Positions 1-58,700 of a DNA stretch of 58,700 nucleotides are shown in pieces. Origin of the DNA: a bacterium (GTDB lineage Bacteria; Bdellovibrionota_C; UBA2361; SZUA-149; JAEUWB01); the NCBI GenBank assembly GCA_016786595.1, contig JAEUWB010000039.1, forward strand, positions 1 to 58,700, in the 5' to 3' direction. A program made the translations under genes and the position numbers. How positions within the stretch are numbered: the stretch's first letter is position 1; each line of letters opens with the position of its first letter. The notes beneath the pieces were generated by a model. The model searched no databases. It saw only the letters and a program-made list of their open reading frames with translations, and was not told the origin of the DNA.

Positions 1-798
1 CGAATGTCGTCGCCTGGAGTTATAAAAGTTCTCGATGTAGCCACCGATATCTGCCGTGGCGGCTTCACGAGAAGGATAATCCATCTGATGAATCCGCTCC
101 ACTTTTAAAGTATTAAAAAAGCTCTCAGTCATGGCATTGTCATAACAATTTCCCTTGCGACACATGCTTTGCCGGATGCGCATGCTCTGAAGGAGGCGTC
201 TGTAACGAAAACAAGCATATTGAATGTCTCGATCAGAATGATGAACGAGCTCTGCGGGCAGCTGGTTTCTGCCGGCTGCTTTGAGCAGCGCCGCTACCGC
301 TACATCCGAATTTAAACTATTCGATGTTGCCCAGCCGACAATTTCTCTGGAAAAGAAATCCAATACCACCGCTAGATACAACCAACCTTCCTTCGTCGGA
401 ATGTAAGTAATATCGCTTCCCCACTTCTGGTTAGGCGCCGTTGCTGAGAAATCTTGATTGATAATATTCTCCGCCACCGGCTCTTGATGATCTGATTGAG
501 TAGTAACCGGCTTGAACCGCCGTTTATACCGGTTCGAAACAATCCCAGCTTCCCGCATCAATCGAGCCACTCTGTTCTCTCCACAGCGGATTCCTTGCCC
601 TATTAGCTCCTTGGCAACTCGAGGTGACCCGTAGGTCTTGAAACTATCGGCATGAATCACTTTGATCCTATTCGTTAGCGCTGCGTTCTCAACCGCCCTT
701 GGCGAATCTCCCCGTGTCAGCCATTCATGATAGCCAGAACGGCTCACCGCAAACGCTTTACACATCGCCGTTAACGGATATTCCTTCTGATGGCTCAT
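1..798 (-). CDS. IS3-family transposase OrfB (DDE integrase core), C-terminus off-window
   Basis: This is the catalytic half of the IS3 transposase. My minus-strand translation begins MSHQKEYPLTAMCKAF. It contains all three acidic residues of the DDE triad in family context: D in KWGSDITYI, D in HHSDRDIQY and E in DNAMTESFF. It runs open through NFYNSRRRHS at the window start, so about 266 residues are visible and only the end is missing. The nominal ATG overlaps the orfA stop as ATGA. IS3 elements usually make OrfAB by frameshifting, and this frame is open upstream to the slippery run near 852. Confidence 0.92.
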   Translation of the reverse strand, partial: MSHQKEYPLTAMCKAFAVSRSGYHEWLTRGDSPRAVENAALTNRIKVIHADSFKTYGSPRVAKELIGQGIRCGENRVARLMREAGIVSNRYKRRFKPVTTQSDHQEPVAENIINQDFSATAPNQKWGSDITYIPTKEGWLYLAVVLDFFSREIVGWATSNSLNSDVAVAALLKAAGRNQLPAELVHHSDRDIQYACFRYRRLLQSMRIRQSMCRKGNCYDNAMTESFFNTLKVERIHQMDYPSREAATADIGGYIENFYNSRRRHS

Positions 799-1085
799 AA
801 TCCACTCGTATCGTCGCTCGACGACCTCGCAAAATACGCCGTCGCTTTTTTTAAAATGTCACGCTCCAGCCGAAGCTGCCGCACCTCCCGCCTTAATCGC
901 TTCAGCTCCTCTGCTTCTGGCTGCTTCCCTTCGGCAACCGGATCACCCGCCGCGCTTGCCAACCAGTTATACAACGTGTTGTCATTAATCCCCAGGTCCC
1001 GCGCAGCCTGAGCTACGCTCAGGCTCTCCTCCCGCACCAATCGCACCGCCTCGGCCTTAAACTCCTTACTGTATCTCTTTCTCAT
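795..1085 (-). CDS. IS3-family transposase OrfA (HTH subunit)
   Basis: A 96-residue protein, the usual OrfA length. It starts MRKRYSKEFKAEAVRLV and carries the N-terminal helix-turn-helix (about residues 18-45, SVAQAARDLGINDNTLYNWL) that binds the IS ends. A leucine-zipper-like helix (EELKRLRREVRQLRLERDIL) mediates oligomerisation. It ends with a TGA overlapping the OrfB ATG. The tract encoding LKKA contains seven A residues on the coding strand, a family-typical -1 slippage site. Confidence 0.93.
   Translation of the reverse strand: MRKRYSKEFKAEAVRLVREESLSVAQAARDLGINDNTLYNWLASAAGDPVAEGKQPEAEELKRLRREVRQLRLERDILKKATAYFARSSSDDTSGL
848..862 (-). promoter_or_regulatory. Programmed -1 frameshift site (A7G) of the IS3 transposase
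   Basis: The minus strand reads TTTTAAAAAAAGC inside orfA, with frame-0 codons TTA AAA AAA GCG. Slipping back one base gives a reading frame with no stop through SDGVFCEVVERRYEWI into OrfB. That produces the fused OrfAB transposase expected for the IS150 group. Use of the site is inferred from family behaviour. Confidence 0.75.
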
Positions 1086-1137
1086 ACGTTCTCCTTATCA
1101 CAGGTTTATACCTGTCCGGAAAACTGGGGGAGGTTCA

Positions 1138-1378
1138 GACATTTCCAATGTTGTAACCGACCTAATACTGCAATTCTTGTTACTGGAACTGATTCTCTCC
1201 GTCATGGTTTCGATATTCTTGTCAATGACATGTCCTATGATTGTTCCAATCATAGCCCCGTTTACCACACCTTCCGTAACAATAACTGGAGCAGCGATTC
1301 CGGACATGCCGCCGGTTACAGGTGCCAATATAAGTGAACCTACTGCAGAGATTGGCTTCTGGTACGGGGTTACTTTCT
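1138..1378 (-). pseudogene. Glycine-rich ORF fragment interrupted by the IS
   Basis: An open minus-strand frame begins after a TAG near 1379. It reads through PYQKPISAVGSLILAPVTGG, has alternating G/A/I residues (GGMSGIAAPVIVTEGVVNGA, then MIGTIIGHVIDKN), and runs into the IS end at 1137. Beyond that point the residues are IS sequence. The G/A spacing resembles the glycine-zipper lipoproteins at 24720-27045, but no signal peptide or lipobox remains. I see no good start codon; a TTG at 1328 is possible. It is probably the remnant of a gene broken by the IS. Its identity is unknown. Confidence 0.4.
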
Positions 1379-1615
1379 AATAACATCGACCAGCTCTGCT
1401 CTTGGTTTGGTGATTTTTCACAAGGCAAGGGTACTGATGGAGAGAAGTTAATGCAGGATTGCCCTGGCGACTGCAGCCCACAATATTATGTGGCACTTGA
1501 GGATCGGGCCAGTAGCCTTGAGGCAACTTGTCAGATTGTGTGTGGCCATGCGCGGGATAGAGATGACGGGATTTACAATCTTAAGTCTGCTGTAATCTGG
1601 AATTGCGAGGTTTGA
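1334..1615 (+). CDS. Possible Cys-rich ORF fragment, unknown
   Basis: A 93-codon frame with a GTG start and no visible Shine-Dalgarno sequence. The C-terminal two thirds look protein-like, with several cysteines (CSWFGDF, QDCPGDCSPQYYV, ATCQIVCGHARD). The 5' part overlaps the opposite-strand glycine-rich fragment. Start and function are unknown. It may be a degraded gene remnant in this disturbed region. Confidence 0.3.
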   Translation: MNLLQRLASGTGLLSNNIDQLCSWFGDFSQGKGTDGEKLMQDCPGDCSPQYYVALEDRASSLEATCQIVCGHARDRDDGIYNLKSAVIWNCEV

Positions 1616-1720
1616 TTTTTTCAATTCCGAATTCTTGTAGCTACACATCCCCTTTAAAAGATGTCATGCCTCCCCCTCATCCTCGCCTTCCGATATACAA
1701 ACGAGATCTACTGTTAGATC

Positions 1721-2057
1721 ATAGGGCTTCCATCAAAAAAAGCCGCTCAAGCCGGAATCTGTCAAAAAGCCAATTATTCGAATTCTGTTAGTAACAAAAT
1801 TGTCAATTTACAATAGCTGCCGATTTAGTGAACTTCATGCATGGGTAGATATCTCCACACGCTTTACTATTAGCAGCAAAGTGCTCGGCACAGCAGTAGT
1901 TATTTCCCGTGACCATTACTGGAAAGATTTGAGTGGCGAGTCGATAAAAGTTATCTAGTTCGCGTGCACGAGTAAAGTGCTAGATAATGTTTTTGAAGTA
2001 GGTTTTGCACAGACTGCTTCTTTTATTGGCTTAGCCGCTGGCATCGGTTATCTTTAA
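1721..2057 (+). pseudogene. Decayed gene with an in-frame TAG
   Basis: One plus-strand frame reads protein-like on both sides of a TAG at 1956-1958. Before it come ELHAWVDISTRFT and LGTAVVISRDHYWKDL. After it come SKVLDNVFEVGFAQTASF and LAAGIGYL, ending at TAA 2055-2057. The frame opens after a TAG near 1718 and has no good start. The continuity across the amber codon suggests a degraded gene. The hydrophobic tail may be a membrane or glycine-zipper piece. No family was recognised. Confidence 0.35.
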
Positions 2058-2111
2058 AATTATCTACTCATATACAAGAATACGCTGCCAACTAGATCCC
2101 AGGTTATCACC

Positions 2112-3050
2112 TTATAGCCCTTCAAACATTAGTGCTTTGTGGTCTGAGCCTATAACAGTTTCAGTTTTTAGACTTATTGTATGCCAATCCAGAGTGTATA
2201 GAATGTGATCTATTGGTATACCTAATAAAGGCGCATGAGCAGGCCAGGTAGGTAGCATGCCAAAACCATGTCTGGAGTTATATAATTTCGATGTATGGAT
2301 AAACTGCCGATAAGCAGGTGACCACATACTTGAGTTTAAATCGCCTACTAGGATAGTTGATTCACCGAGCTGCGCGAGAGCATCGCTGAGTTTAGCATAT
2401 GCAATATTTCTGCCCTCAAAATATTGTTCATTTACTGGAGGCAGAACATGGACTCCGAATAAATTGAATGTCTTATTTTTTATCGTAAATTTTGCAATAA
2501 TAGCGTCGGTTACTCCAACCTTGGCGATTCTCACGCTTTCTGGCTTGTGCTGGCTATAAATTGCTATTCCAAAATTATCGTCTTGAGGCTTACTCAATGA
2601 ATGCGGAAAAAGATCGCTGATTAGATTAAGATGTTTCTCCCATTCTCGATCAATCTCCAGAACTACCAAAATGTCCGGCGCCTGTTTTTTAAATAGGCTG
2701 ATTACTTGATCGTAGTTTTGATTTCGAGTGTAGACATTTGCCACCATGATCTTAATTTTATTCTCGGATTGAAGAGCGTTTTCAGAATGATTTCGATTAA
2801 CTGCTGTATAATAAGGTAAGATTTCATAGAAATTAACCATTGCAACAGAAAATGCAAAGATACTGAGACGTAGATTTTTAGTGAGTAATAAAAATAATGA
2901 GAGAAATAATGAGATGCAAAGATATTGAATACGGAAGTGAGATAAAAGATCTATAATAAGAAAGTTGTTATTTAGCCAGCTACTACAGGAAGAAATCAAA
3001 AGTGCAGAGATTCCAAATGTAAAAATGTAGTTGATTAACTTATTGCTCAC
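2112..3050 (-). CDS. Endonuclease/exonuclease/phosphatase (EEP) family membrane-anchored protein
   Basis: 312 residues. Two or three hydrophobic helices lie in residues 5-80, and the rest is an EEP hydrolase domain presumably outside the inner membrane. Seen motifs are ILVVLEIDREW (metal-binding Glu), FGVHVLPP, ILVGDLNSSMWSP (Asp/Asn pair), IDHIL at about 280-284 and GSDHKAL at 301-307 (catalytic Asp-His). This matches the family of Mg-dependent phosphodiesterases that act on nucleic acids or phospholipid head groups. The substrate cannot be inferred. The start is GTG with a GAGG placed very close, so the true start is uncertain. Monocistronic. Confidence 0.85.
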   Translation of the reverse strand: MSNKLINYIFTFGISALLISSCSSWLNNNFLIIDLLSHFRIQYLCISLFLSLFLLLTKNLRLSIFAFSVAMVNFYEILPYYTAVNRNHSENALQSENKIKIMVANVYTRNQNYDQVISLFKKQAPDILVVLEIDREWEKHLNLISDLFPHSLSKPQDDNFGIAIYSQHKPESVRIAKVGVTDAIIAKFTIKNKTFNLFGVHVLPPVNEQYFEGRNIAYAKLSDALAQLGESTILVGDLNSSMWSPAYRQFIHTSKLYNSRHGFGMLPTWPAHAPLLGIPIDHILYTLDWHTISLKTETVIGSDHKALMFEGL

Positions 3051-3106
3051 AGCCTCAAATACCTATTTGACTAATGCCTTTTAACTTCTGATCTAAAGTG
3101 ACTTTT

Positions 3107-3167
3107 GATGACTTGTCCACCGAAGCCACGTAGGTAGAGAAGAAATTCGCTAAGATAGATCTGACTT
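3107..3167. repeat. Dispersed repeat, diverged copy A
   Basis: The sequence around GACTTGTCCACCGAAGCC ... GTAGG ... GAAGAAATT ... CTGACTT matches, with substitutions, the stretch at 33955-34022. The conserved core blocks are ACTTGTCC, CGTAGG, AAGAAATT and GACTT. It lies between the EEP gene and the acyltransferase gene and has no coding potential. The second copy sits inside a MITE-like element; this one lacks visible terminal repeats. Confidence 0.55.
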
Positions 3168-3180
3168 AATTAAATATTTC

Positions 3181-3945
3181 CTAGCGATATTTAATGATCT
3201 TAGCCGGGCTACCAGCGACAATTGCATTGTCAGGAACATTCTCTCGCACAAGAGAATGGGCACCGATAATTGCATTTTTACCAATTGCGACCCCATCGAG
3301 TATTGTCGAATGCGCACCAATCCAAGCGTGGTCACCAATCGTCACCCCCCCTTTAATCTCCATCTGCTGCTCAATTAAAGGTTTGTCGTCTGAATCAAAA
3401 CTATGGTTACCAGGTCCGATATACGTATAAGCAGCGATCAGCACACTCTTGCCAATCGTAATCTGACTTTGGCTGGCAATTCGGCATTGTGAAGAAATAT
3501 TAACACCATCTCCAAGACTAATCTTTGCATTCTTAGATGTGATAATCGTCTGACGCCCAATTAAAACTCCATCGCCAAGCTCAATTCCTGCCTCGACTGC
3601 AGCTGAATCCTTGCGAACATCAAGCACTGCATAATCATCGACGAGCACTCCCTTACCGAAATTGATGCGCTGTGGATGACGAATCGTAACACCGCGACCA
3701 AGCGTGGGTTGCTTCGATCGCGCTGAAAGAAAAAGACTCAAAAATGCCCCGCGTAGAACATATCCCAAACTTCCCGGGAGATTAATTAAAAATAAATTAT
3801 AAAGCTCAAATCCTAGGAAAAATAAAAAACTAGCATCTTGGCCGACAAGTAGATCGCGATACAAACGAAACTTACTAACTCGGGCTTGAGCAAGTCGACG
3901 CTGCTGGGGAGTCATTGCAATTTGCGATTGAGAATGTTCTGTCAT
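3181..3945 (-). CDS. Hexapeptide-repeat acyltransferase (left-handed beta-helix)
   Basis: 254 residues. Residues 1-75 form a helical, partly hydrophobic lead. From about 80 onward there are imperfect hexapeptide repeats (VTIRHP, INFGKG, IELGDGVLIGRQTII, ISLGDGVNISSQ, ITIGKSVLIAAYTYIGPG, VTIGDHAWIGAHS, VAIGKNAIIGAHS) and the family ending NAIVAGSPAKIIK. The His in GNHSF fits the catalytic His of the O-acetyltransferase/LbetaH group. A role in envelope polysaccharide decoration is likely, but the acceptor is unknown. Its ATG overlaps the stop of the upstream gene (ATGA), so translation is probably coupled. Confidence 0.88.
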   Translation of the reverse strand: MTEHSQSQIAMTPQQRRLAQARVSKFRLYRDLLVGQDASFLFFLGFELYNLFLINLPGSLGYVLRGAFLSLFLSARSKQPTLGRGVTIRHPQRINFGKGVLVDDYAVLDVRKDSAAVEAGIELGDGVLIGRQTIITSKNAKISLGDGVNISSQCRIASQSQITIGKSVLIAAYTYIGPGNHSFDSDDKPLIEQQMEIKGGVTIGDHAWIGAHSTILDGVAIGKNAIIGAHSLVRENVPDNAIVAGSPAKIIKYR

Positions 3946-4685
3946 ACTCCACTTCCTTGTGGATAATCTGAGTAAAACTCCTTGCCTAAACCAGTTTGAG
4001 CTTTAACTTGCCTTGCACTAGTTGCCGGACATTTGATTGATACATTCTGAAATTCATCTATCAAGTTAAATAATTTATCACTAACATTTTCGACTGCAGT
4101 AACTTTAGCGGCATAGGCATTAGGAATAGCATTAACTAAAAGTTCCGCCTGCGCGGTCTCAAAATGCGTTGCTCGTGGAAGTGTCACAATCAAGGCTGGA
4201 CAGCGCACGCGATGCAACTCTGGGCGTGAATCAAATGCTTTAGATAATTTTCTCAACGGTAATCCCAGCGGCAAGTGCGACTCGATCCAGTCAATCATGC
4301 GCGTTCCAAGGCTTGGACAAATTCGGGTTGTGGCATTAATTAGAATTACGCGGCGAACTAATTTTGGATAACGAATCGCTAGATCTTGCACGAGTGTGCC
4401 GCCTGCCCCAATGCCAATCGCAGTCATTTTACGCGTCGAAAAACCCTCAAAGTAGCTGCCTAATTTAGCAGCAAATTGATCGACAGAATTTAAATCTGGG
4501 AGTGCGGATGCAAGCTGATAAAGCTTAAATTCTTCGCTAAGTTTATGCCTTAAATCTTTAAGACTCAGAAAATCACCTAAATTATAGTCCTGCTCCGCAA
4601 AAAGATAAACTTCAGATGTCGCCAGAGATTCACCACTTCGTGGTGCAATTACCTCAAACTTAATTTCAGGATCTAGTCTGCTCAT
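3942..4685 (-). CDS. Alpha/beta-hydrolase-like protein lacking the nucleophile serine
   Basis: 247 residues with the core of an alpha/beta hydrolase. The nucleophile elbow reads GIGAGG (residues 91-96) where active members have GxSxG. It is followed by the usual helix (TLVQDLAIRYPKLVRRVILIN) and a later strand CPALIVTLPRA. No clear catalytic His is seen near the C-terminus. The protein is therefore probably not a classical serine hydrolase and may be a partner or pseudoenzyme. It overlaps the acyltransferase by 4 bp, suggesting a joint function. Confidence 0.7.
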   Translation of the reverse strand: MSRLDPEIKFEVIAPRSGESLATSEVYLFAEQDYNLGDFLSLKDLRHKLSEEFKLYQLASALPDLNSVDQFAAKLGSYFEGFSTRKMTAIGIGAGGTLVQDLAIRYPKLVRRVILINATTRICPSLGTRMIDWIESHLPLGLPLRKLSKAFDSRPELHRVRCPALIVTLPRATHFETAQAELLVNAIPNAYAAKVTAVENVSDKLFNLIDEFQNVSIKCPATSARQVKAQTGLGKEFYSDYPQGSGV

Positions 4686-4701
4686 GTTAATTTCAAAGCT
4701 T

Positions 4702-4756
4702 ATATACTGCTTCCATTAAGGTTTTCCCGAAAAAACTGTGCTGGCAAGCAGTATAT
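4702..4756. repeat. Inverted repeat, 11-bp arms
   Basis: ATATACTGCTT at 4702-4712 is the exact reverse complement of AAGCAGTATAT at 4746-4756, with a 33-nt loop. It lies in the 162-bp gap between two minus-strand genes. No T-run adjoins it, so it is not a clear terminator. Confidence 0.6.
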
Positions 4757-4788
4757 CCGTTTCGCCGAGAGGCAAAACAAAACAAAAA

Positions 4789-4844
4789 TATACCCCTTCT
4801 TATCTTTGCACTTTCCAAGGGAATTCCATATTGGGAGGGGTATA
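4789..4844. repeat. Second inverted repeat, 8-9 bp arms
   Basis: TATACCCCT near 4789-4797 pairs with AGGGGTATA at 4836-4844, with a loop of about 38 nt. It ends next to the stop codon (4848) of the membrane gene upstream on the minus strand, so it could act in 3'-end formation. Together with 4702-4756 it makes this gap unusually structured. Confidence 0.5.
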
Positions 4845-4847
4845 CAT

Positions 4848-6446
4848 CTAATTGAGTTTTGCTTCAAATAGCTCAAGCTCGGCAATCGACCAGTCAAGAG
4901 TCGGGTGCATTCCAAGTTGAGTAATACGAATGATTTTTACTGCTTGATAGGTTGGTAGATTAATTTCGACTTCGGTCTGTGAGCCAAAATATGGATAGCC
5001 TTTCGGACTTAAGCGCAGTGGCCCATTCCAAGGTGATTGCTCGATGACTGTCGCTAAATGCGCTAAGTCTTGACCAACTTCAAGCTTAATACCTTGGGGA
5101 AAATCGCCCGGGGTTTTTGGTGCAGAGAGAACGACGCGCTTTAAATTGCGTGCTTGTTCAAGCGTAATGGTCATAAAATCTCCGGGCGTTTGAGGACGAC
5201 CAGTATTCCAACGAGTATTTGGGTCGTGATCAAGAATATTTTTTGCATTGCTCTGATTAATATTAGTTACAACCTCTGCAGTAAAATCCTCGCCCGGAAT
5301 TAATTTTCTTAATTGCGCTCCAACTTCAAAGCCCTCTGCGGGGTTAACTTGATAACTTGAGAGCACATAGGCTGAAGGTCCTTCCTCAAGTGGGACCGTA
5401 GAAAACCTAGTATCACGAGTTTTAAGTTGTAGCTGACCCAAACCTAAGATTCCCTGCACCCTTAATATCAACAAACAACTCAGGCAGAATAAGAGTTGCA
5501 AACCAGCTTTAAAAGATAATTGAGCAGACAAGTTTAATACGACAAACAGTAATAAAATTGGCAAAAGCATTAACGTTGGCGTGGCTGCAGACATTCCCGG
5601 GATGACATTTGACATAACTTCAAATGGTGAAATGGTATTTAAATAAGCTAGCTCAGACAAATGGACTTGCAAACAAAGGATCGTTAGTAGCCAAAAGATA
5701 AAACCATGCCTAACTCGTGTTTGGTCACGGCTTGGAGAATCTTTACGGTTTAAGACAAAAATTAAAAAATATATACTAAAAATTAGCGCGAAAATCCCCG
5801 TATAACTAAGCGACCAATTTTGCGATTGCTCAGCTAGCAAGGGATTTGGCGCCAAGCTATCTCCGATTAAAGGTGTGGACTTAAAACTAAGCTTACTGAT
5901 CGGAGCAAGTCGTGCATTGGCCGGATAGTCGATCTCTGGATAAGCTGGGAAAAGTAAAAAACCTAGAGCAATGCTCGTCACAAGTATCAGTGCTAGCAAC
6001 TTTGAATTAGAACGGCTTTCCTTGTTTGAATAAAATAGATAGGCAATCGCCAGCAAGGTTCCAAGAACCGCAATTGAACCGGCACTAACTGACCAGATCA
6101 TAACTAAAATCAGCGCATCAGTCAGTGTCTTTAACCCTGGTCTTTCACGCAGTCGTAAGAGCGCTACAAGATACAGTGGAAACCAAGCAATGCGCAGTAG
6201 ATAGGGATCTTTCCCTGCTAAGCAGAGCATTGCGACAACTATGCACAGTGCCTGAATTATCGCAGTCTGAAATTTTTTCTGCTGCAAGTAGAAAAATGCA
6301 AATGTAGCTCCTGTTAAAATCAGCAGCTGATAGTAGAACCAAATCTGACTGGTGATTTCAATTGCGCCAAGCCCGAGCACTGGACAGAGGTACTCTTGCG
6401 CAACAAAATTAATGTCGCGGTAAAAAATATGAATTTGAGCAAACAT
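4848..6446 (-). CDS. Polytopic membrane protein with C-terminal discoidin (F5/8C)-like domain
   Basis: 532 residues. About ten hydrophobic segments fill residues 30-345. The C-terminal part (about 385-530) resembles an F5/8 type C carbohydrate-binding domain: NILDHDPNTRWNTG, then GDFMTITLEQARNLKRVVL, and a last strand WSIAELELFEA. The N-terminal part may be the back half of a GT-C glycosyltransferase, but the catalytic first loop is not visible, and the protein may be shorter than full-length relatives. It is likely in the inner membrane with the lectin-like domain in the periplasm. The lipid-linked donor or acceptor is unknown. Confidence 0.65.
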   Translation of the reverse strand: MFAQIHIFYRDINFVAQEYLCPVLGLGAIEITSQIWFYYQLLILTGATFAFFYLQQKKFQTAIIQALCIVVAMLCLAGKDPYLLRIAWFPLYLVALLRLRERPGLKTLTDALILVMIWSVSAGSIAVLGTLLAIAYLFYSNKESRSNSKLLALILVTSIALGFLLFPAYPEIDYPANARLAPISKLSFKSTPLIGDSLAPNPLLAEQSQNWSLSYTGIFALIFSIYFLIFVLNRKDSPSRDQTRVRHGFIFWLLTILCLQVHLSELAYLNTISPFEVMSNVIPGMSAATPTLMLLPILLLFVVLNLSAQLSFKAGLQLLFCLSCLLILRVQGILGLGQLQLKTRDTRFSTVPLEEGPSAYVLSSYQVNPAEGFEVGAQLRKLIPGEDFTAEVVTNINQSNAKNILDHDPNTRWNTGRPQTPGDFMTITLEQARNLKRVVLSAPKTPGDFPQGIKLEVGQDLAHLATVIEQSPWNGPLRLSPKGYPYFGSQTEVEINLPTYQAVKIIRITQLGMHPTLDWSIAELELFEAKLN

Positions 6447-6534
6447 CAGTTATTTTTATAAACAAGTAAAAGTTTTAGCACCAGCTATAGTCTGGCCAAC
6501 CAAACCATGCGCGTCGAAATTCATGGGCCTACAA

Positions 6535-9500
6535 TTAGAACCGAGCGCGAATCCACTCAAAAGCTGCGCGAAAACTTAACAACCACGGAGAGAGTTCATC
6601 AGACTTGAAACGTTCCTGCGGATAATACCCCCAATTCCAAGGAAAAAGTGAGCGTTCAAGATGCGGCATAATCACTAGGTGTCTGCCATCTTTCGAGCAA
6701 ACACCCGCAGCGTTATAGTCCGCTCCATTAGGATTAAGTGGATAACTACTGGAGAGGTAGCGCACAGGAATATCATAGTCAGATTCGTTACCTGGCAACA
6801 CAAAGCGTCCCTCACCATGGGCAACCCAAATCCCAAGTTTCGTGCCAATTAAAGGTTTAAGCATAATGCTTGCCGTATCTCTGATTTCAACCCCGAGAAA
6901 AGCGCTTTCAAACTTCCTTGAAGCATTTTGTTGCATCGTCAATCCAGGGAAATAGCGATCTCTTACCAAATCAAGAGCAGCTACAAGCTGACAACCATTA
7001 CAAACTCCGATTGAAAGGGTATTGTCTCGGGCATAAAAACGTTCCAGAGCTTCGCGAGCACGAGCATTAAACAAACATGCGCCAGCCCAGCCTTTACCCG
7101 CACCAAGCACATCGCTATTAGCAAATCCTCCTGGGAAGGCAATCATCGAGATGTCTTCAAGTGTTTCACGTCCAGAGATCAAATCACTCATCGTCACATC
7201 GCGAACATCAAAGCCAGCGGCAAAAAGTCCCATTGCCATTTCACGATCCCCGTTGGTCCCCTGCTCGCGAATCACAGCAGCCACAACCCCACTACTGCTT
7301 GCCCGCAGTGGGTCAATCTGGTGAGCACTCTTTTTGCCTGTAAAACTCTTGGGGAAGCTAAAATTTAGTGGCAGTTTGTCGAAATTCTCCAAGCGCTCTG
7401 CTGCTTTACCGGGAGCTGTCTGCATTTGATCAAAAAGTGCGGAAGGTTTAAACCAAGCTTTACGTAGTTCGCTGAGTTGTGGCTGCCACGTAAAGCTTGT
7501 CGTGGAAAGTGTAATTGCTTTGTCACTTGATACTCGCGCTAAAGTAAATGCTTCGATTTTAGTGGTTGTAAATTGGGCAATAATATCCTTACTGTCTGTT
7601 TCACGGACCTGGATAATTACTGCTGGCTTTTCGCATAAATAAAAGTCAGGACTAAGCTTTACTTCAGTAGAAAATCCAAGCTCTCCAGCAAAAGCCATTT
7701 CAAGAAGAGTAGCAATCACACCACCACTTGAAACATCGTGCCCAGAAAGAATTTTTTCATCAACAATTAACTGCTGAATGAGCTCCAACCCGGATTTAAA
7801 TTTTTTCGCATCAGCTACGGTCGGGCAAATATCTCCGATTAATGACCGGGTTTGCGCATAAGCGCTCCCACCAAGAGGGTTAGTACTCAAGCCACTTAAA
7901 TTGAGATATATCAGCACCGTTTGACTACCGGCCTTGAGATCCGGGGTAACGCAAGCTGTTACGCGCTTGGTTGGTGCAACTGCTGTCACAATCACAGTTC
8001 CTGGAGAACGCACCTCCAAAGTCTTTTGCTGTTGATTTAATTCCTCAGCACCGTAAAGCGTTGTCATCGAAAGCGAATCTTTTCCCGTCGGCACGGGAAT
8101 CCCAAGTTCAATGCAAAATTCTGACAAGGCTTTAACTGCTCGATAGAGTCGTGCATTCTCTCCTGGTCGCTTAGCCGGCCACATCCAGTTAGCAGAAAGC
8201 GCAACTCGAGCGAGCCCACCTTCCAGTGGAGCCCAGATCAAATTGGTCAGCGCTTCGGCAACGCTTAAAATTGCACCAGCTTGCGCATCAATCAAACCAG
8301 CTATCGGTGCATGGCCGATTGCTGTCGCCACGCCAGATTCACCAGTAAAATCCAAAGTTGAAATGGAAACGTTACTGAGTGGTAACTGCAACGCTCCAAC
8401 ACATTGCTGCCGGGCGACCCTTCCACCGACGCAGCGGTCTACTTTATTCGTTAACCAATCCTTACAAGCAACTGACTCGAGCGATAAAAGATCCAACACC
8501 GTTGTTGTAAAACTCTCAGCCGTATTGATTTCAGCTTGAAGTGCTTGCACTTGATAGCTGAGTTCTTGATCCTCGAGTTTAAGCTTAGGAGAACTGCCAA
8601 ATAAAACTGCAGTCGGGAGGTTAAATGGAGTAGATGAGTCTGCTTCTTCAAAAACAATTTTTCCATCGCCAGTTAGTTCGCCCACAACGTAGCATGGAGC
8701 ATTCTCACGCAGGCACACGGCCTGAACCAAGGGTAAATCTTTGGCAGCGACAATTAAACCCATGCGTTCTTGCGATTCATTACAAAGAATCTCGCGGACC
8801 GACAAAGTCTCGTCACCAATTGGCAAAGCGCGGATTTTAATTTTACCACCAGTAGCTTCAAGCAATTCAGAGAAGCAGTTAATGTGCCCGCCTGCGCCAT
8901 GATCGTGAATCAACTTAATTGGGTTTTCAGGAAGTTCTGCCAAAGCGCGAATCGCGTTAAAAACGCGCTTCTGCATCTCGGGATTAGCCCGTTGAATGGC
9001 TGTGAGTTCTAAATCTTTAGCGTAATTTCCAGCATCAACTGAGCTTACCGATCCACCAGCAAGTCCAATGCGGTAGTTATCACCGCCAAGCACCACAACT
9101 TTATCGCCGATTTGAGGTTTTAATTTATGCGCCTGGTTTAAATTGGCATAGCCCGTCCCACCAGCAAGCATGACAGTGCGATCGTAGCCGTAAAATGCAA
9201 GATTTGATTGACCTTCAAAGGTCAACAGCGAACCACAAAGCATTGGTTGACCAAATTTATTACCGAAATCTGAAGCGCCAAGAGAAGCTTTAATTAAAAT
9301 TTGAGAAGGAGTTTGATACTTCCAGGGGCGTTCAGCAAATGCTTGCTCCCAATTCTTTGCTCGTGAGCCTTTAAGCCGCGGGTAAGCAGTCATATAGACA
9401 GAAATCCCAGCGAGTGGAATTCCTGCTTGTCCACCCGCCATGCGGTCGCGAATCTCTCCGCCAGATCCAGTTGAGGCGCCGTAAAAGGGTTCAACGGTAG

Positions 9501-10257
9501 TTGGGAAATTATGCGTTTCGGCTTTAAGAGACAAAACTACCTCTGTCGGCTGAAGCTGATATGTTCCGGGGCGGTCAACAGCATTTGGAACAAATTGCGT
9601 GGTAGCAGCACCTTGAATGAAAGCAACGTTATCGGAGTATGCAGAAACCACATGCGCTCCAGACTGTTTAGTTGTCTCTTTAATCCAAGCAAATAGAGAT
9701 TTTTCCTGAACTTGATTGTTAATTACAAAGCTGCCGTTAAAGATTTTGTGACGGCAGTGCTCTGAGTTGATTTGTCCAAAAGCAAAAATCTCTACATCGG
9801 TAAGTTCACGCTCTAGACTTGTTGCAGCTGATTTTAAAAAATCAAGTTCCTCACGAGAAAGCGCTAACCCATGTTCAAGGTTAAAAGCTTCAATGTCTTT
9901 AACGCCAAAAGTTAGAGCTGGTTTAGTGCTATTCTGTAGGGTTACTTCACTGAGTTCATGATATTCAGCTTGAAGCATTGCGTCGAAATCAACCGCTGTC
10001 TGAGCTTTGATTTTTTGGAAGCTCTCAATCCGAGAAATTCCCTGGATTCCCATATTGCGCAGCACATCAGTTACGTTTGTCGACCAAGGCGAAAGCATTT
10101 CCTTCCTCGGGCCGATAAAGCGGCCCGAAATTTTACCCGTGGGCACAAGGTCTGCTTCAAGAATCCATTTAAGTTTTTCTATATCTTTGGTTGAGAGTGG
10201 GTCAGCAGATTGAATTAAAAATGAAAACTCTTGATGATCAAATAGAGTAGAAGACAT
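6535..10257 (-). CDS. purL: Phosphoribosylformylglycinamidine synthase, single-chain PurL
   Basis: Converts FGAR, glutamine and ATP to FGAM, step 4 of purine synthesis. This is the large fused form (about 1240 residues), with an N-terminal PurS-like domain, two AIRS-type synthetase halves and a C-terminal class I glutaminase. Seen motifs are GQINSEHCRHK, KAETHNFPT, GSGGEIRDR and LIHDHGAGGH. In the glutaminase are FPGGFANSDVLGAGKGWA, the nucleophile in GVCNGCQ and PHLERSLFPW. The ATG at 10257 follows the upstream stop by 2 bp; an in-frame TTG at 10263 is less likely. It is co-transcribed with the two membrane genes upstream. Confidence 0.97.
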   Translation of the reverse strand: MSSTLFDHQEFSFLIQSADPLSTKDIEKLKWILEADLVPTGKISGRFIGPRKEMLSPWSTNVTDVLRNMGIQGISRIESFQKIKAQTAVDFDAMLQAEYHELSEVTLQNSTKPALTFGVKDIEAFNLEHGLALSREELDFLKSAATSLERELTDVEIFAFGQINSEHCRHKIFNGSFVINNQVQEKSLFAWIKETTKQSGAHVVSAYSDNVAFIQGAATTQFVPNAVDRPGTYQLQPTEVVLSLKAETHNFPTTVEPFYGASTGSGGEIRDRMAGGQAGIPLAGISVYMTAYPRLKGSRAKNWEQAFAERPWKYQTPSQILIKASLGASDFGNKFGQPMLCGSLLTFEGQSNLAFYGYDRTVMLAGGTGYANLNQAHKLKPQIGDKVVVLGGDNYRIGLAGGSVSSVDAGNYAKDLELTAIQRANPEMQKRVFNAIRALAELPENPIKLIHDHGAGGHINCFSELLEATGGKIKIRALPIGDETLSVREILCNESQERMGLIVAAKDLPLVQAVCLRENAPCYVVGELTGDGKIVFEEADSSTPFNLPTAVLFGSSPKLKLEDQELSYQVQALQAEINTAESFTTTVLDLLSLESVACKDWLTNKVDRCVGGRVARQQCVGALQLPLSNVSISTLDFTGESGVATAIGHAPIAGLIDAQAGAILSVAEALTNLIWAPLEGGLARVALSANWMWPAKRPGENARLYRAVKALSEFCIELGIPVPTGKDSLSMTTLYGAEELNQQQKTLEVRSPGTVIVTAVAPTKRVTACVTPDLKAGSQTVLIYLNLSGLSTNPLGGSAYAQTRSLIGDICPTVADAKKFKSGLELIQQLIVDEKILSGHDVSSGGVIATLLEMAFAGELGFSTEVKLSPDFYLCEKPAVIIQVRETDSKDIIAQFTTTKIEAFTLARVSSDKAITLSTTSFTWQPQLSELRKAWFKPSALFDQMQTAPGKAAERLENFDKLPLNFSFPKSFTGKKSAHQIDPLRASSSGVVAAVIREQGTNGDREMAMGLFAAGFDVRDVTMSDLISGRETLEDISMIAFPGGFANSDVLGAGKGWAGACLFNARAREALERFYARDNTLSIGVCNGCQLVAALDLVRDRYFPGLTMQQNASRKFESAFLGVEIRDTASIMLKPLIGTKLGIWVAHGEGRFVLPGNESDYDIPVRYLSSSYPLNPNGADYNAAGVCSKDGRHLVIMPHLERSLFPWNWGYYPQERFKSDELSPWLLSFRAAFEWIRARF

Positions 10258-10259
10258 GG

Positions 10260-11753
10260 TCAACGCTTAGTAAATATTTGCCACGAGATTCGCCTCTCGG
10301 GCTTGAGTTTAGAATCATTATCTGTAACTGCCTGCCATTCTGGCGCGGCTTTAAGTATTTGAGCTAAAGGCTCTATACTGAGGCTAAGTATGGCATTAGC
10401 TGAGGTTTTTTGGGAAATTTCATTCCAGTTTCGGCCAGTTTGGGTCAACTCCTTAAACGCTCGAGCCATTTGTGGATCATTTTGAATGGTGAAAAAATCG
10501 CTACTGATCTTGAGCTGCACATTACCCGACCTAGCCGCACTCAAAAGTAGCGGTCCGGCTAACTTTGGATTTAAGATTACAACCGTGGGATTCAAATCTA
10601 AGAGCTGCTTGACTGCAGCTTCAAAAACGCGGTCTTTGAATAGGGGCTTTTGCCAAAGCGCATTAACATGCACAATTGAAAAACATAATAACACCCAAAT
10701 CAGGCCAAGTAATGAAAGTTTTTCTGTAAGTTGACTAAGCTTAAGAATTGCAATCTTCAGCGGATTATCCCCAGCAAGAATTGGCCAAATTCGTGCAAGT
10801 ATTGCACCCAAGATCAGCATACCCACACCAACTAAGCGCGGCTCAATTAAAGCAAGCCCGAGGGCTAGACTGACCACTAGATATTCAGTCTGATGTAGCT
10901 TTACATTAAAGCGTACTCGGCAAAGACTTAAGAGACAAAGTTGGATCAAGAAAAAAGCAAAGCTAAACGAGAGTAATGGATTTTGCCAGTCAGCTGATAA
11001 AAATTGCTCCAAGCTCAGCTCGAAGTGTCGCAGCTGAGCTTGGATTAGATTCAAACTTAAAATCTGACCGTCAACAGCAAGCGTAAAACTTAAGCAGACA
11101 GCTACGAGTATTGCAAATTTTTGCCCCGCTTTGATCGTTAAACTTAAAATATAAATGCTGATTAATAAGCTTGCTGGTAAACTTACTGCACTTGAACGCG
11201 CAAGCATCCATACGGAAAATACTAGAGCAGTAAAAATTATTTTTTGAGGCCTCTGCTGATACAGTTGCAGCAAAGTCATAGAGCAAATTGTAAAAAAAAG
11301 TAGAAATAATTCAGGGTTAAGATCTGCTTCAATAAAAAGTCCAAGCCCAGTGACTAAAGTAAGTCCAAGGGAAAAAGCTTCTGCAGCACTTAATCGTAGA
11401 AATAATTTAAAAACTAAATAGAAACTCAGTGTAATCAAGGAAAACTTTAGTAGCAGAAAAACAATTGGAGATTGTTCTAAGAAGACCTGGTCAATCACGG
11501 CCAGGCAAATACTTGGAAGCCAAATTGAGTTAGTGGTTAGGCCCGATCCGAATTCAGCATGCATCCAATTTAGCGCAGAAAAAATTCCAACTCTAAGCTG
11601 CTCAGCCCCAGTCAAGCGTGAGAAATAAAATTCAGCCGAGCTAATTTGTTGTGTGATATAAAGTGCTGCAACGAAAAGAAGGATGAAAAATAGTTGTAGG
11701 TTTTTCTTTTCCGGAAAAGGCTTCTCTCCGCTGCTCGATGAAAAGTGCTGCAC
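10260..11753 (-). CDS. Polytopic membrane protein, GT-C-like glycosyltransferase candidate
   Basis: 497 residues with about ten hydrophobic segments across residues 20-370 and a soluble C-terminal tail of about 120 residues. The overall shape resembles bacterial GT39/PMT-like membrane glycosyltransferases, but the first loop has no certain DxD or DE motif, so the call rests on topology. It lies immediately before purL (2-bp gap to the ATG) and 1 bp after the gene upstream. This suggests one transcript, though purL need not share its function. Confidence 0.5.
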   Translation of the reverse strand: MQHFSSSSGEKPFPEKKNLQLFFILLFVAALYITQQISSAEFYFSRLTGAEQLRVGIFSALNWMHAEFGSGLTTNSIWLPSICLAVIDQVFLEQSPIVFLLLKFSLITLSFYLVFKLFLRLSAAEAFSLGLTLVTGLGLFIEADLNPELFLLFFTICSMTLLQLYQQRPQKIIFTALVFSVWMLARSSAVSLPASLLISIYILSLTIKAGQKFAILVAVCLSFTLAVDGQILSLNLIQAQLRHFELSLEQFLSADWQNPLLSFSFAFFLIQLCLLSLCRVRFNVKLHQTEYLVVSLALGLALIEPRLVGVGMLILGAILARIWPILAGDNPLKIAILKLSQLTEKLSLLGLIWVLLCFSIVHVNALWQKPLFKDRVFEAAVKQLLDLNPTVVILNPKLAGPLLLSAARSGNVQLKISSDFFTIQNDPQMARAFKELTQTGRNWNEISQKTSANAILSLSIEPLAQILKAAPEWQAVTDNDSKLKPERRISWQIFTKR

Positions 11754-12875
11754 TTATGCCCGCTCCTTACGAGAGATGCGATGTAGGTTGCGAATATTCT
11801 CTAATGCGCTAGTGCTACCACGATAAGCGATACCCGCGTTAAAGCCAATTTGCTTAGCAATAATTAACTGCTTCTTTGCTACTCCTAAGTCTTTGGGGGT
11901 CTTAGCCAGTAGAATGCGCACTACTCCCAAATTATTGCGAATCGCAGCATGTAGCGCTGGCACTTCTTCACCGCGAAGCTTAAATAAGGCGCCATTAAGC
12001 TCACGCTCAGCACAGCGTAGTAAGGCAATTTGCGCAGTATCAGCCAAGTATTCTTTCAGGTAATAGTTGGCTAAAATTAACTTCGCAAGCGAGCGCGGAG
12101 CCGTCTGCCAGCCACTAATATTAGTATAGCGAAATTGCAGCAAGCGGCTAAACAAATCCGAGCTATCGGTCTCTAGCGATAAGACCTCTGCTAATTCTGT
12201 AAAATATTGATCGGCAAGCGCCTTCGGGTGAGTTGAGATCGTAAGTATCTCTGGAATTGTCACGATTGCAAAATCGACATTGCCTAAAGTAACTTGAAGA
12301 TTGCGACCCTGCTTGCTGATGCCAGGTAAATTTTGAGAACTGAAGATTTTCAACTCAGCAGGGAAATAAATACTCAGTTCTTTAACATTGCCACCTACTA
12401 ACATTGTAGCAAACGAACTTTTCTCGAAAAAATCTTTCGCTGCTTGCAAGTTCTGGATACGGTTTTCGATAATTCCAAAGCGTGATTTGAAATTATGGGC
12501 TTCGGCAAGACTTTGAAAATTTCTGCGCATCGTGAATGCATGAAAACCAAAACGGTCGTCAGTAAAACGAGTTAAATAAGGTCCTGGCCTGTAAAGCACT
12601 GAGGGTAAAAACCCGCGGATGTATAAAATGCCTGCAGCCCAGAGCACGAACCCAACAAGAATCAAAGCCCGTGGAATACAAAGACCAAGGGCATTTAAAT
12701 ATAAAACTAAGATCAGCGTGAGAATTGGGAAAAAAACCATCTGTAAGTCATCTAAAGGATAACCTGCAGTTTTCAAGACCAGTGTAATACCTAGCACTAA
12801 GACTAAGAGCAGGGCATAGATTTTGGGCAATCCGGCATGATCTGATTGTTTCATGGATCTTAGAGGCCAATGCAT
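11754..12875 (-). CDS. Membrane protein with large soluble C-terminal domain, unknown
   Basis: 373 residues. Three hydrophobic helices (about 18-36, 44-62, 68-90) precede a soluble domain. The final 120 residues are helix-rich (LAKLILANYYLKEYLADTAQ, AIRNNLGVVRILLAKTP) and may form a TPR-like fold. No catalytic motif was recognised. It heads the minus-strand run that leads to purL. The start could be the ATG at 12875 or an internal ATG at 12854. Confidence 0.6.
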   Translation of the reverse strand: MHWPLRSMKQSDHAGLPKIYALLLVLVLGITLVLKTAGYPLDDLQMVFFPILTLILVLYLNALGLCIPRALILVGFVLWAAGILYIRGFLPSVLYRPGPYLTRFTDDRFGFHAFTMRRNFQSLAEAHNFKSRFGIIENRIQNLQAAKDFFEKSSFATMLVGGNVKELSIYFPAELKIFSSQNLPGISKQGRNLQVTLGNVDFAIVTIPEILTISTHPKALADQYFTELAEVLSLETDSSDLFSRLLQFRYTNISGWQTAPRSLAKLILANYYLKEYLADTAQIALLRCAERELNGALFKLRGEEVPALHAAIRNNLGVVRILLAKTPKDLGVAKKQLIIAKQIGFNAGIAYRGSTSALENIRNLHRISRKERA

Positions 12876-12961
12876 GCTATGACTCCGTACTCAGGTAATC
12901 GTTCTCAGCAAACGAAGACTTGAAATCGAGCAATCTCTTTGGAGCACAAATTTGTAGTAAC

Positions 12962-14140
12962 ATGACTGACGTAAAGGGAAATTTGCATACTGGGACAAGA
13001 ATTGGAAGGTCTCCTTTTTTAAATACTGAGCAGGCATTAACTCAGGATTTAAATGCTAATACTTCGGAACTAATTCATTTTATTAGTCATGAAATTGATA
13101 ACCCAGTCACGGCAATTGTCTCCTTAGCTTCGGTTTTGCCGCGCACAGCGAGCGACCAAGAACGTATCTCGCATTTCTCGGATTTAATTGCTCAAGAAGC
13201 CTGGAAAATCAGTCGCTTAACTGAAAAGTTGACCTATCTACTCTCAACCAGAGCAACGGCGAAAGTACCCTGTAGTCTTATGACTACAGTTGAGCGCGTC
13301 AAACAAAAATTGTCCGCTGAAAAATTATTCACAAATTGGCAGATCTCAATACAAATTACGAGCAAAGCTTCGGAGGTAATGTTTGAGTTCCATCAGCTTG
13401 CACTTTTGGTGCGTGAATCAATTTTTATTATGCGTAATATTGGAGAGCTCCTCCAAACCGAGCAAAAGCAAATTCAAATCACTGCCGAAAGTGACAATAA
13501 TGAAGTAATATTTTCCACAAAGGTTTCTACAAAAAAACAATTCGAGAGTGATTTGAGTTTACTTTTTGACTGCGCAGCAGCAGAGAGCTCTCAAACAAAA
13601 GAACTAAGTTTGGCACTAGCTGTAACCAACGCCATTGCTCAGCGATTTGGCTGCGAATTTGAAATCGAAGAAGAAACCACCAGCACTGGCTTCGATTACC
13701 ACCTCACAACCTACCTGAAAAAAGCAACCGCGAGTAAAACCTTGCCAAGCCTTGGAGCTGAAACTCTGGCATCAACTTCAAGCCTTAGTATTCTTATCGT
13801 TGATGATGAACCAGTAGTTGCTACTGGCCTAAAGAAAATTATCGAACTTTCCTTTCGTGGCGCAGAGGTGAAACTCTGTAGCCCTGAGGACGCACAAGAA
13901 CATCTTAAATCTGGGGCCGCTTGTGCTTTAGTCTTATGCGATCTGCATCTACCAGGATATTCTGGAGTTAACTTACGAACTGAACTAATTGAGCTCCGAC
14001 CTGATTTGTCTAAACGAATCTTGATGATGACTGGCGACAAATCCAGCACTGAAGTGCAAATGCTTGAACCACTGGTAATGTATAAGCCATTTGATGCAGA
14101 AACATTAATTTTAAAAATTCGAGAAACTCTTGGTCTCTAA
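12962..14140 (+). CDS. Degenerate histidine kinase with C-terminal receiver domain
   Basis: About 392 residues. A HisKA dimerisation domain carries the phospho-acceptor His in LIHFISHEIDNPVTAIVSL. The following ATPase-like region lacks a recognisable N-box Asn and the G1/G2 glycine motifs; only ALAVTNAIAQRFG resembles the end of a HATPase domain. A complete receiver follows (about residues 280-392) with LIVDDEP, the phospho-acceptor Asp in LCDLHLPGYSG and the Lys in YKPFD. It probably cannot autophosphorylate, and may act as a phosphotransfer scaffold or phosphatase. The ATG at 12962 is preferred over the TTG at 12920. Its stop overlaps the def start (TAATG). Confidence 0.75.
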   Translation: MTDVKGNLHTGTRIGRSPFLNTEQALTQDLNANTSELIHFISHEIDNPVTAIVSLASVLPRTASDQERISHFSDLIAQEAWKISRLTEKLTYLLSTRATAKVPCSLMTTVERVKQKLSAEKLFTNWQISIQITSKASEVMFEFHQLALLVRESIFIMRNIGELLQTEQKQIQITAESDNNEVIFSTKVSTKKQFESDLSLLFDCAAAESSQTKELSLALAVTNAIAQRFGCEFEIEEETTSTGFDYHLTTYLKKATASKTLPSLGAETLASTSSLSILIVDDEPVVATGLKKIIELSFRGAEVKLCSPEDAQEHLKSGAACALVLCDLHLPGYSGVNLRTELIELRPDLSKRILMMTGDKSSTEVQMLEPLVMYKPFDAETLILKIRETLGL

Positions 14141-14691
14141 TGTCGACGTTAAAAATTCGCATTTATCCTGACCCCGTGCTCCGCGTAAAATGCACGCCAG
14201 TTCCAACTATTACCGCCGAAATTAAAACGCTGCTCGATGATATGGCAGAAACGATGTATCAAGCTTCGGGCATTGGTCTTGCCGCCTCACAAGTCGGATC
14301 AACTCATCGAGTAATTGTTGTCGATCTGCGCGAAGAAACAGCAGAACATGCTGATTTTAAAAATCAGGAAGATGCCTCGGACGGAGCCAGTTTGGGTTTA
14401 CTGCAATTAGTTAATCCTGAAATTATTAGTGCTTCAGGTAAAACCTCAATTGAAGAAGGCTGCTTGAGTATCCCGGGTATTCGCGAAGAAGTTCCTCGGG
14501 CTAAATCTATCGCCCTTAAGGCGCTCACAAAAGATGGTCAACCGTTTGAGCTTAACGCCACAGGCTTACTGGCGATCTGCTTACAGCATGAAATTGATCA
14601 CTTAAATGGGGTCTTATTTATCGATCGCCTAGGCGCCGTTAAAAAGCAGTTAATTAAAGCTAAGCTGAAGAAACTTGAGCAAGCGAAATAG
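14140..14691 (+). CDS. def: Peptide deformylase
   Basis: Removes the N-formyl group from nascent proteins. 183 residues with all three family motifs: GIGLAASQVG, EGCLSIPG (the metal-binding Cys) and QHEIDHLNG (the two metal-binding His and the catalytic Glu). An insertion of about ten residues rich in Asp/Glu sits near residues 65-85. Its ATG overlaps the stop of the kinase gene, and fmt follows 14 bp later, the common def-fmt pairing. Confidence 0.97.
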   Translation: MSTLKIRIYPDPVLRVKCTPVPTITAEIKTLLDDMAETMYQASGIGLAASQVGSTHRVIVVDLREETAEHADFKNQEDASDGASLGLLQLVNPEIISASGKTSIEEGCLSIPGIREEVPRAKSIALKALTKDGQPFELNATGLLAICLQHEIDHLNGVLFIDRLGAVKKQLIKAKLKKLEQAK

Positions 14692-14705
14692 CATAAACGC
14701 AAGTA

Positions 14706-15692
14706 ATGGCAGACAAAGTCTATAACATTATTTTTTTCGGAAGCCCTGAATTTGCTGTGCCAAGCTTATCCGCGCTTAGCGCGGATCGACGCTTCAATCT
14801 TTTAGCTTGTATCACTCAAACTGATAAACCTGCTGGACGAGGACAAAAGTTAAGCCCTCCCGCTGTGAAAGTTTTAGCGCAAAAATTGGGCCTGCCAGTC
14901 TTTCAACCCAAATCGCTAAAAAATATCCTGCAGAGCGAAACTGATTTCGGTCGTTTTTTACAAACTCATCAGCAAATCGATGCAGCCATTCTTGTCGCCT
15001 ACGGTAAAATTATACCACCAGAATTACTACAATACCCAGGCTTCGGAGTGATTAATATTCATCCATCCGATCTCCCACGCTGGCGTGGTCCAGCTCCGAT
15101 GCAACATACGATTCGCGCCGGAGATAAATCGACTGCAATCTCAATCATGCAGCTTGATACTGGAGTTGATACTGGACCTGTCTTTGCAAAAAAACATTTT
15201 ACCGTGTCGCCAAATGAAACTTTTGGAGAATTGCACGATAGACTTGCTGTAGCAGGTGCTAAATTCTTACTAGAAGTTTTACCTGAAATCTTAACTGCGC
15301 AGCTTAAAGCAGAAGAGCAGCTAGATTCAAATGTAACTTTTGCTGAAAAATTTCCTAAAGATTATTTTAAAATCGACTGGAATCAGGCACCAGAAGTTGT
15401 AACTCAACAAATCCATGCACTTTCGCCAAGCCCTGGGGCACGTACAAATTATCAAGGCCAATTAATTAAAATTTATCGCACACGGCTAACAAATCTAAAG
15501 CTTAATACTTATCAGCCAGACTGCTTTAAGGCTGGAACAATTGTTTCGATTTCACGTGGGGAGCTGCTTGTCGCTACAGGCCAAAACGGTATAGTAGCAC
15601 TCGAAGAACTACAGTTTGCCGGCAAAAAGATTTTGCCGATTAAAGACATCATTAACAGTAAAGTTTTTTCTAGAGGGGATTATTTTGAGTAA
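14706..15692 (+). CDS. fmt: Methionyl-tRNA formyltransferase
   Basis: Formylates Met-tRNAfMet using 10-formyl-tetrahydrofolate. 328 residues, usual length. The N-terminal part reads IIFFGSPEFAVPSL. The catalytic region has VINIHPSDLPRWRGPAPMQHTI with the family Asn/His, followed by MQLDTGVDTGP. The C-terminal OB-like domain is present. It pairs with def upstream. The rpe coding region starts inside its last codons (8-bp overlap). Confidence 0.97.
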   Translation: MADKVYNIIFFGSPEFAVPSLSALSADRRFNLLACITQTDKPAGRGQKLSPPAVKVLAQKLGLPVFQPKSLKNILQSETDFGRFLQTHQQIDAAILVAYGKIIPPELLQYPGFGVINIHPSDLPRWRGPAPMQHTIRAGDKSTAISIMQLDTGVDTGPVFAKKHFTVSPNETFGELHDRLAVAGAKFLLEVLPEILTAQLKAEEQLDSNVTFAEKFPKDYFKIDWNQAPEVVTQQIHALSPSPGARTNYQGQLIKIYRTRLTNLKLNTYQPDCFKAGTIVSISRGELLVATGQNGIVALEELQFAGKKILPIKDIINSKVFSRGDYFE

Positions 15693-16344
15693 TTTAATTA
15701 TTGCGCCATCAATTCTCTCAGCCAACTGGGGGAAGTTTGCTGAAGAAGTACTTGCAGTTGAGCATGCAGGTGCAGATTGGATTCATATCGATGTGATGGA
15801 TGGTCAATTTGTCCCGCCAATTACTTTCGGGGCAGAACTTGTAAAAACCCTTAGACGACTTACCAAGCTTCCACTTGATGTCCACTTGATGGTCTTAACT
15901 CCAGAGCAGCAAATTGAGCAATTTGTTAAGGCTGGGGCTGATTCAATTACAATTCATTTTGAAGCAACCAACGATCCAACTAAAACACTTAAACAAATCC
16001 GTTCACTTGGCTGCAAGGCCGGCCTGGCCTTAAAGCCACAAACAGACGTGTCCAAGGCACTCCCGCTACTAGCTGAAATCGATTTATTGTTAGTGATGAG
16101 TGTAAATCCAGGATACAGCGGTCAGGCATTTATTCCTGAAACATTAAGTAAAATCAGAGCTGCAAGAAAATTAATCCAGGAAAGTGGCCTAAACATTAAA
16201 CTTCAAGTTGATGGCGGAGTTAAGGCTGATTCAGCGAAAGAGTGTGTGCAGGCTGGTGCAAATGTACTTGTTGCTGCCAGCTACATTTATCATTCCAGTT
16301 CATATAAAACAGCAATAAATTCATTAAGGTTATTGAATACTTAA
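15685..16344 (+). CDS. rpe: Ribulose-phosphate 3-epimerase
   Basis: Interconverts ribulose-5-P and xylulose-5-P in the pentose phosphate pathway. 219 residues, a TIM barrel with APSILSANW, WIHIDVMDGQFVPPI, LDVHLMV, ITIHFEA, VMSVNPGYSGQAF and LQVDGGVK, carrying the metal-binding His/Asp residues. I chose the TTG at 15685 because GAGGGG sits 6-9 bases upstream and the protein then matches the family N-terminus. A longer frame from 15616 would run deep into fmt. The overlap with fmt suggests coupling. Confidence 0.95.
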   Translation: MSNLIIAPSILSANWGKFAEEVLAVEHAGADWIHIDVMDGQFVPPITFGAELVKTLRRLTKLPLDVHLMVLTPEQQIEQFVKAGADSITIHFEATNDPTKTLKQIRSLGCKAGLALKPQTDVSKALPLLAEIDLLLVMSVNPGYSGQAFIPETLSKIRAARKLIQESGLNIKLQVDGGVKADSAKECVQAGANVLVAASYIYHSSSYKTAINSLRLLNT

Positions 16345-16450
16345 CTTCTGATTCTGTTTTAAAGGCGCTTAACTTAAAAGTTGTGCGCATAATGTATAGT
16401 TAAGAGTGAGAAAACGGGTAAGAGGTTTTTTTAATTCAGCTTCCTTGCAT

Positions 16451-16507
16451 TGATTGGTCCTTAGAGTGATTATTTTATTTATCGATAATTATTCTTAGGG
16501 CCAATCA
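16451..16507 (+). promoter_or_regulatory. Long leader hairpin upstream of the 16520 gene
   Basis: Two 23-nt arms, 16451-16473 and 16485-16507, pair almost fully: one T/T mismatch and three G/U pairs, with an 11-nt loop. The outer part is TGATTGGTCC against GGGCCAATCA. The stem ends 12 bases before the ATG, and the GGAAG ribosome binding site follows just outside it. It is not followed by a T-run, so it looks like a 5'-UTR structure rather than a terminator. Confidence 0.7.
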
Positions 16508-16519
16508 GCCTGGAAGAAA

Positions 16520-16972
16520 ATGAAACGAGTCTTTAACGACACCGATCTCGCTGCAGTTCAGACCAGAGTTTGGGAAACCAACAAAAGTGAATTTGGCTTT
16601 ATCGGTCTGCATGACGGATGGGATCTTAGCGAAGGTGGTGGAGCCGATTTGATTCGTGAAAGTCATAATCGGATTGAAATCCTTCCTCGACATCGTCGGT
16701 TGCACAGCTGGTCAAAGATTTTGATTCTCCCCGATCCAACATGGGAAGATGAGAACAATTTTACATTCGGCTGTACCGGTTGGATCACAGGTATTAAAGG
16801 GTATGTCATTCAAATTGACAGACCTGAAGAACCAGAAATGCCTTGGATCATGGCCATCGGAAGAATTCCCTATCAGACTTGGGATGAACTTCTGGCGTGC
16901 CTACCACAGGTAATCCAACGCGTCGCTTGGGAAGATCGTGAAGGTCGGCGCCAAGCAAAAAAGACTGCTTAG
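16520..16972 (+). CDS. Hypothetical protein, 150 residues, structured leader
   Basis: Soluble protein rich in Trp and charged residues (LHDGWDLSEGGGADL, PDPTWEDENNFTFGCTGWIT, IDRPEEPEMPWIM). No signal peptide or membrane segment. No family recognised. It stands alone between rpe and plsY, with a 23-nt-arm hairpin in its 5' leader, GGAAG at a proper distance from the ATG and its own intrinsic terminator. The base composition seems higher in G+C than its neighbours. The architecture parallels the orphan gene at 45710. Confidence 0.8.
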   Translation: MKRVFNDTDLAAVQTRVWETNKSEFGFIGLHDGWDLSEGGGADLIRESHNRIEILPRHRRLHSWSKILILPDPTWEDENNFTFGCTGWITGIKGYVIQIDRPEEPEMPWIMAIGRIPYQTWDELLACLPQVIQRVAWEDREGRRQAKKTA

Positions 16973-16983
16973 AACTTTTATTC

Positions 16984-17017
16984 GAGGGTTGTCCCCGCAA
17001 CCCTCACTCTTTTCTTA
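16984..17017 (+). terminator. Intrinsic terminator after the 16520 gene
   Basis: GAGGGTTG (16984-16991), a six-base loop and CAACCCTC (16998-17005), followed by a T-rich tail (ACTCTTTTCTT). It lies 12 bases after the stop codon. Confidence 0.88.
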
Positions 17018-17091
17018 AATTACTATCTTGCGAGTGATAAATTAGTGATTTTTCTTACAGAATAAGTTACAAAATATAACTTCATGTTAGT

Positions 17092-17721
17092 ATGAGATTG
17101 ACTCACGAAATATTACTTTTGACCGTTAGCTTTTTGGTTGGTTCAATTCCCACTGGAGTAATAGTTGGGTCGTTTTACGGCACTGACATTCGCAAAGCTG
17201 GCAGCGGGAACATCGGGGCGACAAATGCCCTACGCGTGTTGGGGAAAAAAGCAGCTGCCTTAACTTTCCTTGGTGACTTTCTTAAAGGTTTAATTCCCAT
17301 CTTATTAATTAGTAAAACTTATCACTCGATAACTCCCAACCAAGCACTTGCAGCTCAAGCAACGATTTGCGTGATCATCGGACATTGCTTCTCTCCTTTC
17401 TTAAAGGGTCGCGGTGGGAAAGGTATTGCGACTTCATTTGGATGTTTCCTGCTACTCACTCCAATCCCCGCACTACTCTGCTTTGTAACTTTTATTCTCA
17501 CGGTCTGGAAAACTAAATTCGTCTCCCTCGGCTCGCTGATTGCCAGCCTAGTGCTTTCCATTACAGTTGTGATGTTTTATGGAGGTAGTAATGCTCAGTG
17601 GGTGATTCGCGCCGCTCTGGGAGTAACACTACTAATCTTTATTAAACATCAAAAAAATATCCTGCGTTTAGTGCGCGGAGAAGAATCAAGACTTTCTAAA
17701 AAACATAGTTCTACGTTATAA
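17092..17721 (+). CDS. plsY: Acyl-phosphate glycerol-3-phosphate acyltransferase PlsY
   Basis: First acylation step of phospholipid synthesis, using acyl-phosphate. 209 residues with about five membrane segments. The three family motifs are present: DIRKAGSGNIGATNALRVLG, GHCFSPFLKGRGGKGIAT and a weaker third region near KFVSLGSL. Followed 8 bp later by hldD, probably on the same transcript. Confidence 0.96.
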   Translation: MRLTHEILLLTVSFLVGSIPTGVIVGSFYGTDIRKAGSGNIGATNALRVLGKKAAALTFLGDFLKGLIPILLISKTYHSITPNQALAAQATICVIIGHCFSPFLKGRGGKGIATSFGCFLLLTPIPALLCFVTFILTVWKTKFVSLGSLIASLVLSITVVMFYGGSNAQWVIRAALGVTLLIFIKHQKNILRLVRGEESRLSKKHSSTL

Positions 17722-17729
17722 ACTTCAAT

Positions 17730-18698
17730 ATGATTATAGTTACTGGCGGAGCAGGATTTATTGGAAGCGCATTAATTGCCGAACTCAACGCTTGCGGGGA
17801 AGAGAATATTGTAGTTGTGGATGGAGAATTAAATGCGCTAAAAAATAAAAATCTAGCTGGTAAAAAATTTCGTAGCTATTTTCATAAAACAGAATTTCTC
17901 GATCTCGTCGACGGCACTTTAATGGGTAAAGCTAAGGCTATTTTCCACCTTGGCGCGTGTAGCTCAACAACCGAAACAAATCTCGAATACCTTAAGCAAA
18001 ACAATACCGAATATACCAAGAAACTTACCAACTGGGCGCTCGAGCAAGGCACCCAGTTTATTTATGCTTCAAGTGCGGCAACTTATGGCGCAGGTGCTGA
18101 TGGATTTGCTGATCAGCATTCCAAAATCGAACAACTCAAGCCTTTAAATGCTTATGCGCAGTCGAAGCAGAATTTTGACAGCTGGGCATTAAATCAAAAC
18201 TTATTAGATCAAATCACGGGAATTAAGTTTTTTAATATTTTTGGCCCGAATGAATACCATAAAGGACCGATGCGCAGTGTCGTTTATAAATCATTTCATC
18301 AAATCCAGAATTCAGGTTGCGTGAAACTTTTCAAATCATATTTACCTGCGTACGCTGATGGCGAGCAGCAGCGCGATTTTCTTTACGTTAAAGACTGCGC
18401 AAAAGTAATGCTTTGGCTGCTAAATAATCCGCAAGTAAAGGGCATTTTCAATCTGGGCTCCGGTCAAGCGCAAAGCTGGAATCAACTTGCGCGGGCTGTA
18501 TTTTCAGCTAGTCGCAAGCCTGAAAAGATCGAATATATCGAGATGCCTGAACACTTACGCCAGCAATATCAATACTTCACTGAAGCACCGATGCAAAAAC
18601 TTCGTGCAGCAGGATACAGTGCCCCATTTACCCCACTAGAAACTGCAGTAGCAGATTATGTTCAGAACTATCTCGAGAAAAACGAAGCCTGTTTTTAG
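17730..18698 (+). CDS. hldD: ADP-L-glycero-D-manno-heptose 6-epimerase
   Basis: Makes the heptose precursor of the LPS inner core. 322 residues, an extended SDR fold with NAD(P)-binding GGAGFIGS at the N-terminus. Family motifs are FHLGACSSTTE, IYASSAATYG, the catalytic YAQSK and FFNIFGPNEYHKG. It shows that the host makes heptose-containing LPS. It lies downstream of plsY and ends at a strong bidirectional terminator. Confidence 0.96.
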   Translation: MIIVTGGAGFIGSALIAELNACGEENIVVVDGELNALKNKNLAGKKFRSYFHKTEFLDLVDGTLMGKAKAIFHLGACSSTTETNLEYLKQNNTEYTKKLTNWALEQGTQFIYASSAATYGAGADGFADQHSKIEQLKPLNAYAQSKQNFDSWALNQNLLDQITGIKFFNIFGPNEYHKGPMRSVVYKSFHQIQNSGCVKLFKSYLPAYADGEQQRDFLYVKDCAKVMLWLLNNPQVKGIFNLGSGQAQSWNQLARAVFSASRKPEKIEYIEMPEHLRQQYQYFTEAPMQKLRAAGYSAPFTPLETAVADYVQNYLEKNEACF

Positions 18699-18735
18699 TT
18701 TCTGAATAGATTTGAAACTGACGAAATTATTTTTG

Positions 18736-18820
18736 ATCTTAGGCTTGAACTTAAACTTCGCCTTCCCCCCTTATCATGATTGTTAGGGCAAAAGGGAAAG
18801 TTTAAGTTCAAGCCTAAGAT
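18736..18820. terminator. Bidirectional terminator with 23-bp perfect arms
   Basis: Arms 18736-18758 and 18798-18820 are exact reverse complements (ATCTTAGGCTTG...CAAGCCTAAGAT), separated by a 39-nt loop. T-rich tails follow on both strands (TTTTAATTT on plus; CAAAAATAATT on minus). It sits between convergent hldD and the DHS-like gene. Confidence 0.85.
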
Positions 18821-18835
18821 TTTAATTTAAAAAGC

Positions 18836-19801
18836 TTATTGGTCAAGGATATAAGCAAACATTAATGGCGCAACAATTGTTGCATCCGACTCAATCACAA
18901 ACTTCGGCGTATCCGTATCGAGCTTACTCCAAGTGATTTTCTCGTTTGGCACCGCGCCCGAGTACGATCCAAATGAAGTCGTGCTATCGGAAATCTGGCA
19001 GAAGTAGCCCCAGTATTTACACTGCTGTTGTAGATCTTTTTGGATTGTCGGCACAACGCAAATTGGAAAATCCCCCGCAATGCCGCCTCCGATTTGGAAA
19101 AATCCAATTGACTCTTGCTTACTATTTTCTCGGTACCAATCAATCAAAAAGACCATTTGCTCTAATCCACTTTTGATGAAGTTCAAATGCTGAACTTCAC
19201 CTTTTACATGTCTAGCTGCAAGCATATTGCCCAAGGTAGAATCTTCGTAGCCTGGAACAATAATTGGAAGTTTTTTCTCGCAGGCTGCAACTAACCAAGA
19301 ATTCTTGGGGTCAATTTGATAATGCTCCTTAATCATTCCACGTTCAATCAGTTGATACATAATCTCATGTGGGAAGTAACGTTTGTTGGTCTTACAAGCT
19401 TCTTGCCAAAGACTTAGGCATTGCTTTTCAATACGACGCATCGCTTCGTCCTCAGGGATACAAGTATCCGTGACGCGGTTATAGCCCTTATCGCGTAAAG
19501 CTGCTTCCTCTTGAGGAGTGAGATCGCGATAGTGGGGCACACGATAATAGTGCTCATGAGCGACCAAATTAAAAATATCTTCTTCAAGGTTTGCTGCAGT
19601 GCAAGAGATTGCATGCACTTTATTTTTACGAATCATCTCGGCAAGTGAAATCCCAAGCTCGGCCGTGCTCATTGCGCCGGCAAGTGTGACCAACATTTTG
19701 CCGCCTTTATCGACGTGCTTACCATAAGCCTCAGCTGCATCGACAAGAGTCGCGGCGTTAAAGTGGCGGTAATTTGTGCGGATAAAATCTTTGATCTTCA
19801 T
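18836..19801 (-). CDS. Deoxyhypusine synthase-like protein
   Basis: 321 residues across the whole DHS family fold. The region SGAVPNEKITWSKLDTD matches the eukaryotic/archaeal active-site segment, and the catalytic Lys is kept at residue 293 (WSKL). The NAD-binding region VTLAGAMSTAELG and the glycine-rich FFQIGGGIAGDF are also present. Bacteria lack eIF5A, so hypusine formation is unlikely. Bacterial members have been linked to spermidine-derived chemistry such as homospermidine, but the substrate here is unknown. Monocistronic, convergent with hldD. Confidence 0.88.
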   Translation of the reverse strand: MKIKDFIRTNYRHFNAATLVDAAEAYGKHVDKGGKMLVTLAGAMSTAELGISLAEMIRKNKVHAISCTAANLEEDIFNLVAHEHYYRVPHYRDLTPQEEAALRDKGYNRVTDTCIPEDEAMRRIEKQCLSLWQEACKTNKRYFPHEIMYQLIERGMIKEHYQIDPKNSWLVAACEKKLPIIVPGYEDSTLGNMLAARHVKGEVQHLNFIKSGLEQMVFLIDWYRENSKQESIGFFQIGGGIAGDFPICVVPTIQKDLQQQCKYWGYFCQISDSTTSFGSYSGAVPNEKITWSKLDTDTPKFVIESDATIVAPLMFAYILDQ

Positions 19802-19927
19802 AGCTTAAATCTCCTAGACCCGGGGCTTACAAGTCACTAGCCGCATTAATTCATCGACCAGCAAAACTCCTGGCAAACTAGCTGATTGATTAGCACAGCT
19901 ATGAAAAAATACAATACGGACCCAGAA

Positions 19928-22009
19928 TTAGAAGCTAACCTTCAAGCCTGCAATCAGATTGATCCCTGGCAGCGGAGCAACATCCTTAATAAAAGATACA
20001 TGATCTCGAGATTTCTGGTTTAATAGATTTGTGCCACGTAGATATAGCTCAACAATCTGCCCCAAGCCTTGAAACTTACGTGATAGGAATAGGTTTAATT
20101 GTGAATAATCAGGTGTCTCGGTTTCAAATGGCGCGTTTCGATTTTGGCGTAAGACATGTAAAAGTTCAAGACGAGAGTCAAACTCCTGTCCGAGTCGATA
20201 ATTTATGCCAAATTTAAGACGTAGTGGCGTAATTCTTGGCAAAGGTTGGCCAGTATTTTTATCTCGCGCATAGACATAATCAGGCTGAAAATCTATCGAC
20301 AAGTCCCGAGCTTCGTCTTGCAAAATATGATATGCCAATTGGGACTCAATGCCGTAAAATTGTGCAGCTGTCGACTGATAACGATAGATTGGCAATGCTC
20401 CATGATCATGTTCTTCTTCCTCTTCATGTTCAGCTTCTTCGTTATGCTCTGTCTCGCTCATCTCACCAGTTGGATTAAGTGCAATATAGTCAAAAAAGTG
20501 ATTATAAAATGCACCAATTGTTCCAGTAAATCGACCACTATTCTTGCGTAAATGTAAATCCACTCCAAGCGAGCGCTCTGGGTCAAGATTCGCGTCGCCG
20601 ATCTCATATGCAGCGGTTGCAATATGTGGGCCATCGGCAAAAAGCTCTTGTCCAGTTGGCGCTCGTTCCGTATGTGCCAACGAGAAAGCAGCAGCGTAAT
20701 CAGAGTCGAAGCTATAAACGGCCCCGAGAGATTCGCTTAGTGTCGAAAAATCACGGTCGATCTCGTCGGTATCTAATGCATGAAAATCAGTACGGATACC
20801 ACCCTGAAATTTCCAGTTCTGATTAAGTGTGTATTCCTCAAATGCAAATAACGAAGCAATTTCAGAAATCGTCGGCAGTTGAAAGGCTTCCGCGCCAATT
20901 GCAGCAAAGTCCGAACGTTGGAATTGAATACCAGCAACACCTTCAAACTGACTAATGCGATCGTGGGTGAACTCTAAGCGTCCGTCCAAACCGTCATTCT
21001 CAAATACCGTTCCAGTTTCCACACCTTCAAATTCAGTATGTTGATACTCACTTGCGCCAAGCTTCAAGCTAAGGTTTGCAATTCGTGGTAACGGATCGAT
21101 AAGCTTAGCCCTTAAATCATAGCGCGTCCGGGTGGCATCAATGCTGACATCCTTCTCTCCATTGGGCACGCCGTAAACGCTTTCAAACTGTGAAACTGAA
21201 GCACCAACAAATCCTCGACCAAAAAGATAAGAACTACCAGCTGATAAATTATGCGTATCTACAGCACTGTATGGCAACGTTCCACGTGGTTCAGGAAATT
21301 CCAGCTCTGAGCTTTGGCGAGCATTTTGTGTGCGGGCAAATCCTGGAATTTTTATGTCATCTGTCTCCTTCGCTGAGCCATCAACATGAAAGGCTAAATT
21401 CTCAAACTTACCATCTACAACCGTAGCGCCTGATAAGCCTTCGTCGACGCTGCTAGTATTAAATTCTGCCTTTGCAGCAAGATTTTTCTTCGGTAGTTTT
21501 TCTGGGATGCGGTTATCAAAAACATTGACCGCTCCACCAACCGCACTGGTTCCATAAAGTAAGGCGGCTGGTCCGCGCACAACTTCTACACGGTCAACAA
21601 CAAGGGGATCGACCGTTACCAAGTGATCTGAGCTAAGACTTGATAGATCTTGAGAACCTAGACCATTTTCCAGGATGCGAATTCGCTCTCCACCTATGCC
21701 ACGAATAACTGGGCGGCTTGCTCCAGGGCCAAAATAAGAATTAGAAACGCCTGGTTCAGTAGCCAGCAGTTCGCCAATATTCCCCCCACCTCTAAGCTCA
21801 ATTGTATGTTCATCCAAGGCAGAAATTGGTTGAGCAGATTCAAACAATGTCTGCGGTAAGGGTGTGGAATTGACAACAATTTCACCGGCACTATGCTGCC
21901 CATGGGGATCTGGGGTTGGAGTCTCTGTTTCTGCACTGACCTGTCTAGAAACACATAAGCAGGTAGCAGCAATTACCCAAAGTTTTCTCATTCTTGTGAT
22001 TTTATTCAT
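19928..22009 (-). CDS. TonB-dependent outer-membrane receptor, probable zinc (ZnuD-like)
   Basis: About 693 residues: signal peptide (MRKLWVIAATCLCVSRQVSA), plug domain (about 45-165, with RPVIRGIGGERIRIL and VEVVRGPAALLYGTSAVGG), then a 22-strand barrel ending in Phe (AGLKVSF). An extracellular loop near residue 520 is rich in acid and histidine (HNEEAEHEEEEEHDHG), as in ZnuD zinc receptors. A Fur/Zur-family regulator is divergently encoded 57 bp away and a palindrome lies between. The ATG at 22009 is chosen because of GAGG six bases upstream; an in-frame GTG lies at 22021. Zinc is inferred; another metal is possible. Confidence 0.9.
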   Translation of the reverse strand: MNKITRMRKLWVIAATCLCVSRQVSAETETPTPDPHGQHSAGEIVVNSTPLPQTLFESAQPISALDEHTIELRGGGNIGELLATEPGVSNSYFGPGASRPVIRGIGGERIRILENGLGSQDLSSLSSDHLVTVDPLVVDRVEVVRGPAALLYGTSAVGGAVNVFDNRIPEKLPKKNLAAKAEFNTSSVDEGLSGATVVDGKFENLAFHVDGSAKETDDIKIPGFARTQNARQSSELEFPEPRGTLPYSAVDTHNLSAGSSYLFGRGFVGASVSQFESVYGVPNGEKDVSIDATRTRYDLRAKLIDPLPRIANLSLKLGASEYQHTEFEGVETGTVFENDGLDGRLEFTHDRISQFEGVAGIQFQRSDFAAIGAEAFQLPTISEIASLFAFEEYTLNQNWKFQGGIRTDFHALDTDEIDRDFSTLSESLGAVYSFDSDYAAAFSLAHTERAPTGQELFADGPHIATAAYEIGDANLDPERSLGVDLHLRKNSGRFTGTIGAFYNHFFDYIALNPTGEMSETEHNEEAEHEEEEEHDHGALPIYRYQSTAAQFYGIESQLAYHILQDEARDLSIDFQPDYVYARDKNTGQPLPRITPLRLKFGINYRLGQEFDSRLELLHVLRQNRNAPFETETPDYSQLNLFLSRKFQGLGQIVELYLRGTNLLNQKSRDHVSFIKDVAPLPGINLIAGLKVSF

Positions 22010-22039
22010 TCTGGACCTCACATTTGACAGCGGTTCCTA

Positions 22040-22057
22040 TTAATAATAAATTATCAA
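22040..22057. promoter_or_regulatory. Candidate Fur/Zur operator
   Basis: TTAATAAT-AA-ATTATCAA is an imperfect 8-2-8 palindrome (7 of 8 positions match) in the gap between the receptor and the Fur-family gene. The AT-rich GATAAT-like halves resemble Fur-superfamily sites. It ends 9 bases before the regulator's ATG, so binding could control both genes. Confidence 0.5.
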
Positions 22058-22066
22058 TAAGTCAAT

Positions 22067-22453
22067 ATGCCTTTTGCACGCTCTACAAAACAACGCGAGT
22101 TAGTCCTCAAAGCTCTTCAAGAGGCCAACCGTCCACTCTCTCCTCAGGAGGTCTTAGACCTGGCTAAGAAACATTTACCCGGCATTGGAATTGCCACTGT
22201 TTATCGAAATATTAAGAGCCTACTCGAAGATCAAATATTAAGTCTCGTGGACTTACCAGGCAATGCTCCGCGCTACGAGATCTGCGGCAAACATCATCAC
22301 CATCATTTTCTCTGTCTTGATTGCGATAAGGTTTACGAGCTCGATGGCTGTCCCGGAGATATTAATCAGCTAGTGCCTCGTGGGTTTAAAATCCAGGACC
22401 ACAACATTACATTTACAGGAAAGTGCAGGGACTGCGCGCGGTCAATTTGTTAG
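22067..22453 (+). CDS. Fur-family metal regulator, probable Zur
   Basis: 128 residues. N-terminal winged helix (LSPQEVLDLA, IGIATVYRNIKSLLE as recognition helix). The metal-binding hinge has ICGKHHHHHFLC. Two CxxC pairs (CLDCDKVY and CRDCARSIC) are the usual structural zinc site. It represses metal-uptake genes when the metal is bound. Divergence from a His-rich TonB receptor favours zinc. Peroxide-sensing PerR-like use cannot be excluded. No clear Shine-Dalgarno sequence. Confidence 0.92.
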   Translation: MPFARSTKQRELVLKALQEANRPLSPQEVLDLAKKHLPGIGIATVYRNIKSLLEDQILSLVDLPGNAPRYEICGKHHHHHFLCLDCDKVYELDGCPGDINQLVPRGFKIQDHNITFTGKCRDCARSIC

Positions 22454-22460
22454 CAAATAA

Positions 22461-22664
22461 CTAACTCAAGCGCTCTAAGCCATCAGGTGTAAAGTGCGAT
22501 AATGTTCCGTTATTCCACAAAACCGTGACCGTAACACTCGGTCCTTCTTCGGATTCTTTTAAAGTGGCGCGCTGAGTTTCAACTCGGATTTGCGTTACCA
22601 CTCCAATCGGACCAACGGTACCCTTACGAACGACCTTGTCATTTGTATTAAATTTCTGAGACAT
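22461..22664 (-). CDS. Small conserved-looking protein, 67 residues, beta-rich
   Basis: Reads NTNDKVVRKGTVGPIGVVTQ with later VTVLWNNGTLSHFTPDGLERL. It looks like a compact SH3/KOW-like barrel: an R-K-G-turn-G pattern followed by W and a C-terminal strand. No enzyme motif. It converges with the Fur-family gene and is divergent from the VanZ-like gene by 17 bp. The function is unknown. A role in nucleic-acid or ribosome binding would be a guess. Confidence 0.7.
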   Translation of the reverse strand: MSQKFNTNDKVVRKGTVGPIGVVTQIRVETQRATLKESEEGPSVTVTVLWNNGTLSHFTPDGLERLS

Positions 22665-22681
22665 AGTAAGCTGTTACTAGC

Positions 22682-23263
22682 ATGGATTTAGAAACTGGCA
22701 AAGAAAACTTGATAATCGGGGCAAATCTTGCCCGAAAACTCGCATTTCTCTGCATGCTCGCGATTAGCTGCGCTCTTTTTTTAGGGCGCCAAATCTCAAG
22801 ATTATCCTCCCATCTTGATACCATAATTCCTGCTCTGGCAGTTATCGCCTTTGTCTGGATACTACTGCACGCAAAAAAAACTAGCTTTACAACCCTCAGA
22901 CCCCGCCCAATCCCTCTTCTTGCTGGCGCAATACTACTCAGTTTTCTACTCACCAAGCTTGTTGGACTGCCGATTGAACGGATTCATATTGTAAAATATA
23001 TGGCACTTGGCTTTAGCCTATTTTTTTGCCCGAGTGAGGTTTCTCAGCAGAAACGATTTTACTTTGCGCTTTTTTTAAGCTCATTTTTTGGAATTTTAGA
23101 AGAAAGTCTACAATATTTTATCCCGGAACGGGTTTTTGACGAGCGCGACATCTTAATCAATGTTTTATCGGCCTTGACTGGGGTCCTGTTTGCATGCGGA
23201 TTTACTAGTAAAGCTCCGAGCTTAGTTAGCAAGCCATCAAGTATACAAGCTATAACCTCCTGA
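22682..23263 (+). CDS. VanZ-like membrane protein
   Basis: 193 residues with four or five membrane helices. The second half has the VanZ pattern: HIVKYMALGFSLF, then ILEESLQYFIPERVFDERDI followed by NVLSALTG. This corresponds to the family's E-x-x-Q-x-F-x-P-x-R-x-x-D-x-x-D-x-x-x-N signature. VanZ-like proteins are linked to envelope stress and glycopeptide tolerance in some species. The role here is unknown. Confidence 0.78.
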   Translation: MDLETGKENLIIGANLARKLAFLCMLAISCALFLGRQISRLSSHLDTIIPALAVIAFVWILLHAKKTSFTTLRPRPIPLLAGAILLSFLLTKLVGLPIERIHIVKYMALGFSLFFCPSEVSQQKRFYFALFLSSFFGILEESLQYFIPERVFDERDILINVLSALTGVLFACGFTSKAPSLVSKPSSIQAITS

Positions 23264-23383
23264 TTTCGTTAATTTCTTCCCGATCCAGATAATTTTTGAA
23301 CTTCCCGCTCTAAAGAAAACATCAAAATTACAGGAGCTTGTCTAAGTTCCTTCGGTTTAGCCTTTTGTTGTGGGTTTATATTT

Positions 23384-24640
23384 ATGATCGGAAGAAACGA
23401 TAAGTCAGCACGTTCTAATTTGTCCTGCACATTCTGCGATAAAACGCAGGATGAAGTAAAAAAATTAGTCGCAGGCCCTGGTGTCTACATCTGTGATGAA
23501 TGTGTCGAACTTTGTAATGACATTCTTTCCGAAGATGGTGACGGAAATAAAACTCCTGGAACGCAAAGCCAAATCCCTACTCCCCAGGAAATCAAAGACT
23601 ATCTCGACCGCTATATCATCGGTCAAGAATACGCAAAAAAAGCGCTCTCTGTGGCCGTACATAACCACTACATGCGAGTTGATCACAACAGTAAAGCTAA
23701 GTCCAAAGATGTCGATGTCCAGAAAAGTAACATCTTACTACTTGGTCCAACTGGGTCAGGGAAAACTCTTCTCGCCCAGACATTAGCAAAAATTATTGAT
23801 GTGCCTTTTGCCATCGCCGATGCTACCTCTCTGACCGAAGCTGGCTATGTCGGAGAAGACGTAGAAAATATTATCTTGAGTTTGCTTCAAAACGCCGACT
23901 ACGATGTTGCCCGTGCTCAGCGCGGGATCGTCTATATCGACGAAATCGATAAAATCTCACGCAAAACAGAAACTGCTTCAGTCACCCGAGACGTATCTGG
24001 TGAAGGCGTCCAGCAAGCTTTGCTGAAATTAATGGAAGGTACAGTTGCAAATGTTCCTCCTAAGGGCGGACGTAAACACCCGCAACAAGAATATCTGCAA
24101 GTTGATACATCAAATATTCTCTTCATCTGTGGAGGAGCATTTGCAGGCCTAGAATCAATCATTAAACGCCGACTGGGGAATAACCAAATCGGATTTAGCG
24201 GCAACGAAACAAAGCCGACAAACCCGACTGTAACTTTTGTCGATGTTGAACCCCGTGACTTAAACACTTACGGCTTAATCCCAGAATTTATCGGTAGACT
24301 TCCAATTGTTGCTGCACTTGAAGAGCTAACTGAAGCGGATCTCGTGCGGGTATTGGCTGAACCACAGAACGCTCTAGTCAAGCAATATCAAAAACTTTTT
24401 GAGTTAAATCATGTGCACTTACGCTTCACCGAAGCAGCAGTTCGTGAAATTGCGAAAAAAGCACTAGAGAAGAAAATTGGAGCACGTGGACTACGCTCGA
24501 TCATCGAACAGGCTATGCTGGAAACAATGTTTATCGTGCCCGGAGATAAGCGCATTGTTGAAGTTGTAGTCTCTGAGGGCGTGATTACTCAGAAAGAAAA
24601 ACCGCTGCTTGTTTACGAAAAACAAGCCCAATCAGCGTGA
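23384..24640 (+). CDS. clpX: ATP-dependent Clp protease ATPase subunit ClpX
   Basis: Unfolds substrates for ClpP. 418 residues. The N-terminal C4 zinc domain has Cys15, 18, 37 and 40 (CTFC...CDEC). Walker A is GPTGSGKT at 121-128, Walker B is IVYIDEIDK, and [13 protein letters not shown] pore elements and sensor-2 GARGLRSI follow. No clpP or tig flanks it here. A long hairpin that overlaps the neighbouring gene's stop lies after it. Confidence 0.97.
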
Positions 24641-24669
24641 AAATCAATTAATTTAATTATGAAACGTAG

Positions 24670-24724
24670 GGTAAATTGCTGGAATTCCCGCGCCTGCTCT
24701 GCGCCAGAATTGCAGCGATTTACC
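24670..24724. terminator. Hairpin between convergent clpX and the OmpA-like gene
   Basis: Arms 24670-24687 and 24707-24724 pair at 16 of 18 positions (GGTAAAT...ATTTACC), with a 19-nt loop. The right arm includes the TAA of the OmpA-like gene. No long T-run is present, so it may terminate weakly or protect 3' ends from both sides. Confidence 0.55.
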
Positions 24725-25409
24725 TGCGATCGTTTTCGATGATGACCTCGACGCGGCGGTTTCTCGCTCGACCAGCATCTGTGTTATTCGTTGCAATTGG
24801 AGCCCCTTCCCCGTAACCATAGGCCCGGATTGAGCCGCCTGGCACACCTTCATGGGCTAAGGCCCTGGCCACTGTGTCGGCACGGTCCATCGAAAGGCGT
24901 TTATTATATTGCACTGAGCCAATTGAATCGGTGTGGCCTTCTACGGCAATTTCGCGACCAACTGTATTTTTAAGGATATCTCCGATTTCTGCTACCGTGT
25001 GTCGTGCCTCAGCTGTCAAATCAGCACGATTAAATTCAAATAAAACGTCCGGTAAATTAATCACTACACCACGCTTGGATTCGCGCACATCTGCACCAGC
25101 TCCACGTAGTTCGCGGATCAAACGCGCGTTTTCTTCGATCTGCCCACGTTGATAAGCCAGGCGTTCTTGAGTTAACTCTGTTTGCTCTTCTTGAGCATCG
25201 AGCGCATTTCCGGCAAGTGCCCCAGACAAGGCGCCAATGCCAGCGCCAATTGCCACTCCACGCCCGGCATCACCGGTCGGAGCGCCCACAATTGCTCCTA
25301 AGCCAGCGCCAAGTGCCGCACCGCCAAGCGCGCCATAGCCAGTCTTATCTCCAGGTTTAGTGCAACCGACGAGTAAAGCTAGTATAACAAGTGAAATGAT
25401 TTTTTTCAT
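24720..25409 (-). CDS. OmpA-family glycine-zipper lipoprotein
   Basis: 229 residues. Lipoprotein signal peptide with lipobox LLVGC, a glycine-zipper stretch (about 25-70: YGALGGAALGAGLGAIVGA and AIGAGIGALSGALAG), a short coiled coil, then an OmpA C-terminal peptidoglycan-binding domain with LFEFNRADLT, VEGHTDSIGS, YNKRLSMDRADTVA and ARNRRVEV. It probably anchors the outer membrane to the wall. ATG at 25409 preferred. It is the first of three glycine-zipper lipoproteins in a row. Confidence 0.93.
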   Translation of the reverse strand: MKKIISLVILALLVGCTKPGDKTGYGALGGAALGAGLGAIVGAPTGDAGRGVAIGAGIGALSGALAGNALDAQEEQTELTQERLAYQRGQIEENARLIRELRGAGADVRESKRGVVINLPDVLFEFNRADLTAEARHTVAEIGDILKNTVGREIAVEGHTDSIGSVQYNKRLSMDRADTVARALAHEGVPGGSIRAYGYGEGAPIATNNTDAGRARNRRVEVIIENDRR

Positions 25410-25531
25410 AAACTCAACCAAATAAATTCAATTCCTTAAATTTTATTTCCACTAGACCCGCCTTTGCTGAAGCTACGGCGTGGTAGAGTGTTTTCTCGAA
25501 CTTACCTGAAGGTAAGATTCTGAAGACAACT

Positions 25532-26656
25532 CTAATTTGCAGCGCTATCAATTTTTTTCAGTTCATTCAAAGCGACTTGATTTGAAGGCTCAATGTCAAC
25601 TGCCTGCGAAAATTGCGCTACAGCATCTTCAGTGCGTCCGATTTCAGAATAAATCTTTCCAAGTTCGATATGGTACTCAGCATTTGTTCCGCAAAGTCTG
25701 ACAGCCCGACGCATATAAAAAAGCTTGTCTGCCTTTGAATTCGAGCTCTGAGCCCGCTTCATTTCTTGCTGAGCTTGCGTGCAATCGTCCCCGGTTGTCT
25801 CTAAACTTGCAACCGGAGAGGTTTTTGGCGCTGGCGCAGAAGCAACTGCTGCTGGTTCTAGCGCTGTAACTTTTTCGGCTACTACTTCAGTCTTTTTTGC
25901 CGGAGGCATAGTGTTTGCGGCTGGTAAGGTAGTTGTCGCCAACATGTCAGTAGTCGTAACAGTTTCTGCTTTTGTATTCAGCGTCGGTGCCGGTGTAGCA
26001 GCTACAATTGGTGCAGGAGTAACACGTTTTACACCCGGCTCAACGTAAGTAGTGCCGACCGGGTCAGCAGTTACAGTTTGATAATTCTCCGACTCAACGC
26101 TTCGCACTTCACCTAAACTCGCACGCCCTTGTGAAAGTCCTTGAGAAAGTTTTCTGCTGCTGACATTAAACGAATTGGGAGCGATGCGCCCGGTTACCTT
26201 TGCCACGCTGGGACGATTAGCTGCAAATGCTTGCGGCTGAGTGTTATAAGTTGGAGCAAGTGTTGGCTGTGGCGCAAAATTTGTATTCCCTAAACTAACA
26301 CCATCACCAGCTTGATTGCGCATTTGATTGAGAGTGCGTGTTTGACTGGCAATTTCGGTTTTTTGCTGAGCAAGCTGAGCCTGAGTCTCTTCTGTCTTTT
26401 CTTCTTGAATATCGAGTGCGCGACCAATTGCTGCTCCTGCCAATGCCCCTGTAGCAGCTCCGACTGCAAGCCCGCCAGCTGGACTACCCACCTGCGCGCC
26501 AATTACCGTCCCCACACCTCCTCCTACTACGGCACCAGTTGCTGTGCCGAGCGAAGTTGAACTCATATCCTTAGTATTAAACTCAGGTGGCTCAATACCC
26601 AAGTAACTACAACCTGATACACATAAAAAAATCACAACAAGACACAACTGCTTCAT
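25532..26656 (-). CDS. Glycine-zipper lipoprotein with C-terminal TPR
   Basis: 374 residues: signal peptide with lipobox CVSGC, glycine zipper (about 38-85: GTATGAVVGGGVGTVIGAQ, AVGAATGALAGAAIG), the same IQEEKTEETQAQLAQQ coiled-coil motif as its neighbour, a long low-complexity Ala/Thr/Pro linker (about 130-285), and a C-terminal TPR pair (KLFYMRRAVRLCGTNAEYHI, AVAQFSQAVDIEPSNQVALN). Likely an envelope scaffold. Paralogous in the N-terminal half to the genes on both sides. Confidence 0.85.
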   Translation of the reverse strand: MKQLCLVVIFLCVSGCSYLGIEPPEFNTKDMSSTSLGTATGAVVGGGVGTVIGAQVGSPAGGLAVGAATGALAGAAIGRALDIQEEKTEETQAQLAQQKTEIASQTRTLNQMRNQAGDGVSLGNTNFAPQPTLAPTYNTQPQAFAANRPSVAKVTGRIAPNSFNVSSRKLSQGLSQGRASLGEVRSVESENYQTVTADPVGTTYVEPGVKRVTPAPIVAATPAPTLNTKAETVTTTDMLATTTLPAANTMPPAKKTEVVAEKVTALEPAAVASAPAPKTSPVASLETTGDDCTQAQQEMKRAQSSNSKADKLFYMRRAVRLCGTNAEYHIELGKIYSEIGRTEDAVAQFSQAVDIEPSNQVALNELKKIDSAAN

Positions 26657-26694
26657 AAACAACTCTCTAAAAAATTACCTGGGATTAATGCTAA

Positions 26695-27045
26695 TTAGTA
26701 TTTACGATAGTAATCGTCGTATTGCTGCTGACGGCGCAGCTCATCAATTTCACGACGTTGGCGGCGTAGTTCTTCTTCTTGACGACGACGCTCTTCTTCC
26801 ATTTCTTGCGACTGAACATCTTGACGGTCAATCATTTCACCAACGCCGGCACCTGTTAATGCTCCAGCTGCTGTTCCGATCGCAAGACCTTGAGCAGTGT
26901 GGCCCGTGGCACTACCAATAATTGCCCCAAGCCCCGCACCTAAAGCGCCACCGCCAAGTGCTCCTTGACCGGCATAGCTATTTTTTGCGCAGGAAGTTGT
27001 TAGAAAAAGAAAAGACAGTGCTAAAAGAGTAAAAATACTTCGCAT
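26695..27045 (-). CDS. Small glycine-zipper lipoprotein with charged coiled coil
   Basis: 116 residues: signal peptide with lipobox LTTSC, glycine zipper (about 24-68: GQGALGGGALGAGLGAIIGS, AIGTAAGALTGAGVGEM), then an extremely charged Glu/Arg helix (EEERRRQEEELRRQRREIDE) and a Tyr-rich tail (DDYYRKY). The zipper is nearly the same as in the two genes downstream, showing tandem duplication. Confidence 0.88.
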   Translation of the reverse strand: MRSIFTLLALSFLFLTTSCAKNSYAGQGALGGGALGAGLGAIIGSATGHTAQGLAIGTAAGALTGAGVGEMIDRQDVQSQEMEEERRRQEEELRRQRREIDELRRQQQYDDYYRKY

Positions 27046-27161
27046 AATAAATCTCCAAAAATATCCGCGCGATAACGATCTGTTTGAGAAGATCTAGCGC
27101 ATGCCAGTTTGACGAGCAAAAATATCGATTATTTCAGTGATTTTGTAAATAATTTAAGTCA

Positions 27162-27190
27162 CTTAGCTAAACTGCAGGAGTTAAGCTAAG
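27162..27190 (-). terminator. Hairpin downstream of lspA
   Basis: CTTAGCTAAACT (27162-27173) and AGTTAAGCTAAG (27179-27190) pair with one A/A mismatch and a five-base loop. It lies about 30 bases after the lspA stop and is followed on the minus strand by an AT-rich but interrupted tail. A weak terminator is the likeliest reading. Confidence 0.5.
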
Positions 27191-27218
27191 GCAGTAAATA
27201 GAAGATTCCTTAATCGAA

Positions 27219-27743
27219 TTAAGCAATTAGCTCAGATTCTTTGGTTTTTGGAGTAAAGAGCATTTTTAGACTAATCGTCAGCACTCCAAGAAAAATACAA
27301 CTATCGGCAACGTTAAAAGCTGGCCAGTGATAGTCTCCGTAGAAAACATCGATAAAATCAATCACAGCGCCATAGCGAGCCCGGTCAATGATATTTCCTA
27401 TCGCCCCAGAGAAAATTAGCACCAAGGCATAGCGGCCGAGCTTATCCTGCTTGAAATCCTGCAAAAACATTTTAATTACAATCGAAAGAGCTACGAGCAA
27501 AACAGCTGAAAGCACTAACTGACGAAATCGCGGAGAGTAGTCACTAAAAACACCAAAAGCTGCGCCGGGGTTACGCACATGAGTCAAGTTTAGGAAATCA
27601 GGAATGAGGTTTATAGTTTCGTGAATTTGGAATGAGTCAACGATCAGCTGCTTGGTTGTCTGATCAATAATCAGAAATACAAAAAAAAACATGACGTAAT
27701 TTAATGTTTGATAGCTGCGGTTAAATACGTTCAACAAGAACAT
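27219..27743 (-). CDS. lspA: Lipoprotein signal peptidase (signal peptidase II)
   Basis: Cleaves diacylglyceryl-modified prolipoproteins, including those encoded next to it. About 174 residues and four membrane helices. The catalytic aspartates lie in GAIGNIIDR and FNVADS; VRNPGAAFG and VIDFIDVFYGDYHWPAFN are also conserved. Starts at 27761 (TTG), 27743 (ATG, with AAGG upstream) and 27692 (ATG) are possible. I prefer 27743, which overlaps the ileS end by 23 bp. ileS-lspA is a common gene order. Confidence 0.94.
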   Translation of the reverse strand: MFLLNVFNRSYQTLNYVMFFFVFLIIDQTTKQLIVDSFQIHETINLIPDFLNLTHVRNPGAAFGVFSDYSPRFRQLVLSAVLLVALSIVIKMFLQDFKQDKLGRYALVLIFSGAIGNIIDRARYGAVIDFIDVFYGDYHWPAFNVADSCIFLGVLTISLKMLFTPKTKESELIA

Positions 27744-30700
27744 GAATTGGGTGACCTTCAATTTCTAATTCATTCCAAGATGGTTGTAGTTGTTGAGCGC
27801 TCAGCTCTACGGCCAATGTCTCTGCCTTAATATATTCGGCGTGATCGCTTAAGCTTGCTGTAAGATCAGGAAAAGCAGTCGTATAGTTAATGCGAATTCG
27901 ATCGCTGACGTTAAAGTTACTGTCTTTTCTTACCTTCTGTACGCGATTTACAAATTCTCGCGCCAATCCTTCACGTAACAGCGCCGGACTAAGTTCCGTA
28001 TCAAGTAAGATGCTAATCTGGCCAGAAGATCCGAGTCCAGTAACTCCTGCGCGCGCCTTACGTTTAATCACTAATTCAGCTTGACCAAGCTCCACTCCAG
28101 CTAGTGCAAGTTTTCCGCCAGATTCGACACTGCGAATTTGCTCTGAAGTTAAATTCTGGCAACCACTACGTAACTCCTGCATGCCCTTTGACCCAAGTTT
28201 TGGCCCAAGTGTTTTTCCTAAAAGCACAGTGTTTAAATTCGCTGATAAATCAACATATTGAGATTCATCAGTCGAATATGAAACAGCCTTAACGTTAAGT
28301 TCTTCACGAATATAAATTTCTAGTGGTTTCAGTTCTGCAATTGCTTGAGCACTCGGGTGAATGACTAAGAGCGATTTGAGAGGTTGCCGCACCTTAATAC
28401 CAAGGTCATTACGTAAGCTTCGACCAAGTAAGATCACCTCTTCAAAAAGCGACATCCCGGACTCAAGCTTAAGGTCAATTTTACTAAGCTCAACATCAAG
28501 TGTCGGGAAACAAGCTAAGTGAACACTTTGCGCTGAATTAATCTGATTTGCCTTGGTTAGCCGTTGATAAATCTCTTCAGCAATAAATGGGGCAAGGGGT
28601 GCGAGCACCCTGACAAAGCCAGTTAACACAGTATGCAGCGTAGCATAGGCTTGAGTCTTATCCTCTTCAGTTGCCTTGCCTTCAGACCAAAAACGCCGAC
28701 GATTCAGGCGAATGTACCAGTTTGTGAGTTGATCAACAAAATCAAGAATCGGCTGCACGGCCGCGGATAAGTGATATGAGCTCAGCGCTCGATCCACACC
28801 TTGGACTAACGATGCAAACTTAGAAAGAATCCAGCGATCAAGTAAATTTTCAGAAGCAAGTTGTGGTGTCTGGGCTGGCTGCCAATTGTCTGCTGCGGCA
28901 TAGGTTGCATAGAAATTATAGGCATTCCAAAGTGGTAAAATCGTCTGGCGCACGACTTGCTTCACCCCCTGTTTACTAAAGCGCAAATCTTCGCCGCGAG
29001 TTGCTGCCGAGCTTAACAAGTAAAGTCGCATCGCGTCTGCACCAAACTCCTCCATCACTTCTTCGGGTGGCGGGTAATTTTTTAGCGACTTCGACATTTT
29101 TTTCCCGTCTTCTGCCAGAATAATGCCGTTAACAATCACATTTTTAAATGCGGGCTTATCAAATAGCGCAGTTGATAGTACTAATAGGGTGTAAAACCAC
29201 CCACGGGTTTGATCTAAACCTTCAGCAATAAAATCAGCAGGGAAATTTGCCTCAAAACGTTCACGGTTCTCAAACGGATAGTGTTCCTGACCATAGGGCA
29301 TTGAGCCGCTTTCGAACCAACAGTCGAGGACTTCAGGCACACGTTGCATCAGACCCTTTCCTGATGGCGCAGTAAAAGTAATCTCGTCTAAATGCTGGCT
29401 ATGTAGATCGTTAACTTTCTTTCCACTTAGCTTTTCTAACTCTGCAACTGAGCCAATACAGAGCATCTCTCCAGTCTCGGCACAACGCCAAATTGGTAGC
29501 GGTGTTCCCCAATAACGATTACGAGAAATTGCCCAATCCCTTGCCCCTTCAAGCCACTTACCGAAACGCCCATCCCGAATATGCTCAGGAACCCAGTGGA
29601 TTTGCGCGTTATTCTTTAAGAGTTTCTCTCTTAAGGCTTCAACTTTAACAAACCAACTGGAAATAGATTTGTAGATTAGCGGCGTGTCTGTGCGCCAGCA
29701 AAAAGGATAAGAGTGTTGGATTGTCTCATGCCGAACTAGCTTGCCTTGCTCCTTGAGTGAATGGATAATTTTTGCATCGGCTGCTTTGATATTGAGGCCG
29801 GCAAAATCTACAACAGCAGCAGTAAAATTTCCTTCCTCATCAACAGGATCGACCACAGGAATACTATTCGCAAGAAACAATTTAAGGTCATCTTCACCAA
29901 AAGATGCACAGTGAACTATTCCCGTTCCATCGCTATCTGTTACAAACTCTCCACTGTAGGTTTTAAATGCGCCTTTACTACGCACTGTTTCAAAGTAGGG
30001 GAAAAACTGTCGATAAGAAATTCCAATGACTTTGTCTCCAGTAAAACTTGCCAATATCGTGCTTTGATTTTCAGATTTTTTAAGCTCTGGAAAATAAACT
30101 TCAGCGCGATTTTCAGCGATAATCACAACTTCCTTCAGACTCTCATTTTTAACAGCGCAGTATTGGACACCCGGTCCAAAAGCAAGTGCGAGGTTACTTG
30201 GTAGCGTCCAAGGGGTGGTTGTCCAAGCGTAAGTTGTAAGACGGTAGTCTTGTGGTAAAATTTTCTGAAGAAACTCAGGTAATTCTCCAATAAATTCTGC
30301 GCGTACAGTTACAGCAGGATCTTGCACGTCTTTATAATTTAAATTCGCTTCGAAATTACTTAAGGGAGTGTTAATTGCCCAAGAGTAAGGCACGCACTTT
30401 AAGCCTTCATAGATCAAACCCTGATCCCAGAGTTTACGAAATATCGCCCAGATTGACTCCATGAAATCACGGTCCATGGTGTGATAAGGTCGTGAAAAAT
30501 CAACCCAACGACCCGAGCGTTCAATAAATGCTCGCCATTCATTGGTGTAGCGCAACACAATCTTGCGACACTCTTCATTAAATTTTCCAATGCCAAACTC
30601 TTTAATAGCTTTTGCACCATGCAGGTTGAGCATTTTTTGAATTTCAAACTCAACGGGAACACCATGGCAATCCCAGCCTAGTCTCCGGTCAACATGAAAT

Positions 30701-30966
30701 CCCTTCATCGTAAAAAATCGACCCACTACGTCCTTGATCGTTCCCGCCAAGAGATGTCCATAGTGTGGGAGTCCTGTGGCAAAAGGCGGGCCATCATAAA
30801 ATACATATGATTGCTGCTGCGCCTTTTTTTCCATTGACTTTTGAAAAATTTGATTGCGATTCCAAAATTCTAGAATTTCACGTTCGATCTTCGGAAAAGA
30901 GATTGACGGATCGTCGCCTTGCTGATCTTGGGTTTCTTCAAAAGTTTTTTTATGATCTGAACTCAT
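27721..30966 (-). CDS. ileS: Isoleucyl-tRNA synthetase, type 2-like (eukaryote-type)
   Basis: 1081 residues, class Ia. The ATP motif is PHYGHLLAG (about 67-75) followed by GWDCHGVPVEFEI. The editing domain and KMSKS (about 620) are present. The PHYGH form, the DCHGVPVE block and the lack of a C-terminal zinc finger fit the type 2 group (IleRS2), many of which are insensitive to mupirocin. It is the only ileS visible here; whether a type 1 copy exists elsewhere is unknown. Confidence 0.95.
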   Translation of the reverse strand: MSSDHKKTFEETQDQQGDDPSISFPKIEREILEFWNRNQIFQKSMEKKAQQQSYVFYDGPPFATGLPHYGHLLAGTIKDVVGRFFTMKGFHVDRRLGWDCHGVPVEFEIQKMLNLHGAKAIKEFGIGKFNEECRKIVLRYTNEWRAFIERSGRWVDFSRPYHTMDRDFMESIWAIFRKLWDQGLIYEGLKCVPYSWAINTPLSNFEANLNYKDVQDPAVTVRAEFIGELPEFLQKILPQDYRLTTYAWTTTPWTLPSNLALAFGPGVQYCAVKNESLKEVVIIAENRAEVYFPELKKSENQSTILASFTGDKVIGISYRQFFPYFETVRSKGAFKTYSGEFVTDSDGTGIVHCASFGEDDLKLFLANSIPVVDPVDEEGNFTAAVVDFAGLNIKAADAKIIHSLKEQGKLVRHETIQHSYPFCWRTDTPLIYKSISSWFVKVEALREKLLKNNAQIHWVPEHIRDGRFGKWLEGARDWAISRNRYWGTPLPIWRCAETGEMLCIGSVAELEKLSGKKVNDLHSQHLDEITFTAPSGKGLMQRVPEVLDCWFESGSMPYGQEHYPFENRERFEANFPADFIAEGLDQTRGWFYTLLVLSTALFDKPAFKNVIVNGIILAEDGKKMSKSLKNYPPPEEVMEEFGADAMRLYLLSSAATRGEDLRFSKQGVKQVVRQTILPLWNAYNFYATYAAADNWQPAQTPQLASENLLDRWILSKFASLVQGVDRALSSYHLSAAVQPILDFVDQLTNWYIRLNRRRFWSEGKATEEDKTQAYATLHTVLTGFVRVLAPLAPFIAEEIYQRLTKANQINSAQSVHLACFPTLDVELSKIDLKLESGMSLFEEVILLGRSLRNDLGIKVRQPLKSLLVIHPSAQAIAELKPLEIYIREELNVKAVSYSTDESQYVDLSANLNTVLLGKTLGPKLGSKGMQELRSGCQNLTSEQIRSVESGGKLALAGVELGQAELVIKRKARAGVTGLGSSGQISILLDTELSPALLREGLAREFVNRVQKVRKDSNFNVSDRIRINYTTAFPDLTASLSDHAEYIKAETLAVELSAQQLQPSWNELEIEGHPIHVLVERI

Positions 30967-30988
30967 AGAATTAAAATCGCTACTTGTT

Positions 30989-32224
30989 TTAAGTTATTGT
31001 TCTCAAGCAACGTTGAGACTGCTCAGCCCAAGCTGGGTCTGCACTTAAAAGCTTTAAATCAAAGCGGATAATGTTACCGGACTTCTGAGTTGCCCACAAG
31101 ATTCCCCCCTTTGCAGTAAGAAATTCGAGTGGTTCTAAAAAAGTAGCACTATCGAGTGTAAAGTTACCGTCGTTACGGAAACAAAAAAAGCGCAAACGCT
31201 GATCTTTGGTTGCAGCTCCAAAAAATAAAATTTGCTGCTCAATGCCTGTAAAGCCCACTAAAAAGTCAGCACTAACTTTAAACGGTGGTAATTGCTTAAT
31301 TCCACGAATCTTATACGGATAGACTTGTCCATCGCTTGCCGAAACAAATAAATATGCACCATTAGACTCAAGCCACATGTCATCAATGCGCGTTCCCAAT
31401 GAGGGAGTCTGTATTTTTCTAACTGATTGCGGTAAATCTACGGCAGCATCCGGATCTCTTAAGCCCAGATCATAATCTGTACGAATTAAACGAAAAACAG
31501 AAATTTGACCGTCACGCTCACCAGCAAAAAAGATTCTGCCTAAGGGGTGCACAATAATTTTTTCAATTGCCGAGCTCGCTCCAAGATAGGTCTCGAGGGC
31601 GCTAGCTTGCTTCCAAGACCAGGCATAAATTGTTCCATCGGCCTGACCAAAAATTAGATATTCTTGCAGCGGGTCCCAGGAGATTGCCGTAACACCTCCA
31701 CGCAAATCGCTGCGCTTGGCCTTAACTTCAAGTGTGGTCAAATCAAGAACAGTGATCGAAGAAAATTCTGCAATCGCTAACAAAGTTTCATCTTGACTGA
31801 GCGCAAGTAGAGTCTGCAAGCCCTGAGCATGGTAGATCTGTCTACGATCGAGCTGATTCGACTTCGCTAGATACTGTAGCTCTAAAATTGCCCCGTCCGA
31901 GGTTGAAGCATAAGCCCGCTGTCCGCTGGAGGTCGCAATAAAGTTTTGCACCTGCCCGCGCTCGAGCTTAAATGCTTGGAATCCAACCAAGCCTGTTGTT
32001 GCGTCGGCATAAATCTCTGTTTTTGGCCGAATCGCCTGTGCTTGAGTGATTTGCGTACTGGCTAGGGGGCGCTCTTCTTTGCTTAACGCTGGTAAGCAAC
32101 CTGAAACTACAAGAATGCAGGTGGTAAGGCAAAGATAGTCTAAAATTCTTAATTCCCTAATTTGATCAATTAAGGCTAATCCGTTTAAAGATTGACCGAA
32201 GATTGCATTCTTACGGAGATTCAT
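30989..32224 (-). CDS. WD40-like beta-propeller lipoprotein
   Basis: 411 residues. A hydrophobic stretch with lipobox VVSGC ends at about residue 43; the N-region before it is unusually long, so the real start may lie downstream of 32224. The rest consists of repeated beta-blade-like segments (SDGAILELQY, QADGTIYAWSW, ERDGQISVFRL, ASDGQVYPY), consistent with a seven-bladed propeller for protein interaction. It starts next to ileS but may have its own promoter in the 110-bp divergent gap. Confidence 0.75.
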   Translation of the reverse strand: MNLRKNAIFGQSLNGLALIDQIRELRILDYLCLTTCILVVSGCLPALSKEERPLASTQITQAQAIRPKTEIYADATTGLVGFQAFKLERGQVQNFIATSSGQRAYASTSDGAILELQYLAKSNQLDRRQIYHAQGLQTLLALSQDETLLAIAEFSSITVLDLTTLEVKAKRSDLRGGVTAISWDPLQEYLIFGQADGTIYAWSWKQASALETYLGASSAIEKIIVHPLGRIFFAGERDGQISVFRLIRTDYDLGLRDPDAAVDLPQSVRKIQTPSLGTRIDDMWLESNGAYLFVSASDGQVYPYKIRGIKQLPPFKVSADFLVGFTGIEQQILFFGAATKDQRLRFFCFRNDGNFTLDSATFLEPLEFLTAKGGILWATQKSGNIIRFDLKLLSADPAWAEQSQRCLRTIT

Positions 32225-32334
32225 TTAAAAAACCCTTCAAATTAAAGCATGAGCAATAAAAATTAATAACATCTTTGCGACTAATTTTAGACCTATAGCA
32301 ATCTTTTAAGACCGCCGTAAATACTGTCAAATTT

Positions 32335-33507
32335 ATGATACTAAATAATCAATACTTAAGTCAGATCTATACCAATCTGCGTCTCGACGCTAATCAGCCT
32401 CAGCATCTCTATATTGAGGTCGGTCGTGATTTGCGAGCAAAATTTACAACATTACTAAAACTGCTCGAAGTTTTCAAAGCTGAGAAAGTTGTAATCCGGT
32501 CGACTGATCGGAGTGAGCTTAAGTATCTTGGACTGAATTTAGCTAAAATTGGCTATAAACTTTCACTTGCACTAGAAACAATTCAGACTGAAATTAGTGA
32601 CCAAGAGATTCAACTTTTCGACAAACGTGAACATCAGCTGCTACTTTTAGGAAATTTCCCTGCAGGCACAAGCCAGATTTTAGATTTAGCTGACGTGATC
32701 ATCCACTACGCTGTAGCTGAGTCTGCTGATAAATTATTAGAGCTTACTCCTAAAAGAAACGCGTTTTCTATTTCATTAATTGCTACAAAGGATTTTTCTG
32801 GATTTGTAAATCTTTCTAGAAGTCTTCCAACATTTTTGAAAATTCCAGAACCGCTTAGCGAAAATTTACTGGCAAGCACTCCTCAAAACACTGGCCGCGA
32901 CCCGTTCTCGGTTTTAACATTCGAAGATTTAAGCTCGACTTCTTCCTATGCTGACCAAGGTAGCGATCGTCGTGGACGCGGAGACCGCCCCAGACGTGAC
33001 GATGACCGTCGGCCGCGAAGAGACGGACAAGCTGAACGTGGTAACGGTAGATCTGCGCGTAACCAAGAACAAAGGCCACGGACACAGGACCGCCGTGACT
33101 CTGAGCCTCGCTCCAATTATCGAAATCATGAGCGCAATAATCAGCGCTCAAACTCTGATACGACAACTCGCCCAGAACAAACCCGCAGCAGTCGTGGACT
33201 TCCACGGCGAGGGCATCCAAATGATAATGTACGGATTTATATTGGCCAGGGAAGTGCAGCAGGAATGACTGCTGAAGTTTTTTCAAATTTAGCCCTTGAA
33301 TTTGCAGAAGTCCCTGACGGGACGTTTGATTCGATTGTGTTTCGCGACCACTATGGCTTTGCTGACCTGAATCGACTTGATGCAGAGCATCTGATCAACA
33401 CCATGCACGGCATTGAATATAACGGTGAGGAATTACCGATTGAATTCGCGCTGACATTGCCGCGTAGGTTGAATCGTGAGTCCTACCAAACTAATTCTGA
33501 TCAATAA
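32335..33507 (+). CDS. DEAD-box-derived RNA-binding protein lacking the ATPase lobe
   Basis: 390 residues in three parts. Residues 15-190 resemble a RecA2 (helicase C) lobe, with HLYIEVGRDLRAKFTTLLKL and LADVIIHYAVAESADKLLEL, but motif V and the HRIGRxxR of motif VI are missing. No RecA1 lobe (Walker A, DEAD) precedes it. Residues 205-300 are an Arg/Asp/Gly-rich disordered linker. Residues 300-375 match the DbpA-type RNA-binding domain (VRIYIGQGSAAGMTA, FDSIVFRDHYGFADLN, INTMHGIEYNGEELPIE). It probably binds RNA without unwinding it. Confidence 0.72.
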   Translation: MILNNQYLSQIYTNLRLDANQPQHLYIEVGRDLRAKFTTLLKLLEVFKAEKVVIRSTDRSELKYLGLNLAKIGYKLSLALETIQTEISDQEIQLFDKREHQLLLLGNFPAGTSQILDLADVIIHYAVAESADKLLELTPKRNAFSISLIATKDFSGFVNLSRSLPTFLKIPEPLSENLLASTPQNTGRDPFSVLTFEDLSSTSSYADQGSDRRGRGDRPRRDDDRRPRRDGQAERGNGRSARNQEQRPRTQDRRDSEPRSNYRNHERNNQRSNSDTTTRPEQTRSSRGLPRRGHPNDNVRIYIGQGSAAGMTAEVFSNLALEFAEVPDGTFDSIVFRDHYGFADLNRLDAEHLINTMHGIEYNGEELPIEFALTLPRRLNRESYQTNSDQ

Positions 33508-33744
33508 GTGCCTGGTGTGTTCTGATCCTTCTTCCACGGCTACAGCGCCACCACCACCTTCAATCGCAGCATCTGCTGAGTTTATATGAGTCACAGTTTT
33601 GCAAGTTAAAGCGTTTCCCATAACTATTTTGGATATGTTGCAAACGCAGCTGAACCATCAAGAACATATCCTTCTGGTAGATATAAGCTATGTATGAGTT
33701 TATTATCTATGGGTTTATTATTAAAAGGGAAACGCTATTTACTG

Positions 33745-33763
33745 GTTGTGTCTGCGACACAAC
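33745..33763. repeat. Short perfect hairpin
   Basis: GTTGTGTC-TGC-GACACAAC: eight base pairs with a three-base loop, directly abutting the larger hairpin at 33764. No T-run follows. Confidence 0.6.
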
Positions 33764-33825
33764 TTATATACCAGTTTGCAAAATCGTCAGTTTTATCCAA
33801 AATCTTTTTGCAAACTGGTATATAA
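33764..33825. repeat. 20-bp perfect inverted repeat
   Basis: The arms 33764-33783 and 33806-33825 (TTATATACCAGTTTGCAAAA and its exact complement) are separated by 22 nt. It may end transcripts of the upstream gene or be part of a repeat element. It is strikingly long and exact for this window. Confidence 0.65.
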
Positions 33826-33837
33826 TAACTCTCTGAG

Positions 33838-34035
33838 TAGGGAGGCTCGGATTAAGTTCGAGGTTCAGCCAAGCTCGAGGAACGAGCCCTAATATATTTT
33901 ACAGGGCAAGAAGCGCACTTTATTGCAATAAACGAGCATCGCAGAAATCTCCCGTGACGACTTGTCCGCCGCAGTCGGCTAAGCCGCGTAGGCGGAAGAA
34001 ATTGGCGAAGATCGGACTTCAGCAGAGCCTCCCTA
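33838..34035. mobile_element. MITE-like element with 11-bp terminal inverted repeats
   Basis: TAGGGAGGCTC at 33838-33848 and GAGCCTCCCTA at 34025-34035 are perfect inverted ends of a 198-bp stretch without an ORF. The flanks carry GAG on both sides, a possible 3-bp target duplication. The interior has a stem made of GGCTCG...CGAGCC and the dispersed repeat at 33955-34022. The right end supplies the TAG stop of fumC. No transposase is near, so mobility is inferred only. Confidence 0.5.
33955..34022. repeat. Dispersed repeat, copy B
   Basis: ACTTGTCCGCCG ... GCCGCGTAGGCGG ... AAGAAATTGGCGAAG ... GGACTTC matches copy A at 3107-3167 in order and spacing, with changes and a small insertion. CCGCC and GGCGG can pair as a stem. 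Confidence 0.55.
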
Positions 34036-35445
34036 GAGCCCGGGCTTAGTCATCGCAAGCAGATTTAATGTCTTATCAATTTCATCAACCGGAAGAACCT
34101 GCTGGCGCACTGCAATCTCGCGCACAGACATCCCAGTTTTAAAGGCCTCTTTAGCAAGTTGAGCCGCCTTATCATAGCCAATCTTTGGAGCAAGCGCTGT
34201 GCAGGTTGCAATACTTGCTTCAGCTAATTCGTAAAGTCTTTTTTCGTTTGCAGTAATCCCAGACACACACTTATCTGAAAAATTCTTAGCTCCGCTGGCC
34301 AGTAATTCAATCGATTCAAGTAGATTATGAGCCATGACTGGCATCATCACGTTTAACTCAAAGGTGCTGCCACTATGGCCAGCAAGCATAATGCAGGCAT
34401 CATTGCCAATTACTTGCGCACAAACCATTAAAAGCGATTCGGCAATAACTGGATTTACCTTGCCCGGCATGATTGAAGAACCTGGCTGAACTTCGGGTAA
34501 AGCAATCTCTTGCAACCCGCAACGCGGCCCACAAGCAAGCCAGCGAATATCATTGGCTATTTTTGCAAGGCTAACTGCGATTGTTCGAAGCTGCCCGCTC
34601 ATTTCTACCACGCCATCTTTGGCACTTTGTGCTTCAAAATGATTCTTCGCCTCAAAAAAACTAAGTCCCGTTGCTTTAGAGATCTCGGCAATTGTACGCT
34701 TAGGGAATTCTGGATGGGTATTTAAGCCTGTGCCGACAGCTGTCCCTCCCTGCGCAAGCTCAAGCAAGCTAACCAGTGAGCGTTCGAGTCTTTCCAGTGA
34801 GTGCGTAACTTGACTCTCGTAACCACTGAATTCTTGGCCGAGCGTAATTGGAGTTGCATCTTGCAAGTGCGTTCTTCCAGTTTTCACGAAACCAGAAAAT
34901 TCTTTTGACTTGGCGTTAAGTACATCACGTAAACCTTTGAGCGCCGGAATCAGCTTCTCCGTAATTGTTACAGCCGCAGCAACGTGCAGTGCAGTCGGAA
35001 TCACGTCATTTGAGGATTGACTCATATTGACATGGTCATTGGGATGAATTTTTAGCTCGGCTCCAGCGAGTTGCATTGCGCGATGTGCAATCACTTCATT
35101 GGCATTCATGTTGGTCGAAGTGCCAGATCCGGTTTGGAAAATATCAAGCACAAATTGACGATCAAGGGCGCCAGAGATAACTTCTTCGCAAGCTTTGAGA
35201 ATTGCATTTTTATGCTGATCTTCTAAAAGTCCAAGACTGGCATTGGCCAGTGCTGCTGATTTCTTAATCAGCCCTAGAGCGCGAATAAAAGAGCGGGAAA
35301 AGCGCAGCCCACTGATTGGAAAATTCTCAAGTGCGCGCTGAGTTTGTGCCGCATAAAGTGCATCAACAGGGACTTTCATTTCCCCCATTGAATCCTTTTC
35401 AATGCGAAATTTTTGACTTGTGTTCCCAGCTACTGTTTCAGACAT
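34033..35445 (-). CDS. fumC: Fumarate hydratase class II
   Basis: Hydrates fumarate to malate in the TCA cycle. About 470 residues, homotetrameric iron-free class. Signature GSSIMPGKVNPV, with TGSGTSTNMNANEV, SSNDVIPTALHVA and GRTHLQDATPITLGQEF. The ATG at 35445 (MSETVAGN) is chosen over an in-frame upstream ATG at 35466. The stop TAG lies within the inverted end of the MITE-like element. Confidence 0.95.
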   Translation of the reverse strand: MSETVAGNTSQKFRIEKDSMGEMKVPVDALYAAQTQRALENFPISGLRFSRSFIRALGLIKKSAALANASLGLLEDQHKNAILKACEEVISGALDRQFVLDIFQTGSGTSTNMNANEVIAHRAMQLAGAELKIHPNDHVNMSQSSNDVIPTALHVAAAVTITEKLIPALKGLRDVLNAKSKEFSGFVKTGRTHLQDATPITLGQEFSGYESQVTHSLERLERSLVSLLELAQGGTAVGTGLNTHPEFPKRTIAEISKATGLSFFEAKNHFEAQSAKDGVVEMSGQLRTIAVSLAKIANDIRWLACGPRCGLQEIALPEVQPGSSIMPGKVNPVIAESLLMVCAQVIGNDACIMLAGHSGSTFELNVMMPVMAHNLLESIELLASGAKNFSDKCVSGITANEKRLYELAEASIATCTALAPKIGYDKAAQLAKEAFKTGMSVREIAVRQQVLPVDEIDKTLNLLAMTKPGL

Positions 35446-35544
35446 ATGAAAATCCTGTGATTCCAATCGATAAAAGTGCGATCGATCTACTAATCTCGTT
35501 TGCGAAACGCAACAATCACCCCAGTTTGGCCGATAATAAATGGT

Positions 35545-36003
35545 ATGCTTAAAACTGTAAAAAATTACCGCGCAAGCAACTCGGGATTCTCGTTGTTTGA
35601 ACTACTAGTGGTCTGCGCTTTTATGACTGGACTTGCTGGGATTGCTACCCTCAAAGCAAGTCAAATACTTACACCCTCGCTTCGGCATTACACTAAAGAC
35701 TTACTAATTAAAATTAATTATCATGCGGCACTTACCGAACTCAAGCGCACTCCGCTTGAAATCAAATCATTCAAACAAAAATCTTTGCAACTTAATTACC
35801 ACAACAAAAGCTTTACCTTAGCGATTCCAAAACAAGTCACACTGAAGAGCTTTAATTTTGGAAACTTAAAAAATCCCGCGAGTTGGGTGATTCGCCCCAA
35901 CGGCACGGCTACACCAGGGCGCGTTGAATTCAGAATGAACTCGTCAACTTGCTCACTGATTCAGTCCTTACGCGGTCAGCGTAGAATTTTTTGCTTGGAC
36001 TAG
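35545..36003 (+). CDS. FimT/GspH-like minor pilin
   Basis: About 152 residues. A short basic leader ends in a prepilin peptidase site (SNSG|FSLFELLVV, Glu at +5), followed by a hydrophobic helix and a soluble C-terminal domain with two cysteines near the end. First of four genes in the order typical of the fimT-pilV-pilW-pilX minor pilin set. Start taken at ATG 35545. Confidence 0.82.
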   Translation: MLKTVKNYRASNSGFSLFELLVVCAFMTGLAGIATLKASQILTPSLRHYTKDLLIKINYHAALTELKRTPLEIKSFKQKSLQLNYHNKSFTLAIPKQVTLKSFNFGNLKNPASWVIRPNGTATPGRVEFRMNSSTCSLIQSLRGQRRIFCLD

Positions 36004-36012
36004 ATTTAAGAT

Positions 36013-36324
36013 ATGTCACTTCTCGATATTCTCGTTGCAACATTTATTCTATTAATTAGCTTCTTTGCTTTAGCTAAAACTGAGGCTGTTAGTTTTAGAA
36101 GTGAACAAACTGCGGGAGCGTCCCTTGCTGCAGCAGAGCAATATTCGGATCTTTTCGCCTATCTACAAGTCACGCAAGAGCTGGCTGGTACATTTCGTAA
36201 TGCAATTGAATATCAGTGTAGCAGTACTTCGCCCGAAAGTAGTTTATCCTATCAGTACCTGCAGTGCTTAATTCGGCAGGGGGACTCAATTCAGCAAGTC
36301 ACTCTATGGAAAGAAATCGATTAG
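36013..36324 (+). CDS. PilV/GspI-like minor pilin without a leader peptide
   Basis: 103 residues. It begins MSLLDILVATFILLISFFAL, which looks like a mature pseudopilin N-terminus (usually x|MTLLEVLVA). The leader and Gly cleavage site are absent: a TAA lies one codon before the ATG in this frame. The usual Glu at +5 is Asp. Two Cys sit near the C-terminus. It overlaps the next gene by 19 bp. It may assemble without peptidase processing or be defective. Confidence 0.65.
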   Translation: MSLLDILVATFILLISFFALAKTEAVSFRSEQTAGASLAAAEQYSDLFAYLQVTQELAGTFRNAIEYQCSSTSPESSLSYQYLQCLIRQGDSIQQVTLWKEID

Positions 36325-37088
36325 CAGACGCAGCTGGCCTAAGTTTAATGGAGCTACTGGTCGTAACGGCCCTTACTGGAATAATTCTTGTCGCACCACT
36401 CTCACTCCTTAAAGGTTTCTCTCGGCGCAGCGTAGTTAGTCAGCAGCAGACAATTAACCGGCAAACTGAGCGCAGCGTAGAGTTTCATCTACGTCGGGCA
36501 ATTCAAGCAGCAAATCAATTAAGGCTTGAAGGTAATTTAAGCTTCAGCGCAGACTCTGCAGGCAATGCAAAGTTAAAAATTGTTGCGCTTGATGCTCAAG
36601 GCACCCTCACCCAGATAGCCCTCGCTCAGGTAGATAACAAGGAACATTATTGTGGGCCAAAAACCCTAGCAGAGCGCTCTGGTAAGGCAATTGAGTTTTA
36701 TCGTGGCCTTGCAGTAGATGAATTTGGAAATTATCAACTCAAAGCTAGCAGAGTTGTCGATCGACACACTGCCTGTCCAGGGAAAGCACTCTATCGCATT
36801 AACTTACGACAACTTGGCTTAGCAACTGTCACAGCTCGCCCCTTAATACTCATTCCAATTACTGAAAGTTATGAGCTCTCTCTTAACGCTCATGAAACTC
36901 TTTACTACTGGTCAGAGTTAACAGGCGAAAAACAACCCTTAGTGCAAGGCGTAAAAAATTTGCAAATTACAAAGATCCACGACGAGTTATTACTGTTTAC
37001 AGTTACCACAGCCTTAAGGCAGGCAAATTTCCTTTTTCATCTTCGTCAAAGTCTCACGACGGCAGATCTACTTAGTCTTTACTTTTGA
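36306..37088 (+). CDS. PilW/GspJ-like minor pilin
   Basis: About 260 residues. Leader with cleavage site ADAAG|LSLMELLVV (Glu +5), a hydrophobic helix to about residue 38, then a long soluble domain with beta-strand-like segments and paired cysteines (HYCGPK, HTACPGK). Start at ATG 36306 (MERNRLADAAG) inside the end of the preceding gene. Confidence 0.82.
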   Translation: MERNRLADAAGLSLMELLVVTALTGIILVAPLSLLKGFSRRSVVSQQQTINRQTERSVEFHLRRAIQAANQLRLEGNLSFSADSAGNAKLKIVALDAQGTLTQIALAQVDNKEHYCGPKTLAERSGKAIEFYRGLAVDEFGNYQLKASRVVDRHTACPGKALYRINLRQLGLATVTARPLILIPITESYELSLNAHETLYYWSELTGEKQPLVQGVKNLQITKIHDELLLFTVTTALRQANFLFHLRQSLTTADLLSLYF

Positions 37089-37098
37089 GTGAATCGCT

Positions 37099-37941
37099 AT
37101 GCAGAATCTAAAACGAAATCAACAAACCGGCTCAGTTCTAATTTGCGCATTAATTATTATTGCGCTCTCAACACAAATAGTTTTCCTTATCGCTACGCAG
37201 AGTCAGCTCCAGCTTAGTTTTTCGAGTGCCTATAAAAACTATATTCAAGAGTTAATTGATCTGAACAGTGACTTCACAAAAGAATTAAGAAAAGTTGATC
37301 TGGGCACAATTCCAAGTGCCCTAAAAAAGCTAGACCCCGGCACAGAACTATACTTACTTAATCAGCACTTAGTGATCAAAAAAGCTACTGATGATTTATT
37401 CAAAACGCCAAATTGGCATCGCCTCGAGAACTATCTTCAGCGTCGTGGAACTACTCAGTCTTGTAGCGTACTCAGTAATCATAACCCAGACTGCAAATTC
37501 TGTTCGAAATTTACGTGTCGTGAAGAAGGTTTAAACCTCGAGCAAGATACGTATTTTAAAGGCAATCTCCAAACATCAAATCTCTCCATTGCGGGCACTA
37601 TAAAATTAGTAATTAACGGTGAACTGCAGCTTGAGAACTTAGATCTCACTCAAGCCTTGTCAGTAGAAATTATTGTCCTTGGAGAAATTAAAATTGGCAG
37701 CATCAAGGTCAATCCCAACCCTCAGCAAATACTGATTCATTCGGCATTGGGAAAAATTACAGTTACAAATTTTAGCGATGATTTACTTGCCTGTAGTGAG
37801 CAAGTAAAGTTTCGGCTTGAAGCAAACCAAGGGCAGGTGCTGAACGGTACCAATTTCAAGCAACGCCAACTTGGTTGCGAAATCACAAAAGATGCTAAAT
37901 TTTGGCCTAATTTGCAGGTGATTGGCGTATTAAGTGATTAA
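37099..37941 (+). CDS. PilX-like minor pilin/pilus-tip protein
   Basis: 280 residues. N-terminal QTGSVLICALIIIALSTQIV resembles PilX/GspK entry segments. The middle has a cysteine cluster (CSVLSNHNPDCKFCSKFTC). The last third is a series of short beta-strands (NLSIAGTIKLVINGELQLEN, IIVLGEIKIGSIKVN) that may form a beta-helix. It ends the minor-pilin cluster. The assembly machinery is not in this window. Confidence 0.68.
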   Translation: MQNLKRNQQTGSVLICALIIIALSTQIVFLIATQSQLQLSFSSAYKNYIQELIDLNSDFTKELRKVDLGTIPSALKKLDPGTELYLLNQHLVIKKATDDLFKTPNWHRLENYLQRRGTTQSCSVLSNHNPDCKFCSKFTCREEGLNLEQDTYFKGNLQTSNLSIAGTIKLVINGELQLENLDLTQALSVEIIVLGEIKIGSIKVNPNPQQILIHSALGKITVTNFSDDLLACSEQVKFRLEANQGQVLNGTNFKQRQLGCEITKDAKFWPNLQVIGVLSD

Positions 37942-37973
37942 TACAGTTTGGCACCGGGCAGCTATTACTAGTG

Positions 37974-39380
37974 CTAACCAACTGAGCCTTCCATTTCAAG
38001 CTCAATCAGTCGATTTAGTTCTACCGCGTATTCCAGTGGAAGCTCTTTAGCAATTGGTTCAATAAAGCCGCGCACGATCATCGAGCGTGCTTGTTCTTCA
38101 GAAAGTCCACGACTTTGTAGATAAAACATCTGCTCTTCGGAGATTTTAGAAACGCTTGCTTCGTGGCCAACTTCTGCAGTTGGCTCGTAGACCTCGATGT
38201 ATGGGTAAGTATCAGTGCGACATTGATCTCCAATTAAGAGCGCATCGCATTCAACTGAGACTTTGGCTCCAGTTGCGCCTTCATAAACCTTAGCAAGGCC
38301 ACGATAAGAAGAGCGTCCCTGGTCTTTGGAAATTGATTTAGAAATAATTTCCGATGTTGTGTTCGGTGCAACGTGCACAACCTTAGCACCCGCATCGAGA
38401 TGTTGAACTTGAGTTGCCATGGCAACACTGAGAACTTCTCCGTGGGCACGCTCACCAACTAGATAAATTGCAGGATATTTCATCGTCAGCTTGGAACCAA
38501 GGTTACCATCAACCCACTCCATCACCGCATCTTCGTGAGCAACGGCACGCTTAGTTACAAGGTTGTAGACATTTGTTGCCCAGTTTTGGATTGTTGAATA
38601 ACGGAAGCGACCACCTTTCTTCACAATCACTTCGACCACTGCAGAGTGGAGAGAATCTGAGCTATAGGTTGGAGCTGTGCAGCCTTCTATATAATGCGCA
38701 TAAGCACCTTCATCGATAATAATTAAGGTGCGCTCAAACTGCCCCATTTTTTCTGCATTGATTCTAAAATATGCTTGCAAAGGAAGATCGAGCTTTACGC
38801 CAGGAGGCACATAAATAAAACTTCCGCCTGACCAAGCAGCAGAATTTAGTGCCGCAAATTTATTATCATCTGGGGGCACGATCGTCGCCCAATATTCTCT
38901 AAAAAGTTCTGGATGTTGCTTGAGTGCAGAATCTGTATCAAGAAAAATTACGCCCTGCTCTTCCCATTCCTTTTTGAGTGAGTGGTAAACAACTTCACTT
39001 TCGTATTGTGCACCCACACCAGCAAGGACTGTGCGTTCTGCTTCAGGAATTCCAAGCTTATCGAAAGTGCGTTTAATATCTGCAGGAACGTCATCCCAAG
39101 TGCGGCCCTGCTTTTCAACCGGTTTAAGGTAGTAATATGTATCTTCGAAATTAAGTTCTTTGAGATATTCAATCCCGCCCCAGTTAGGCATTGGCTTAGA
39201 AAAAAAGATATCAAGGGCTTTATGTCTGAATTCACGCATCCAGTCGGGTTCGCCTTTGTGATCGCAAATTTGATCTATAATCTCATGATCGATACCCTTG
39301 CGTGCTTTAAATATGGCATTTTCAGGATCTTTAAATCCATACTTATAATCTTCTTTAATATCTGAGGCGGCTATCGACAT
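37974..39380 (-). CDS. sufB: Fe-S cluster assembly scaffold SufB
   Basis: 468 residues of the SufB/SufD family, SufB type. Family blocks: [79 protein letters not shown] and [13 protein letters not shown]. The late Cys-containing block [11 protein letters not shown] and [20 protein letters not shown] are also present. It forms SufBC2D, which builds Fe-S clusters. No sufC, sufD or sufS lies next to it here, which is unusual. Confidence 0.96.
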
Positions 39381-39717
39381 TACAAAATTTCCTAATGATT
39401 TAAATTAGTTCCAATCTAGAGTAAGTTATTATAGATTAATTTGGCGAAGAATGAAAGTTTCTTTAGTTCTTTAGAGTAATTCACGATTCTATGCGGCAAA
39501 TAGAGAACTGCTCTAAATGTCAAATGATCACTATAACTTAGGAAAGCAGCAAAGCTACTAGGTGCTAATATAGTGTAAAATTTCAAAGTTTTCTTGCTAT
39601 AAATCTTTAGTCTAAGTCTATTGCGAGACGTTATTATAGTTAAATCCATATCCGTTGACTAAAGTTTCATTAACCGAGAAAATTTTTGGCAACGGGTATA
39701 GTGTAGGAAGAATTAAG
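39381..39717. other. Intergenic region, no feature recognised
   Basis: A 337-bp AT-rich gap between sufB and the response regulator genes, which point away from each other. It must hold both promoters, but I could not assign boxes with confidence. A 77-codon minus-strand frame (39416-39649) here lacks a Shine-Dalgarno sequence and protein-like composition and is not called. Confidence 0.6.
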
Positions 39718-40089
39718 ATGGCTGGAAAAGGAACGATTTTTGTAGTTGATGATGATAATCATGCACGCTCACTGGTTGAGATGATTCTAAAAAGCAAAGG
39801 CTACAATGCCGTCTGCTGCATCAACGGCCAAGATGCTTTAGATAAATTGAAAACCACTATCCCCAATTTGGTTCTTCTCGATATCATGATGCCCGGATTA
39901 AATGGCTATGATGTGCTTAAAGCCATGAAAGAAAATCCTAAAACAGAAAATATTCCCGTAATCATGCTCACTGCCAAGGGACAAGGCGATGAAATCATGG
40001 AAGGATATCAACATGGGGCAGATTATTATATCCCTAAACCATTCACTACCGAGCAATTAATCTATGGAATCAGTCTCTATCTCCCGTGA
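39718..40089 (+). CDS. CheY-like single-domain response regulator
   Basis: 123 residues, receiver only. Acidic pocket IFVVDDDNHA, phospho-acceptor Asp in LVLLDIMMPGLNGYDVL, Thr in VIMLTAKG and Lys in YIPKPFT. No output domain, so it acts by protein contact. The start at ATG 39718 (MAGKGTIF) gives a typical length. It stands just before tmk, about 22 bp away. Confidence 0.93.
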   Translation: MAGKGTIFVVDDDNHARSLVEMILKSKGYNAVCCINGQDALDKLKTTIPNLVLLDIMMPGLNGYDVLKAMKENPKTENIPVIMLTAKGQGDEIMEGYQHGADYYIPKPFTTEQLIYGISLYLP

Positions 40090-40111
40090 GATCTAAGGTC
40101 AGGTAAGACTA

Positions 40112-40756
40112 ATGCAAGGTATTTTTATCACACTTGAAGGGATTGAAGGTTCAGGAAAATCGACCCTAGCGCAAGCGCTCGCTGATAAGATTAATGCTCG
40201 TGGCAAAACAACTTTACTGACACATGAACCTGGGGCAACAAAGCTTGGCCAGGCACTGCGACGTATGTTACTCGATCACGACACTAGCACAGAGCAAAAA
40301 AACCTCGCACCGCTTGCGGAATTACTGCTCTTTGAAGCTGACCGCGCACAGCATCTTCATGAAGTAATTCAACCGGCACTAGCGCGCGGCGAAATTGTAA
40401 TTTGCGACCGCTTTATTCACTCAACCCTTGCCTATCAAGGATTTGGTCGGGGCATTTCAACTGAAATCATTAATCAGTTAAATCAAATCGCCACGACAAA
40501 GCTTAGCCCAGATTATACTTTTATTTTGGATTTAGCTGTGGAAGAAGGCTTACGCCGGGCAAAGAAACGCGGCGAAGGTCTTGATCGTTTTGAGTCGGAA
40601 CGTCAAGCTTTTCATGAAAAAGTGCGCCAGGGATTTTTAGCAATTGCCAAGAATTCTTCGACAGCAAGCTCAACCAAATTCTCAATCCTTGATGCCAATC
40701 AATCTCCCTTACAAATCTGCAATCAAGCATTTGCAGTTATTGAAACTGCGCTGTAG
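40112..40756 (+). CDS. tmk: Thymidylate kinase
   Basis: Phosphorylates dTMP to dTDP. 214 residues. P-loop LEGIEGSGKST, DRx region ICDRFIHSTLAYQGFGRG, and the LID RAKKRGEGLDRFE. It forms a run with holB and metG, a common bacterial order. Confidence 0.96.
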   Translation: MQGIFITLEGIEGSGKSTLAQALADKINARGKTTLLTHEPGATKLGQALRRMLLDHDTSTEQKNLAPLAELLLFEADRAQHLHEVIQPALARGEIVICDRFIHSTLAYQGFGRGISTEIINQLNQIATTKLSPDYTFILDLAVEEGLRRAKKRGEGLDRFESERQAFHEKVRQGFLAIAKNSSTASSTKFSILDANQSPLQICNQAFAVIETAL

Positions 40757-40773
40757 TATTAATTCCGATCAAC

Positions 40774-41799
40774 ATGGCGCAGAGAAAATCAAATGCAAAC
40801 GAAGCTGTTTTTTTTACCCCAGACGACTCTGGCGCAACGCTTGCGAGAACTGCTGGGCATAAAATTTTTGGGCATCGTGAGACCGTTCTACAGCTAGAGA
40901 AACAAGTTGCGGAGCAACGCACACCACATGCACTTTTATTTTCTGGGCCTCTTGGTGTTGGGAAACGTGCCGTCGCCCAGCATCTGGCAAGAAAATTACT
41001 CAGAGCTGAAAATTTAGAACATCATCCTGATTTCTTTGTGGTTAGCTTAGAAGAAGGGAAAAAGGATATTCCTGCTGAGACAATTCGCGCCCTAATTAGC
41101 GAACTACAACTTAAGCCATTTCATGCAGCAAATAACCCGGCGGCCTGTCGGGTTGCAATTATCGATCAAGCCCAACGCATGTCAAACGCTGCCATAAGTG
41201 CCTTGCTCAAAACTTTAGAAGAGCCAACTGCCCATACACACATTATTTTGATTTCTGACAGCGCACACCGATTAATTGAAACAATCATCTCACGCTGCCA
41301 ATTGTTTCATTTTGGTCTACTCGCGAAGGCCGATCTCGAGAACTTACTCAAAAGCCTGCTGCCTGAGGAAAAACAAATCAGTAAAGCACTACTGCAATTA
41401 CTTGAAGGTTCAGTTGCGCCGCTTAATCTAGGTGGCTTAGTTAATCTACGCAGCCTCCAGCTGGAAAACCCCAAAAATATCAGCAAACACTTAATCGACC
41501 TAGAAGCAGCTGTTTCGGATATCGCATTACAAATTGACCAATTCTTTAAAGCTAATTTCAGTCCAACTAGCTGTTTACGCATCAGCACCTACCTAGCGCA
41601 AAGCAAGGAGCGCTTGACGCTGGCTTGGCCATTACTGCGGGCGAAATTGCGTGAACAATTCTTAAGCCATGATGCTCGGCCGATTTCTGAAGTTAGTTAT
41701 CAGCTAGTTCAAACTCAGCAGTTGATTGAAGACCGTAACGCTCAAGCTGAACTCCAACTCAACGAATTCTTTCTAAATACTCGCACTCTTTTGAATTAA
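40774..41799 (+). CDS. holB: DNA polymerase III subunit delta'
   Basis: Clamp-loader subunit. 341 residues, AAA+ fold. An N-terminal extension of about 30 residues precedes FGHRETVLQLEKQV. Walker A is FSGPLGVGKRA. The sensor region is NAAISALLKTLEEPTAHTHI followed by ISRCQ. The zinc-module cysteines are absent, as in many HolB proteins. It lies between tmk and metG. Confidence 0.93.
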   Translation: MAQRKSNANEAVFFTPDDSGATLARTAGHKIFGHRETVLQLEKQVAEQRTPHALLFSGPLGVGKRAVAQHLARKLLRAENLEHHPDFFVVSLEEGKKDIPAETIRALISELQLKPFHAANNPAACRVAIIDQAQRMSNAAISALLKTLEEPTAHTHIILISDSAHRLIETIISRCQLFHFGLLAKADLENLLKSLLPEEKQISKALLQLLEGSVAPLNLGGLVNLRSLQLENPKNISKHLIDLEAAVSDIALQIDQFFKANFSPTSCLRISTYLAQSKERLTLAWPLLRAKLREQFLSHDARPISEVSYQLVQTQQLIEDRNAQAELQLNEFFLNTRTLLN

Positions 41800-41819
41800 T
41801 TTATCTATGCTATGAATCT

Positions 41820-43790
41820 ATGATGACCAGCAATTACTACGTAACCACACCGATATATTACGCAAACGGCCATCCGCATCTGGGCAATACCTATACGACC
41901 ACACTAGCCGACATGCTCACGCGCTTTTATAAGTTCATGGGCAAGGAAACTTTTTTTCTGACCGGCACTGATGAACACGGTGATAAAGTCCATCAAGCCG
42001 CAGTTAAAGCTGGTAAAACCCCACAAGCATTCACTGATGACGTGAGCAATCTTTTCATCAGCACCTGGAAAGAACTCGGTTTTGAGTATGATCGCTTTAT
42101 CCGCACAACCGACGAAGATCACAAGGAACTTGTAAAAACAATCTTGCAGCAAATCTATGACCAAGGTGACATTTATTTTGGTGAATACGGGGGCTTATAC
42201 TGCGTAGGCTGTGAGCGTTTTTTAACCGAGAAGGAATTAATTGATGGCAAATGTCCTGACCATCAAACTGCGCCACAATTCGTTGAAGAGAAAAATTACT
42301 TCTTTAAAATGTCAAAATATCAAGACCGCTTAATCAAGCACTTGACCGAAGTTCAACCTGATTTCATTCGACCGGAAAGATATCGTAATGAGGTCTTAGC
42401 GCTCTTACGTGAGCCGCTCGAAGATCTTTGTATCTCACGACCGAAATCACGTTTAACCTGGGGCATTGAATTACCCTTTGACCCAAACTACGTAACCTAT
42501 GTTTGGTTTGATGCGCTGATTAATTATTTAACTGGAGTTAATTATCCAGGCGGCAAAAATTACCAGAAATTCTGGAAGAATTGTGAGCATTTAATTGCTA
42601 AAGATATCGTCAAGCCGCACGGCGTTTTTTGGCCGCTGATGCTAATGGCCGCAAATATTCCCTTGTATGAGCATCTGACAGTTCACGGCTATTGGATTAC
42701 TCCAACCGGAAAAATGTCAAAAACCGTAGGCAACGTCGTCAATCCACTTGAGATCAAAACTGAATTTGGTATGGACGTATTTCGCTACTACATTTTTCGC
42801 GAAATGGTTTTTGGACTAGACGGTACATTTAGTCGCGAATCTTTAGAAACACGCTACAACGCTGACCTGGCAAATAATCTTGGAAACTTAGTGAGCCGTT
42901 CACTTGCAATGTGCACGCAGTATCGTGAGTCGAAAGTTCCAACAGCCACAAAAAACAGTGCCGCATTGGGCAATTTACCTGAACGCGCTGAGGCGATGGT
43001 CAAAGAAAGCATTGCGCTTTTTGAGGACCGTGAACTTCACCGTGCACTGGAACGCATTTGGGCATTTATTGATGAGGTAAATATTTTTATCGACCGCACT
43101 AAACCTTGGGGACTAGCCAAGGAAGAAAAATTAGCCCAAACACCAAATACCGAAACTTTAGATGCAGTGCTTTATAGTCAACTTGAATCGATTCGTATTA
43201 TTGCTGCAATGATTTCCTTCAGCATGCCTGAAACATCTAAAAAGATTTTTAAAATGCTAGGGTTTGATGAAAAATCAGCAGCAAAGGAAGCTACAGTAAA
43301 ATCCGCCTTAGAGTGGGGGCGTTTACAGAGTAGCTCCCGCCTTGGAGAAATCACCGCACTTTTCCCCAGAATTGAAAAAAAGAAAATAGTTATGGAACAG
43401 ACAACAGCAGCAAGTCAGACAACAAAAGAGGTAAAATCCGAGCAAACTACTGAGACAGGTCTCATCGAGTTTGATGATTTTGCCAAAGTTTCACTACGTG
43501 TTGGTCAAATTCTTGAAGCCTCGCGCATCGAGAAATCAGATAAGCTTCTTAAATTAAAAGTTGACTTAGGGGAGCAGTCAGGGCCACGCCAAATTTTAGC
43601 TGGCATTGGTAAGCACTATGATCCCGAGGCACTTGTCGGTCGTAAAGTCTGCGCCGTAACTAACCTCAAGCCGCGCAAGATGCTTGGCCACGAAAGTCAA
43701 GGCATGCTTCTTGCCGCAAGTGACGAAGCAGGACGTCTTGAGCTCGTAAGTCCAGGCACAAGTCTCTTGCCAGGTTCTCGCATTTCATAG
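41820..43790 (+). CDS. metG: Methionyl-tRNA synthetase with C-terminal tRNA-binding domain
   Basis: 656 residues, class Ia. ATP motif ANGHPHLGNTYTT, knuckle with CVGCE (a single CxxC here, then CPDH), KMSKT, and a C-terminal EMAP/Trbp111-like domain (about 555-655: FDDFAKVSLRVGQILEASRI, GLGxxxDPEALVGRKVCAVT-like region, and LKPRKMLGHESQGMLL). Two adjacent ATGs at 41820 and 41823. Confidence 0.96.
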   Translation: MMTSNYYVTTPIYYANGHPHLGNTYTTTLADMLTRFYKFMGKETFFLTGTDEHGDKVHQAAVKAGKTPQAFTDDVSNLFISTWKELGFEYDRFIRTTDEDHKELVKTILQQIYDQGDIYFGEYGGLYCVGCERFLTEKELIDGKCPDHQTAPQFVEEKNYFFKMSKYQDRLIKHLTEVQPDFIRPERYRNEVLALLREPLEDLCISRPKSRLTWGIELPFDPNYVTYVWFDALINYLTGVNYPGGKNYQKFWKNCEHLIAKDIVKPHGVFWPLMLMAANIPLYEHLTVHGYWITPTGKMSKTVGNVVNPLEIKTEFGMDVFRYYIFREMVFGLDGTFSRESLETRYNADLANNLGNLVSRSLAMCTQYRESKVPTATKNSAALGNLPERAEAMVKESIALFEDRELHRALERIWAFIDEVNIFIDRTKPWGLAKEEKLAQTPNTETLDAVLYSQLESIRIIAAMISFSMPETSKKIFKMLGFDEKSAAKEATVKSALEWGRLQSSSRLGEITALFPRIEKKKIVMEQTTAASQTTKEVKSEQTTETGLIEFDDFAKVSLRVGQILEASRIEKSDKLLKLKVDLGEQSGPRQILAGIGKHYDPEALVGRKVCAVTNLKPRKMLGHESQGMLLAASDEAGRLELVSPGTSLLPGSRIS

Positions 43791-43795
43791 GTCTC

Positions 43796-45481
43796 ATGAA
43801 TTATTACAAGTTGCCGTACCTAATCTTTACGCTTGCCAGTATTGCGATCGGCTTTTTTTTCGCACATAAAATTTCAAATAGCAGCGCAAGCCGTCACCAA
43901 AAATCTCCACAAATAATCGGTAACGATTTGTTCTTATTAATTTTTGCAATTCTTGGCGGCACTTTGCTACGTATTTACGGTGTTGATTTTGGACTACCAC
44001 GTGCTTATCACCCAGACGAACTGCAGAAAGCTACACTGCTAAGTAAAATGGTAAAAAACCAAACAATTGACCCCAATTACGCAGCACTCCCCCCACTACT
44101 GCTTTATCTTAGTTGGTTTGTTGCCCAACCACTTGAATGGTTGAACTACCCCGAGGGAAATTCAGTTGTCCGCTACCTACTCTCAGGTCGAATCGTGAAT
44201 GTAATTACCGGCTCACTCTCAATCTATCTTATTTATTGCATCGGTAGACGCCTCTCTTCTAGTTTCACTGGAGTCTTAGCTGCCTTATTTTTAGCTTTTT
44301 CGCCGCTACATGTAACCAATAGTCGTTACATGAAAGAAGATGCGCTCTTTGTGTTTTTTACACTGGCCTGCGTGCTTGCGGTATTAAAGGCGATTCAAGC
44401 GGGGAAATTAAGGTACTTATATTTTGCTGGCTTTCTTGCCGGAGTTTCTTTTGGGGCAAAATATACTGGTCTTGTTACGATTGCCTGCGTGCTTGCAGTG
44501 CCCTGGTTAAAATCAGAACGTTTAACATTTAAGCCTGATTTAACTCTCCTCAAGCATTCGCTTGCTGCCACACTCTTGATGCCTGTCGGCTTTTTGGCAA
44601 CCATGCCTTACGTATTTTTGTCGTTAGACCGTTTTACTTTTCTTTATTACGGCATTCGCACCGAGTCTTTGCATGCCATGCGTGGGCACCTTGGATTAGT
44701 GATTGACGCTTGGTCTCAGTTTTGGATGTATCATCTCTCAACTGGCTTAATTCCAGGAGTGTCTTTATTAGTCTTAACTTTTGCACTTTTACAAACTGGT
44801 ATCACGCTTAGAGATTTAGAAACAAAATTCCTACTGATCGTTGGCGGAATGCTGATTTTTTATATCCCTCCCGAGTGGGCAGTCTCGAAGCCACCACCAC
44901 AGCCTGACCGTTATGTCTTAGCATGTGTACCATTTATTGCCTTACTTGCCGCTGAATTTATTCGGCGGTTAAATCTTGAAATCTTTAATTTCAAGCTGAT
45001 CTCAGCAAATCAAGAAAAGTTTAGAACGGGACTGCTCTCACTTACTTTGCTTTTTCCACTTTTAAGCACCTTGAAATACACTTCAGAAATTTATAATGAC
45101 ACGCGCAAGCAAGCAAGTAACTGGCTTGCCGGAAATATGCCTCCACAAACGAAAGTTATTGTTGCAGGGGGGACTGTTTATCTGCCACCTATTCCTAGCA
45201 ACATCATCGATGTGACAATCAGGGATTTTGCGAAGGCAACTAAACGTGATCGAAAGCCGATGATTGAAAAGTTAAAATCCTCTGAGTATCAATATTTAAT
45301 TGTCTCTGATTTCGATGCTAAACGTTTCGATCCTTATAAACCGAAGCGCAAGAGCCGTTTTGCTATTGGACTGCGCGCAGAGGTTGATAAAACTTTTCGC
45401 ATCGTGAAGCAATTTCGCTCGAAATACGGAAGCTACGGATTTCATCATCCAGTAGTCACAATCTACCAGCTAAAAAGCTAA
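43796..45481 (+). CDS. GT39/PMT-family membrane glycosyltransferase
   Basis: 561 residues with about eleven membrane helices. The first loop holds YHPDELQKATLL, matching the conserved Asp-Glu of GT-C enzymes that use polyprenyl-phosphate sugars. The C-terminal 140 residues are soluble (NMPPQTKVIVAGGTV). It starts 5 bp after the metG stop. Likely adds a sugar to lipid A, lipid-linked saccharide or protein; the substrate is unknown. Confidence 0.8.
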   Translation: MNYYKLPYLIFTLASIAIGFFFAHKISNSSASRHQKSPQIIGNDLFLLIFAILGGTLLRIYGVDFGLPRAYHPDELQKATLLSKMVKNQTIDPNYAALPPLLLYLSWFVAQPLEWLNYPEGNSVVRYLLSGRIVNVITGSLSIYLIYCIGRRLSSSFTGVLAALFLAFSPLHVTNSRYMKEDALFVFFTLACVLAVLKAIQAGKLRYLYFAGFLAGVSFGAKYTGLVTIACVLAVPWLKSERLTFKPDLTLLKHSLAATLLMPVGFLATMPYVFLSLDRFTFLYYGIRTESLHAMRGHLGLVIDAWSQFWMYHLSTGLIPGVSLLVLTFALLQTGITLRDLETKFLLIVGGMLIFYIPPEWAVSKPPPQPDRYVLACVPFIALLAAEFIRRLNLEIFNFKLISANQEKFRTGLLSLTLLFPLLSTLKYTSEIYNDTRKQASNWLAGNMPPQTKVIVAGGTVYLPPIPSNIIDVTIRDFAKATKRDRKPMIEKLKSSEYQYLIVSDFDAKRFDPYKPKRKSRFAIGLRAEVDKTFRIVKQFRSKYGSYGFHHPVVTIYQLKS

Positions 45482-45519
45482 AGTGATTTGAATTTTCCTT
45501 CGCACGCGCAAAATAAACT

Positions 45520-45541
45520 TTAAGGCCCTTTCTGGCCTTAA
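45520..45541 (+). terminator. Hairpin after the membrane glycosyltransferase gene
   Basis: TTAAGGCC-CTTTCT-GGCCTTAA: eight perfect pairs, six-base loop, 40 bases past the stop. No T-run follows, so termination may be weak or depend on other factors. Confidence 0.5.
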
Positions 45542-45559
45542 GCAGAAACTCCCAGGAAT

Positions 45560-45588
45560 TTGATTATTTTTCTCTTCAGGCGTATATT
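45560..45588 (+). promoter_or_regulatory. Probable sigma70-type promoter for the 45710 gene
   Basis: TTGATT (45560-45565), a 17-bp spacer, and TATATT (45583-45588) closely fit the -35/-10 consensus. A start around 45595 would give a leader of roughly 115 nt that includes the whole stem structure at 45623-45703. Confidence 0.6.
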
Positions 45589-45622
45589 TTCCCGCTGAGT
45601 AGAAGACTACGCAACACGAATT

Positions 45623-45703
45623 GTCCTTGAGTCCCTTAATTTAGATCGAGTCTTTGCTAGAGCAAAAATGTTTTAGCAAAGACTCTAGTAAAGGGTCGAG
45701 GAC
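45623..45703 (+). promoter_or_regulatory. Structured mRNA leader masking the ribosome binding site
   Basis: Three nested helices: GTCCT (45623-45627) with AGGAC (45699-45703); CCCTT (45633-45637) with AAGGG (45691-45695); GAGTCTTTGCTA (45648-45659) with TAGCAAAGACTC (45674-45685), which is perfect over 12 bp with a 14-nt loop. The outer helix covers the GAGGA Shine-Dalgarno sequence that sits 7 bases before the ATG. This is the pattern of a translation-controlling RNA element. No known riboswitch class was recognised. Confidence 0.7.
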
Positions 45704-45709
45704 AAGAAA

Positions 45710-46276
45710 ATGCAGGTTATTATCAACACGACATCAATCCCAGGGAATGTTTCGGACCTCCCTGATCAAGTCACAGTGCTTGGCCGATCCCCTGAGGGCG
45801 GAGGGAATCAAATCCTTTCCACAAGCGCAGGCGGTCCATTGGCGGGACTTCTCTTCAAGTCGGAGGCAGAAGCTGTGCAATATGCCGGATCAAGGCCGTC
45901 ATTGGCCGATCGAACTGGCCTCCTCGAGACATGGCAACTCTGGACTATCTCTCAAGGTGAAGCTTTTGAGATCATGCGCGCCCAAGGGCGAAGTCACGCA
46001 GCCCTTTGGAGTGCTGAGATCAAAGACACTGCTGCTAAGCCAGTCAAGGCAGCAAAGCCCGTAAAGGTCAAAAAGCCACGCCGTAATTTCAAGCAGTGGT
46101 GGGCAGATCTCAAGGACGGGAAAAAGAAAGGTCCGGAACTTGTTGGTAACTCGGAGCCTACATCTGAGCCTAGCGCAGCAAGTGCGTCAGCCAACAACCC
46201 AGAAACAGCGATCGCAACGCGCGAAGTCAATGAGACTTTGACGCTGATTCCACTTCCCGTACAGGTTACGGCATGA
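45710..46276 (+). CDS. Hypothetical protein, 188 residues, structured leader
   Basis: N-terminal part (about 1-105) looks like a folded domain (MQVIINTTSIPGNVSDLPDQ, LLETWQLWTISQGEAFEIM). Then comes a Lys/Ala/Pro repeat (KPVKAAKPVKVKKPRR), a short WWADLKDGKKK patch and a disordered Ser/Ala tail. No signal peptide, no family recognised. Composition appears richer in G+C than the neighbours. It is a single gene with its own promoter, leader and terminator. Overlapping frames on both strands look spurious. Confidence 0.8.
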   Translation: MQVIINTTSIPGNVSDLPDQVTVLGRSPEGGGNQILSTSAGGPLAGLLFKSEAEAVQYAGSRPSLADRTGLLETWQLWTISQGEAFEIMRAQGRSHAALWSAEIKDTAAKPVKAAKPVKVKKPRRNFKQWWADLKDGKKKGPELVGNSEPTSEPSAASASANNPETAIATREVNETLTLIPLPVQVTA

Positions 46277-46281
46277 AACGC

Positions 46282-46330
46282 CTTAGGGCTTGGAAAGATT
46301 AATCTCTCCAAGCCCTAAGCAAATTTTTTA
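46282..46330 (+). terminator. Strong intrinsic terminator after the 45710 gene
   Basis: CTTAGGGCTTGGA (46282-46294) and TCCAAGCCCTAAG (46307-46319) form 13 perfect pairs with a 12-nt loop, followed by CAAATTTTTTATT. Confidence 0.93.
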
Positions 46331-46361
46331 TTAACGTTTTAGAATGTGTAGTCTTTCTCTC

Positions 46362-46727
46362 TTATTTTAGTGCAAATCCTAGAGAAATCCAGGCCGTAAT
46401 CAAGAGAATGCCTCCAATTGGCGTAATTGCTCCAAGCCAGGGAGTATTTGTCAAAACTAAAATGTAAAGTGATCCTGAAAAAATTAGCACCCCGAGCAAA
46501 AGTAATAAATATATTCTTTCACCAGACTGAAGATCAATAAATTCATTCTTTACGAGTAACGGTATAAACAGTAACCCTAAACTGTGAATAAACTGATAAA
46601 ACACAGCTTTTTCATAGACAGCTAAGCGATCAGCTATAACCATTCCACGTAGCGCATGAGCTCCAAATGCCCCCGCGCCAACAGCTAATGCCAAAAGAAG
46701 TGCTGAAATTTTCAGTTGTGATTTCAT
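46362..46727 (-). CDS. DUF423 family small membrane protein
   Basis: About 121 residues with four hydrophobic helices. Family pattern GAFGAHALR near the N-terminus, YQFIHSLGLL, and the end GAITPIGGILLITAWISL. Inner-membrane protein of unknown function (YgdD-like). Start MKSQLK at 46727; a longer frame begins at 46742. Confidence 0.87.
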   Translation of the reverse strand: MKSQLKISALLLALAVGAGAFGAHALRGMVIADRLAVYEKAVFYQFIHSLGLLFIPLLVKNEFIDLQSGERIYLLLLLGVLIFSGSLYILVLTNTPWLGAITPIGGILLITAWISLGFALK

Positions 46728-46909
46728 AAAAATAACTGCCAATAGCTGAGATCAATCCATTTTTTGAACTTACACCCGACTTGCTCGAAGTGGGCAACCT
46801 TGCGATAGCCAAGGCGCTTGTGCAGTATAACACTTGCTTCGTTCGGAAAAGCAATTCCAGCAACCTGGATTGCATCTTCAAGTGGCGCTACGCGAATTAA
46901 TATATCCAT
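46724..46909 (-). pseudogene. GNAT acetyltransferase fragment (C-terminal part only)
   Basis: 61 codons. IAFPNEASVILHKRLGYRKV then HFEQVGCKFKKWIDLSYWQL match the C-terminal end of phosphinothricin-type N-acetyltransferases. The acetyl-CoA-binding core is missing, and a stop lies a few codons upstream. It is a truncated remnant between coaX and the DUF423 gene. Confidence 0.65.
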
Positions 46910-47046
46910 CAGGCTTAAAAAAAGATATTGATACTAAACTATTAGACTCAAAAATTACTAGCTCCACGCCGAGATTGATTCTCTCAGCTCATTACGCTAT
47001 AGAATCAAGCCAAATTGACCTGATCTCCAGCAAGAAGGGTACAAAC

Positions 47047-47871
47047 ATGATAAGTAAATCCCCCCAATCGCAATCCCAGACAAACTATAGCCTTTGCCTC
47101 GACGTAGGAAATACCAATCTCTATGGTGGGGTTTTTGCAGGCGAGGAGTTAATTACTTCCTTTCGCCGCGACACGACAACTGGCTCTGCAGCAGATGAAT
47201 TCGGAGTATTTTTCCGCACAGTTTTACGAGAAAATGGCATCGATCCAAGTCTGGTGACAAAAGTTGGAATTTCTTCGGTTGTCCCTTCGCAAGTGCACTC
47301 GCTACGTGGAGCAGCAGTTAAATATTTTAACTGTGAACCCTTTATACTCAGAGCTGGAGTTAAGACCGGACTAAAAATTTTAATGAAAAATCCACCTGAT
47401 GTTGGGGCAGATCGCATTGCCAATTCCATTTCTGCTGTCAAGCGTTACCCCCAACAAAATATCATTATTGTTGATTTCGGAACTGCAACTACCTACTGCG
47501 CAATTTCAAAAAATGCAGAATATCTCGGTGGAGCAATTATTCCTGGCATAAAAATTTCCATGGAAAGCCTTGAATCAAGAACTGCACGACTGCCGCGCGT
47601 TGAGATTGTAAAACCAGAAAATGCGCTCGGACGTTCAACTGTCGAATCAATTCAAGCTGGACTTTACTATTCGGCAGTTGGTTGCACCCGTGAAATTTGC
47701 CAAAATCTGATTCGAGAAACATTTAAAAATGAAAAAACAATTATTATCGGCACAGGCGGATTCTCACGCATGTTTGAGGATGCGGGACTTTTTGACACAA
47801 TTTTAGCAGATTTAGTGCTCGATGGCGTGAGAATCGCCATGGAATTAAATACTCAGAGCTTCGGTAACTAA
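47047..47871 (+). CDS. coaX: Type III pantothenate kinase
   Basis: First step of CoA synthesis from pantothenate. 274 residues with the ASKHA phosphate motif LCLDVGNTNLYGGV. The substrate region NPPDVGADRIAN, then IIIVDFGTATTYCAI and YLGGAIIPGIKISMESL, all fit CoaX. The ATG at 47047 gives a normal length. The next gene, an archaeal-type phosphopantothenate synthetase, begins one base after its stop, so they are certainly one unit. Confidence 0.95.
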   Translation: MISKSPQSQSQTNYSLCLDVGNTNLYGGVFAGEELITSFRRDTTTGSAADEFGVFFRTVLRENGIDPSLVTKVGISSVVPSQVHSLRGAAVKYFNCEPFILRAGVKTGLKILMKNPPDVGADRIANSISAVKRYPQQNIIIVDFGTATTYCAISKNAEYLGGAIIPGIKISMESLESRTARLPRVEIVKPENALGRSTVESIQAGLYYSAVGCTREICQNLIRETFKNEKTIIIGTGGFSRMFEDAGLFDTILADLVLDGVRIAMELNTQSFGN

Positions 47872-47872
47872 T

Positions 47873-48628
47873 ATGTCTAGCAGCGATATCCCGAGCAATC
47901 ATCCACGCGCACTTTCACTAGCTCTACGTAAACGCATCGAGGACCACGTTGAAACTGGCTTGGTTGCTAAAGCTGGACCGATTGCGCATGGCCGTGGAGA
48001 AGCTTTTGATTATCTGATTGGAGAGCAAACTCTACCCTGCGTCTTAAACGACATCGAAACTGCCGCAGCCCTGCTACTTAAGGCAAAGCATCCAGTAATT
48101 AGTGTCAACGGCAATGCTGCCGTGTTGGTTCCAACGGAGCTTGTTGCTTTAGCAGCAGCGATTCCCGCGAAACTTGAAGTTAACGTTTTTTACGGGCGCA
48201 CGTTTGAAAGAGAGAAAATGTTGGCTGCGCATTTAATGCAACACGGCGCCAAAGAAGTACTTGGCATTCACACCGAAGCTAAGGTACCCAATCTTCATTC
48301 TGCCCGCCAGCATGTTGACATCAACGGGATCGCTCAAGCTGATGTTGTGCTTGTTCCACTTGAAGATGGTGACCGCACTAAGGCGCTCATTGATTGGGGT
48401 AAAAAAGTTATCTCAATTGATTTAAATCCTTTTTCCCGCACTGCTCGTGATTCGACAATAAATATTTGCGATAATATCGTGCGCTGCGTGCCCGAACTAA
48501 CCAAGGCGATTCAACTGCTAAAAGCAGACTCTGCCAAGGCGGAAAAGCTCATTGCTGGTTACGATAAAACTCAATCGACAAAAAATATTATCCAGGCAAT
48601 CCAAGTTAGATTAAACTTCTTTCAATAA
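47873..48628 (+). CDS. Archaeal-type phosphopantothenate synthetase (4-phosphopantoate--beta-alanine ligase)
   Basis: 251 residues that closely follow the archaeal COG1701/PF02006 family, as I recall it. Blocks are IPSNHPRALSLALRKRIEDH, GLVAKAGPIAHGRGEAFDYL, AKHPVISVNGNAAVLVP, KLEVNVFYGR, ADVVLVPLEDGDRTKAL and IDLNPFSRTARDSTINICDN. In archaea it joins 4-phosphopantoate and beta-alanine to give phosphopantothenate, replacing bacterial PanC and working after pantoate kinase. Finding it in a bacterial operon with CoaX is unusual. Assignment rests on motif memory, not a search. Confidence 0.85.
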   Translation: MSSSDIPSNHPRALSLALRKRIEDHVETGLVAKAGPIAHGRGEAFDYLIGEQTLPCVLNDIETAAALLLKAKHPVISVNGNAAVLVPTELVALAAAIPAKLEVNVFYGRTFEREKMLAAHLMQHGAKEVLGIHTEAKVPNLHSARQHVDINGIAQADVVLVPLEDGDRTKALIDWGKKVISIDLNPFSRTARDSTINICDNIVRCVPELTKAIQLLKADSAKAEKLIAGYDKTQSTKNIIQAIQVRLNFFQ

Positions 48629-48767
48629 AAGGTTGAAAAAATTTTCCTTATTTCTCGATCATATCAAGATTTTAAGCTGTTGCTAAAATCCTAATTCGAA
48701 AGAAGTCTATTAGAAAAATTTATTGATTCTTAACTTTTCTTCCCAATTAAGATCTATCGAGTCAAGA

Positions 48768-49193
48768 TCATGCTGATCTGGTTTTTAACTCCCTGATCAA
48801 CTGCTGCTTAAATGGATGTTGCTTCGTTTCAAATTCACTTAGAGCAGAAAAATGAAGTTTTTTATACTTCACCAAGCGCGCAACAATACCACGTTCACTA
48901 CGCGAAAATTTGACTGCCAAGTCAGCAATACTTTGACCTGCGCTGAAGTCAGCTAAAAGCATTTCATCGTCCTCTCGACTCCAAGCCTTGCCCAGATTTG
49001 AAGGAAAAATCTTGCGACGGACTTCTTCCTGATTTTTTTTCTCCAAAGCACTTGCCGCATGCATTAAGGCCCGAACAACGCTCGGGTCATGGCAAGGATT
49101 ACTCTTGGGTAATGGAGCTTGAGTTTTAGGTTCAAGCCCTTGAGCTAGTACGCGAATAATATTGAGCGCCTCTTTAAGTTCACTCTCTGACAT
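48768..49193 (-). CDS. Myb/SANT-like HTH protein
   Basis: 141 residues. A helix-turn-helix unit lies in the second half: AWSREDDEMLLADFSAGQSI and LAVKFSRSERGIVARLVKYK, a pattern found in small bacterial DNA-binding modules that tell 'W-x-x-E-[DE]' from 'G-x-S-[IV]'. The N-terminal helix region is charged. No other domain. DNA binding is inferred and the target is unknown. Confidence 0.68.
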   Translation of the reverse strand: MSESELKEALNIIRVLAQGLEPKTQAPLPKSNPCHDPSVVRALMHAASALEKKNQEEVRRKIFPSNLGKAWSREDDEMLLADFSAGQSIADLAVKFSRSERGIVARLVKYKKLHFSALSEFETKQHPFKQQLIRELKTRSA

Positions 49194-49259
49194 AAATCTC
49201 CTAACTAATTGATAATTAATACAGTAATGATCTAAAATCTTTGATCTTTTTTGGGGGAA

Positions 49260-49309
49260 TAACCTGAGTCCGGGATAAGATTTCGTTAGCTTATCCCGAA
49301 CCCAGGTTA
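49260..49309. repeat. 20-nt-arm hairpin upstream of tatD
   Basis: Arms 49260-49279 and 49290-49309 pair at 18 of 20 positions (AACCTG...CGGGATAAG with CTTATCCCG...CAGGTT), ten-base loop. No T-run follows. It lies in the 240-bp gap between the HTH gene and tatD, which point away from each other. Confidence 0.6.
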
Positions 49310-49433
49310 CTAGGTCTATTTTAAGAATTGACCCTCTACTGTATATATCGTCCGTTTTGAGATGTTTGTTGCGTATGGCAACGCATTTTTACAAGCTCAG
49401 CTTTAAAAGCACAGTTACAATAGCAATCATACC

Positions 49434-50201
49434 ATGAGTTTAATCGATACCCATTGTCACCTCAGCTATTATGCAGCTGAAGAAATTCCCGGCCTCCTTG
49501 AACGGGCAAATCAGTGCGGTATTACCCGCGCGATCTCTATTGGCGCTGGTGAAGGGGCAGAGTCGGCTAAGCAAGCTATCAAGTTAGCTGAAACGTATCA
49601 GAATGTCTGGGCCAGTGTGGGAATTCACCCTCATGACGCCGGGCAATATACAACAGTCGAAACAATTGAAACACTTGCCCAACACCCACGCGTGGTTGCT
49701 ATTGGTGAGACTGGACTAGATTTTTTCCGTGACTGGGCACCTCAAGCAAACCAGGAAAAACTTTTTATTGCGCAGATTGAATTAGCCAAGAAAGTTAATA
49801 AGCCGCTGATCATTCATTGCCGTGATGCGGCAGCTCAAACCCTAAAAATTTTGCTTGAAAATCAAGCTGACCACGTTGGCGGCGTTTTTCATTGCTACAG
49901 CGAAGATGCTCAGTTTGCAGCAGAGTTAAGAAAAATAAATTTCATGGTCTCCTTTACAGGTAGCTTAACGTTTAAAAAAGCTACTGCCCTGCGCGAAGCT
50001 GCACGTGAGATTCCTCTCGATCAAATCATGCTCGAGACAGATACTCCCTACATGGCACCTGAGCCTTTTCGCGGCGCTCAAAGTGAACCCATGCACGTAT
50101 TAAAGATTGCCGAAATGCTTGCTCAAGTTAAAGCTATTACTCTTGAAGAAGTTGCAGAAATAAGCACAAAAAATGCTCTGCGGTTATTCAGACTTTGCTA
50201 A
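49434..50201 (+). CDS. tatD: TatD-family metal-dependent DNase
   Basis: 255 residues, TIM-barrel amidohydrolase fold. Metal motifs: IDTHCHLSY, ASVGIHPHDAG, AIGETGLDFFRDW, LIIHCRDA, VFHCYS and LETDTPYMAP. Proposed roles are DNA repair/processing and D-aminoacyl-tRNA clearance in different species. nuoB follows 52 bp later. Confidence 0.95.
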   Translation: MSLIDTHCHLSYYAAEEIPGLLERANQCGITRAISIGAGEGAESAKQAIKLAETYQNVWASVGIHPHDAGQYTTVETIETLAQHPRVVAIGETGLDFFRDWAPQANQEKLFIAQIELAKKVNKPLIIHCRDAAAQTLKILLENQADHVGGVFHCYSEDAQFAAELRKINFMVSFTGSLTFKKATALREAAREIPLDQIMLETDTPYMAPEPFRGAQSEPMHVLKIAEMLAQVKAITLEEVAEISTKNALRLFRLC

Positions 50202-50253
50202 AGACGAGCAATTTCAGCTAAGATAGCAAACAGTTATTATTAGTAGGTACATA

Positions 50254-50784
50254 ATGTTTAACACATCTCCAGATGAAAGTTTTGGAACGACAACTTTAGA
50301 GGCTGCAATTGGCTGGTGTCGGAAGTATTCACTATTTTCCTATCCATTTGTTACCGCCTGCTGCGGCATGGAATTTATGGCCGTGAGTTGCTCCCATTAC
50401 GATACCGATCGTTTTGGCGCAGCACTTCCGCGCTTTACCCCACGCCAATCAGATTTACTTTGGGTAGTTGGCACGATCACTCACAAACAAGCCCCTGTGC
50501 TTTTAAGAGTTTATGAGCAGATGGCTGAACCTAAGTGGGTGATTGCGTTTGGAGCCTGTGCTTCTTCGGGTGGGTTTTATGATAATTATGCTACAGTTGC
50601 AGGCGTTGATAAATTAATCCCAGTAGATATGTACATTCCAGGTTGTCCACCTCGACCAGAAGCAGTGCTCGATGCACTGATGAAGTTACAGCGTGATATT
50701 CATCGCTCAAAACAAGCTTTATTGGGGAATCAAGAAACACCTCGCGCAGACTTAGTCAGCGAGTATATAGCTACGAAGTCCTAG
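50254..50784 (+). CDS. nuoB: NADH-quinone oxidoreductase subunit B
   Basis: 176 residues. Holds the ligands of Fe-S cluster N2: ACCGMEF, FGACASSGG and GCPPRPEAVLDAL. Sits at the quinone site of complex I. No other nuo gene is in the window, so the complex I genes are scattered or this copy is separate. A long structured gap follows it. Confidence 0.95.
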   Translation: MFNTSPDESFGTTTLEAAIGWCRKYSLFSYPFVTACCGMEFMAVSCSHYDTDRFGAALPRFTPRQSDLLWVVGTITHKQAPVLLRVYEQMAEPKWVIAFGACASSGGFYDNYATVAGVDKLIPVDMYIPGCPPRPEAVLDALMKLQRDIHRSKQALLGNQETPRADLVSEYIATKS

Positions 50785-50856
50785 AGCGTTTCACCTTTTG
50801 GTGTAGCAATAAACAGAGACTAAATCGGCGCCATGTTTAATTTTTTCGCGCCTCCG

Positions 50857-50922
50857 GGAGCGCTTTATAAGCGCTCCTTAGAGCAACTCACGATTCGCTA
50901 CATTGAATCGTGAATGCTCTAA
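50857..50922. repeat. Stacked hairpin cluster downstream of nuoB
   Basis: First hairpin: GGAGCGCTT-TAT-AAGCGCTCC (50857-50877). Second, compound stem: TTAGAGCA (50878-50885) with TGCTCTAA (50915-50922), enclosing CACGATTC (50889-50896) with GAATCGTG (50905-50912). No T-run. The pattern is typical of dispersed palindromic repeats and can serve as a bidirectional block between nuoB and the gene at 50935. Confidence 0.65.
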
Positions 50923-50934
50923 AGTAAGCAATTT

Positions 50935-51264
50935 TTACTCTTTCCAATAGCGATCTTCGAGATAACGGCGAAACCAACCATTAATTGAAGATAAAACCAT
51001 TAAGCAAAATGGATAAACCATAAAGCGTGTCATTTCTTCGCTGATGGTTTGTACTAGCTGCGTATCTTTAAGGTGTGGAACTGCATAGATGTCCAGCAAT
51101 ACGCTGCAAATAAAAGCAAGTAAGCAAAACATGGCTTGATTAAAGTAGAATGCCGGTGATTGCTGTTCTGCGTGCTTACGTAACTTACGGTAGCTTGACT
51201 CAATTCCAAGAATCAACAGGACCACAACCGGTAGAAACCATAAAATGTAGAGAAAGAATGTCAT
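50935..51264 (-). CDS. Small membrane protein, unknown
   Basis: 109 residues, three hydrophobic helices (about 3-22, 40-62, 82-98) and a charged tail (WFRRYLEDRYWKE). Its ATG overlaps the stop of the ankyrin-repeat gene (ATGA), so the two are translated together and may interact in the inner membrane. Confidence 0.72.
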   Translation of the reverse strand: MTFFLYILWFLPVVVLLILGIESSYRKLRKHAEQQSPAFYFNQAMFCLLAFICSVLLDIYAVPHLKDTQLVQTISEEMTRFMVYPFCLMVLSSINGWFRRYLEDRYWKE

Positions 51265-52781
51265 TGCTTTTTGTTTGAATATCGCTGTTTATCTAGCTCT
51301 TGTTTTAAGTAGCGTGCCACATCTTCATGCCCTTTTTGAAAAGCCGCATGAACTGGCGACCACTTAACTGCATTACCTTCATCAATTTTCGCACCACGCG
51401 CTAGAAGCTTTTTTACCAGTCCCAAATCACCTTCTTCGGCCGCAGCAGTTAAAGGAGTTACATAGCCACGATCTCGCTTATTCACGTCAGCGCCTTTACT
51501 GAGTAACATATCAACGAAGGGGCCGTTACGATAACGGATGGCTTCAATCAAAAGTGATTTGCCGTCTTGAGTCAAGGTATTTGGCTCAACCCCACCAGCT
51601 AAGAGCAATTTAGTCATTGATCCATTTTGAATTTTTAATGTTAAGAGCAACGTGTCCGAAGTGAGCACGCTTTTCGGCAAAAGTGGAACGATTAATTCAA
51701 CTAGTTTAGGGTCGCCACGTCGAATGACGTTCTCTAAAAAACCTCGATCGTTAACGCCATCTTTAGCGGAAAATTTATATCCACGTGAAACGAGAATTTG
51801 CGCTAAAGCTAAATGTCCCTTAGAGACAGCGCGCTTGAGCACTGATTCCCCATTTGGTAACTGCGATGCTGCTCCCGGAGGAGGCAATAATTTTAAGGCA
51901 GTCTCGCTGTCTCCCTTATCAAGCGCATTCATTAGTGAAACGTTAATTCCTGTGCCCCCGAGATTTGGCGAGGCCTTTGATTGCAGGAGTAGATCCACGA
52001 CAGCAGTATGCGCTCTACTTGAGGCTAGAGTTAAGGCTGTGGCTTGATCGTCGCGAATAATATTGGGATCCACCCCTGCCTTAAGTAAGACGTCAACCGC
52101 GGAAACAGACCCTGATTCCGCAGCAAACATTAGCGCAGTTGATTTAGCAGCATCTTGCACATGCGGATTTGCGCCACTGGTAAGTAGTAGTTTAATCACT
52201 TCTGCTCTCCCACTACTTGCCGCAAAGTGTAAGGGAGTCTTCCCATCAGATGTTTTTAAATTTGCGCTTACGCCGCTAGCAAGGAGTGCTTCAGTAATCC
52301 GCAGCTGCCCCTTATTTGCGGCAACATGAATCGCAGAAATTCCCCCCTTACCTTGCTCACCTGGAGGCGCTCCAACGTCAAGCAACAAACCTACTGTATC
52401 TTCAAATCCGCCCTGGACTGCAAGCAAAAGTGGTGCTGCCTGATCTTTACAGTGGGTTTTCACAGTAGCGCCGCGGTCTAATAAAATTTTAATAATTTTC
52501 GTACGGCCGAGTTCTGCAGCAGCACAAATTGGTGATTGCCCAAGTGCATCTTCCTCGCCTGGGAAAACGCCGGCATCAATCACACTTGTAACTAATTTCT
52601 CATCGCCGGACTTAACTGCAACCAGTAATGTTTCAATATCTCCAGCTGTGCTAGGTTTTTCAGATGTGACCTCTGCAAGTTCAGATGCACTTGGTTTTAG
52701 AAAATTGCCGCCTTGGCCAGATCCAATTATATAGCCTACAATACAGACTATAAATAATATAACGGCGATAATTTGTGGCAT
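51261..52781 (-). CDS. Ankyrin-repeat protein with N-terminal membrane anchor
   Basis: 506 residues. One transmembrane helix (IIAVILFIVCIVGYIIG) at residues 4-20, then about twelve ankyrin repeats, e.g. GQSPICAAAELGRTKIIKIL, GISAIHVAANKGQLRITEAL, GKTPLHFAASSGRAEVIKLL, YVTPLTAAAEEGDLGLVKKL. Topology puts the repeats outside the cytoplasm (inference). A scaffold role is likely. Coupled to the small membrane protein downstream. Confidence 0.9.
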   Translation of the reverse strand: MPQIIAVILFIVCIVGYIIGSGQGGNFLKPSASELAEVTSEKPSTAGDIETLLVAVKSGDEKLVTSVIDAGVFPGEEDALGQSPICAAAELGRTKIIKILLDRGATVKTHCKDQAAPLLLAVQGGFEDTVGLLLDVGAPPGEQGKGGISAIHVAANKGQLRITEALLASGVSANLKTSDGKTPLHFAASSGRAEVIKLLLTSGANPHVQDAAKSTALMFAAESGSVSAVDVLLKAGVDPNIIRDDQATALTLASSRAHTAVVDLLLQSKASPNLGGTGINVSLMNALDKGDSETALKLLPPPGAASQLPNGESVLKRAVSKGHLALAQILVSRGYKFSAKDGVNDRGFLENVIRRGDPKLVELIVPLLPKSVLTSDTLLLTLKIQNGSMTKLLLAGGVEPNTLTQDGKSLLIEAIRYRNGPFVDMLLSKGADVNKRDRGYVTPLTAAAEEGDLGLVKKLLARGAKIDEGNAVKWSPVHAAFQKGHEDVARYLKQELDKQRYSNKKQ

Positions 52782-52853
52782 GAGACTTTATTCCTTAATT
52801 CGACTATGCTTAAGCTTAGCATTAGTACTACTTAATGAAGAAGGGTAACTTTT

Positions 52854-53897
52854 ATGCAGTCAGCCCCAGAAGCCATAATATATTGTGAAGGAGCGTACCA
52901 AAACACCTATGGGAAGACAGCCCATGGACTGATGCGCCGTTCAAAGCGCTTTTCAATTCGAGCAGTTATCGACAGCACAGCAAGCCCAGCAGATGCCGGT
53001 GAATTACTTGATGGCATAAAAAATAGCATCCCAGTCGTAAATTCATTGTCGCAAGCACAGCAATATTTATCTACAAACGTTGAGCGTTATTTAGTGATTG
53101 GCCTTGCAACTGATGGAGGAGTGCTGCCGGCAACGGCTCATCCAGTAATTCGATCGGCAATCACTGCGGGGATGCATGTAATTTGTGGTTTGCACGATTA
53201 TCTCCAAGAGCAGCAGGAATTTTTAGAACTTGCCTTAAAGCATGATGTAAAATTAGTTGATGTGCGTAAACCCCCACATCCTAAAAATCTACATTTCTTT
53301 TCTGGAAAAATTTCAGAAGTGCAATCAAAAAAAGTTGCCGTACTTGGCACTGATTCTGCGATTGGCAAGCGCACTACAGCCTGGAAAATAGTTGAAGGCT
53401 TGGAGGCCTCAGGCCGAAAAGCTGAATTAATCGGCACTGGGCAAACTGCCTGGCTACAAGGTGCGAAATTTAGCATCGTCCTTGATGCACTTCCCAATGA
53501 CTTTGTCACTGGAGAACTCGAGCACGCTGCTTGGCTAGCTTGGAACGAAATGAAACCAGATTATTTAGTCGTGGAAGGTCAGGGTAGTTTACTACATCCA
53601 GCTTTCCCAGGAGGATTTGAAATTCTTGCTGCAATTAAACCTGACTTTATTATTCTTCAACACGCACCAAAACGCACTGAGTACGATGGGTTCCCCTATC
53701 GACTACACTCACTAAAACAGCAGATTGATGCGCTTGAAGCCATTGCTGAAAAAAAAGTTACTGCAATTACGATTAACCACGAAAAGATGACAAAGGCAGA
53801 AGTTGAAGCTTGGGCCAAAACCACAGAAAATGAGCTAAAAATCCCCTGTATCGACATGCTCTGGATGAATCCTCAATCAATTCTTAAACTTCTATGA
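52854..53897 (+). CDS. dgcN: DUF1611/DgcN-family protein (proposed D-Glu N-acetyltransferase)
   Basis: 347 residues. N-terminal Rossmann part (IIYCEGAYQ, IGLATDGGVLP), then a P-loop domain (KVAVLGTDSAIGKRTTAWKI, IGTGQTAWLQGA) and VVEGQGSLLHPAFPGG. Matches the DUF1611 family, of which DgcN was reported to acetylate D-glutamate. The paired enolase-family gene downstream (10 bp) agrees with that pathway. The substrate is inferred from the pair. Confidence 0.82.
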   Translation: MQSAPEAIIYCEGAYQNTYGKTAHGLMRRSKRFSIRAVIDSTASPADAGELLDGIKNSIPVVNSLSQAQQYLSTNVERYLVIGLATDGGVLPATAHPVIRSAITAGMHVICGLHDYLQEQQEFLELALKHDVKLVDVRKPPHPKNLHFFSGKISEVQSKKVAVLGTDSAIGKRTTAWKIVEGLEASGRKAELIGTGQTAWLQGAKFSIVLDALPNDFVTGELEHAAWLAWNEMKPDYLVVEGQGSLLHPAFPGGFEILAAIKPDFIILQHAPKRTEYDGFPYRLHSLKQQIDALEAIAEKKVTAITINHEKMTKAEVEAWAKTTENELKIPCIDMLWMNPQSILKLL

Positions 53898-53907
53898 CAA
53901 AGATCTC

Positions 53908-54969
53908 ATGCGCATCAAGAATATAGAACTACGCCACCACCGATTTGAACTCAAAGAACCTTACGAAATTGCCTATCAGTATATTACGCACGCCGATAAT
54001 CTTTTCATGCAAATCACAACGGATAGGGGGCTCCACGCCTACGGGGTCGCGGCCCCAGAACCTGAAATCACAGGCGACAGTGTGGAAACAGTCACTGCTG
54101 ATTTTGAGAAAATTATTCAGCCGCAATTAATCGGACATGAATTTAATAATCCACTTGAGTTTTTAACCGTGTTGGATCAAGTTTTAATCCAACGTCCTGC
54201 AAGCTTAGCGCTAATCGATATGGCGCTTTACGACCTAGCCTCGAAACTTAGCCATCAACCACTGGTAAAATTTCTCGGCGAATATCATAAAAGCGTAGAA
54301 ACTTCGATGACAATTGGCATTTTACCAACTGAGGAAGTTCTGAAAAAAGCGGCGGAGCATGTCCAACAAGGTTTTACAGCACTAAAAATTAAGGGCGGGA
54401 AAAATGTCTTGCAAGATATTGAAACTGTCACAAAAATTAAGGAGATCTATCAAAATCGAATAAAAATTATTTTTGACGCCAATCAAGGTTATTCTCGAGA
54501 AGATGCAGCAAAATTTTTCGCTGGCACGCAAACGCTGGAGCTTTATGCAGTTGAGCAACCGCTGGTAAAAGACGATTACCTTGGACTAGGGATGCTGCAA
54601 CATACGCAACATACACCAATTATGGTTGATGAATCGTTGCAGACCGAAGCAAATTTACAAACCGTAGTCGACACACAATGTGCAAAAATAATTAACCTCA
54701 AACTTATGAAAGTTGGTGGGATTGCTGTTGCTAAGCGTTTGAATGACGCAATCAAAGCACACAAATTAGCTTCGCTAGTTGGTTGTATGGATGAGTGCGG
54801 GCTTGCAATAGCTGCGGCCTTACATTTTGCTTTAGCTGAACCTAATATTCCAATGGTTGACCTCGACAGCCATTTCGGATTTTTACATGATATTACATCA
54901 GATGCTGTTATTTTTAATCAGGGTCATTTGTCTGTGACCGACCGCCCGGGAATCGGCTTTGACTTTTAA
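53908..54969 (+). CDS. dgcA: Enolase-superfamily racemase/epimerase (DgcA or L-Ala-D/L-Glu epimerase type)
   Basis: 353 residues, muconate-lactonizing subgroup. Acid-base Lys in FTALKIKGGKN, metal ligands in IFDANQGYS, AVEQPLVKDD and IMVDESLQ, second Lys in INLKLMKVGG, then GCMDECGLAIAAALHF. Family members interconvert the configuration of dipeptides or N-acyl glutamate. The neighbour dgcN favours N-acetyl-D-glutamate racemase, but dipeptide epimerase in peptidoglycan recycling is an alternative. Confidence 0.85.
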   Translation: MRIKNIELRHHRFELKEPYEIAYQYITHADNLFMQITTDRGLHAYGVAAPEPEITGDSVETVTADFEKIIQPQLIGHEFNNPLEFLTVLDQVLIQRPASLALIDMALYDLASKLSHQPLVKFLGEYHKSVETSMTIGILPTEEVLKKAAEHVQQGFTALKIKGGKNVLQDIETVTKIKEIYQNRIKIIFDANQGYSREDAAKFFAGTQTLELYAVEQPLVKDDYLGLGMLQHTQHTPIMVDESLQTEANLQTVVDTQCAKIINLKLMKVGGIAVAKRLNDAIKAHKLASLVGCMDECGLAIAAALHFALAEPNIPMVDLDSHFGFLHDITSDAVIFNQGHLSVTDRPGIGFDF

Positions 54970-54973
54970 GTAT

Positions 54974-55191
54974 TTTCAGAATCTTACATTGAGTAGAGCG
55001 AAATGTAAGTTCTAGAAAATACTTATCCTGAGCGAGCGCTCGCGCGAGTCGAAGGATCTCCTCCATTTGATCTTTCAGAATCTTACATTGAGTAGAGCGA
55101 AATGTAAGTTCTAGAAAATACTTATCCTGAGTGAGCGCCCGCGCGAGTCGAAGGGTCTCCTCCATTTGATCTTTCAGAATCTTACATTGAG
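54974..55191. repeat. 99-bp tandem repeat (two full copies, one partial)
   Basis: The unit starting TTTCAGAATCTTACATTGAG begins at 54974, 55073 and 55172. The first two copies are nearly identical and the third stops after about 20 bp in the end of the Nudix gene. Each unit has a hairpin (CTTACATT...AATGTAAG). The first copy is flanked by further pairing (AAGTATTTTC...GAAAATACTT). 99 is a multiple of three, so false repeat peptides appear in translation. Confidence 0.9.
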
Positions 55192-55631
55192 CTCAAACTT
55201 AAGTGCGGGTTGCGTCGAAAAAAGTCATCAATCGCAGCCTCTTTTTCTGTTTCAGCTTTTAAATCTGCCAAATTAACCCATTTCGAATCAGTGGCCTCGG
55301 TCGGGTCAATTATTAATTCTTGACCTTTTGAAAGCTCAGCATAAAAAATCATGACTACTCGTGATGTTTTCTCGTTAAAGCGAAAATGAAATTGTTGATC
55401 TTGGCCAAAACCGAGAAACTTAGGGTGCTTCAACTCAACCCCTAGTTCTTCCTTCATTTCACGAAGAAATGATTCCTCTAGTGACGTTTCATCAAATTCA
55501 GGCCGCCCCCCAGGTAATCGCCAAACTTTAAAACTGGGGCACTTAGTCAGCAGGAATTTCCCTTCACGCTGGATTAATCCACTACAGACAACTTTTGGGC
55601 CTCGATGTTGATGATATGATGTTAAAGTCAT
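55182..55631 (-). CDS. Nudix hydrolase
   Basis: 149 residues. Complete Nudix box: G-x5-E-x7-REMKEELGV within residues 42-64. It cleaves a nucleoside diphosphate linked to another moiety; the substrate cannot be read. The C-terminal codons HLSLSSM and the stop fall in the third copy of the tandem repeat, so the repeat may have replaced the original end. Confidence 0.92.
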   Translation of the reverse strand: MTLTSYHQHRGPKVVCSGLIQREGKFLLTKCPSFKVWRLPGGRPEFDETSLEESFLREMKEELGVELKHPKFLGFGQDQQFHFRFNEKTSRVVMIFYAELSKGQELIIDPTEATDSKWVNLADLKAETEKEAAIDDFFRRNPHLSLSSM

Positions 55632-55724
55632 GAGTTATCTAGTTCCGTCTAGATTACTTTACAAAAATAATTACCCCGCGCCAGAAGTAAAACATTTACT
55701 CACCACACTATTTCGCGAAACAAC

Positions 55725-56075
55725 CTAGTGCGCAACGAGAGAATTAATTTTACCTTGAGCGTAATCATTCACAAAACATAGCGTAAATGGCCTGCTCGGG
55801 TCATGCGCAGCTGATGGATTTTTACCAAGTAATAAAGAATAAGCTTCAAGATACTGATCTTCGGATAAATGCTTTTTCCCAGGAGCTGCACGTAAAAAAT
55901 TCTTACAGTCCGAAGATAGATAAATAACAATTCCCTTGCCGATACCTAAATAGTATCCACCAATATCCTTAGATTTAAACGTATAAACGCCAGCCGGAAT
56001 GCAGTTGACCTGCTTAGTAAGTTCAATCGAGTCACCTGAACGCAATAATTTCTTGATTCTCTTGATTCTTTTCAT
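55725..56075 (-). CDS. Hypothetical protein, 116 residues
   Basis: Basic N-terminus (MKRIKRIKKLLRSG), then a beta-rich middle (CIPAGVYTFKSKDIGGYYLG, GIVIYLSS) and a Ser/Leu C-terminal part. The pattern 'IPAGVYTF...GGYYLG' suggests a small barrel domain. No family recognised. GAGG sits five bases before the ATG at 56075, supporting this start over a GTG at 56081. Confidence 0.62.
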   Translation of the reverse strand: MKRIKRIKKLLRSGDSIELTKQVNCIPAGVYTFKSKDIGGYYLGIGKGIVIYLSSDCKNFLRAAPGKKHLSEDQYLEAYSLLLGKNPSAAHDPSRPFTLCFVNDYAQGKINSLVAH

Positions 56076-56280
56076 GCTCACCTCATTAAGTTAGTGGTTA
56101 ACAGCCTCTATCTTTATTTTCGGCCGTTTCCTTGAGGGTGTTGCCTAAAGTGAGAAATATTTTTGGGATTTAATGCTTAAGTTTTAGCCGACTCATCAGT
56201 ATCGCAGGTTCAAAGCTGTAAGTTTAGCTAGGAAAGAGAGTTTTCAAGCTCCTAGCGGGCTCGCCGTGAGCCTGCAGAAC

Positions 56281-56511
56281 GGAGGGGGAGGGATTCTCTG
56301 TGTTTGTTGGCTACGCCTACGGCTGCGCTGTTCGAATCCCACTAGAAACACTTCGTGTTTCTTTTACTGCGTAAAACTCCTGGCGGAGAGGGAGGGATTC
56401 GCTGTGTTTATTAGCTACGCCGGCGGCTTCGCGTTCGAATCCCACCAGAAACACTTTGTGTTTCTTTTACTGCGTAAAACTCCTGGCAGGCTTGCCGTGA
56501 GCCTGCAGAAC
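56281..56511. repeat. Degenerate tRNA-Ser 3'-end repeats with palindromic inserts
   Basis: Two units, at 56281 and 56385, each begin with the tRNA 3'-end sequence GGAG(A/G)GGGAGGGATTC. A GC-rich palindromic insert follows in place of the T-loop, then GTTCGAATCCCAC and a shared tail AGAAACACT...GTGTTTCTTTTACTGCG ending CTCCTGGC. GAAACAC(TTC)GTGTTTC forms a hairpin. They lie directly downstream of the intact tRNA-Ser. Confidence 0.7.
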
Positions 56512-56599
56512 GGAGAGGGAGGGATTCGAACCCTCGGTACGGTTTGACCCGTACACATGCTTTCCAAGCATGCACCATCGGCCACTCGGACACCTCTCC
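56512..56599 (-). tRNA. tRNA-Ser (anticodon GGA)
   Basis: On the minus strand: acceptor GGAGAGG...CCTCTCC, D-arm TGTCCGAGTGGCCGA, anticodon stem TGCATGCTT-GGA-AAGCATG, long variable arm (GTACGGGTCAAACCGTAC) and T-arm AGGGTTCGAATCCCT. 88 nt, class II as expected for Ser. Reads UCC/UCU codons. Confidence 0.96.
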
Positions 56600-56670
56600 A
56601 TGAGTTCTAAAACATGTTTCTAACCCGTTTTATTCAATGTTGCAAAATTTAATGGGAATTCAAATAATTA

Positions 56671-56790
56671 GAGGGAGGGATTCGCTGGGTTTGATTTTCG
56701 CGATGACTGAAGTCATCGCGGGCATCGGTACGGTTTGACCCGTACACATGCTTTCCAAGCATGCACCATCGGCCACTCGGACACCTCTCC
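56671..56790 (-). pseudogene. tRNA-Ser (GGA) pseudogene with T-arm disrupted
   Basis: The 5' acceptor, D-arm, anticodon arm and variable arm repeat the intact gene. After the variable arm the T-arm is replaced by about 41 nt that contain the perfect hairpin CGCGATGACT-TC-AGTCATCGCG. The 3' end resumes with GAATCCCTCCCTC. It cannot fold as a normal tRNA. Confidence 0.8.
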
Positions 56791-56852
56791 CGACTTCGCC
56801 AAAGCTACGTCGGGCAAGCCCAAAGCAGTCTTAGCTTTATTTCACAATTCTT

Positions 56853-57311
56853 CTAACCTCTTCTCTGTTTAAAGAAAAGTTCCAGTAATTGCTGAGATTC
56901 TTCGGCCATTAATTCCGGGAAAACATGAACACTTCTACCGATTCCAGGATGATTGCTGAGATCAAATAACGACCCAACTGCCCCAGCTTTTTTGTCATAC
57001 GCGCCAAAATAAAGATTCTTGATCCGACTTTGCAATATTGCACCAATGCACATCACGCACGGTTCTAGAGTCACATATAGATCAGCATCGTTTAAACGCC
57101 AGTTACTAAATGATTTTCCAGCTTCACGAATTGCCAATAACTCAGCATGGCTCGAAGCATCGTGATTTATTTCAACTTGATTGTACGAGCGCGCTATTAT
57201 TTTGTCTTGCTGCACTATTACAGCACCAACAGGAACTTCGCCATTTGCATAGGCAAGCTTTGCTTGCTCAAGTGCAGCCTCCATGTATATGTTATGTGCT
57301 TTACTATTCAT
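56853..57311 (-). CDS. tadA: tRNA-specific adenosine deaminase
   Basis: Makes inosine at position 34 of tRNA-Arg (ACG), a tRNA present in this window. 152 residues. Zinc motifs HAELLAI and PCVMCIGAI, with VPVGAVIV upstream. ATG 57311 (MNSKAHN) preferred over 57323. Divergent from the CPBP gene by 20 bp. Confidence 0.95.
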   Translation of the reverse strand: MNSKAHNIYMEAALEQAKLAYANGEVPVGAVIVQQDKIIARSYNQVEINHDASSHAELLAIREAGKSFSNWRLNDADLYVTLEPCVMCIGAILQSRIKNLYFGAYDKKAGAVGSLFDLSNHPGIGRSVHVFPELMAEESQQLLELFFKQRRG

Positions 57312-57331
57312 CGACTGAAACAATAACAGAA

Positions 57332-57964
57332 ATGAAAAGATCCTTGCTAGCTTTCGAGATTTTAGTGCTTTTTGTCATACCACCGCTACTGATCTTCTAC
57401 GAAATTATTCCCCGCAAGCCTTTTCCTTATATTATTATCGCAACGCTCTATGCACTGGCGATCCTCAATCGGCAAGCCAAACTCACTTCTACAATGTTCT
57501 GGGGACAAAACTACTCTCGGCAAAGTTTGTTCAAATCATTACGACAATGCTTAGTCGCTACTCTATTTATTGCAGGTTTTGTTTTGATTTTTTATCCGGA
57601 GATGTTCTTAAGTTTTCCACTAGAAAGACCCAAGATATGGCTTTTAGTCACCTTACTTTATCCTCTGCTTTCAGCTTTGCCTCAAGAATTGATTTATCGA
57701 ACTTTTTTCTTTAGCCGCTATCAAGATTTTTTTGGCAGCGAAAAAGTCACTATTATTGCAAGCACTCTACTATTTGCATATGCACACATGATTTATTTAC
57801 ATCCTGTGAGCATTTTATTTTGCCTCGTTGGCGGATTCATATTCTCACTGTCATATGTAAGAACCAGAGCTTTACTATTCCCAGCTCTTGAGCATGCCCT
57901 ACTGGGGCTTGCAGTTTTCACACTTGGAATAGGTAAATTCTTCTATCACGGTGCGGTGAAGTAA
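57332..57964 (+). CDS. CPBP-family intramembrane protease
   Basis: 210 residues with about six membrane segments. Catalytic motifs: QELIYRTFF (E-x3-R), FAYAHMIYLHP (the conserved His) and EHALLG. CPBP/Abi proteins include CAAX-processing-like proteases and bacteriocin-immunity factors; the role here is unknown. Start ATG 57332. Confidence 0.85.
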   Translation: MKRSLLAFEILVLFVIPPLLIFYEIIPRKPFPYIIIATLYALAILNRQAKLTSTMFWGQNYSRQSLFKSLRQCLVATLFIAGFVLIFYPEMFLSFPLERPKIWLLVTLLYPLLSALPQELIYRTFFFSRYQDFFGSEKVTIIASTLLFAYAHMIYLHPVSILFCLVGGFIFSLSYVRTRALLFPALEHALLGLAVFTLGIGKFFYHGAVK

Positions 57965-57968
57965 AAAC

Positions 57969-58042
57969 TAGCCAGCTACTCACCAGTAGGTCGAAAGATT
58001 GGGATTTTGAATGTTGGTAGATGGCGCACCCGGAGCGATTTG
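57969..58042. repeat. 74-bp direct repeat, copy 1 (with tRNA-Arg 3' end)
   Basis: It begins TAGCCAGCTACTCACCAGTA and ends ...GGAGCGATTTG, and is repeated exactly at 58154-58227, 185 bp away. The last part is the tRNA-Arg 3' end. Sequence after 58042 (GGCCGACCTACTTACCAGCTG) is a scrambled piece of the same tRNA. Confidence 0.85.
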
Positions 58043-58153
58043 CCGAAATAATTTAAATGGCCGACCTACTTACCAGCTGAGTCTGCTGCTACAAGTATTC
58101 GCAGCAGCCATTTCCGTCGCATAGTTATTCGCTACGCTCATTCTGCGACGGCG
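58043..58153. repeat. Spacer with palindromes between the repeat copies
   Basis: 111 bp holding degenerate tRNA-Arg sequence and two hairpins, CTGCTGC...GCAGCAG and CCGTCGCA...TGCGACGG. No ORF. It resembles the palindromic inserts in the tRNA-Ser copies. Confidence 0.55.
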
Positions 58154-58227
58154 TAGCCAGCTACTCACCAGTAGGTCGAAAGATTGGGATTTTGAATGTT
58201 GGTAGATGGCGCACCCGGAGCGATTTG
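58154..58227. repeat. 74-bp direct repeat, copy 2 (overlaps tRNA-Arg 3' end)
   Basis: The second copy ends within the intact tRNA-Arg. Flanking a short spacer and containing a tRNA 3' end, it looks like an attachment-site-type duplication, but no integrase or cargo is present. Confidence 0.85.
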
Positions 58228-58283
58228 AACGCCCGACCTACTGGTTCGTAGCCAGTTGCTCTATCCAGCTGAGCTACGGGTGC
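58207..58283 (-). tRNA. tRNA-Arg (anticodon ACG), CCA encoded
   Basis: Minus strand: GCACCCG acceptor, D-arm TAGCTCAGCTGGATAGAGCA, anticodon CTACGAA within ACTGG...CCAGT, T-arm CGGGCGTTCAAATCGCTCCG, end CGGGTGC-G-CCA. 77 nt with CCA. The wobble A is expected to become inosine by TadA encoded nearby. Confidence 0.96.
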
Positions 58284-58473
58284 ACAGAGCAAAACGAGCG
58301 GGAATTCATAGCTATTTAACCTTTTTCAATCAAGCCCCGACTAAAAAGCTTCGCAAATAGCTATAAAATATCACTTTTCTTGATTCAAGTAGGCAAAAAC
58401 GATAACACCACGTCTGGCTATTGATTAGATTTCAGTAATGAAGTGTTTAATTGTATAGCGAAATTGATTTATT

Positions 58474-58562
58474 GGAGAGATGACCGAGAGGCCGAAGGTG
58501 CTCGATTGCTAATCGAGTGTACGAGTAAAATCGTACCGAGGGTTCGAATCCCTCTCTCTCCG
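58474..58562 (+). tRNA. tRNA-Ser (anticodon GCT)
   Basis: Acceptor GGAGAGA...TCTCTCC, anticodon stem CTCGATT-GCT-AATCGAG, long variable arm GTACGAGTAAAATCGTAC, T-arm AGGGTTCGAATCCCT. 89 nt, class II. Reads AGC/AGU. Confidence 0.95.
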
Positions 58563-58653
58563 GTCCTCGATGAAACAAAATTGAGGGCTGGAGACTCAGG
58601 CTATGACTAGCAATTCTCTTTGTCGCTTGCTAATAAATCAATTGAAAATTTCT

Positions 58654-58700
58654 GGAGAGGTGGCAGAGTGGTTGATCGCTCCGGTCTTGAAAACCGGCGA
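58654..58700 (+). tRNA. tRNA-Ser (anticodon TGA), cut by the window end
   Basis: Starts GGAGAGGTGGCAGAGTGGTT and has anticodon stem CCGGTCT-TGA-AAACCGG; the variable arm, T-arm and 3' end lie beyond 58700. Ser identity from anticodon and class II D-arm. Confidence 0.9.

Follow-up and report, generated by a model that had tools for sequence, protein, structure and literature searches.

The window, the whole stretch of 58,700 nucleotides analysed here, carries on its plus strand an orphan gene (45710-46276) encoding a polar product of 188 amino acids. The gene is separated by a 228-nt gap from a mannosyltransferase-like gene on the same strand (43796-45481) and is followed by a DUF423 gene on the minus strand (46362-46742). 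Its reading frame is coding-like, with codon usage that scores positive here and below zero in each of the five alternative frames, and its GC content of 53.6% is the fifth highest of 490 genes (mean about 44%; genome 43%). No homologues of the protein were found in Pfam, NCBIfam, PHROGs, PDB sequence, genome_contigs, viral_contigs, phages, plasmids or the genomes of the order and class, in agreement with the preliminary description, in which the product was called unrecognised from the nucleotide sequence. Two weak matches in class genomes were rejected because they contain stop codons, and the AlphaFold model of the product (pLDDT 42.5) is too poor for use. In four relatives from the same order holB, metG and tatD lie side by side, whereas in the present genome a segment of 5.6 kb (43791-49433) containing the mannosyltransferase, orphan, DUF423, CoaX and other genes parts metG from tatD. 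This segment is a lineage-specific insertion or rearrangement. Since it is absent between metG and tatD in the four relatives, the leader of the orphan gene sits in lineage-specific DNA, a setting that may explain the missing homologues. Among the named metG relatives in the public genome collection, the nearest share only about 53% identity, and the organism is therefore deep-branching.

The leader (45595-45709, about 115 nt) lies directly 5' of the ATG at 45710, and its hairpin part spans 45621-45705. The features of the transcription unit are as follows.

45560-45588, plus strand: promoter-like site TTGATT-17-TATATT (9 of 12 matches), with an implied start near 45594-45598
45599-45610, plus strand: small 5' hairpin GUAG with a 4-bp stem (predicted fold)
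45611-45620, plus strand: mostly unpaired stretch GCAACACGAA (predicted fold), a candidate ribosome standby site
45621-45630, plus strand: 5' arm of the outer helix, the anti-Shine-Dalgarno arm, UUGUCCUUGA (predicted fold)
45633-45637, plus strand: 5' arm of the middle helix, CCCUU (predicted fold)
45648-45685, plus strand: inner 17-bp hairpin with loop AAAA (predicted fold)
45691-45695, plus strand: 3' arm of the middle helix, AAGGG (predicted fold)
45696-45705, plus strand: 3' arm of the outer helix, UCGAGGACAA, with the Shine-Dalgarno sequence (SD) within it (predicted fold)
45698-45702, plus strand: SD GAGGA, 7 nt before the ATG and whole in the outer helix (predicted fold; SD-like 4-mer counts)
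45710-46276, plus strand: orphan gene, 188 amino acids, polar product (open frame, codon usage)
46282-46319, plus strand: hairpin with 19-nt arms just past the stop codon and a T-run 4 nt further, the likely transcript end

The preliminary description credited the leader with a well-placed promoter, which overstates the case: two promoter-like sites were found in the scan against 1.8 expected from shuffled sequences, TTGATT-17-TATATT is thus no better than chance, and the transcription start is consequently a guess. By calculation, a start at or before about 45620 keeps the SD buried and a start at or after 45630 frees it. The hairpin at 46282-46319 was not called a canonical terminator in the promoter and terminator scan. 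On the minus strand a terminator-like hairpin with a T tail is present at 45520-45541, where no minus-strand gene ends; it could end an antisense RNA running across the orphan gene and leader. The count of such sites is not above chance, and the scan gave no promoter-like site in antisense orientation to the leader or the orphan gene.

The nested helices proposed earlier upstream of the ATG are borne out by the predicted fold. The minimum free energy (MFE) of 45600-45730 is -46.7 kcal/mol compared with -22.6 +/- 3.4 kcal/mol for shuffled sequences (z = -7.2), and none of 200 shuffles is as low; these and all other energies for the leader are predictions. The outer helix (45621-45630 with 45696-45705) consists of 10 bp including one U-G, and, as had been claimed, GAGGA falls wholly within its 3' arm. 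The middle helix (45633-45637 with 45691-45695) has 5 bp and is joined through a weak 3-bp step (45639-45641 with 45687-45689) to the inner helix, the arms of which (45648-45664 and 45669-45685) form 17 bp with two G-U pairs. Three nucleotides of the mostly unpaired stretch pair weakly with the AUG region in the MFE structure. A two-codon frame, AUG UUU UAG (45668-45676, plus strand), has its start at the loop that caps the inner hairpin and is probably a chance occurrence.

An SD-like 4-mer is present upstream of 64 of 245 ATG starts, compared with 10 of 245 at a control position. For the leader alone, opening of the SD is calculated to cost 12-14 kcal/mol (12.4 and 13.97 in two computations), and the predicted fraction of molecules with an open SD at 37 C is about 2e-9. 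When 30-170 nt of coding sequence (to 45760-45900) are added, the cost falls to 9-11 kcal/mol, since the early coding sequence offers the 5' arm, once released, another pairing partner. Across this range of 9-14 kcal/mol the SD helix is, by calculation, too stable for direct ribosome binding. Deletion of 45621-45630 in silico lowers the cost from 12.4 to 1.4 kcal/mol. In MFE snapshots of the growing transcript the SD is paired once it has emerged and no lasting open intermediate is seen, and alternative folds with an open SD lie 7-15 kcal/mol above the MFE. SD burial to this depth is seen in one of 1000 shuffled leaders, so that burial alone could arise by chance across the genes of a whole genome; the outstanding feature of the leader is SD burial combined with overall stability.

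Comparison with a 691-kb sample of the same genome, for which a home-made gene call was used, places the leader second of 501 gene starts in structure (z = -7.98), behind a TTAGGC-type hairpin found repeatedly in the genome, and second of 330 in SD-opening cost (13.97 kcal/mol; median 3.4). Helices of at least 12 pairs cover the region from -120 to 0 evenly in this genome, at about 25%, and are not enriched at SDs. Among SD-overlapping inverted repeats there is no excess of G-U over A-C mismatches (8 versus 9), and hence no clear G-U bias as a class. A genome-wide system of locked SDs is unsupported, given the flat coverage by long helices and the mismatch counts.

We favour, with moderate confidence, a reading of the leader as a cis-acting, translation-repressing 5' UTR that would be off by default, with initiation helped by ribosome standby or by a factor acting in trans. 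The 3' arm, once made, would pair with the 5' arm, and the SD would be closed in an unbroken helix of 10 bp that stacks on another two. This closed state would be expected from the computed structure to hold the gene near zero translation; since the 5' arm locks the SD and the snapshots leave little kinetic window, repression would be the natural reading. Relief would most likely come from a 30S subunit that binds 45611-45620 beside the small 5' hairpin and works into the helix; alternatively, an RNA or a protein might take the arm at 45621-45637. The relief step is conjecture, for which standby in tisB may serve as the best precedent. The weak promoter, the lack of homologues and hence of covariation, and the even spread of strong helices in this genome weigh against the reading as a whole. 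If this reading is right, the leader could be assigned to the SD-sequestering leaders, with no closer filing, and the type of control is already known. It would then represent a naturally occurring extreme of SD burial (about 12-14 kcal/mol for the leader) from an uncultured, deep-branching lineage, and would offer a clean two-arm construct for studying how ribosomes pass initiation sites that are closed. If the reading is wrong, the hairpin simply joins the other leader hairpins without a class.

Structured standby sites provide a precedent for ribosome binding upstream of a closed site (PMC3936740). In tisB, a 5' structure and a single-stranded region about 100 nt upstream of the sequestered ribosome-binding site (RBS) support S1-dependent standby (PMC7708055). 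The leader resembles the +42 mRNA of tisB, a type I toxin of Escherichia coli, in its sequestered RBS, its small 5' structure and a single-stranded region some 80-100 nt upstream, a likeness of layout alone, with no evident sequence relation or pseudoknot. Unlike in tisB, the single-stranded part is only about 10 nt long, and this shortness, together with its partial pairing in the MFE structure, speaks against standby. The product also differs: type I toxins are short hydrophobic peptides with an RNA antitoxin, whereas the orphan gene encodes a 188-residue polar protein rather than a small membrane toxin, and no antitoxin RNA was found.

A different function, which we regard as unlikely though deserving of weight, would be chiefly to shield the mRNA at its 5' end, or to provide a site for RNase III or for processing of the transcript, the cover over the SD being incidental. 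Long hairpins are common in the intergenic DNA of this genome, with coverage that stays flat up to the start codon, and a near-continuous duplex of 15 + 17 bp, as found here, is a plausible RNase III substrate. However, protection alone would not require the SD to be part of the hairpin, and the burial of this SD is extreme (second of 330).

That the binding of a metabolite or protein flips the leader between SD-closed and SD-open states is quite improbable. The leader is of a size fitting for a regulator, competition for the inner helix could come from a second GAGUC (45629-45633), and the pairing of the 5' arm with early coding sequence, which brings the opening cost to 9-11 kcal/mol, offers a further alternative. 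Like translational riboswitches and protein-binding leaders, this leader is about 115 nt long, precedes one gene and holds the SD in its closing helix; unlike them, it shows no multi-way junction, no conserved aptamer and no alternative fold of similar energy, the SD-open forms being those 7-15 kcal/mol above the MFE. The earlier observation that no known riboswitch fits stands, as no Rfam covariance model matched the leader at its gathering score (best sub-threshold match STnc400, 23.4 bits versus 80 needed).

We give little credence to a palindrome acting at the DNA level, or a mobile-element remnant, that plays no part as RNA. The gene lies in the metG-tatD segment that is absent from the four relatives, its GC content is foreign-like and the genome carries palindromic repeats. 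In opposition to this, searches of the organism's own genome (96.8% complete) by BLAST and a single-sequence covariance model recovered only the leader itself, which is thus single-copy and differs from dispersed palindromic repeats of the REP or MITE type with their several copies. The three non-Watson-Crick pairs of the main helices (U45628-G45698, G45660-U45673 and G45662-U45671) are each of the G-U type when read on the mRNA strand, which also folds better than its reverse complement (-47.6 versus -38.5 kcal/mol); this wobble placement and strand difference would mildly favour an RNA role over a DNA palindrome. No match to the covariance model was found in 45 class relatives, and viral contigs contained no copy of the arm pattern. 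On contig C17, a 19-nt match with 89% identity could supply a strand that pairs with the 5' arm; it was rejected, as it falls within a called gene, in the wrong orientation to be expressed, and would be expected by chance.

It is very improbable that the leader represents a new, lineage-specific class in which orphan genes have their SDs locked until a dedicated factor in the cell opens them. Consistent with such a class, the window contains another nested leader (16440-16515, plus strand; z = -5.1) in front of an orphan gene at 16520-16972; it is similar in length and in its nested build and has its SD (GGAAG) in the outermost helix. No relation was detected between the two leaders in sequence or between the proteins of 16520-16972 and 45710-46276, and the former has no class relatives.

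An RNA thermometer, also proposed in the preliminary description, is barely credible: as in ROSE and fourU, the SD sits in a hairpin immediately 5' of the start codon, but here its helix is uninterrupted by the mismatches or bulges that weaken such elements and too stable for physiological melting, with a predicted open fraction that rises from 5e-11 at 20 C to only 5e-8 at 50 C and closure predicted far beyond that temperature, the product is not heat-shock-like, and a ROSE variant with a perfectly paired SD no longer melts (PMC3669281).

Several other hairpins were observed in the genome. On the minus strand of contig C45, perfect or near-perfect hairpins of 17-19 bp cover the SDs of two other unrecognised genes, which start at 56640 and near 29904; one of the hairpins also covers the ATG. 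A hairpin at 18736-18820 of the window with TTAGGCTTGAACTT arms has similar elements at C60:135228-135286 and near C28:31024 and represents a second repeated hairpin family. The first is a palindromic repeat, TTATATACCAGTTTGCAAAA...TTTTGCAAACTGGTATATAA at 33760-33830, which has 10 copies in the genome with 85-100% identity and is REP- or MITE-like.
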